Positions 1 to 37,302 of a stretch of 37,302 nucleotides of DNA are shown in pieces. The stretch comes from an uncultured Acetatifactor sp. GTDB lineage: Bacteria > Bacillota > Clostridia > Lachnospirales > Lachnospiraceae. Position numbers and translations under genes: made by a program. The notes beneath the pieces are model-generated. The model ran no database searches and had not been told where the DNA came from. It saw nothing but the letters and a program-made list of their open reading frames with translations. The DNA lies in the NCBI GenBank assembly GCA_947589505.1, contig CANQCF010000012.1:1-37302 (forward strand), written 5' to 3'. How positions within the stretch are numbered: the stretch's first letter is position 1; each line of letters begins with the position of its first letter.

Positions 1-110
1 GGCGTTATTTTTCTCCATACCGCCACATCTAAAAATGTATATAACAGCATAACGCCAAACCATGCCAGAACCCACAAAGCACCCTCGCCGATAGATATAC
101 CTTTGTCCAT
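1..110 (-). CDS. Partial small membrane protein, N-terminal part only (MDKGISIGEGALWVLAWFGVMLLYTFLDVAVWRKIT...), runs off the window edge
   Basis: Open frame on the minus strand from the ATG at 110 to the window edge; hydrophobic segment. Confidence 0.55.
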   Translation of the reverse strand, partial: MDKGISIGEGALWVLAWFGVMLLYTFLDVAVWRKIT

Positions 111-121
111 TTTTGTTACCC

Positions 122-436
122 TCATAAAACCGCAAAACCGATGATCAGTATGATCGACAGTGTAATGCGTATGACGTGATGCGGTATATGAAGTTGCCTG
201 CTTTTTATTCCGTTCATAAGCGCCGCGGCACAAACTGCCGTACACCCAAGAAAAGCAATGATGTAATCAAATTGCTGTCCGGCTATATTACAAATCACGG
301 CTGCAAGTAACAGCAGGGAGCCGGTAATCATAATCAAAGCCGAAGGTGACTTCTTTTCACTTTTTATTTGACTGATAGCCGCTATCAACGACAGGCCGCC
401 AAAAAGAACACTTACGATACAGAGAATCACTTGCAT
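122..436 (-). CDS. Small hydrophobic membrane protein, unknown function
   Basis: ORF with 3-4 hydrophobic segments; GGAGGTTAAA RBS directly upstream of the internal ATG at 436 (preferred over 448). Confidence 0.65.
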   Translation of the reverse strand: MQVILCIVSVLFGGLSLIAAISQIKSEKKSPSALIMITGSLLLLAAVICNIAGQQFDYIIAFLGCTAVCAAALMNGIKSRQLHIPHHVIRITLSIILIIGFAVL

Positions 437-482
437 TTTAACCTCCAAATGCCGGGACTTTTTCCACTAACATAGGTAGTCA

Positions 483-1706
483 TTATCTCACAATCCGCTT
501 ATAATTCTTCTTTCCTCTTCTGACGATCATCCCGTCTCCATCAAACTGGTCTGGCGTGTAGGAAGTCTTCACGTCCGTGACCTTTTCCTCATTCACGGTG
601 ACACCGCCCTGCTCCACTGCCCGTCTCGCCTCGGAGCGGGAAGCGCAGAGCCCGGAAGAAGCAAGAACTCCCAGAATATCGATCACGCCGTCCCGAAAAT
701 CCCCGTCGGAAAGGGTGTAGGACGGGATATTCGAAGTATCCCCGCCGCCGGCAAACAGCGCCTTGGCGCTCTCCTGGGCTTTCGCGGCTTCCTCCTCGCC
801 GTGGACCAGCTTGGTCAATTCAAATGCCAGGATCTCCTTCGCGGTATTTAACTGACTGCCCTCCCAGTGATCCATCTCGTCGATCTGCTCCAGGGGCAGG
901 AATGTCAGCATCCGCAGACACTTCAGCACGTCTCCGTCCCCGACATTCCTCCAGTACTGGTAAAACTCATAAGGGGAAGTCTTCTCCGGATCCAGCCACA
1001 CGGCGCCCTTCTGGGTCTTCCCCATCTTCTTGCCCTCGGAATTTAAGAGCAGGTTGATGGTCATGGCGTAAGCGTCCTTCCCCAGTTTCCGACGGATCAG
1101 CTCCGTGCCTCCCAGCATATTGCTCCACTGATCGTCGCCGCCGAACTGCATATTGCACCCGTAACGGTTGTAGAGCTCCAGAAAATCGTAGCTCTGCATA
1201 ATCATGTAGTTGAACTCCAGGAAGCTCAGCCCCTTCTCCATGCGCTGCTTATAGCACTCCGCGGTGAGCATCCGGTTCACGGAGAAATGGGCGCCCACCT
1301 CTCTCAAAAATTCAATGTAATTCAGGCCCCTGAGCCAGTCGGCGTTATTCACCATCATGGCCTTGCCCTCTCCGAACTCGATAAAACGGCTCATCTGCTT
1401 CTTAAAGCACTCGCAGTTGTGGTCGATCTGCTCCGTAGTCATCATGGTGCGCATATCCGTCCTTCCGGAGGGGTCCCCGATCATGGCCGTGCCGCCTCCG
1501 ATCAGCGCTATGGGGCGGTTCCCCGCCATCTGCAGCCTCTTCATCAGGCAAAGCGCCATGAAATGCCCCACGTGGAGACTGTCCGCAGTGGGATCGAAAC
1601 CGATGTAGAACACCGCCTTTCCATTGTTGATCAGTTCCTTGATCTCCTCCTCGTCCGTAAGCTGTGCAAGCAGTCCTCTCGCCTTCAGTTCGTCATAGAT
1701 CGTCAT
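483..1706 (-). CDS. tyrS: Tyrosyl-tRNA synthetase
   Basis: [16 protein letters not shown] class I signature, KMGKT (KMSKS-like) motif, C-terminal S4-like domain; T-box leader upstream. Confidence 0.97.
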
Positions 1707-1895
1707 TTTCTTTCCTCTCTTTCTGCCCCGATAAAGGGGCTGTTCCTTCCAGCATTCCGTCCGTTCCCCGGCGCAGGCGGATCCTTACCAAAAGGCCCTC
1801 TCTGCCCAACGGAAAACATTTCTGCAACAGGGTTTCAGGGAGATCCTCTTTCTGCAGGCTCCCGCGCAGCATATCTTCCACCGCACGCTCCGCAC

Positions 1896-2240
1896 AAAAA
1901 AAGGACCACCCTCTCAAAAGGGTGAGCCCTCACTCACGTTACCACCTCATGTTCCCGTATAGCTCACGCCATACGGCTCAGCGAGTATCCAACAATACTC
2001 CTGGTCTGTACCGGGACCTCCCGTCAAAGCCTACTCTGAGGATCCTTTGGCCGCCACATATTAACAAAGCCGCCCGCCGGACTTCCCCGTTTGGGTTTGC
2101 TGCTCCGAGATGTATTCCTGCCAGGCTTTTTGCGCCTCTCACCAACCGGCCGCTCTCTGTAAAAAGGGGACTCGCAGTACTCTTTCTCTTCATCGCATTT
2201 CCATATTCTGTTTAAGCCTGTCAATTCCCGCAGGCTTTTA
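1896..2240 (-). promoter_or_regulatory. T-box leader (tyrosine type) with terminator/antiterminator upstream of tyrS
   Basis: Minus strand shows GATGAAGAGAAAGAGTA, AGAGAGCGGCCGGTTGGTG (Stem I distal motif), GAATACATC with candidate UAC specifier (2112-2114), GAGGTGGTAACGTG T-box sequence, then AGGGCTCACCCTTTTGAGAGGGTGGTCCTTTTTTT terminator. Confidence 0.92.
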
Positions 2241-2255
2241 TGATACTTTGTTGTT

Positions 2256-2283
2256 ATTCTACCACAGTTATGGAAAAAGTCAA
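2256..2283 (-). promoter_or_regulatory. Sigma-A type promoter for the tyrS T-box transcript
   Basis: TTGACT-N16-TAGAAT on the minus strand just upstream of the T-box leader. Confidence 0.75.
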
Positions 2284-2510
2284 CAAATTTTTTGCTGCCG
2301 TAAGTATACCGTGAATATAATGTAAGTATAACATAGGTCTGCTCAGATCAGCAGGCTATTTGCGTCAGGATTTATCTCCATCGCAGCTTCCATCTAATAT
2401 TTTTGCCGTAATCGGCACTTTTCTGATATGTATTATACCCGCCGCAGACAATTTATGCAGCCATGAAAGGAAAATCCATTCACACTCAAAGAGTAAATCT
2501 TTCCGCCTTC

Positions 2511-3635
2511 TCAGGAAAACAGGAAATCCCTCAGCGTCGGATGGAACTCGTCATAGGAAGCGCCGCAGTTTCTCACATGCTGGGTGTAGACAAGGGAGCG
2601 CTTTGACGCTGTGTCCATGATGATACAGCTCCCGGCAGCCCCGTCCCAGCCGAAGACCCCTTTGGGAGCGCAGGACCCGATGAGCTCAGGCTCTAAGAGT
2701 ACCTGGACGCCGCAGCCATAGCCGTATCCCCTTCTCCCCATGGTTCTCTCGATATCCCGGCGGGAAGCCTCGCCCAGGAGGTTCCTCTTCATCAGTTCAA
2801 TGGTCTCCGGCTTCAGAATCCGGATCCCCTGAGCGCTGACGCCGCCGCAGGCCAGCGTATCCGCAAACACGGCGTAATCCTCCGTGCAGCTGATCAAGCC
2901 CGCTCCGCCGCTCTCATAATTTTCCGAGAGCTGGTAATCACAGGAGGGCGGCATGAGTTCCGGTTTCTCCGGTTCGTTCCAGACAACCTGCTGTGCCAAT
3001 TCCTCCACTCCTTCATTCATGGGCTTTGCAAAAAAAGTCCGATTCATCCCCAGCGGCTCCCAGATATTCTGTTTCAGATATTCGCTGAACCGCATGCCGG
3101 AGACCGCCTCCACCACGGCCGCCGCCACATCATGGCTCAGACTGTACTCAAAATGTTCTCCCGGGATAAACTTCAGAGGGCTTTCCGGAAAAGAATCTAC
3201 GATCTCCCGGGTGGAAGCGCTCTGCCCCCGCTCCTTCAGGACCCTGCGGATCCCCGGCCGGTTCAGATCGTAATCCAGACCAGACTGCATGGAGAGCAGA
3301 TGTTTGATCAGAAGGGGCTGTTCCAGCTTTTTCTCCTGTCCGTTGACCATGACGGTCAATTTTTCGTAAGCGGGCAGAAATTTAGATACCGGATCTTCCA
3401 GGGAGAGCTGCCCTTTCTCAATCAGCTGCATCACCGCCGCCATGGTCTGGACCTTTGTCATGGAAAACATGAGATACAGCGTCTTTTCACTGACTTTTTT
3501 CCGGCCTGCAGCATCCACCGTCCCGTTCATGTGCCTGTATAAGAGTCTGTGATCCTCATAGATCATGCAGTCCACCGAGGGCACGCCCCGATTTTCCAAG
3601 CTGTCCAAATATTGAGTGATCTTTTCGAAATCCAT
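2511..3635 (-). CDS. Serine hydrolase, class C beta-lactamase/penicillin-binding-protein-like family
   Basis: SMTK (SxxK) motif and YSLSHD (YxN-like) region; AAAGG RBS. Confidence 0.85.
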   Translation of the reverse strand: MDFEKITQYLDSLENRGVPSVDCMIYEDHRLLYRHMNGTVDAAGRKKVSEKTLYLMFSMTKVQTMAAVMQLIEKGQLSLEDPVSKFLPAYEKLTVMVNGQEKKLEQPLLIKHLLSMQSGLDYDLNRPGIRRVLKERGQSASTREIVDSFPESPLKFIPGEHFEYSLSHDVAAAVVEAVSGMRFSEYLKQNIWEPLGMNRTFFAKPMNEGVEELAQQVVWNEPEKPELMPPSCDYQLSENYESGGAGLISCTEDYAVFADTLACGGVSAQGIRILKPETIELMKRNLLGEASRRDIERTMGRRGYGYGCGVQVLLEPELIGSCAPKGVFGWDGAAGSCIIMDTASKRSLVYTQHVRNCGASYDEFHPTLRDFLFS

Positions 3636-3734
3636 ACCTTTTTCCCCGCTTTCTACGTGCAGACATACTGCCAGTCAATCTGTCATCCTGCCCGCATGTG
3701 TCATATGAAAAACTGTCACTTCTGATTTACCGGT

Positions 3735-4020
3735 GTGTCCGCGTTTCTCCACACGAGCTGACTTCTTCCTTTTCCCTCTATATACAAAAGCATCCTCGTT
3801 CCGTTAGAATCTTCTGCTTTCTTACTGCCCAAAAGGATATCCTCAACCGGTCATAAATTCCCACTATCTTCTAATGGCAAAGAACATCTCTTCAACACGC
3901 CTGAATCTTTCGTTTTCGTCTATACAGGTATTTCCAACCTGCTCAAAACTACTGTTTTCGTCTATAACAAAGGTAACTCCTTACCCGACTGAATCCTTTT
4001 TTCCCTCTATACACAAAATA
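3735..4020. repeat. Degenerate tandem repeat (~42-47-bp units) at and downstream of the 3' end of the DUF2809 gene
   Basis: Recurring core TTTTCSTCTATA(n)ACAAAR at 3777, 3919, 3961 and 4006, with similar flanks; the unit at 4006 lies inside the coding region. Confidence 0.5.
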
Positions 4021-4374
4021 TTCCCACCCCGCCAACAGGAGACACCCAACCCCATAGCACACGATATCCTTCCAGTCGAACACGGAGCCGATCAGGACGC
4101 GGAAGAACCGGCTCTCTCCCAGCCCCAGCCGATCTGCCAGGGAAAAGAGCTGAAGAACTTCCACCGCCGTCGCAAACAGAAAGATATACAGGGGAAGGAA
4201 TCTTCCCCTCTCCGGCACCAGGATCCGCACAAAACAATAGAGCAGGATCACCACGAGGATGTCTCCCACATAGGGCCGGATAAAACGGTCATGGACAAAG
4301 AGGGCGATCAAAATTTCAACTCCCAGAAGAATGGCCGCAGCCAGCAGATATCCTGCCCTATACCGATCTCGCAT
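3949..4374 (-). CDS. DUF2809-like integral membrane protein
   Basis: Four TM segments with DUF2809-like pattern (RFIRPYVGDILVVILLYCFVR; FEVLQLF-like; FDWKDIVCYGVGCLL); RBS GGGGAGAAGTGGAA-ATG. Confidence 0.8.
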   Translation of the reverse strand: MRDRYRAGYLLAAAILLGVEILIALFVHDRFIRPYVGDILVVILLYCFVRILVPERGRFLPLYIFLFATAVEVLQLFSLADRLGLGESRFFRVLIGSVFDWKDIVCYGVGCLLLAGWEYFVYRGKKGFSRVRSYLCYRRKQ

Positions 4375-4400
4375 TTCCACTTCTCCCCGCCCATTTTTTT

Positions 4401-4778
4401 CCTATAAGCTTGGTTCCAGCTGTTCACCTGTTTCCCATAAGCATTTTCACGACCTGGTTCCAGCCATTCACCTGTTTCCCATAAGCATTTTCATGGCTTG
4501 ATTTCAGCCGTTCGCCTGTTTCCCATAAGCATTTCCACGGCTTGGTTCCAGCTATTCACCTGTTTCCCATAAGCATTTTCACGACCTGGTTCCAGCCATT
4601 CACCTGTTTCCCATAAGCATTTTCATGGCTTGATTTCAGCCGTTCGCCTGTTTCCCATAAGCATTTCCACGGCTTGATTACAGCCGTTCGCCCATTTCCC
4701 ATAAGTCTTTCCATGGTTTGGTTTCAGCCGTTCACCTATTCACCATGAGCTTACTCATGGCCTGGTTCAAGCCGTCCA
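4401..4778. repeat. 44-bp tandem repeat array (8 units plus a partial), overlapping the 3' end of the VWA gene
   Basis: CCTGTTTCCCATAAGC... units begin at 4427, 4471, 4515, 4559, 4603, 4647, 4691 (variant) and 4735 (in-gene variant); 4427-4514 is identical to 4559-4646 (132-bp higher-order period). Confidence 0.97.
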
Positions 4779-5934
4779 CGGTGAGCTTATACATGGGGAA
4801 CAGCTCCTTGATCGCCGTCTCCGCCTCTCGCCAGGGCGCTTTTCCCGGCGCCATCTTGGGATTCAGCCAGACCACTTTTTTGTAATGTCTTTTTATCTGT
4901 TTCAGCCACTCCCAGCCCGAGAGCCCCCCGTTGGGACCCCGGTAGTTTCCTGTGTCGGAATAGAGTTCTTCCGGCGCCATGGCGGCATCCCCCACAATGA
5001 TCACCTTGTAGTCGCTGTCCACATTCCGGAACATCCACTCCGTATCCACCCAGTCGCCGTTTTCGCACTCCGGGGTCTTATAGAGTTTACTGTAAATGCA
5101 GTTGTGAAAATAATAGGTCTTCACATCCTTATAGTGATTGGACTTGTGGACCGCCTGGAACAGATCGTTCAGAAGACTGCTGAAGGGGATCATGGTCCCG
5201 CCGGAGTCCATAAGCAGTAATAACTTAACCGCGTTCTTCCGGGGTTTCTTCATGACGATCTGAAGGCAACCCCCGTTGTTGCAGGTCTTGTCCACGGTTC
5301 CGTCGATATCCAGCTCCGTCTCCGGGATGTCCAGCCTGCTGGAAAACTGCCGAAGTTTCCGGAAAGCCAGTTGGAACTGTCGGTTGTCCAGCACTCGGTC
5401 GTCCCGGAAATCCCGGTATTTTCTCGCTCCTACAACAGAGAAAGCGGACTGGTACCCGGTCTGACCTCCCACCCGGACGCCGCCCACATTGCCGCCCATA
5501 TTGCCGAAGGAAGTCTTTCCCATGGTGCCGATCCAGAAACTTCCGCCGTTGTGCTCCTCGTTCTGATCCTTCAGGCGCTGCTTGAAAGTCTCCTCCACCA
5601 TTTCCTTATCCACCTGGATGTCTTCCATCTGGTTCAGATGGGCCCTGGCCTCCTCGTGGGCCAGTTCCAGCATATCCGACTTATCTAACCATCTCAGCAT
5701 TTCCCTGCCCACTTCCGTCTCTCTCTGGGCAGGCTTAAAACATTCCTCGAAGGCCATGTCGTATTTGTCAAAGTCCGTCTCGCTCTTCACCAGGATCATC
5801 CGTGCTACATAATAAAACTGTGTCAGGGAACTGCCGCAGAGCCCTTTGTCCAGAGCCTCCTGCAGTGTCAAGAATTCCCCCAGCGTCACATGCAGTCCTT
5901 TTTCTCTCAAAGTCTCAAAAAATTTCGTGAACAT
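4732..5934 (-). CDS. VWA (CoxE-like) domain protein, partner of MoxR ATPase
   Basis: LLLLMDSGGTMIPF MIDAS-like motif; linked to a MoxR AAA+ ATPase; RBS GGAGG upstream. Confidence 0.88.
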   Translation of the reverse strand: MFTKFFETLREKGLHVTLGEFLTLQEALDKGLCGSSLTQFYYVARMILVKSETDFDKYDMAFEECFKPAQRETEVGREMLRWLDKSDMLELAHEEARAHLNQMEDIQVDKEMVEETFKQRLKDQNEEHNGGSFWIGTMGKTSFGNMGGNVGGVRVGGQTGYQSAFSVVGARKYRDFRDDRVLDNRQFQLAFRKLRQFSSRLDIPETELDIDGTVDKTCNNGGCLQIVMKKPRKNAVKLLLLMDSGGTMIPFSSLLNDLFQAVHKSNHYKDVKTYYFHNCIYSKLYKTPECENGDWVDTEWMFRNVDSDYKVIIVGDAAMAPEELYSDTGNYRGPNGGLSGWEWLKQIKRHYKKVVWLNPKMAPGKAPWREAETAIKELFPMYKLTVDGLNQAMSKLMVNR

Positions 5935-5965
5935 TTCCGGTTCAATCCCTCCTGAGCGCGGATAC

Positions 5966-6949
5966 TTATTTCAGCAATATCTGGTTCGGCGCGGTGTAAT
6001 AACTGAAAATCACACAGTCCATATCCCGCATGAGCGTTTCCTTTTCCCTGGTACTGCGGTCACCCTCCCCCGTCATCAGCCATGCCGGCGCATCAAAAAA
6101 CGCCGCCCGGGGGGCCACCAGCCGGTAAAAGGATTCTCCCAGTCCGCCGAAACCATGGTGACCCATCTGAACATAGTCCGCTTTCAGGTCCTCTCCATAT
6201 TCCGCCGTCAAAAAATCCGTCAGCCCTACGCCGGCGTCGGCACAGAATAAAAAAGAATCCTCCGCGCCGGTCAACCGAAACACCAGGGAACTATCATTCA
6301 TCAGATCATTGGTCATAGAATCCAGCCTGTTATCGTAGGCGCTCAGCACTTCCATCTTAAGCCCCAGAAGATTCAGCTCATCCCCCCGGTGCAGATATTC
6401 TATCCCCGAAAGTTCCAGAGCATTAAAGCGTTCCAATGCAGTGAAATCATCCCAGGACGCTTTTTCCTGCATCAGTGCGAGATCCGCCTGCTCCACGGTA
6501 TAGATATGATGAATCTCAATCCCCTGCGGGTCCTCCGCGATGTCCATAAAAGCTGTGATGTGATCCGGATGATAATGGGTCAGGATCCAAGCCTCCACGC
6601 TGTTGCCGTATCTGCTGATGATCTCCCGCAGCCTCGGCGTCTCATAACTATATCCGCCGTCAATAATTACAAGGCCCGTCCCGGTCGTGATCACATAACA
6701 CATTTCCTGCTGTTGCATGGGATCCCCAAATTGGGTGACAAGCCACCCTTCCGTCCCTGGATCCAGATTGGGAATATACTTTTCTCTGTCCAGAGCGCCG
6801 TCCGCAGAATCCATCAGCGCAATTACCGTGTCATGCAGGTTGTTAATCTTCCGGTTCAACACAAATACAGCGCCCGCAATGACTGCCGCTCCGGTTAGCA
6901 GCGCCAGGATCACAAAGAAAGGAACAATCCTTCTCCATCTGTTTTTCAC
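5966..6949 (-). CDS. Membrane-anchored metallo-beta-lactamase-fold hydrolase
   Basis: N-terminal TM anchor; THYHPDH motif; MGHHGFGG region typical of the ComEC/MBL fold. Confidence 0.85.
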   Translation of the reverse strand: MKNRWRRIVPFFVILALLTGAAVIAGAVFVLNRKINNLHDTVIALMDSADGALDREKYIPNLDPGTEGWLVTQFGDPMQQQEMCYVITTGTGLVIIDGGYSYETPRLREIISRYGNSVEAWILTHYHPDHITAFMDIAEDPQGIEIHHIYTVEQADLALMQEKASWDDFTALERFNALELSGIEYLHRGDELNLLGLKMEVLSAYDNRLDSMTNDLMNDSSLVFRLTGAEDSFLFCADAGVGLTDFLTAEYGEDLKADYVQMGHHGFGGLGESFYRLVAPRAAFFDAPAWLMTGEGDRSTREKETLMRDMDCVIFSYYTAPNQILLK

Positions 6950-7018
6950 TGAATCATCCTTCCTACTTTCCCTGATTTCTTACAAAAATTTCCGACCAGA
7001 ATTTCTGACCGTTTCCAA

Positions 7019-7837
7019 TCACAGGCCTGCGTCGTGCCGCACCAGCTCCAGATCCTCGTCCTTTTTCACTACAACGCCTACAAAGGGAAGTTTCGCCCGG
7101 ATCTGCTCTGCGGGAATGCCGCCCACCTGCAGGGCGTTGATCCAGTCGATCAGCTCTGAAGTGCTGGGTTTCTTCCGGATGTCCCGGATGGCGCGGATAC
7201 TATAAAAGACGTCCATAGCGTTCTTTAACAGGTTGTCCTCCACGTCGGGGAAATGCACCCTGACGATCTCCTCCATGAGTTTTTCGTCCGGGAAATCGAT
7301 ATAGTGGAAAATGCACCGGCGCAGGAATGCGTCCGGCAGCTCTTTCTCCGCGTTGGAAGTGATGATCACGATGGGGCGGTGTTTGGCTTTCACCGTGCGC
7401 TTTGTCTCGTTGATGTAGAACTCCATCTGATCCAGCTCCCAGAGCAGGTCGTTGGGAAATTCCAGGTCCGCCTTGTCGATCTCGTCGATCAGGAGCACCA
7501 CCTGTTCCTCGCTGTCGAAGGCCTCTCCCAGCTTTCCAAGCTTGATATACCGGGCGATATCATCCACGCCCTCCTCGCCGAACTGACCGTCGTAGAGACG
7601 CTGAATCGTATCATAGACATACAGGCCTTCCTGGGCCTTCGTAGTAGACTTGATGTTCCAGATGATCAGTCTCTTTCCCAGTGCCTTTGCCACCGCCTCC
7701 GCCAGCATGGTCTTTCCCGTCCCGGGCTCCCCCTTGATCAAAAGGGGCTTTTTTAACGCGATGGCAATGTTCACGCTGGCCATCAGCTCCTCGCTGGCCA
7801 CATATTCGCGAGTTCCCTGAAAATTCTGTGTCTCCAT
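7019..7837 (-). CDS. MoxR-family AAA+ ATPase
   Basis: Walker A GEPGTGKT, Walker B VVLLIDEIDKAD, sensor region IITSNAEKELPDAFLRRC. Confidence 0.95.
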   Translation of the reverse strand: METQNFQGTREYVASEELMASVNIAIALKKPLLIKGEPGTGKTMLAEAVAKALGKRLIIWNIKSTTKAQEGLYVYDTIQRLYDGQFGEEGVDDIARYIKLGKLGEAFDSEEQVVLLIDEIDKADLEFPNDLLWELDQMEFYINETKRTVKAKHRPIVIITSNAEKELPDAFLRRCIFHYIDFPDEKLMEEIVRVHFPDVEDNLLKNAMDVFYSIRAIRDIRKKPSTSELIDWINALQVGGIPAEQIRAKLPFVGVVVKKDEDLELVRHDAGL

Positions 7838-7961
7838 AGCAAGATACCTTTCTTTCTCTTAATTCTGCTTTTTTTGAATGTATGATTCATCCGTCAACCC
7901 GCACGGAAAGCTGCTCCCCGGCGGCACATTTCTCTGTCAATGTCTCTGCAGATTCTTTTTC

Positions 7962-7990
7962 ATTTTATCACATTCTTTCCTTTCATTCAA
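7962..7990 (-). promoter_or_regulatory. Candidate promoter for the moxR-MBL-VWA cluster
   Basis: TTGAAT-N17-TAAAAT on the minus strand upstream of the moxR gene. Confidence 0.6.
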
Positions 7991-8161
7991 GTACCCGATT
8001 GGTCCCCAAACCGTTGATTTTCAGCCGTTCCACAAGAGCTTTCGGACTGACCGGACCCGTCGCCGCAGCCGTTCAGCACACAGCCATAGAAACAGCCATA
8101 GAAGCCATAAAAGCGTTTCTGCGCAGCAGCATCGAGAAGGCACAGGCCATCTTGCTGCATC

Positions 8162-8190
8162 TTGCCCTATCTCTGCGGACATGTTATATT
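8162..8190 (+). promoter_or_regulatory. Candidate promoter for the sialate O-acetylesterase-like gene
   Basis: TTGCCC-N17-TATATT. Confidence 0.5.
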
Positions 8191-8293
8191 GTGGTTATAA
8201 GAATTTCCCGGAAACCAGATAAAGAAAAACCGGCAGACAGCTTGCCTGTTCTCACGGGAATGTCAACCGCGCGGCGGAAAAGGAGGGCTCCTT

Positions 8294-10015
8294 ATGTCAT
8301 ACACATATTTCGCACCTGTCTTTACAGATCATCTTGTATTACAGCGTGAAAAACCGATCCGGCTCTGGGGGACCTGTACTCCCAACGTATCCCTGCGCAT
8401 CGTCTTATGCGGGGGGAACGGTAACCTGCTCTGTGAAGAAGAGGAGCAAATTCTCGCAGAAAGAAACTTCTCTCCTCAGGGTGACCATTTCCGCGCCGAA
8501 CTCCCCCCGCTTCCCGCCGGCGGCCCCTATCGGCTGTTTCTTATGGAAGGCGGCAGGATTCGTCAGGTTTTGCAGGATGTCATGATCGGCGAAGTCTGGC
8601 TGGCCGGCGGGCAGTCAAACATGGAATATGAACTTCAGAACGACGCGGATGCAACGGAACTTTTTTCTGCACCCCGTAATCAAACGGGTTCCCACGGACC
8701 GCTCAAAGGATCCGTTGTCTCCGGTGAAAATGTAGTCTTATCCTCCTGGGTGCCCACCGGCTCAGATGTCCCGGGGACTCTGCCTCAGTCCATCGGCGTA
8801 CGCTTTTACCAGGTTCTCCGAAAGGCTTATTTTGATGAAAGGTTTGAAGCAGAGGAACGAGAAAACCACTGGATGACGGAAGACGACCCGAAGCTGGGCA
8901 CCTGGTCCGCCGTGGCCTATCACTTTGCCAAAGAACTTTCCCTTGCCCTTCACTGCTGCGTCGGCATCATCGGCTGCAACTGGGGCGGAACCAGCGCCGC
9001 TGCTTGGCAGGACCGGGAAAGCCTTCTCTCCCACCCGGAAACCGCCGTTTACTGGCAGGAATACCAGGAGATCTTAGACAGCCTCTCCCCGGAAGGATAC
9101 GAAAAAGCCCGCCGGGAATATGCGCTCTATCAGGAGACCTGGCAGCCTAAGATCAACGAATTTTATGCGGAGAACCCCTCCGGAAGCTGGAGCGACGCCC
9201 TCGCCTATGCCGGTCCCTGTCTCTGGCCCGGTCCCATGGGACCAAAGCATGAGTTCCGGCCCTGCGGCCTTTACGAAACCATGCTGCGGCGCGTGACCCC
9301 CTATTCCCTGAGAGGTTTCCTCTACTATCAGGGAGAGAGCGACGATCACCGCCCGGAGGCCTATTACACACTGTTAAAGTCCATGGTCCGGGTATGGCGC
9401 CGGGATTTTGAGGACGAGAGCCTTTCTTTCCTGAATGTCCAGCTTCCTATGCATCAATACGAAAGCGATCCGCCCTCAGACTCCTGGGCGAAGATCCGGG
9501 AAGCGCAGCTTCGTCTCAGCAGAGAGGATCCCCTCTCCGGCCTTGCCGTTGCCATTGACCTGGGAGAATACAATAATATCCATCCCCTGCACAAAAAAGA
9601 AGTGGGCCACAGACTCTTTCTGCAGTCCATGACCCATGTCTATCACAAATTGTCCCCAGAGGACGCCTGCGGTCCGATGTTTCGCCGTGCGGTCTGCTTT
9701 AAAGAGGATGCCTCTATCCGGCTGGAATTCGACTTTGCGGACGCAGGCTTTGACCGGGAGCGCTATCTCGCCGTCCTCAGCCGTGCCCAGGGCAGCGGCA
9801 GTTCTTTTCTAAAGGGTTTTGAGATCGCGGGGCCTGATGAAATCTACCGCTGCGCTGAAGCGGATTTCGAATCCGGAGATCAGACCATTTCCCTGCGGAT
9901 CCCCGGAGAAATCGCCCAGCCTGCTTTCGTCCGCTATCTCTGGATCAATTACAGCCTGGTGCCCCTCTTTGACCGAAGAGGCCTGCCCGCAGCGCCTTTC
10001 CGCACCGCCCTGTGA
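8294..10015 (+). CDS. Sialate O-acetylesterase-like SGNH/GDSL hydrolase
   Basis: GEVWLAGGQSNMEYEL and GFLYYQGESD motifs; AGGAGGG RBS. Confidence 0.92.
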   Translation: MSYTYFAPVFTDHLVLQREKPIRLWGTCTPNVSLRIVLCGGNGNLLCEEEEQILAERNFSPQGDHFRAELPPLPAGGPYRLFLMEGGRIRQVLQDVMIGEVWLAGGQSNMEYELQNDADATELFSAPRNQTGSHGPLKGSVVSGENVVLSSWVPTGSDVPGTLPQSIGVRFYQVLRKAYFDERFEAEERENHWMTEDDPKLGTWSAVAYHFAKELSLALHCCVGIIGCNWGGTSAAAWQDRESLLSHPETAVYWQEYQEILDSLSPEGYEKARREYALYQETWQPKINEFYAENPSGSWSDALAYAGPCLWPGPMGPKHEFRPCGLYETMLRRVTPYSLRGFLYYQGESDDHRPEAYYTLLKSMVRVWRRDFEDESLSFLNVQLPMHQYESDPPSDSWAKIREAQLRLSREDPLSGLAVAIDLGEYNNIHPLHKKEVGHRLFLQSMTHVYHKLSPEDACGPMFRRAVCFKEDASIRLEFDFADAGFDRERYLAVLSRAQGSGSSFLKGFEIAGPDEIYRCAEADFESGDQTISLRIPGEIAQPAFVRYLWINYSLVPLFDRRGLPAAPFRTAL

Positions 10016-10140
10016 CCGAAGGTCTGCCCGCGGCGCTCTTTCGCGCATCGCCCTGTAACAAGCAAAGAGACTTTCTTTGGCCTTTTGGGGCCTTCCTTCC
10101 GCGCGCAGACACCAGGGCAGTGCGAAACCTGCGGGCAGAT
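9971..10140. repeat. Two direct 43-bp copies of the SGNH gene 3' end (9971-10013, 10014-10056) followed by an inverted partial copy (10113-10140)
   Basis: GACCGAAGAGGCCTGCCCGCAGCGCCTTTCCGCACCGCCCTGT vs GACCGAAGGTCTGCCCGCGGCGCTCTTTCGCGCATCGCCCTGT; inverted CAGGGCAGTGCGAAACCTGCGGGCAGATC. Confidence 0.85.
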
Positions 10141-10212
10141 CTTACTGATTTTTCTCTCTGTACATCCGGAAAAGAACTGCCGCCTCTCCGTTGCTGCAGC
10201 CTTGCCGACAGC

Positions 10213-10923
10213 TCACGGGAGCCTGTTTTCCCCGGAAGTTCTGCGGTTCTCCGCGTTCCTGTTTTCTGTGGAAAGTTTACTGTACTCGCCCTTTTTATTA
10301 TAGGAGTCCAGAAGATAACTGTCATCCGTCAGAATACATTCGATCTCCTCGTCGTCCTTTCGGTAACGGCTTCTCCTGCGGAGGTCTTCCTCCCGGTTCT
10401 GCTGTTTCGCGTGAAAGGATCCCGTATGGGCAAAGGGCAGGTGCTTTTCCAGGTAGCCGGATACGCTGTGAACTTTTGTCAGGATCCGCTGGAGCACTCC
10501 CCCCGTGGCGGCTCCCTTATTCTCCGGCAGGACAAAATAAGGCGGCATCTGCCGTGCGCCGCGTTCCCCGTCGTCATGGGACTGGAGATGGGAGGTTTCC
10601 TGTCCCGGTACCCCGGACAAGACCTGCCCCTGGGCCGCTGTAGTCCCGGAATTTTTCCCCTCCGACGTCCCCGGGAGATCGTTTCCCCAGAGGCGGAGCG
10701 CCAGCCCCCTGCCCTTCCGCAGCAAGTCCTTCAGCCGCTCAAAGGGATTCCACAGAGCGGAAAGTTCCTCTTTTCCGGCCGCCTGGCTCTGCGGGGAGAC
10801 GGGAGCGGTTCCGCCGGACATTCTCATGGCGCCTGTCTCCGCCTTCTTATCCTCATGCCGGTGCACACAGTCCGTCACATGATGGGAAGAAGATCCGTGA
10901 ACATCCACGTTTCCGATCCGCAT
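10213..10923 (-). CDS. Hypothetical protein, hydrophilic, no recognised domain
   Basis: Preferred over the antisense + ORF because of a strong RBS (GGAAAGGAGGAGCGGG-ATG) and co-orientation with the DUF305 gene; C-terminal ECILTDDSYLLDSYNKKGEYSKL. Confidence 0.65.
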   Translation of the reverse strand: MRIGNVDVHGSSSHHVTDCVHRHEDKKAETGAMRMSGGTAPVSPQSQAAGKEELSALWNPFERLKDLLRKGRGLALRLWGNDLPGTSEGKNSGTTAAQGQVLSGVPGQETSHLQSHDDGERGARQMPPYFVLPENKGAATGGVLQRILTKVHSVSGYLEKHLPFAHTGSFHAKQQNREEDLRRRSRYRKDDEEIECILTDDSYLLDSYNKKGEYSKLSTENRNAENRRTSGENRLP

Positions 10924-11008
10924 CCCGCTCCTCCTTTCCGTTCCCTTCGGAAGAAACCTTCTTTCTTATGGTCCACACCCGCTTGAAGACAGGATCTCAT
11001 ACACCCTG

Positions 11009-11605
11009 TCAGTTCATACGCCATCCTCCGCCGCAGCTGCAGGTTCCATCCTGCAAAAGTGTCCTCATCTGCCGGATCCCCCTTGTCTGGGAGGCGATGA
11101 TCGCATCCAGGATCGGACACAGTTCCTTACAGATCCGCTGTCTCAGCGCGTTCTCCGACATGCGGACGGCTCCCTCGTGGTGCGGGATCATCTCCCTCAT
11201 AAAATCGTCGCTGAGTCCGTTGTCCGCGCAGGCCCCTTCCATCCCCTCAAACATCACGCAGAGGATACGGTCCATCTCCTGCTGATACGCGCAAAGTTCC
11301 TGGGGCGTATTCTTTAACATACGGCAGCAGGGCAGAGCTTTCTTCATCTGTTCAATGCTCTCCGTCTGTTCCCTGATAATGCCCAGGGCAATCTCCTGCA
11401 GCGGAATACATGTGGTATATCGCAAAAGATTCCTGCACATATTGATGGCGCCCTGATGGTGCGGGATCATCTGCAGAATAAAGTTTGCGGAAATGCTGTT
11501 TCCCAGGCATACTCCCGTCATCCCCCGCCGCATCTCACAGAAAATCTTTTCAAAATCTCTGAGGTACACTCTTGTCACATTGCTGAGCTTTTCTGTCTGA
11601 TTCAT
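11009..11605 (-). CDS. Tandem DUF305 domain protein, Cys-rich
   Basis: Two copies of the DUF305 signature (LQMIPHHQGAI and REMIPHHEGAV). Confidence 0.9.
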   Translation of the reverse strand: MNQTEKLSNVTRVYLRDFEKIFCEMRRGMTGVCLGNSISANFILQMIPHHQGAINMCRNLLRYTTCIPLQEIALGIIREQTESIEQMKKALPCCRMLKNTPQELCAYQQEMDRILCVMFEGMEGACADNGLSDDFMREMIPHHEGAVRMSENALRQRICKELCPILDAIIASQTRGIRQMRTLLQDGTCSCGGGWRMN

Positions 11606-11766
11606 ACTCTTCCAGCTTTCAGACTCTACTTTTAATTATTTTATGTGACAAATTTCGATTCGTTACCGATTCCTGTCAAATTCCCAGCCACCCGCTTTCC
11701 GGGAACCTGTCCCTAAGCCGGATGCAAACACCGGATCTATAAACCCCAAAAACAATCAAATCATTC

Positions 11767-11856
11767 TATAACCTTCGGGTAAAAAACGGTTCCCGGAAAA
11801 TGGATCAGGCCTGTAACCTGCTGGTAAAAGAACCCCCCGTGAAACCGGACCAGGCC
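11767..11856. repeat. Degenerate 45-bp direct repeat (2 units) downstream of gpsA
   Basis: Minus strand GGCCTGGTCCGGTTTCACGGGGGGTTCTTTTACCAGCAGGTTACA vs GGCCTGATCCATTTTCCGGGAACCGTTTTTTACCCGAAGGTTATA (about 31/45 identical by eye). Confidence 0.55.
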
Positions 11857-11867
11857 GTTTTTTCGGC

Positions 11868-12878
11868 TCACTCATCCCACTGCGCTCCGGAGAGTTCGCT
11901 TTTCTTATCCCGCAGCATCAGCTCTTTCACGCCCTCCGCGGGGCTCTTTCCCTCAAAAAGAACCTGGTTTACCTGCTCGATAATGGGAAGCTGTATCCGG
12001 TACTTCTCCGCCAGCTTCATGGCGGCCTTTGCGGAATACACCCCTTCCACCACCATCTGCACCTCGTCCATGGCCTCCTGATAAGTCTTTCCCTGACCGA
12101 TCAGGATTCCGGCCCTGCGGTTGCGGGAGTGCATGCTGGCGCAGGTCACGATCAGGTCGCCAATGCCCGCCAGTCCGTTAAAGGTCTCCTGTTTTCCGCC
12201 CATGGCAGCACCCAGCCTGGAGATTTCCGCGATACCCCTTGTGATCAGGGCCGCCTTGGCGTTATCCCCATAGCCCAGACCGTCCGCGATCCCGGCCGCC
12301 AGCGCCACCACATTTTTCAGCGCGCCGCCCAGCTCGATCCCCAGGAGGTCCGGGCTGGTATATACCCGGAAGACCGGGCTCATAAAGAGATTCTGAATAA
12401 ATTCTGCGGTAGAGCGGGTCTTTGCGCCCACCACCACCGTAGTGGGAAGACCCCTCCCCACTTCCTCCGCGTGGGAGGGGCCGGACAGGGCCGCCACATC
12501 CGCCTGGGGAATCTCCTCCTTTATGACATCCGACAGGGTCTTCAGGCTCTTTTCCTCAATCCCCTTCGCCACATTGACAATCTTCTGTCCGGGTTCGATC
12601 AGCCCCGCCAGACGGTTTGCAGTACTTCTGGTATAGGAACTGGCCACCGCCATGACAAGGAGGTCTTTTCCTGCGACTGCCTCCCTGTCCTCCGTGGTAA
12701 AGTACATATCTTCCGGAAGCGTTACACCGGGGAGCATGTTGTGTTCATGCTTCTCCTGCAGCATCCGAATCTCCGTCTCCAGGGCGGACCAAACAGTGAT
12801 CTCGTGCCCGTTGTTGTGAAGCAGCACCGCCAGGGCGATCCCCCAGCTTCCCCCTCCCAAAATACCGATCTTTGCCAT
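11868..12878 (-). CDS. gpsA: NAD(P)H-dependent glycerol-3-phosphate dehydrogenase
   Basis: MAKIGILGGGSWGIALAVLL N-terminus, LSGPSHAEEV, ALKNVVALAAGIADGLG motifs; RBS GAGAGGG before the ATG at 12878. Confidence 0.96.
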   Translation of the reverse strand: MAKIGILGGGSWGIALAVLLHNNGHEITVWSALETEIRMLQEKHEHNMLPGVTLPEDMYFTTEDREAVAGKDLLVMAVASSYTRSTANRLAGLIEPGQKIVNVAKGIEEKSLKTLSDVIKEEIPQADVAALSGPSHAEEVGRGLPTTVVVGAKTRSTAEFIQNLFMSPVFRVYTSPDLLGIELGGALKNVVALAAGIADGLGYGDNAKAALITRGIAEISRLGAAMGGKQETFNGLAGIGDLIVTCASMHSRNRRAGILIGQGKTYQEAMDEVQMVVEGVYSAKAAMKLAEKYRIQLPIIEQVNQVLFEGKSPAEGVKELMLRDKKSELSGAQWDE

Positions 12879-13063
12879 AGTCCAAACCCTCTCTTTCTCG
12901 CCAAAAAGCACCGCTTGCTACATTTTTTCTTCCAGTGAACCGCTTTTCATACCACGCAGACATATGCAGCTCACTGGACCGCTGCCTTATCATAAAGGCA
13001 TGAACTTTTCGGTGCAAAGTTTTCATTTTACAGATGATCTGTGCCTGACAGACAAAGGCGGTT

Positions 13064-13717
13064 TCAATCTGCCTTGTTCTTCTTTGTCAGGTAAGTCTTT
13101 CTCTCCTGGCCGTGGATCAGCCTCTTAATATTCTCGCGATGCTTCCAGAAGGCCAGAACGGTCAGGCACCCGAACAGGATATACATCTCGATGAGGTTTC
13201 CCTGGGTCATCCCTGTAAAGAGGCCTCTCTGCCCGAAGATCACCAGCTCGATCATCAGCCCCAGGTAAACCAAAAGGGAACCCAAGGAGACATAATGGGT
13301 GGTAAAAAAGATGGTGAAGAACAGGATCACGCCCATGATTGTAAAATACGGGTGGAACGCGATCACCATCCCCGCCGTTGCAGCGATTCCTTTGCCGCCC
13401 CTGAAATTCATATAGAAGGGATAGTTATGCCCCAGGATCGCCCCCGCGCCGGTATAGAGACAGAGCAGATAAATAATATCCGGGTGGCTCTGTCCGAAGA
13501 GAAACCGGACGATGGTCACCGCGATGATACACTTCAGGCAGTCCCCGGCAAACACGATGAGCCCCGCCTTCGTCCCTAGGACCCGGAGCGTGTTGGTGGT
13601 TCCGGAATTTCCGCTCCCGTGCTCACGGATATCGATGCCGTGGGCCTTCCCATAAAAATAACCCGTCTGAAACAATCCAAACACATAACCGATCAGGACA
13701 CAGATCACTCGTACCAT
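13064..13717 (-). CDS. plsY: Glycerol-3-phosphate acyltransferase PlsY
   Basis: GSGNSGTTNTLRVLG, GHNYPFYMNFRGGKGIA motifs; RBS GAGGGTG before the ATG at 13717. Confidence 0.94.
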   Translation of the reverse strand: MVRVICVLIGYVFGLFQTGYFYGKAHGIDIREHGSGNSGTTNTLRVLGTKAGLIVFAGDCLKCIIAVTIVRFLFGQSHPDIIYLLCLYTGAGAILGHNYPFYMNFRGGKGIAATAGMVIAFHPYFTIMGVILFFTIFFTTHYVSLGSLLVYLGLMIELVIFGQRGLFTGMTQGNLIEMYILFGCLTVLAFWKHRENIKRLIHGQERKTYLTKKNKAD

Positions 13718-13774
13718 TTTTACACCCTCTTCACTCTCTGTTTTGTGGCAGCACGGCCCCATTTCTCCGCCGCG

Positions 13775-15109
13775 TCACTTCTCCTCATTCCTCTCGCGGA
13801 TGATAAACCTCAGCGGAGTCCCCTTAAAGCCAAAAGTCTCCCGGATCTGGTTTTCAATATACCGCGTGTAGGAAAAATGCATCAGTTCCTTATCATTCAC
13901 AAAGATCACAAAGGTCGGGGGCTTTACCGCCGCCTGTGTGATATAGAAAAGCTTTAAGCGCTTTCCCTTGTCCGTGGGGGGCTGCTGCATGGCAACCGCC
14001 TCCGCCATGATCTCGTTTAAAACGCCGGTCTGCACCCGCATAGCATGATTTTCGCTCACCATGTCGATGGTCTCAAACAGTTTCGGAAGACGCTGTCCGG
14101 TCTGGGCGGAGATGAACAGGATCTCCGCATAGGGCATGAAGCTCAGCACATTCCGAATCCTCTCCGTAAACCGGTAGATCGTCTTGTCATCCTTCTCCAC
14201 GGCGTCCCATTTGTTCACCGCGATGATCACCGCCTTGCCACGGTCGTGGGCGATTCCCGCGATCTTCGCGTCCTGCTCCGTGACCCCTTCCTTTGCGTCG
14301 ATCACCAGAACCGCGATATCCGCGCGTTCCACCGCGCTGACCGCACGCACGATCATGAACCTCTCCAGCTCTTCTTTGATTTTGTTTTTCCGTCGGAGTC
14401 CGGCCGTGTCGATAAAGACATATTCTTTTCCGTTGTACTTGATCTCGGTGTCCACCGCGTCCCTCGTCGTCCCGGCGATGTCGGACACGATCAGCCTGTC
14501 CTCCCCAAGGAGCTTATTGATCAGCGAGGATTTCCCCACATTGGGTTTTCCGATGATCGCCACCCTGGGTCTCTCGTCCTCTTCCTGCTCCCCAGTATCC
14601 TCCGGGAAATGGCTGCACACCGCCTCCAGCATGTCACCGATCCCGGTGCGGTTCACCGCGGAGACCGGAACCGGATCCCCCATGCCCAGGTTATAAAACT
14701 CATACACGTCCGCCTCATATTTTTTCGGGCTGTCCACCTTGTTGACCACCAGTACCACCGGTTTCCGGGAGCGCCTAAGCATATCCGCCACCTTGGAATC
14801 CGCATCCTGCAGCCCCTGCTTGACATCCACCAGAAAGAGGATCACGTCCGCCGTCTCAATGGCGATCTGGGCCTGGGCCCGCATCTGGGAGAGAATGACG
14901 TCCTTGGAATCCGGCTCGATCCCCCCGGTGTCGATCAGGGTAAAAGTGCGGTTGAGCCAGGTGACGTCCGCATAAATCCGATCCCGGGTAATTCCCGGCG
15001 TATCCTTTACAATCGAAATATTTTCCCCCGCCAGGGCGTTGAACAGGGTGGATTTGCCTACGTTAGGCCGCCCTACCACCGCCACGATGGGTTTTCTCTT
15101 ATCACTCAT
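13775..15109 (-). CDS. der: Ribosome biogenesis GTPase Der (EngA), tandem G domains
   Basis: Two G1 motifs ([17 protein letters not shown]), two NKxD motifs, C-terminal KH-like domain. Confidence 0.97.
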
Positions 15110-16460
15110 GATATAATTCCTCCAAAACCGCCTCCACAAAGTCGCGTCCGCTTGATTTTACAATAGAAATCGGAACTTGTAAAGTCTTTTCCAACTCCGG
15201 GACGCGGATATCGTCCAAAAAAACATCCTCCCCGTCCCGCAGCATATTCTCCGTCAGAAGCAGACGACTCCCCAGTCTTCGGCCCTTCAGCTGGGTGATA
15301 AGGTCCTGCCCTGTGAGAAGTCCGGCCACCGTGATCCTCTCCCCAAAGAAATCGTTCCGGATTTCATAAATATGTATCATCAGGCCGGGGCAGAGTCCCA
15401 TGAGTTCCTGGGACATCTCAGAGAGAAAGGGGTACGCCAGTTTCCCGGTGGCCATGGAGATCTCCTTTTTCAAGTTCCGGTCCGGCAGTTTCCCCTCTTT
15501 CTTCAGCCTGTCCGTTTCCTCCCGAAATTCATTCAGGAGCAGCCGCACCATCCCCACGCCGTTTTCCAGCTGCAAATATCCGTCATAGCGCTCTTCCTCC
15601 GGCATTTCCTCCCCGGCGAGGAGATACCACTCGTCCCCGGCATGGATAAAATGGATCCCGTATTTTTCATAACAGATTTTCTGATACCGATGGATCAGCT
15701 CCAGCACCGCCCTGGCGTCCTCCGGTTCAAAAGGCTCCAAGGGAAAGAGCCCCTCCCGGTACCTGGTAAGTCCCACGGGCACCACCGAAACGCTCTGCAG
15801 GTTCGGGATATATTTCATCAATTCTTGAATGCTGAACTCCAGCTCTTTTCCGTCGTTGATCCCCTTACAGAGCACGATCTGGCCGTTCATACGGATGCCT
15901 ACAGCTTTTAGGGCATCAACCTTCTTTAAGGCTTCCCCGGCAAAGCGGTTATTCAGCATACGGCAGCGCAGCTCCGGGTTCATGGTGTGGAAGGAAATAT
16001 TGATGGGACTCAGCCGATAACGGCAGATCCGCTCTATGTCATGGTCAGACATATTTGTCAGGGTCACATAGTTGCCCTGCAGGAACGAGAGCCGGGAATC
16101 GTCGTCCTTAAAATACAGCGTCTCCCGCATCCCCTTCGGCATCTGGTCGATAAAGCAGAAGATGCATTTGTTGCAGCATCTCCGATACTCGTCCATCAAT
16201 CCGCTCTCGAAAGTGATTCCCAGATCCTCATCGGCCTCCTTGTCGATCTCCAGGAGCCACTGTTCCCCGTCCGGTTTCTCTACGAGAACTTCTATGTAGG
16301 TATCCTGCACAAGGAACTGATAGTCAAAAATATCTTCTATCTCCGTATCGTTTATGGCAAGGATGCTGTCCCCGGGGCAGATTCCCATCTCCTGGGCAAT
16401 GCTCCCCTCTCCGACGCTCTTTACGATATGTTTTTTCTTTTCCCGCCGATCGTCCTTCAT
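15102..16460 (-). CDS. DUF512 family protein, PDZ-like N-terminus plus radical-SAM-like region
   Basis: [56 protein letters not shown] at 16460; 8-bp overlap with der. Confidence 0.88.
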
Positions 16461-16506
16461 TCCTTCCTCCAAAGCAGTTTTATGGGGGCAGCCCACGCCT
16501 CCCTTG

Positions 16507-16876
16507 CAACAGTTCAGCCCACGCCTTTTATTCGCAAAGCCGCGCTGGCGCGCTTCCCGGCGCTTCGCGCCTTCCTTTGCTCATAAGGCGGCGTTTTGAC
16601 TCCCTGGCAACAGTTCAGCCCACGCCTTTTATTCGCAAAGCCGCGCTGGCGCGCTTTTCCGGCGCTTCGCGCCTTCCTTTGCTCATAAGGCGGCGTTTTG
16701 ACTCCCTTGCAACAGTTCAGCCCACGCCTTTTATTCGCAAAGCCGCGCTGACGCGCTTTTCCGGCGCTTCGCGCCTTCCTTTGCTCATAAGGCGGCGTTC
16801 CCTCAGCCGTCGGTCCGACGAAAGATTCCGTGCAAGCACGATCTTTCGTCGATACCGTCGGCTGGCTGAACTGTTG
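16507..16876. repeat. Composite repeat element: three ~101-bp tandem units, a 61-nt hairpin, and 13-bp terminal inverted repeats
   Basis: CAACAGTTCAGCC at 16507, 16608 and 16710 (period 101/102); GGCTGAACTGTTG (exact reverse complement) at 16864-16876; each unit has internal arms CGCCTTTTATTCGCAAAG ... CTTTGCTCATAAGGCGGCG. Confidence 0.95.
16804..16864. repeat. Long imperfect inverted repeat (about 26 paired bp)
   Basis: CAGCCGTCGGT-cc-GACGAAAGAT-tc-CGTGC-aa-GCACG-ATCTTTCGTC-gat-ACCGTCGGCTG. Confidence 0.93.
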
Positions 16877-16901
16877 ATATAAGTAGTATACCCGAAATCT
16901 C

Positions 16902-16930
16902 TTGACGTGTCGATAGGGGAATGTTACATT
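16902..16930 (+). promoter_or_regulatory. Candidate prs promoter
   Basis: TTGACG-N17-TACATT. Confidence 0.65.
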
Positions 16931-17022
16931 ATAAGCGGAAAGTTTTTCACCGCTGTTTGGTATGTGGTGAAACAAAAACGCAGTCAATTATTCTGAAATC
17001 TTAACAACCGGAGAGAAAAAAC

Positions 17023-18216
17023 ATGCCTGATTTACAAGAACTGGAAAACGCAATGCCCGTAGCCCCTCTTAAAATTGTGGCCCTGTCTTCCGCGGCGCGG
17101 ATGGGGCGGCGGATCAACAATTATTTAGTTGAATTCCGGAAGAGCGTCCACAATGACAAGGTGAAGAACGACCCTGCCTTTCACGGCTACATTGAAAGCA
17201 ATTATTTGGTAAAGGCGGACACTCCCCGCTTCGGAAGCGGAGAGGGGAAAGCGGTGTTCTATGAATCCATCCGCGGAAAGGATCTCTTTATTCTGGTGGA
17301 CGTGTGCAACCACAGCATCACCTACGAAATGAACGGGTGCACAAACCACATGTCTCCTGACGACCACTTTCAGGATTTAAAGCGCGTAATCGCCGCCTGC
17401 AACGGAAAGGCCCACCGGATCAATGTGATCATGCCTTTCCTCTACGAGGGACGTCAGCACAAGAGAAACGGCCGGGAATCCTTGGACTGCGCCTTTGCGC
17501 TGGAAGAGCTTCGGGATATGGGGGTCTCCAACCTGATCACTTTTGACGCTCACGATCCCAGAGTTCAGAACTCCACGCCCTTAAGCGGCTTTGACAATTT
17601 TCTTCCCCCCTACCAGTTCATCAAGGCTCTGCTCAACTCAGAACAGGATCTTCTCGTGGACAAAGAACACCTTCTGGTGATCAGCCCTGACGAGGGCGCT
17701 CTGGATCGGGCGATCTACTTTGCCAGCGTTCTGGGCGTGGACACCGGCATGTTCTATAAACGGAGAGATTACTCCGTGATCGTAAACGGGAAAAACCCCA
17801 TCGTCGCCCATGAATTCCTGGGCGAAAACATCGACGGCAAAGATATCATCATCATCGACGATATGATCTCTTCCGGCGGCAGCATGCTGGACACCGCAAA
17901 ACAGCTGAAAGGCATGAACGCCCGCAGGGTGTTTATCTGCACCACTTTCGGGCTCTTTACGGACGGACTTGCCGCTTTTGACAAGGCTTATGAGCAGGGC
18001 CACTTTGACAAGGTCATCACCACGGACCTGACATATCTTCCTCCCGAGCTCTACAGCAGGCCTTATTTCGTCGAGGCGGACATGAGTAAGTTCATCGCCT
18101 CCATCATAGACTTTATGAACCACGACGCCTCCATGGCGGGAGTCATGGCTACCACGGAAAAAATACACAGTGTTCTGGAAGCCTACAACAATCGCTCCAA
18201 TATGGATGTGGAATAA
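17023..18216 (+). CDS. prs: Ribose-phosphate pyrophosphokinase, long divergent form
   Basis: PRPP-binding loop IIIIDDMISSGGSM, LITFDAHDPRVQNSTP region, 397 aa. Confidence 0.88.
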   Translation: MPDLQELENAMPVAPLKIVALSSAARMGRRINNYLVEFRKSVHNDKVKNDPAFHGYIESNYLVKADTPRFGSGEGKAVFYESIRGKDLFILVDVCNHSITYEMNGCTNHMSPDDHFQDLKRVIAACNGKAHRINVIMPFLYEGRQHKRNGRESLDCAFALEELRDMGVSNLITFDAHDPRVQNSTPLSGFDNFLPPYQFIKALLNSEQDLLVDKEHLLVISPDEGALDRAIYFASVLGVDTGMFYKRRDYSVIVNGKNPIVAHEFLGENIDGKDIIIIDDMISSGGSMLDTAKQLKGMNARRVFICTTFGLFTDGLAAFDKAYEQGHFDKVITTDLTYLPPELYSRPYFVEADMSKFIASIIDFMNHDASMAGVMATTEKIHSVLEAYNNRSNMDVE

Positions 18217-18220
18217 TTTT

Positions 18221-20959
18221 TTATTCCCCTTCCCGGAGTTCTTCGGACAGAAGCCGGTTCAGATCCGGCTTCTCTTCTGTCTTCTCCGGTTTTTCATACA
18301 AAGGGAAGACGATTTTTACCTTAAAGAGGTCCGCATCCAGCTGGATTTCAAAAGTTCCTCCCTGAACTTCCGTCAGACTTTTTGCGATAAACAGTCCCAG
18401 TCCGCTTCCCTCCGTACTCCTGGAGCTGTCCCCCCGGATAAAGCGCTCCGTAAGCTCGTCGGCATGAATATTCATGAAAGCCTGGGATACATTTTTTAAA
18501 AACAGGCTGACTTCTCCATTTTCCACGTGGATCTGGGCATAGACCCGGGTGCCCTCCATGGCATACTTGCAGATATTGTTGAAGAGATTTTCCATGATCC
18601 GCCACATCCTCCTGCTGTCCGCATAGACAACGGCGGGGGTACCATCAAATTCCGTGACCGCCTGCAGATTCCTTTCCTCCAGTTTTTCGGAGAATTCCCC
18701 GATAGTCTGCTGCAGCAGTTCGCTCATATCCAATGCTTCCATATTTAATTCAATATTTCCGGATGTAATCTTGGATGCCTCTACCAGGTCGTCCGTCAGC
18801 TCCTTCAGCCTCTGCGATTTATTTTCCAGGATCTCGATATAGCTCCGCGCGGGCTCCGTCTGAATATCCTGTCGTTTCAGCAGATCCACATAATTGATGA
18901 TGGAGGTTAGCGGCGTCTTAATGTCATGAGAGACATTGGTGATCAAATCCGTTTTCAGCCTCTCGTCCTTCATACTGGTTCTTACCGCATTGTCAATTCC
19001 ATCCCCGATATTGTTCACCGCGTCCGCCATGTCCCGGTTCATGCCGTGAAGATCGTTTACGTTCAGTTTAAAACCGACTTCTCCTGACTGTATCTTTTTG
19101 ATTCCGTCTATAATGTCATTGTGTTCCGCATGATTCTTAAACAGCATCATTCCGATCAGGGCGTCCAGAACCACAATTCCAAACAAGAGAATTTTTTTGA
19201 CCGCATTGCTCTCTAAATTGCTGATGCCCAGCACCGCAAACAGATTCACCAGTAAAAAAATATTATATGGCAGCAATACGCTGATCACGGAGTTTCGGTG
19301 GCGCAATATCAACCCCAGCAGCCTGGACGCGCCGGAGACGCAAGAATGGAGCAGGCTGTCACGATAAAGATTCCCCACTTTCAGCCTTCGGATCAGGCTG
19401 TACCAAAAGAGACTCAAAAACATACTTACAAGAAAGCCATAGAGCGCAAAGCAGCCGAACTGCAGATAAATCTCATTTGTTTCCCAGCCCCCTGCCTGCT
19501 CCACATAATGATTCCAAAAAAGCTCCGTTATCCGGCGCAGGAACAGATATCCCCTGTACGCTCCATATCCGCAGACTGCAGCCAGCAGGATCTGCGCCTC
19601 TGTCCAGATACGGTCAAAGAAATTCAGATAATATTCTACACCGCCCTCCTCCAGGACGATCTCGCCATCGGTGACCGTAAGATACAATCCGATTCCCAGC
19701 CAAATCAGCCCCAGAATGATCATGACCGTCAGGATCAGGGCAGCATAGGGAACCACATCCTCAAACACTGTGTTCGCATAATAGAAAGCGTCCCCTGCCC
19801 CCTTGTAAGAGGCGTCCACAGCGATCCATAGATAGACATCATCTGGATAGGAATAATGCGCCTGGCTCATGTACTCGTATATTTCCTTCTCCGTCAGCGC
19901 CGTGTTTCCCATAGATTCCAGACTGTCCGGATAATAAATCAAGTACCGCCTGTAATCTGCGAAATACTCCGTGAGACTTTCCTCGTCCATATCCTTCAAG
20001 GCTGAAATATTGGAATAAGTCTCCATGCCGCCCTGCGCCGTCTGCATCCTCACGACATATTTCACATTGCTGTTTCCCTCCGCATAGGCAGCGATACATC
20101 TCTGATACAGATCGTAATTATCATTTATAATCGTTATGGCGTCCGAAACATTATTCTGCAGCTGCAGGAAATCCGCCCAGTTGTCCACGCACTCAAAAAG
20201 GCTTCCCTTTCGGTCCGTCGTCTGATAACGGCAAGTCAGCGTATTCAGATATACCGTCAGGCTGCCGTCATCCTCCCGGTTGATGCTGATGCCATCCCCC
20301 ACCGTACTCATGATGTAAGAGAAAGCCATATCCTCCAGCTGGCTGACGCTGTACTGCGCCATCTCTTCCTCCAGCTTCGGATCCGGATTTTCCTCTAAAC
20401 CGTCTTTGCCCGTCCTGGTATTTTGATATCCCCGGAAATAGAGGGAACCGCCGCTGTCCAAAGCAAAATTTTCTGGAGCACAGGCCTGTCCATAATAGTT
20501 GACGAAATCCGAGAGACTCATCACACGGCTCCGGTACTCCACGCCGTATCTGCCCCATTTGACCAGATCTTCCAGGGTGTACCGCACGGTAATATCTCCG
20601 TATTCCCGGTCATTTTTCCCAAAGCTTTTCAGGAAATCCGTCACATCGATCACTTTTTCGGATTCAAAGATACCGTCTGTCTCCATCTGATCCCGAAGAA
20701 CCGCCAAATGAATGATATCCTGCACGGAGGTCTGGAACAGATCCTGAAACACCTCTGATTCTTCAAAGGACGTCTTCTGAGAAAAGGGATCCAGGCGGTA
20801 TAATTTCGGCCCGTTGACAGTCTCCACAGGAATAAAGGAATTATAAAGAATTCCCGCTGCAAACACTAAAACCAGGGCTGCCGCAAGATGCTGCACCAGC
20901 CCCAGGATCAATCTCTTAAAAACAGGAATCTTTTTTTGACTCTTCCTTTCCTCCATCAC
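18221..20959 (-). CDS. Membrane sensor histidine kinase
   Basis: HAMP-like region, NVSHDIKTPLTSIINY H-box, NLFNNICKYA N-box, GSGLGLFIAKSL G-box; large multi-TM N-terminal half; 4-bp overlap with the regulator. Confidence 0.94.
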   Translation of the reverse strand: MMEERKSQKKIPVFKRLILGLVQHLAAALVLVFAAGILYNSFIPVETVNGPKLYRLDPFSQKTSFEESEVFQDLFQTSVQDIIHLAVLRDQMETDGIFESEKVIDVTDFLKSFGKNDREYGDITVRYTLEDLVKWGRYGVEYRSRVMSLSDFVNYYGQACAPENFALDSGGSLYFRGYQNTRTGKDGLEENPDPKLEEEMAQYSVSQLEDMAFSYIMSTVGDGISINREDDGSLTVYLNTLTCRYQTTDRKGSLFECVDNWADFLQLQNNVSDAITIINDNYDLYQRCIAAYAEGNSNVKYVVRMQTAQGGMETYSNISALKDMDEESLTEYFADYRRYLIYYPDSLESMGNTALTEKEIYEYMSQAHYSYPDDVYLWIAVDASYKGAGDAFYYANTVFEDVVPYAALILTVMIILGLIWLGIGLYLTVTDGEIVLEEGGVEYYLNFFDRIWTEAQILLAAVCGYGAYRGYLFLRRITELFWNHYVEQAGGWETNEIYLQFGCFALYGFLVSMFLSLFWYSLIRRLKVGNLYRDSLLHSCVSGASRLLGLILRHRNSVISVLLPYNIFLLVNLFAVLGISNLESNAVKKILLFGIVVLDALIGMMLFKNHAEHNDIIDGIKKIQSGEVGFKLNVNDLHGMNRDMADAVNNIGDGIDNAVRTSMKDERLKTDLITNVSHDIKTPLTSIINYVDLLKRQDIQTEPARSYIEILENKSQRLKELTDDLVEASKITSGNIELNMEALDMSELLQQTIGEFSEKLEERNLQAVTEFDGTPAVVYADSRRMWRIMENLFNNICKYAMEGTRVYAQIHVENGEVSLFLKNVSQAFMNIHADELTERFIRGDSSRSTEGSGLGLFIAKSLTEVQGGTFEIQLDADLFKVKIVFPLYEKPEKTEEKPDLNRLLSEELREGE
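18249..18273 (+). terminator. Candidate prs terminator stem located inside the 3' coding part of the histidine kinase
   Basis: AGAAGCCGG-N7-CCGGCTTCT followed by a T/C-rich tract. Confidence 0.45.
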
Positions 20960-21657
20960 TGCTGTCCCTTGTCCACTTTATAGCCGACTCCCCACACTAC
21001 CTTAAGGTATTTCGGGTCCTTGGGATTGATTTCAATCTTCTCCCGAATGTGCCGGATATGTACAGCCACCGTATTATCCACTCCGATCGCCTCTTCGTTC
21101 CAGATGCTCTCATAGATTTCATTGATCGAGAAAGTTTTTCCCGGATTCTTCATCAAGAGCAGAAGGATACTGTACTCGATGGGCGTCATCTTTACCGGTT
21201 CCCCGTCCACAGTGACCTGTTTATTCTCCACGTTGATGACAAGGCCTCCCACCTGATACTGGGATTTTCCGCCCTCCCCGTTCATGCCTCCCAGGGAAGT
21301 ATATCGCCTCAGATTAGACTTCACCCTGGCCACCAGTTCCAGCGGATTAAACGGTTTGGAAATGTAATCGTCCGCCCCCACGTTCAATCCCAGTATCTTA
21401 TCCGTATCCTCCGATTTCGCGGACAAGATGATAATGGGGATGCTGCTATATTCGCGAATCTTCAGCGTGGCGCGTATGCCATCCAGCTTCGGCATCATCA
21501 CATCCATGATCAACAGCTGGATGTTTTCCCTTCCCAGGATATCCAGCGCCTGCTCCCCGTCGTATGCCTTAAAGATGCGATAGCCTTCCTGGGAAAGATA
21601 AATCTCTATGGCGTCCACGATTTCCCTGTCGTCATCGCACACTAAAATTGAAACCAT
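20956..21657 (-). CDS. OmpR/PhoB-family response regulator
   Basis: Receiver VSILVCDDD, LLIMDVMMPKLDGI, GADDYISKPF; winged-helix C-terminus VAVHIRHIREKIEINPKDPKYLKVVWGVGYK. Confidence 0.95.
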   Translation of the reverse strand: MVSILVCDDDREIVDAIEIYLSQEGYRIFKAYDGEQALDILGRENIQLLIMDVMMPKLDGIRATLKIREYSSIPIIILSAKSEDTDKILGLNVGADDYISKPFNPLELVARVKSNLRRYTSLGGMNGEGGKSQYQVGGLVINVENKQVTVDGEPVKMTPIEYSILLLLMKNPGKTFSINEIYESIWNEEAIGVDNTVAVHIRHIREKIEINPKDPKYLKVVWGVGYKVDKGQQ

Positions 21658-21659
21658 GC

Positions 21660-22676
21660 TTACACCCCTTCCCGTATCTTTAGAAATGCTCCGAACCCGC
21701 CCCGTTTTCCCTTGCTTGCGCGATGAGAAAACAGGATTCCAGGATTGTGACAGGTGCACAGATCCGTCACTTCTACCTGTTCCGGGCCCACCCCCGCCCG
21801 TATCAGCAGGATCCAATTGACAAGCCATAGATCCAGCTGGTATTTCCCCTCTTCCCTGCCGGGCTCCACGGGTCTTCGAAGGCCGTTTTCCCGCATCATG
21901 CGATACCGTCTCGTCTGTCTCACAGCCTCCAGTTCCTCCCCGCAGTCACCCAGGAGTTCCAAAAAGACGTCCGCGACGTTCTGGTCCACCTCATAACAGC
22001 TCTGACAGATGGACGGGCCGATGGCGACGCGCAGTCCCGCCGGATCCGTGCCAAACTCTTCTTCCATGCGCCGGACCATTTTCCCGGCCATGTTCCCGGC
22101 GGTTCCCCTCCATCCGGAGTGCGCTACCCCAATGGCACGCCCCCAGGTGTCTACAAAGAGCAGCGGAACACAGTCCGCCCCATAACAGGCCAGCGCAATA
22201 CCCGGGACATTTGTCACAAGGCCGTCCACGTCATGATAAGCATCCCGCAGGGCAATGCCATTTCCCTTGTCTTTTGCCGTTACCCTGCGGATATTCGTCG
22301 TATGCGTCTGACGCGTCCCCACCATGTCCCCATACCTGCAGTGCATCGCCTTTGCCACCCTGCGGTAATTCTCTTTCACGTTCTCCGGATCATCCCCAAG
22401 GGACTTGTTAAAGTTCATGGTGGAAAACATTCCTGTGCTGACCCCTCCCGCCCTTGTGGTAATAAGATGTTCTATAAAATCGCACTGAGAAAGTCCCGGA
22501 AAGCGCAGAACCGGGATACCCTCACAGAGTTCCAGATCCAGCACCGGTTCCAGGCGAACGTCCCGGGAAAGCTTCTGCCCCCTCATTTCCGGAAAAAGGC
22601 TCCAGATCTGCAGTTCCCGCTCCCTCAATTCGCCGGCATCCTCTTTTTCGATCTCCTCCGTCCAAGCCTCGTCCAT
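21660..22676 (-). CDS. pgeF: Laccase-domain (PgeF/YfiH) purine nucleoside phosphorylase-like protein
   Basis: TRAGGVSTGMF, VGTRQTHTTNI, CYGADCVPLLF, AVAHSGWRGTAGNM, AIGPSICQSCYEV. Confidence 0.93.
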   Translation of the reverse strand: MDEAWTEEIEKEDAGELRERELQIWSLFPEMRGQKLSRDVRLEPVLDLELCEGIPVLRFPGLSQCDFIEHLITTRAGGVSTGMFSTMNFNKSLGDDPENVKENYRRVAKAMHCRYGDMVGTRQTHTTNIRRVTAKDKGNGIALRDAYHDVDGLVTNVPGIALACYGADCVPLLFVDTWGRAIGVAHSGWRGTAGNMAGKMVRRMEEEFGTDPAGLRVAIGPSICQSCYEVDQNVADVFLELLGDCGEELEAVRQTRRYRMMRENGLRRPVEPGREEGKYQLDLWLVNWILLIRAGVGPEQVEVTDLCTCHNPGILFSHRASKGKRGGFGAFLKIREGV

Positions 22677-22771
22677 ACTTTTCCCTCCTGTCCGCCGCAT
22701 TTCTTATGCGGTTTTGCCGTCCTCTTTTTTCTGCTCTATATCCCTTTCTTTTCCTGATCCGCCAGATCCGG

Positions 22772-23143
22772 TCAGCGAGTTGTCCTGTACCTGTGTTGAA
22801 ACGCGTTCGGAATCCACAAAATTTCCTCCCCCTGTATCCCGATCACATCATACCGCACGCAGATCGTATCCCCAAAGCCATGCAGCATCCGGTAATAATC
22901 CGCCACCCGGCAGATCTTCGCCTGTTTCGCAGGTCCCACTGCCTCCAGCGCGCTGCCTTTTTCTCTCGTCCTGCGATATTTCACTTCCGCGAACACCAGA
23001 TATTCCCCATCCCTGGCGATCAAATCAATTTCTCCCTGCCGACAGCGGAAATTGCGCTCCAGAATGATAACTCCCCGGCTCTCCAGATAAGATGCCGCCA
23101 AAATCTCCTTGTCACTCCCCAGCTGACGGTTATTTTCTGTCAT
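22772..23143 (-). CDS. YraN family (UPF0102) putative endonuclease
   Basis: ERNFRCRQGEIDLIARDGEYLVFAEVKYR. Confidence 0.93.
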   Translation of the reverse strand: MTENNRQLGSDKEILAASYLESRGVIILERNFRCRQGEIDLIARDGEYLVFAEVKYRRTREKGSALEAVGPAKQAKICRVADYYRMLHGFGDTICVRYDVIGIQGEEILWIPNAFQHRYRTTR

Positions 23144-23418
23144 TTGATCTTCCCCTTTAATTTGTCCATGGAATCCACAAAGATCAAGATCTCCGCCACA
23201 ACCTCGTAGAGTTCCGGAGGTATCATCTCGCCGATCTCCAGGCGCGACAGGGTATCCGCCAGCTTGTCGTCCCTGTGGATGGGCACGTCACTCTCCTTCG
23301 CCTTCTCGATTATCTTTTCGGCCAGGACCCCCCGTCCGCTGGCTATGACTTTCGGCGCATCCTCGGAAGGATTATATTCCAGGGCAACCGCCTGCTTAAC
23401 CTTCTTTTTTTCCTCCAT
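23140..23418 (-). CDS. FlhB/EscU C-terminal-domain-like protein (YlqH-like)
   Basis: AVALEYNPSEDAPKVIASGRGVLAEKIIEKAKESDVPIHRDDKLADTLSRLEIGEMIPPELYEVVAEIL. Confidence 0.9.
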   Translation of the reverse strand: MEEKKKVKQAVALEYNPSEDAPKVIASGRGVLAEKIIEKAKESDVPIHRDDKLADTLSRLEIGEMIPPELYEVVAEILIFVDSMDKLKGKIK

Positions 23419-23474
23419 CCCGTATGTCCTCCCCCGCTTTTCGGCCGCCCTTGTCCAGGGATTCCTGCCTTACC

Positions 23475-23607
23475 CCGCATTTCTCTTACGGTCAGTACGC
23501 AAATCTTTACAGCCATTCCGAATTTTTCTTACAGTCAGTACACGCATTTTTACTGTCATCTCGGATTTCTTTTACAGCCAGTCCTCGCCGCTGGGCTGTC
23601 AGGTCCT
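23475..23607. repeat. Degenerate ~22-bp (43-bp dimer) tandem repeats at and downstream of the ylqG-like stop codon
   Basis: Minus strand units GAGGACCTGACAGCCCAGCGGC / GAGGACTGGCTGTAAAAGAAATC / CGAGATGACAGTAAAAATGCGT / GTACTGACTGTAAGAAAAATTC / GGAATGGCTGTAAAGATTTGC / GTACTGACCGTAAGAGAAATGC. Confidence 0.75.
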
Positions 23608-25272
23608 CACGTCAAACCCTCGGGTCTGTATGAGCAGTCCGGGGGACGTCTGGGCGAGAACCGGTCCGATGCCGGAGGTTTCCTGCTCTTCTCCCGGCTT
23701 TTTCACAGTTGTCTGAACCGTCATGGAATATCCTCTCTTCTCCAGCCGCGAGGTCAGAAGATCCATGTGCGCTTCCAGGAAATCCAGCATCTCATCGTCC
23801 CGGACATAAAACTTCGTGCTCACTTTCTCCATCTGCATGCTCACATAGACATCCACCGGCCCCAGATGTTCCATATCCAGGTGCAGCAGAGCCGTAACAG
23901 GACCGTCGCCGGAAGCCAGGTTTTTCTTGTTCGTATACACATAGAGATCTCCCTGGGCTCTGCCCTCCTGAAACCTCAGGGGAAGCTGCACATAGGCATA
24001 CATGTGATTGATCTGATTCAGGAAATCCACATTCTGGTTCAGATTGGCAAGCCCCTGAAAAGCCTGGGTCTGACTCTGCCCCGCGCTGTCCAGCGCCTGC
24101 ATCATTCCCTTAAACTGTTTCGTCAGGCGCCCATAGAGATTTTCCACTTCCCTGGGATCCGCAACCTGCTCCGGCGCAATGGTCCATTGCTTTTGAAACT
24201 GATCCGACAAAAGCTGTCTTACCTCCGGCAGACTCATCAGCGCATCCGTAAGATTCCTGTCCTTCGCCTCAAGACCCTGCCGGAGCCAGGCGTCCACAAG
24301 GTTCATTTCCTCCTGAGGAGAAAACTGACCACTCTGCAATATCTTTGAAAATGCGTCTATATATTGCTCCCTGACGGCGGATCCGGCAGGTTCCGTTCCG
24401 ACCGTTTTCTCTGTTTGCCCGCCTTCGGATGCGGCCTCCAAAACGCTCTCCACATCCGCATAATTGGCCGGAACTGCCGGCTCTCCTGTACGGCCGGGAT
24501 TCCCCTCGACATCAGGCCCCGCCTCTAAGACATTGCCGACACCCACGCCGGCGTTCCCGACGCCATCTTCTTCCAACAGCGCCGCCAGTTCCAGGTACAA
24601 GGCTGCAGCCCCCTGGGAATCTCCCCTCCCCTGCATCTGCGAGAGGACGTCCAGAAGGGCTTTTGAAACATCCGCCAACCCTGAGGAGAGCTGATGTGTC
24701 AGGTTTTTGTAAGATTCCAGCTGTGTCAGATTTTCTTCCGTCACCGGCAGTCCCAGCCTGTGCAGGTCTACCAGATCGGAGATCTGGCCGGTCGACTGAT
24801 GGATCATCTCCCGATACATCTGCTGCAGGCTCTCCCGGTCGATGGAAAGGCCCGCCTGCATCATCAGTTTCGTCATCTCTCCCGTAGCGGAATTCACAGG
24901 AATCTCCGCCATTTCCAGGGCTTTTGAAACAGGGCCTTCCACGGAGAGATTTGCCTGAAGCGGGGTGAGCAGCAGCGTTCTGCCGTTGCTCCGCACCTGA
25001 AAATTCATCATCTTTCCCAGTTCCAGCGAAAAATCGCGGTCTAACTTTGCATCGATGAGAAGATCATTCAACAGTTTGATCTGAACCTCACCATTTTCCG
25101 AAGAAACCAGCTCTCCGCGCACAACCTGCCCAGGCGTCAGTTCGCTCATCCGGGAACCGCTCCCCGCCGTCTGGCCAGCCGCCGCAGACTGCCCCTGAAC
25201 GGCCTGATTCTGTGCCGCCTGATTTGGATCCGCTATATGATTATTCCCCGCAAAAAAATCCGTTAATCTCAT
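23599..25272 (-). CDS. FliK-like (hook-length control C-terminal domain-like) protein, YlqG position
   Basis: Low-complexity N-terminus, C-terminal LHLDMEHLGPVDVYVSMQMEKVSTKFYVRDDEMLDFLEAHMDLLTSRLEKRGYSM; located between rnhB and the FlhB-like gene. Confidence 0.75.
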   Translation of the reverse strand: MRLTDFFAGNNHIADPNQAAQNQAVQGQSAAAGQTAGSGSRMSELTPGQVVRGELVSSENGEVQIKLLNDLLIDAKLDRDFSLELGKMMNFQVRSNGRTLLLTPLQANLSVEGPVSKALEMAEIPVNSATGEMTKLMMQAGLSIDRESLQQMYREMIHQSTGQISDLVDLHRLGLPVTEENLTQLESYKNLTHQLSSGLADVSKALLDVLSQMQGRGDSQGAAALYLELAALLEEDGVGNAGVGVGNVLEAGPDVEGNPGRTGEPAVPANYADVESVLEAASEGGQTEKTVGTEPAGSAVREQYIDAFSKILQSGQFSPQEEMNLVDAWLRQGLEAKDRNLTDALMSLPEVRQLLSDQFQKQWTIAPEQVADPREVENLYGRLTKQFKGMMQALDSAGQSQTQAFQGLANLNQNVDFLNQINHMYAYVQLPLRFQEGRAQGDLYVYTNKKNLASGDGPVTALLHLDMEHLGPVDVYVSMQMEKVSTKFYVRDDEMLDFLEAHMDLLTSRLEKRGYSMTVQTTVKKPGEEQETSGIGPVLAQTSPGLLIQTRGFDVRT

Positions 25273-25287
25273 TCCAACCCCTAATCG

Positions 25288-26052
25288 TCAGATATAGTCC
25301 TTGATAAAACTCCTCCTGTGGATCGGCGTCGGCCCAAGCCTTCGCAGCGCTTCGATATGAACAGCCGTTCCGTAGCCCTTATTTTTTGCAAAGTGAAACT
25401 CCGGATACTGGCTGTCGTACTCCCGCATAATCCGGTCCCGGGTCACCTTCGCAAGAATGCTGGCCGCCCCAATGGACGCGCTCTTTGCATCTCCCTTTAC
25501 GATCGGGATCTGGGCAATCGAAATCCCCGGGATCTTTACCGCGTCGTTTAAGAGAAGATCCGGCTGGGGATCCAGGGAACGGATGGCCTCCCGCATGGCC
25601 TCGTATGTCGCCTGCAGAATATTGATCTCGTCAATGCGCTGGGGCGAAACAATCCCCACTCCCCATGAAACCGCCTTCTCCAGGATCACATCATAGAGTT
25701 CCTCTCTCTTTTTTTCGGATAATTTCTTGGAATCATTGATATATAAAATGTCACAATCTTTTGGAAAGATCACGGCTCCGGCGACAACCGGCCCCACCCA
25801 GGGGCCCCGGCCGGCCTCGTCCACGCCGCAGATGAAACGGCAGTCTGCGTGCTCCCGCTCATACTTCCAGAGCGCGTTCATTCTCTCCCGCTCCGCCTGT
25901 AGCGCCGCCATCCTCTTTTCCGCCTGCTCCGCCAGCTTTCTGACGCCGGCCTTTTCTGCCTGACCCAGGCGCTTTGCGAGTTCCGGCAGTTCCTCTTCCC
26001 CCGCTTTCAGCAAAAGTTCTTTTGCCTCCGCCACACTCAGTTCCTTATCCAT
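25288..26052 (-). CDS. rnhB: Ribonuclease HII
   Basis: ICGVDEAGRGPWVGPVVAGAVIF, YINDSKKLSEKKRE motifs. Confidence 0.97.
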   Translation of the reverse strand: MDKELSVAEAKELLLKAGEEELPELAKRLGQAEKAGVRKLAEQAEKRMAALQAERERMNALWKYEREHADCRFICGVDEAGRGPWVGPVVAGAVIFPKDCDILYINDSKKLSEKKREELYDVILEKAVSWGVGIVSPQRIDEINILQATYEAMREAIRSLDPQPDLLLNDAVKIPGISIAQIPIVKGDAKSASIGAASILAKVTRDRIMREYDSQYPEFHFAKNKGYGTAVHIEALRRLGPTPIHRRSFIKDYI

Positions 26053-26055
26053 CCG

Positions 26056-26616
26056 TCAATCCTTCTCCTTCATCACGCTTCCGAACCCGCTCAAAGGCCA
26101 AAACCGAACCCATGCGCGCCCGATGATCTGCCTCCTGTGGACATTTCCCACAGCCAGACTCCTGCTGTCCCCGCTGTTGTTGCGGTTGTCGCCCATCACA
26201 AAATACTCGTCATCGCCAAGCGTGATAGGTTCCGCCGCACGTCCTATGGTTTCCGGCCGGATGACCTCCTTGCCGTAAGCCTCATAAAGCTTTTCCCCGT
26301 CTATGTAGATGCTGCCGTCCTCCCTGATCTGGATGGTCTCCCCCGGCAGGCCAATGATCCTTTTGATAAAATAAGTGCCTTTCTCATTTTCAAAGGGGCG
26401 AAAGACAATGATATCATACCTCTCGGGGTCCTTAAAGCGATAGGAGATCTTGTCCACGATCAAATTGTCCCCATTCTGCAATGCAGGCTCCATGGACTCC
26501 CCCTCCACGCGCGTTCTCTGTCCCACGTAAGTGATCAGGAGCAGGAGCGCCAGACATACCACAAGAAAATACAGCCCTGTTCCCAGCAATTCCTTAAAGA
26601 TCTGTTTTTTCATCAC
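26056..26616 (-). CDS. lepB: Signal peptidase I (copy 2)
   Basis: VEGESMEPAL catalytic Ser, YFIKRIIGLPGE catalytic Lys, YFVMGDNRNNSGDSR. Confidence 0.95.
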   Translation of the reverse strand: MMKKQIFKELLGTGLYFLVVCLALLLLITYVGQRTRVEGESMEPALQNGDNLIVDKISYRFKDPERYDIIVFRPFENEKGTYFIKRIIGLPGETIQIREDGSIYIDGEKLYEAYGKEVIRPETIGRAAEPITLGDDEYFVMGDNRNNSGDSRSLAVGNVHRRQIIGRAWVRFWPLSGFGSVMKEKD

Positions 26617-27451
26617 ACACCTCCAAAGTCATTCTGCCAATTCTCCCGCTTCTGAAATCATCCAGGAGAATTCCGGCGGCCTTCTTCGTATCCAGGGTTT
26701 CCCCCCGGGCATAGCACTTCCGGCTTTCGGCCACCGCCTCCAACAGCTGTGCCGGACTGCCTTCCTCTGAAATACCATATCTGTCTGTCAGGGCGCCGGG
26801 ATACCGCTCCCTGATACAAGTGAGCAGATCGCAGGCAAGCTCATCCGCATAAAGAATTTCGTCATTCAAGGAACCGATAAAGGCCAGGTGCATCCCCACC
26901 GTATCATCCTCAAACTTCGGCCACAGGATGCCGGGGGTATCCAGAAGCTCCAGCGTCTTTCCCATGCGGATCCACTGTTTTCCCTTGGTAACACCCGGTT
27001 TATTTCCCGTTTTCGCACATGCTTTTCCAGCAAAGGAATTGATAAAGGTGGATTTCCCTACATTGGGAATCCCCGCCACCATGGCGCGGACCGGGCGGTT
27101 TACAATCCCCCTTCTGCGGTCCCTCTCTATTTTTTCCCTGCAGGCGCGCTCCACAAGACTTCCGATATTCTTAACGCCGGCGCCGGACTTCGCATTGACC
27201 TCCAGCACGTGTACGCCTTGATTTTCCAAATATTTTACCCACTTTTGATTTTCTTTCGGGTCCGCCAGGTCAGATTTGTTCAGGAGAACGATCCTGCCCT
27301 TTCCCTTTGCCAGCTGATCGATATCCGGATTCCGGCTGCTGGAGGGGATCCTCGCATCCAGAATCTCAATCACCAGATCCACCAGCATCATATTTTCCTG
27401 CATCATACGCTTAGCTTTCGTCATATGACCGGGATACCACTGATAATTCAT
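26594..27451 (-). CDS. rbgA: Ribosome biogenesis GTPase YlqF/RbgA (circularly permuted)
   Basis: MNYQWYPGHMTKAKR N-terminus, NKSDL, GIPNVGKSTFIN, DTPG. Confidence 0.97.
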   Translation of the reverse strand: MNYQWYPGHMTKAKRMMQENMMLVDLVIEILDARIPSSSRNPDIDQLAKGKGRIVLLNKSDLADPKENQKWVKYLENQGVHVLEVNAKSGAGVKNIGSLVERACREKIERDRRRGIVNRPVRAMVAGIPNVGKSTFINSFAGKACAKTGNKPGVTKGKQWIRMGKTLELLDTPGILWPKFEDDTVGMHLAFIGSLNDEILYADELACDLLTCIRERYPGALTDRYGISEEGSPAQLLEAVAESRKCYARGETLDTKKAAGILLDDFRSGRIGRMTLEVCDEKTDL

Positions 27452-27472
27452 ACTTTTATCCTCTTCTGCGTC

Positions 27473-28057
27473 TCAATGGACAAATCCCATTGGTTCCTCA
27501 CCAAAAGGAAGGTGAAACCAGGCCCTTCCCACAATATCTTGTTTGGAAACCGGCCCGATATTCGCATACCGGCTGTCCTCTCCGTCCTGCGGATTCTCCC
27601 CGATGCAAAAATATTGTCCATTTTCCAGGACAAACGGATTTTCTGCAATCCCCGGTTCCATCATTTCTTCCGACGTAAACTCAGAGACCTCGCCGTTGAC
27701 ATACAAAACGCCTTCCTTGATCTGCACCATATCTCCCGGCCCGGCCACCACGCGCTTGACATAATAGTGGGATTTTTCGTTCCCCCTGGGGAGAAAAACC
27801 ACAACGTCTCCCATCTTCGGCTTACCCAGCACATAGGCGAAACGATCCACCAGAATGGTCTGGCCGCTGTATAAAACCGGTTCCATGGAAGAACCCACCA
27901 CATAAGTTTTCAACCCGTAAAAATATACCAGTACAGCGGCAAGAAACGCCGCGATCACCATCCATACAATACAGATCAATATTTCAGAGAAGATCGAGGA
28001 ATTTACCTTTTTCCTGGGCTGATAAAAGCTCAGGCCCTGAATCCTTTTTTTTGCCAT
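27473..28057 (-). CDS. lepB: Signal peptidase I (copy 1, divergent)
   Basis: VVGSSMEPVLYSG, YYVKRVVAGPGD, CIGENPQDGEDSR. Confidence 0.92.
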   Translation of the reverse strand: MAKKRIQGLSFYQPRKKVNSSIFSEILICIVWMVIAAFLAAVLVYFYGLKTYVVGSSMEPVLYSGQTILVDRFAYVLGKPKMGDVVVFLPRGNEKSHYYVKRVVAGPGDMVQIKEGVLYVNGEVSEFTSEEMMEPGIAENPFVLENGQYFCIGENPQDGEDSRYANIGPVSKQDIVGRAWFHLPFGEEPMGFVH

Positions 28058-28096
28058 ATCTCATCCCTTGCCAAACATAACCAAAACTATTTAATG

Positions 28097-28105
28097 ATTA
28101 TACCA
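28097..28105 (-). promoter_or_regulatory. Extended -10 promoter element for lepB1-rbgA
   Basis: TGGTATAAT on the minus strand between the rplS terminator and lepB1; no good -35. Confidence 0.45.
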
Positions 28106-28114
28106 CAAAAGAAT

Positions 28115-28150
28115 GAAAACGAAAAGGGCATTTACCGAAGTAAATGCCCC
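28115..28150 (-). terminator. Rho-independent terminator after rplS
   Basis: GGGCATTTAC-TTCG-GTAAATGCCC followed by TTTTCGTTTT on the minus strand. Confidence 0.93.
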
Positions 28151-28171
28151 TGCCTTCAATTCACGACAAAA

Positions 28172-28519
28172 TTACTTTACAAGCTCCTTAACCTTTGCTT
28201 TCTTGCCGAAACGGTTCCTCAGGTAGTTCAGTTTAGCCCGTCTCACCTTGCCGTACCTCACAACCTCGATCTTTTCCACGTTCGGGGAATGAAGGGGCCA
28301 GGTCTTCTCTACGCCTACGCCATTGGAAGTCTTTCTTACAGTAAAGGTCTCCCGGTTGCTGCCGCCCTGTCTCTTCAGGACAACGCCCTCAAAAACCTGT
28401 ACTCTCTCCCTGTTACCCTCTTTGATCTTACCGTAAACCCTTACGGTATCGCCCACGTTGAAATCATCAACGGAAGCTTTCAGCTGTGCAGCCTCGATCT
28501 CTCTGATAATGTCACTCAT
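28172..28519 (-). CDS. rplS: 50S ribosomal protein L19
   Basis: [44 protein letters not shown]. Confidence 0.98.
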
Positions 28520-28602
28520 CTCTTTTGAGCCTCCTTAAAAAAATTGATGTTCTATAATGCCGTTCCGGCAACAGAGGACCATCTCATCTTTGCAACTTTA
28601 AC

Positions 28603-28631
28603 ATGATAACACAGACCCATATAAATTGCAA
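28603..28631 (-). promoter_or_regulatory. Independent rplS promoter
   Basis: TTGCAA-N17-TATCAT on the minus strand, ~85 nt upstream of the rplS start. Confidence 0.6.
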
Positions 28632-28634
28632 GTA

Positions 28635-29663
28635 TTATTTTTGCAAAAGTCTCTCTGCCAGCCTGTCTGCGCCACAGCCATCCACCAGCTCCTGCATTTT
28701 GGAAGAAATCTCCCTGCGCAATGCCTCATTCAGCGATAGCATATCGATTTCCTCCAAGATTTTATTTTCAAAATCACCTATCTCTCTGACATCCCCTATG
28801 TTTCTCATCAGTCCCATGCGCTGAAACGCCCCCGCGCCCATCTTCTGATTGTCCGCAAAAACATAAGTCACAGTTGGCACCCCGCACGCACAAAGCTCAT
28901 ATAGAGTGCTCCCTGCCGCCGAAACTGCGATATCGCTTTCCATCAGCAGCGCCTTCATATCCCTGACATTCCTGTGCACTATGATTCGGTCGCTGTTCCC
29001 TGCCAGAGCGCATATTTCTTCCGCATCCCTGTTCATGGCTCCTACTAAAAAGTGATACTTATATTTTATCCCTTTCTCCAGCAAAGTCCGGATCAGCCTT
29101 ACGGTGATATGTTCCGGATCCGCGCCCCCGGTGGAGACAAGCACCTCTGACACTTTTTCCGGCTGACTGTGCTTTTCCACACATCGGAAATCATTGCGCA
29201 GGGGCGCATATTTGATCCCCAGATATTGCTTCGGCGCCTTTACGCCGCTGCGTCCGTACAGTTCCTCATAGCCCAGATAGGGGCCATAGGCATTGTAATT
29301 CACCAGCGCCCTGCATGGATAGGGGAAAGCGCCAAGATCGTCTATATATACCAGACTGCAGATCACGTTCAAGGCATCCATATATGTCCTCGTGACAAAA
29401 TACGTATCCAGGATCACGAGATCCGGACATTTTTTTTGGATCAGGGACTGCATAGCGCTGATTTCATCATCCAAATGATCATACCTTGTGCCAAGCGTAA
29501 CTGTCTCGTATCCCCTTGAAGAAATCAGCTCCTCAGGAGTGTTGTCGGCGATCGCAAAAATACAGTTTTCCCCTCTGCGCCGAAAGGCGTCCGCCATCGA
29601 CAGACATCTCATGATATGCCCTGTACACACGATACTGTTGCCATCCGCCCTGAATATGATCAT
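28635..29663 (-). CDS. pseG: PseG-like UDP-sugar hydrolase
   Basis: FRADGNSIVCTGHIMRCLSMADAF N-terminus, STGGADPEH, SAAGSTLYELCACGVPTVTYVFADNQ. Confidence 0.88.
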   Translation of the reverse strand: MIIFRADGNSIVCTGHIMRCLSMADAFRRRGENCIFAIADNTPEELISSRGYETVTLGTRYDHLDDEISAMQSLIQKKCPDLVILDTYFVTRTYMDALNVICSLVYIDDLGAFPYPCRALVNYNAYGPYLGYEELYGRSGVKAPKQYLGIKYAPLRNDFRCVEKHSQPEKVSEVLVSTGGADPEHITVRLIRTLLEKGIKYKYHFLVGAMNRDAEEICALAGNSDRIIVHRNVRDMKALLMESDIAVSAAGSTLYELCACGVPTVTYVFADNQKMGAGAFQRMGLMRNIGDVREIGDFENKILEEIDMLSLNEALRREISSKMQELVDGCGADRLAERLLQK

Positions 29664-29683
29664 CTTCTAAATCCTCACACAAT

Positions 29684-30370
29684 TCATCTTTCAACGATCC
29701 GTATCACTTCAAAGGCTTCCGCCTTTTCGACCCCTACGCCTGCGCCTCTTACCTCAGCCAGCGCCTCCAGCATCTTCAGGGATCTGGGGTGAGGAAATTC
29801 ACACAGTTCACTCGTATATGCGCGCATCGCATCACATTTCACCTGAAAAGTCTCCGTGATATCCACATATTTCTGGGCAAAAAAACTCTCTTTTTTATTT
29901 CCGAAATTCCACTCCGTAGACGAAACAGTCTCAAAGCCATATATTTCCCTTACAGAATAGCTGCCAATAGGACGCGTCGCCGTCAAAACGGCCTCATTCG
30001 TTATTCTATGGTCAATATTCAGATCACCCGAATGATGGGTATATATGACCTGCGGCCCGATCTCTTTGATATATTTCTCCACAACCTTCACAATGTCCAA
30101 CAGCGCGGCCGTATCAAATCGATTATCCGGAAAAGACTCGAAAAAGATCTCTTTATATCCGATCATTTCAGAAGCGGCATAGGAATCCCTGTGAAGCGAT
30201 TCCACAGCCCCCTGATCCGCCAGTTCACGGGAATCCCATCTGGATGTCTGGCCCTCGCCTAAGATAACCGCATAAGCCTCATCTCCCGCCAATACTGCCT
30301 TCCGTATAGTCCCGCCTACGCCCAATATCTCATCATCGGGATGAGCGGCCACCACTAAGATCTTACTCAT
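29684..30370 (-). CDS. PIG-L/LmbE-family deacetylase
   Basis: VVAAHPDDEILGVGGT, YTHHSGDLNIDHR. Confidence 0.93.
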   Translation of the reverse strand: MSKILVVAAHPDDEILGVGGTIRKAVLAGDEAYAVILGEGQTSRWDSRELADQGAVESLHRDSYAASEMIGYKEIFFESFPDNRFDTAALLDIVKVVEKYIKEIGPQVIYTHHSGDLNIDHRITNEAVLTATRPIGSYSVREIYGFETVSSTEWNFGNKKESFFAQKYVDITETFQVKCDAMRAYTSELCEFPHPRSLKMLEALAEVRGAGVGVEKAEAFEVIRIVER

Positions 30371-31052
30371 GATCCTTCCTCCTGAATACTACTTCTGCCC
30401 TTACCTCGTCTCCATCTTTAACCGCACCGGTAAATTCCAACCGGTATGCCCCGTAATCGAGAAACGCCTTGGGATACCCTTCCGCGTCCAACATTCTGAT
30501 ATAATCATAAACCTGTTCCGGACTGAACTCCGTTCCGATCTCGCTCTCCTCCGGTTTTCGCCGCTTAAAGGCAACGACTTCCCCGGACTGCGGCACAGGA
30601 ACCGGTTTTTCCTCCATAATTTTTGGGATCATAACCTGAAAGATGATCCCGGCCGCTCTCTCAAAGATTTCCTCTGCGCTTCCGTCCAGAGATAGGGGTT
30701 CCTTCCAGTAAACCGGCCCCGCATCGATTCCTTCCGTTACCCTGATCGCCGAAATCTTAGTATCCTTTATCCCCCGCACAATCAGATTCTGCAGAGGGCT
30801 TCCTCCTCGCCCAAACGGAAGATCCGTCATGTGAAAAACAACACAGGGGAAACGGTCATAAATCTCCGCCGGAATGATATACGACCAGTGGGGGAAGAAA
30901 ATATAATCCGGCTGAAATTCCTCCAGATATTCCGTGGTAAGTTCCTCCCGGTTCGTTATGATTGTGAATTTGTGTATATCCCTGTATTTGTTTTTCAGTA
31001 GTTCAGCCTGCTTTATATTCCACGACTTTATGGTGGCAATGACTATATTCAC
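30363..31052 (-). CDS. Formyltransferase-like protein (methionyl-tRNA formyltransferase/sugar N-formyltransferase fold)
   Basis: FHMTDLPFGRGGSPLQNLIVRG (HxSLLPxxRG..P-like), IDAGPVYWKEPLSL; 8-bp overlap with the deacetylase; GTG start at 31052 with AAGGA-type RBS preferred. Confidence 0.82.
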   Translation of the reverse strand: MNIVIATIKSWNIKQAELLKNKYRDIHKFTIITNREELTTEYLEEFQPDYIFFPHWSYIIPAEIYDRFPCVVFHMTDLPFGRGGSPLQNLIVRGIKDTKISAIRVTEGIDAGPVYWKEPLSLDGSAEEIFERAAGIIFQVMIPKIMEEKPVPVPQSGEVVAFKRRKPEESEIGTEFSPEQVYDYIRMLDAEGYPKAFLDYGAYRLEFTGAVKDGDEVRAEVVFRRKDHE

Positions 31053-31106
31053 AGTGTTTCTGACATCCTTTCTTATCAATCTTATGTATCGTGACTCCCT
31101 TTGGCG

Positions 31107-31161
31107 TATCGTACAAAAAGCTCCATTTTATTATAACTGATAATAATGGATGGAGAGAAGC
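31107..31161 (-). terminator. Candidate terminator after the GNAT gene
   Basis: Minus strand CTCCATCCATTATTAT-cagtt-ATAATAAAATGGAG followed by CTTTTTG. Confidence 0.6.
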
Positions 31162-31204
31162 CTCTCAGATCTCCCAGCTGCAAGGCCTCCCTGTAAATCT
31201 CTGC

Positions 31205-31684
31205 TTACAAATTCCCGCTGTTATCTTGAACTTCATTTAACTCTTTGCCCAAGGTATAGGAATAAACCCCATATTGGGGGCTAAAGTCATTGTCGAGGAG
31301 CATTTTTTGAGAGCCAATATTTTCCGCTTTTACCAAAGCCACAATCTCTTTCACATCCCTGAAATTTGTCTCTACATATTGTTTTACCAAGGCAATCAAT
31401 TCTTTTCCATATCCCATCATACGAAAACCTGGCGCTATGCTGTAATCAAGTTCAGCCGCATCGCCCTTTGTTTCAATTCTGACCTGTCCGACCGGAACCC
31501 CCTCTTTTTCAAATATGAGCTGATGAATATTTTCTGTTTTCAAAATCTTTTGAAACCAATTCACATGCTCGTCATAAGAAATGACATGGGAATCAAAAGC
31601 GCTGTTTCGAGTTATCGGATCATTGACCCAGGAAAACAACAGCTCTACATCCTTTTCGTCCGCTTTTCTCAAATATCCTTCCAT
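31205..31684 (-). CDS. GNAT N-acetyltransferase, PseH-like
   Basis: LRKADEKDVELLFSWVNDPITRNSAF, SIAPGFRMMGYGKELIAL, VKAENIGSQKMLLDNDF. Confidence 0.85.
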   Translation of the reverse strand: MEGYLRKADEKDVELLFSWVNDPITRNSAFDSHVISYDEHVNWFQKILKTENIHQLIFEKEGVPVGQVRIETKGDAAELDYSIAPGFRMMGYGKELIALVKQYVETNFRDVKEIVALVKAENIGSQKMLLDNDFSPQYGVYSYTLGKELNEVQDNSGNL

Positions 31685-31686
31685 TC

Positions 31687-32721
31687 TTACAATCTCCCGA
31701 TCATATCCATCCGCATCGGTTCACCGCGTTTGATATCCCTGAGAGCGCACTGGCCCAAGATATCCTCATAATATTTCGGAGCCATTCCGTATCCGGGCCG
31801 GATCACCCTGACATTTTCAGCGTTGATCGTCTCCCCCTTTTTGATATCCTTCACCGCAAAGATCGATCTCTTAAATACAACATTGGACTTCTCCTGCTGC
31901 GTCACACCGTAAGCTACCCGTCCAATCGCCTTTTCCGCCTGCCGGATATCCTTTACCATCTGTTGGAATTCCGCAGGTTCCATTGAAAAAGTACAGTCCG
32001 GATTTTGGATCTTTCTGCTGAGGCAAAAATGTTTTTCAATGATCTTAGCTCCAAGCGCAACCGCTGTAACGGCGCCTACTGACCCCATGGAATGATCCGA
32101 AAGTCCAACAGGCACTCCGAAAACCTCACCCATATTTCTCATGGTTGCAAGATTCATTTCATCTGTGATCGCAGGATAAGCGCTGGCACACCGCAGAAGG
32201 GCGATCCGGTTATTCCCCATGCTCCGGATGGCACTGACAGCCTCGTCTATCTCCGCCAGGGCAGACATTCCGGTTGACATGATAATGGGCTTTCCCTTGG
32301 AGGCAACATACTTCAGCAGGGGAATATCTCCGATTTCAAAGGAAGCGATCTTATAAAACTCAATGCCCAGATCTTCCAGAAAATCCACGGAAGTCCGATC
32401 AAAGGGAGTCGAAAAGAAATCAATCCCCACTCTCTCCGCCTCTTTCTTCAATTCCGCCTGCCACTCCCAGGGAGTATATGCCTTTTCATAAAGATGATAC
32501 AGGTTTTCACCCTCCCATGTGCCATCTTCTATCTGAAAATATTCATTGTCACAGTCAATCGTCATCGTATCCGGCGTGTAGGTTTGAATCTTGATACAAT
32601 CCGCACCGGACTCCTTCGCCGCATGAATGATCTCCTTTGCACGCTCCAGGCTTCCCGCGTGATTCCCGGACATTTCCGCAATAATATACGCCTGATCCAA
32701 ATTTTTAATATCAAACTTCAT
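31687..32721 (-). CDS. pseI: Pseudaminic acid synthase-like NeuB family enzyme with SAF domain
   Basis: AYIIAEMSGNHAGSLERAKEIIHAAKESGADCIKIQTYTPDTMT, STGMSALAEID, VGLSDHSMG, C-terminal SAF (VKDIKKGETINAENVRVIRPG). Confidence 0.9.
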   Translation of the reverse strand: MKFDIKNLDQAYIIAEMSGNHAGSLERAKEIIHAAKESGADCIKIQTYTPDTMTIDCDNEYFQIEDGTWEGENLYHLYEKAYTPWEWQAELKKEAERVGIDFFSTPFDRTSVDFLEDLGIEFYKIASFEIGDIPLLKYVASKGKPIIMSTGMSALAEIDEAVSAIRSMGNNRIALLRCASAYPAITDEMNLATMRNMGEVFGVPVGLSDHSMGSVGAVTAVALGAKIIEKHFCLSRKIQNPDCTFSMEPAEFQQMVKDIRQAEKAIGRVAYGVTQQEKSNVVFKRSIFAVKDIKKGETINAENVRVIRPGYGMAPKYYEDILGQCALRDIKRGEPMRMDMIGRL

Positions 32722-32748
32722 CGTCCGCCATAATCCCTTCCGTATCAA

Positions 32749-34155
32749 TTACTTCAATTGCTCTGATTGCCCTCTTCCCAGCCAGAAAACCTTTTTTGCC
32801 CCCGTATAAAGTCCCATTTTCTCCTGCATTTTCAGAGAGGCAATATTATTCTCCCTGATATGCGCGTAGGGGATACCGCCCCTCTCCAGCGCCTTGTTTA
32901 CGAGATATGAAGCCAGGGAAGACCCCAGTTTCAGCCGCCGGAACTTCGGATCCACATACAGGATCCCCAGGCTGCCGTCATCATGCATTCCCGCGAAACC
33001 GGCGATCTCCCCATCCACATAAGCGGCGAAAAGCTCCCCTTTTTGAATCCGCTGTCTCAAATAGTTCTCGTCCCCGTTTTCATAATTTTCAACCGCATAA
33101 GGAAGCGCCTCCATCGGGAACCTGCGGATATCCTTATGCGCTACGGGAAGACTGACGCGCTGCGTGTAAACCGACTGATAACAGGAAGCATGAACCTCCA
33201 TCCCGTATTCTTTTGTCAAAATCTCATTCAGAGGCTCAAAATTGTGCAGGATCAAATGCCAGTCTTCCGGAAGATGCGTCAGCAGCTCCCGACCTGCCTC
33301 TGTGGAATCACAGCACAGTTCAATGACGCCGGCCCCGGGATTGGAGGCAATGACCTGATCCCCTGCCGCGTAAAGGATTTCCGCCACACCCCGCTGCAGA
33401 TTATCGATCATATAGGCATTTTCTTTCTTATGTCTGAGGAGAATTTCCGCCATTTCCTGCCTCGCGGCATATTTCGCATACAGATCCGGGCGAAACTCCC
33501 TGGTCCGCTCTTTTGCCCTCTCCAGTCTCCAGTTCCGGATCCTCTTGTGATCTCCGGACAGAAGCTCCTCGGGAACCCTTCTGCCATGCCATTCCTCCGG
33601 CCGGGAATACTGCGGATACTCCAGAAGGTCGTTGTCAAAGCTCTCCGTTTCCGCCGATTCCTCGTTGTTGAGGACGCCCGGGATCAGCCGGGAAACCGCG
33701 TCGATCATCACCATCGCCGGGAGTTCCCCTCCGGTCAAAACATAATCTCCGATAGAGATCCTGTCCGTCACGACCTCCTCCAGGACCCTCTCATCGATCC
33801 CCTCATAATGACCGCATAGCAATATCAATTCCTCTTCTTCGGAAAGCTCCTGTGCCAGACTCTGTGTAAAAGGTTTCCCCTGGGGCGTGACATACACGGT
33901 TCTCACAGGTTTTTTCACGCATTCCGCATCCTGCAGCGACCGCCAGGCGTCAAAAACCGGCTGGGCCTGCATCAACATGCCGGCGCCGCCGCCGTATGGA
34001 TAGTCGTCCACCTTGCCATGCCTGTCCTGCGTGAACTGCCGGATATCCACCGGATGGACCTCTATCAATCCATTCGCCATTGCTCTCTTCAAAATACTGT
34101 TGTCACAGCCATTCCGGATCATCTCCGGGAAAAGCGTCAATACATGAAATACCAT
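32749..34155 (-). CDS. trmD: tRNA (guanine-N1)-methyltransferase TrmD with a C-terminal GNAT acetyltransferase-like extension
   Basis: TrmD motifs VDDYPYGGGAGMLMQ, LLCGHYEGIDERV, DYVLTGGELPAMVMIDAVSRLIPGVL; then in-frame C-terminal ILYVDPKFRRLKLGSSLASYLVNKAL...ENNIASLKMQEKMGLY (GNAT). Confidence 0.93.
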   Translation of the reverse strand: MVFHVLTLFPEMIRNGCDNSILKRAMANGLIEVHPVDIRQFTQDRHGKVDDYPYGGGAGMLMQAQPVFDAWRSLQDAECVKKPVRTVYVTPQGKPFTQSLAQELSEEEELILLCGHYEGIDERVLEEVVTDRISIGDYVLTGGELPAMVMIDAVSRLIPGVLNNEESAETESFDNDLLEYPQYSRPEEWHGRRVPEELLSGDHKRIRNWRLERAKERTREFRPDLYAKYAARQEMAEILLRHKKENAYMIDNLQRGVAEILYAAGDQVIASNPGAGVIELCCDSTEAGRELLTHLPEDWHLILHNFEPLNEILTKEYGMEVHASCYQSVYTQRVSLPVAHKDIRRFPMEALPYAVENYENGDENYLRQRIQKGELFAAYVDGEIAGFAGMHDDGSLGILYVDPKFRRLKLGSSLASYLVNKALERGGIPYAHIRENNIASLKMQEKMGLYTGAKKVFWLGRGQSEQLK

Positions 34156-34156
34156 C

Positions 34157-34663
34157 TCACAAAAGCCCCTCCAGGATATGGACTTTCATAAATCCCTCCT
34201 CCACCTGCACATCCAGGATACACTCCCTGATAGCCGGAAGAAGAAGTTCTTCGCCGTCCGTCATCCTGATCACATAGACATCATTTGCGCCGGTGACCAT
34301 CACATCCTGCAGAATACCGATCTCCTGATCTTTCTCGTCAACCACCCGCATACCGATCAGATCCGCGATAAAGTACTCGTCCCTCTGCAGGCGCACCGCG
34401 TTCTCCCGCGGCACATAAAGACTGCACTGACGCAGCTTTTCCACATCATCCCTATTGTCAAATCCCTTCAGCTTCAGGATCACCATCTGCTTTGAAAACT
34501 TCACATGTTCGATTTCCACCTGACGCTCTTCTTTTCCAAGCGCCAGCGTCACTTCCTTCAGACGCTTAAACCGCTTGGGATCATCCGTGGTGGGGTAGAC
34601 CTTTACCTCCCCCATCACCCCATGCGGCGACGTGATCACACCGACCTGAAACCTGGTCTCCAA
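34157..34663 (-). CDS. rimM: 16S rRNA processing protein RimM
   Basis: FQVGVITSPHGVMGEVKVYPTTDDPKRF; PRC-barrel-like C-terminus; TTG start at 34663 with GGGAGGG RBS. Confidence 0.95.
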   Translation of the reverse strand: METRFQVGVITSPHGVMGEVKVYPTTDDPKRFKRLKEVTLALGKEERQVEIEHVKFSKQMVILKLKGFDNRDDVEKLRQCSLYVPRENAVRLQRDEYFIADLIGMRVVDEKDQEIGILQDVMVTGANDVYVIRMTDGEELLLPAIRECILDVQVEEGFMKVHILEGLL

Positions 34664-34724
34664 AAAAATCCCTCCCAAAATATCCTTCTGAGCCGCCCAT
34701 TGCCCGCTGTCTGTTCCAGCAGTC

Positions 34725-34770
34725 AAAGGGACTGTCACAGCAAGATTTTTCTTGGCGCGACAGCCCCTTT
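34725..34770. repeat. Long intergenic hairpin between khpA and rimM
   Basis: Minus strand AAAGGGGCTGTC-gcg-CCAAG-aaaaat-CTTGC-tgt-GACAGTCCCTTT. Confidence 0.88.
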
Positions 34771-34788
34771 ATTTCTGGTTGCCTTAAA

Positions 34789-35016
34789 TCAGACAATCTC
34801 CACATCCACTCTTGTGTTATCCTTGAATGACGCCGCCTTTACAAGGGCCCTGATCGCTTTGGCGATCCTCCCCTGCTTGCCAATCACCTTGCCCATATCG
34901 GAGGCAGCCACATGAAGCTCTATCACAATGTTTCTGCCGTCAACCTTTTCGGTCACGACTACCTCATCCGGATTATCAACGAGCGCCTTTGCAACTACTT
35001 CTACCAATTCCTTCAT
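34789..35016 (-). CDS. khpA: KH-domain RNA-binding protein KhpA (YlqC)
   Basis: IELHVAASDMGKVIGKQGRIAKAIRALVKAA. Confidence 0.94.
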   Translation of the reverse strand: MKELVEVVAKALVDNPDEVVVTEKVDGRNIVIELHVAASDMGKVIGKQGRIAKAIRALVKAASFKDNTRVDVEIV

Positions 35017-35038
35017 AATCCACCTCCAAACAGACGAA

Positions 35039-35284
35039 TTATTTCTCGATCCCGGCTGCCTTAAACAGTTTTCCTACAACCTCAGTGGGCTGGGCGCCGT
35101 TTGCAAGCCACTTCTTCGCAAGTTCCTCATTGATCTTAAAAGTGCTGGGATCGGTAGAAGGATCATAGGTACCGATCTCTTCAATGAATCTGCCGTCTCT
35201 GGGAGAACGGGAATCCGCTACCACAATCCTGTAAAAAGGAGCCTTCTTCTGTCCCATTCTTCTCAATCTGATCTTAACTGCCAT
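35039..35284 (-). CDS. rpsP: 30S ribosomal protein S16
   Basis: [42 protein letters not shown]. Confidence 0.98.
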
Positions 35285-35388
35285 TTCTTTTTTCCTCCAT
35301 TAAACTATAAAATTGATTTGTATATACTCAAAAATCCAACAGGTACATACCCAAGGATTTTTTCGCCGTAACAGATAACTATTATTAC

Positions 35389-36753
35389 TCAAAAAGGGAA
35401 ACGCCCGCCCCGCATCCCGGGGAATCCGCCAAACCCGCCGTGCCGCTTTCCGCCGCCAAACTGCTTCATCATCTTCTGGCTCTGCTCAAACTGCTTGACA
35501 AAGCGGTTCACCATGGCGATATCCACGCCAGCCCCCTTCGCAATGCGGTTTTTCCTCTGGGGATTCAGGATCTTCGGGTTCCGCCGTTCCTGCACCGTCA
35601 TGGAGAGAACGATGGCCTCCATCTGCTTCATCTGTTTTTCATCCACCATGGATTCCAGATCGCCGGCCTTGATTCCCATCCCGGGAAGCATCCCCAGAAT
35701 ACTGCCTAGACCGCCCATTTTCCGCATCTGCTTCATGCTCTCCAGGTAATCTTCGAAGTCGAATTTCCCCTTCTTCATGTGGTCCGCCATCTGACGGCCC
35801 TTTTCCTCGTCTATATCGATAGCTTCCTGGGCCTTCTCGATGAGAGACAAGACATCCCCCATCCCCAGGATCCTGTTTGCCATCCGGTCGGGATAGAACT
35901 GCTCCAGATCCGTCAGCTTCTCTCCCATGCTGACATAGAGAATCGGTTTCCCGGTAACTGCTTTGATAGAGAGAGCCGCGCCGCCCCTGGTATCGCCGTC
36001 CATCTTCGAGAGGATCACGCCGTCGATGCCGACCTTCCGGTCAAATTCACCGGCAACATTGACAGCGTCCTGACCGGTCATGGCATCCACCACCAAAAGC
36101 GTCTGGTGCACAGTGACCTTTTCCTTGATCTCCTGCAGCTCCGCCATCATCTCCTCATCCACATGAAGACGACCCGCCGTATCCAGAATCACCACGTTAT
36201 AATTGTCTTTTTCCGCCAGGGCCACCGCCTGCCTTGCGATCTCCACAGGCTTTACGTTCGTCCCCAGGTCAAACACATCAATGCCCAGCTTCTCACCGTT
36301 TACATGAAGCTGTTCCACCGCCGCAGGCCGATAGACGTCACAGGCCGCCAGAAGACACCTTTTCCCTTTCTGACGGAATTTCCCGGCCAGCTTCGCCGTC
36401 GCCGTAGTCTTACCAGCGCCCTGCAGACCCGCCATCAGGATGACTGTGACGGCCTTTCCGGGCTGAAACGCAACTTCCGTGGTTTCACTTCCCATTAAGG
36501 TGATCATCTCTTCATTGACGATCTTGATCACCATCTGTCCGGGGTTCAGACCATTCATCACATCCTGGCCGATGGCCCTCTCTTCTACAGCTTTTACAAA
36601 CTGCTTGACCACCTTAAAGTTCACATCCGCCTCAAGGAGAGCCATCTTGACCTCTTTCAAGGCAGTCTTCACATCTTCCTCGGTCAGCCTGCCTTTCCCC
36701 CGGAGGTTCTTAAATACATTCTGAAGTTTTTCCGTTAAACTCTCAAACGCCAC
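35389..36753 (-). CDS. ffh: Signal recognition particle GTPase Ffh
   Basis: GLQGAGKTTATAKLAG, DTAGRLHVDEEMM, Met-rich M domain. Confidence 0.98.
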   Translation of the reverse strand: MAFESLTEKLQNVFKNLRGKGRLTEEDVKTALKEVKMALLEADVNFKVVKQFVKAVEERAIGQDVMNGLNPGQMVIKIVNEEMITLMGSETTEVAFQPGKAVTVILMAGLQGAGKTTATAKLAGKFRQKGKRCLLAACDVYRPAAVEQLHVNGEKLGIDVFDLGTNVKPVEIARQAVALAEKDNYNVVILDTAGRLHVDEEMMAELQEIKEKVTVHQTLLVVDAMTGQDAVNVAGEFDRKVGIDGVILSKMDGDTRGGAALSIKAVTGKPILYVSMGEKLTDLEQFYPDRMANRILGMGDVLSLIEKAQEAIDIDEEKGRQMADHMKKGKFDFEDYLESMKQMRKMGGLGSILGMLPGMGIKAGDLESMVDEKQMKQMEAIVLSMTVQERRNPKILNPQRKNRIAKGAGVDIAMVNRFVKQFEQSQKMMKQFGGGKRHGGFGGFPGMRGGRFPF

Positions 36754-36832
36754 GGATAACTACTCCTTCCAGACTGTTTTTCTAAGGATCAAAACATACC
36801 GCATGCCTTCCATCCCTTGCAGGGATCCGTTT

Positions 36833-37177
36833 TCAAAGGATATCCTTCAGTTCCTCGGCAAGCTGTCTGATCTGCGTCAGATATACCGAATTCTGATCCT
36901 CCGGCATCTGACGCGTCAGCCTCTCGATCTCCCGGATCTTTTCCTTTGCCTTTGTAAACCTCTCCACAAGATGAAGCCGCGCCTCATATTCCATCAGTAT
37001 CTTGTCGCACCTGCGGATCAGATCATGCACGCCCTGACGGCTGATCCCCTCTTCCTGCGCGATCTCCCCCAGGGACATATCATTATATACCGCTTCTTCA
37101 TAAACTTGTCTCTGATGCTCCGTCAAAAGTTCCCCGTAAAAATCATAGAGAAGCGCCTGCTCATAAATCTTTTCCAT
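36833..37177 (-). CDS. ylxM: YlxM family (UPF0122) helix-turn-helix protein
   Basis: LLYDFYGELLTEHQRQVYEEAVYNDMSLGEIAQEEGISRQGVHDLIRR; adjacent to ffh; GGAG RBS before the ATG at 37177. Confidence 0.93.
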   Translation of the reverse strand: MEKIYEQALLYDFYGELLTEHQRQVYEEAVYNDMSLGEIAQEEGISRQGVHDLIRRCDKILMEYEARLHLVERFTKAKEKIREIERLTRQMPEDQNSVYLTQIRQLAEELKDIL

Positions 37178-37225
37178 CTTCCACTCCAAAGACAAAAACA
37201 CAAGGCATCTCGCGACACCTTGTGT

Positions 37226-37254
37226 ATCATACAACATTATGATAGGGCTGTCAA
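37226..37254 (-). promoter_or_regulatory. Strong promoter for ylxM-ffh
   Basis: TTGACA-N17-TATGAT on the minus strand. Confidence 0.8.
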
Positions 37255-37266
37255 GTAATTTTTCTT

Positions 37267-37284
37267 TACGAACTAATGTTCGTA
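37267..37284. promoter_or_regulatory. Candidate LexA/SOS box
   Basis: TACGAACTAATGTTCGTA; contains CGAAC-N4-GTTCG, the Gram-positive LexA (DinR) box pattern. Confidence 0.75.
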
Positions 37285-37302
37285 TTCATTGCAATAGTGC
37301 GA

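What the first reader, a model, noticed from the sequence alone, without database searches (positions are those of the whole stretch)
16507..16876. Composite repeat element with 13-bp terminal inverted repeats between the DUF512 and prs genes
Three tandem units (period 101/102 bp), each starting CAACAGTTCAGCC and each holding its own inverted arms (CGCCTTTTATTCGCAAAG / CTTTGCTCATAAGGCGGCG) and a GCGC-rich core, are followed by a separate ~26-bp-stem hairpin and closed by GGCTGAACTGTTG, the exact reverse complement of the unit start. The ancestral form was probably one unit plus hairpin flanked by TIRs (MITE-like or REP-like), later expanded on the left. A degenerate stub (CAGCCCACGCCTCCCTT) at 16489 suggests an earlier partial copy. 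No transposase and no clear target-site duplication are visible. It lies between divergent promoters, so it may also act as an insulator or a structured RNA.
Basis: partly seen in the sequence, partly recalled or inferred. Interest (0 to 1): 0.66.

Follow-up and report, generated by a model that had tools for sequence, protein, structure and literature searches.

The report
Mobile structured repeat, Clostridiales-1 relative
The repeat is one old, locally expanded copy of a small jumping DNA element that is scattered through many gut Lachnospiraceae genomes; it is related to an RNA motif of unknown function in the public RNA catalogue (Clostridiales-1), and we show that this motif moves as a transposable element.

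Summary
The segment is one copy of a dispersed family: over 50 copies in this genome and hits in 80 of 138 genomes of the genus. Read head-first (minus strand) the unit is TIR - CUUG-capped hairpin - GAGGGA - branched tail hairpin - TIR. It matches Rfam Clostridiales-1 (RF01699, function unknown) end to end, but below its cut-off (40.6 vs 48 bits). Better-preserved relatives have the ends GTAACAGTTCAGCC...GGCTGAACTGTTAC. They are flanked by 8-bp target duplications (22 of 73 copies; 0.25 expected). Four insertions have gap-free empty sites in sister genomes. A second branch (ends TGATG...CATCA), which scores far above the Rfam cut-off, makes 5-bp duplications. So this 'sRNA' family is a MITE-like, BOX-like mobile element. 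Its stems covary, and wobble pairs favour one strand (122 vs 37) whatever the gene orientation, so one strand's fold is probably selected. Eighteen relatives lack the copy between DUF512 and prs. Here it sits at the predicted start site of the DUF512 operon, so it should form a ~400-nt structured leader. Extra tail units are later duplications. No autonomous partner was found (IS66, IS256, TIR-flanked genes checked). The RNA's role is unproven.

The parts
16864..16876 (-). head-side terminal inverted repeat CAACAGTTCAGCC (decayed form of GTAACAGTTCAGCC)
   Evidence: consensus end in relatives
16804..16863 (-). head hairpin with CUUG-type loop (GUGCUUGCAC)
16799..16804 (-). conserved single-stranded linker GAGGGA
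   Evidence: alignment A1
16710..16798 (-). first (original) tail unit: branched hairpin with tandem G-A motif AUGAGCA...UGCGAAU, closed by GGCTGAACTGTTG
16608..16709 (-). second tail unit (local tandem duplication)
16507..16607 (-). third tail unit (local tandem duplication)
16489..16506 (.). stub of a further tail unit with its middle deleted (AGGGAGGCGTGGGCTG on the minus strand)
   Evidence: direct reading; inference
16716..16870 (-). full-length match (1-166/166) to Rfam RF01699 Clostridiales-1, 40.6 bits, below gathering score 48
16885..16913 (-). predicted promoter of the DUF512-der-plsY-gpsA operon: TCGACA - 17 nt - TATACT; predicted start site within 2 nt of the element's head
   Evidence: sequence shared with L159 and L160
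16902..16930 (+). prs promoter TTGACG - 17 nt - TACATT, conserved in relatives, beginning 25 nt beyond the element
15105..16457 (-). DUF512-family gene downstream of the element's tail end
17023..18216 (+). prs (ribose-phosphate pyrophosphokinase), divergent neighbour

Best explanation
A non-autonomous transposable element (MITE-like, modular like pneumococcal BOX), about 160 bp in its basic form: TIR, head hairpin, GAGGGA, branched tail hairpin, TIR. SHOWN: copies insert with perfect TIRs (GTAACAGTTCAGCC) and duplicate 8 bp of target. The window copy is an insertion that 18 relatives lack. The whole one-strand fold covaries. INFERRED: a DDE-type transposase supplied in trans and not yet identified moves it. 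The head-first strand is selected to fold as RNA at some step of the element's own cycle or in transcripts that run through it. In the window it landed at the start site of the DUF512 operon, so that operon should carry a ~400-nt structured leader. The two extra tail units arose afterwards by tandem duplication between AGGGA repeats.
For: Dispersed copies: own genome; genus; 97 exact TIRs in one 2.9-Mb genome against 0 in the control; 80 of 138 genomes by covariance model. 8-bp duplications: 22 of 73 copies with at least 7/8 identity, 0.25 expected. Empty sites: two insertions in L190, one in L212, one in L267, each gap-free across the junction with one copy of the target. Lineage-specific insertion in the window: 18 relatives with the same DUF512-prs pair lack it. 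Structure: 23 of 59 pairs with changes on both sides, 11.7 in shuffles; strand bias of G-U pairs 122 vs 37 in the head hairpin, and the head-first strand folds better in 93 of 98 copies, with the same bias in every gene orientation. Orientation to neighbouring genes is near random (34 sense to both, 31 antisense to both).
Against: The window copy itself has no recognisable target duplication. No autonomous element with these ends was found, even in the complete genome G006, and IS66 and IS256 genes are absent from most host genomes. The strand bias is weaker once similar copies are merged (24 vs 11 in 10 clusters) and absent in one set of distant copies. G-T is also tolerated better than A-C in single-stranded DNA, so RNA is not proven. 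No expression data.
Confidence: 0.88

Rival explanations
1. Clostridiales-1 is a true small-RNA gene family (Rfam's type is 'Gene; sRNA') that has multiplied; the window copy is one of many sRNA genes.
For: Full-length match to RF01699; strong covariation; better fold on one strand.
Against: TIRs, 8-bp or 5-bp target duplications and empty sites show transposition. Orientation to genes is near random. Promoter-like sequence before the head is only about twice chance (13 vs 5.7). Copy number varies from none to dozens between species.
Confidence: 0.08
2. A hairpin element moved as single-stranded DNA by a Y1/RAYT-type transposase (REP/BIME or IS200/IS605-like); the strand bias reflects a folded DNA strand.
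For: Hairpins, one-strand folding preference, positions at gene ends.
Against: Perfect TIRs and 8-bp duplications at empty sites, which that mechanism does not make (own knowledge). A Y1 gene was not searched for.
Confidence: 0.04
3. Local slippage only: a terminator or regulatory hairpin of the DUF512-prs region that was tandemly duplicated.
For: The two extra tail units are nearly identical to the first and are best explained by local duplication.
Against: The same head-plus-tail element lies at more than 50 other places in the genome and in 80 of 138 genomes of the genus, and is absent from the same spacer in 18 relatives.
Confidence: 0.01
4. A domesticated regulatory element: insertions are kept because the folded RNA controls or protects the neighbouring transcripts (5' leader here, 3' UTR where the head abuts a stop codon). 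This adds to the mobile-element reading and does not exclude it.
For: Head within 20 nt of a sense stop codon in 27 of 42 cases; the window copy sits at the predicted start site of an operon with der, plsY and gpsA; stems covary.
Against: Antisense copies are as common as sense ones and are just as well folded. Nearness to stop codons may only reflect where insertion is tolerated.
Confidence: 0.2

Closest known systems
Clostridiales-1 RNA, Rfam RF01699 (Weinberg et al. 2010, PMC2864571)
   Same: Full-length model match in 18 copies of the own genome at E <= 1e-3; same order of CUUG hairpin, AUGAGCA...UGCGAAU helix, G..AG-hairpin-CGGA loop and closing stem; Lachnospirales, gut.
   Different: The copies I scanned stay below the gathering score (40.6-42.6 vs 48). 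Outer stem is (G)TAACAGTTCAGCC instead of TGATGCC; target duplication 8 bp, not 5; the third hairpin is nested differently. My model of the GTAA type finds most TGATG-type copies tested only weakly or not at all. The 2010 table lists the motif as 'probably' an RNA, not cis-regulatory; mobility is not mentioned in the held text.
BOX elements of Streptococcus pneumoniae (PMC3049150)
   Same: Modular short repeat with pairing ends and a middle or side module in 1 to several tandem copies; intergenic; folds as RNA; probable MITE; open frames run through the tandem modules on both strands.
   Different: Sequence unrelated as far as known (not aligned here); here a target duplication and empty sites are demonstrated; different hosts.
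MITEs in general, e.g. Correia/NEMIS, ERIC, RUP, Nezha
   Same: Short, non-coding, TIRs, target duplication, highly folded, many copies, no transposase.
   Different: No parent insertion sequence with the same TIR was found; strand-biased compensatory evolution of internal stems; two branches with different TIRs and duplication lengths share one core.
IS66 family
   Same: TIR starting GTAA and 8-bp duplication (own knowledge).
   Different: Transposase absent in 10 of 12 host genomes tested, only a fragment in the own genome; no matching ends at the IS66 genes found.

Membership tests
MITE (non-autonomous DDE transposable element) | terminal inverted repeats | tested here: met
MITE (non-autonomous DDE transposable element) | target-site duplication of fixed length | tested here: met
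   8 bp in the GTAA branch, 5 bp in the TGATG branch; not recognisable at the window copy itself
MITE (non-autonomous DDE transposable element) | empty sites in relatives | tested here: met
MITE (non-autonomous DDE transposable element) | no transposase inside; multiple copies | tested here: met
MITE (non-autonomous DDE transposable element) | partner insertion sequence with matching ends (usual, not obligatory) | tested here: not met
   none in complete genome G006 or between widely spaced TIRs in G061; IS66 and IS256 checked
Rfam RF01699 Clostridiales-1 | score at or above the gathering cut-off (48 bits) | tested here: not met
   40.6 bits in the window; none of 20 own-genome loci scanned reached it; relatives G006, G024, G057 reach up to 158 bits
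Rfam RF01699 Clostridiales-1 | match over the whole model with its secondary structure | tested here: met
   1-166/166, E 1.6e-7
BOX (pneumococcal) | boxA/boxB/boxC sequence modules | not tested
   only the architecture was compared, from PMC3049150
REP/BIME with RAYT | short hairpin with flanking tetranucleotide, no target duplication, Y1 transposase in the genome | tested here: not met
   8-bp duplication and TIRs; the Y1 gene was not searched
IS66-derived element | IS66 transposase with the same ends in the host | tested here: not met

The most novel reading that the evidence does not exclude
The folded RNA (or strand) is a working part of the mobility itself: a short structured transcript that recruits or guides a trans-acting transposase, so that one conserved RNA core has been carried by two sets of DNA ends with different target-duplication lengths (8 and 5 bp). 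That would be an RNA-dependent non-autonomous transposon.
Probability: 0.1. Interest if true: 0.9.

Novelty: new variant of a known kind. Interest (0 to 1): 0.56.

Why it matters
An RNA family catalogued since 2010 as a probable small RNA of unknown function is shown, in itself and in a sister branch, to be a transposing element with measurable ends and target duplications. That changes how its copies should be annotated and read in gut Lachnospiraceae genomes. It also raises a testable puzzle: a mobile element that duplicates its target like a DNA transposon, yet whose stems evolve as if one strand has to fold, with the same core carried by two different sets of ends. The window copy gives a concrete case where such an element has become the likely leader of an operon with der, plsY and gpsA.

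Tried and rejected
IS66 as mobiliser: GTAA ends and 8-bp duplications suggested it, but the gene is missing in 10 of 12 host genomes, and the IS66 genes found have no such ends. IS256: absent in 7 of 8 genomes, and in G006 its ends are GGGAGTATCC..., unrelated. Autonomous copy between distant TIRs in G061 (6-kb pairs) and in G006: only ordinary genes. Sense-strand selection by host transcription: not seen, antisense copies are as frequent and as well folded. Promoter just before the head as a general rule: only 13 copies against 5.7 in shuffles, and the same number reading outwards. Mobile carriers: no match in plasmids or phages by blastn and no exact pattern match in IMG/VR. Literature: no paper in the held library connects Clostridiales-1 or these ends with mobility; supplementary files of the 2010 paper could not be read. 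The stem that includes a gene's last codons and stop codon in some G006 copies was not explained.

Full report
WHAT IS THERE. The reported block is real. Three direct units start at 16507, 16608 and 16710, each with CAACAGTTCAGCC, and the block closes at 16864-16876 with the exact reverse complement. The minus strand of the head plus first unit folds at -91.2 kcal/mol, z = -8.8 against shuffles. Read on the minus strand the order is: end repeat, long hairpin with a CUUG-type loop ('head'), GAGGGA, branched hairpin ('tail'), end repeat; then two more tails and a stub.

IT IS A DISPERSED FAMILY. In the own genome (2.82 Mb, 220 contigs) the 13-mer has 64 matches with at most one mismatch against 1 for the reversed control, and the block has 53 matches at E <= 0.01, many with one head and one tail only. 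A covariance model built from 35 own copies (A1, R1) finds the family in 80 of 138 genomes of the genus, with several genomes saturating the 21 places scored. Named loci come from uncultured Acetatifactor and other Lachnospiraceae. One genome of 2.9 Mb has 97 exact GTAACAGTTCAGCC and none of the control. The element is not found in IMG/VR by exact pattern, nor in PLSDB or INPHARED by blastn.

IT IS RELATED TO A KNOWN RNA FAMILY. The window copy matches Rfam RF01699 Clostridiales-1 over the whole model with 40.6 bits, E 1.6e-7, gathering score 48. None of 20 other loci of this genome scanned reaches the cut-off. Relatives reach 50-158 bits, for example at least 38 copies in the complete genome G006, three with the same top score, and copies in two other families of the order. 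The 2010 paper lists the motif as probably an RNA, not cis-regulatory, in Clostridiales and human gut. In the other direction, my model of the window's type finds six of 23 distant loci, mostly weakly. So the two types are cousins and not one tight family.

IT MOVES. In 73 non-redundant copies from related genomes the ends are typically GTAACAGTTCAGCC...GGCTGAACTGTTAC. In 22 of them the 8 bases outside the two ends are identical or differ once, against 0.25 expected from mismatched pairs. I joined flanks around single copies and searched sister genomes. Two insertions in L190, one in L212 and one in L267 have uninterrupted counterparts with one copy of the 8 bases (or their homologue) at the junction. 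The TGATG branch in G006 and G024 carries exact 5-bp duplications outside TGATG...CATCA in eight copies, for example TTATA, TATAA, TTCTA, TATTA, TACTA. Shortened derivatives with both ends occur: 50 bp with TAGAAAAA on both sides, 98 bp with GATAGAAC, 84 bp of the TGATG branch with TAATA.

THE WINDOW COPY. The divergent DUF512/prs pair is conserved in the genus, and none of 18 relatives has the element there. Relatives G018 and G011 keep the promoter sequence AGTATACCCGAAATCTCTTGACGTGTCGATAGGGGAATGTTA that lies directly beyond the element's head. On the minus strand this gives TCGACA - 17 - TATACT, with the predicted start within 2 nt of the head. I infer that the DUF512-der-plsY-gpsA transcript now begins with the element. 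The copy is old: its ends have decayed to CAACAG and no target duplication remains. The two extra tails and the stub fit tandem duplication between AGGGA motifs (inference from sequence). Other loci of this genome have their own linkers and tail numbers.

WHY RNA IS STILL IN PLAY. Across 35 copies 23 of 59 pairs show changes on both sides, 11.7 in shuffles, and sliding the partner destroys the signal. Wobble pairs are unequal between strands: 122 on the head-first strand against 37 on the other in the head hairpin, while energies without wobble are equal. The head-first strand folds better in 93 of 98 copies and in 19 of 20 copies of G006. The bias is the same whether the copy is sense or antisense to its neighbours, so it seems to belong to the element itself. 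Caveats: copies are related, the bias shrinks when similar ones are merged and is missing in one distant set, and G-T in single-stranded DNA would look alike.

MECHANISM. The best-supported reading is a passive element moved by a DDE-type transposase in trans, which makes 8-bp staggered cuts for this branch. The transposase is unknown. IS66 and IS256 were tested and not supported, and no TIR-flanked gene was found. Copies avoid start codons on the head side (0 of 62 within 20 nt) and cluster at stop codons (27 of 42 on the head side), which may be tolerance or use.

NOVELTY. It works like, and meets the tested features of, a MITE with a BOX-like modular build. It is not a member of RF01699 by that family's own cut-off, but is its closest described relative. 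I found no earlier statement that Clostridiales-1 is mobile in the open-access library searched; subscription papers and supplements were not searchable.

Noticed in passing
G006 loci L122, L123, L124 and L110 (G018): Clostridiales-1 copies at gene 3' ends whose outermost stem includes the gene's own last codons and stop codon, with the inverted copy on the far side (e.g. L124 CTTTGGTGAATAG ... GATTCACCAAAG), different in each copy; no explanation found.
   Followed up: partly
window 16514-16987 (-) and 16577-16882 (+): Open frames of 157 and 101 codons run through the tandem units on both strands because the 102-bp period is 34 codons; same phenomenon as reported for BOX elements.
   Followed up: no
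L165 (G001) and L159 (G018), DUF512-prs spacer: Different hairpin or tandem-repeat elements occupy the same spacer in relatives (a large palindrome in L165; repeats of CCCCGAGTTCTTCTTCAGTCAAG plus a long inverted repeat in L159), suggesting a tolerant insertion site.
   Followed up: no
window 1915-2202 (-): T-box leader RF00230, 105 bits.
   Followed up: no
L316 (G062:C1:51500-52100) and L310 (G064): Copies in which small extra hairpins (AGTCGAAC...GTTCGACT; GTATGTCCGCTCC...GGAGCGGACTTGGC) have replaced or extended internal loops while the overall fold is kept.
   Followed up: no
L255 from about 4874 (reverse strand): A second TIR pair with an unrelated core (GTAACAGTTCAGCCATCGCC...TTGGCTGAACTG) directly beyond the target duplication of a full copy: nested or adjacent insertion.
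   Followed up: no
L197 (JAUNHB010000001.1): A copy inserted inside the 3' end of a coding sequence, duplicating ATCTGGCT; the flanks join to one continuous reading frame.
   Followed up: partly
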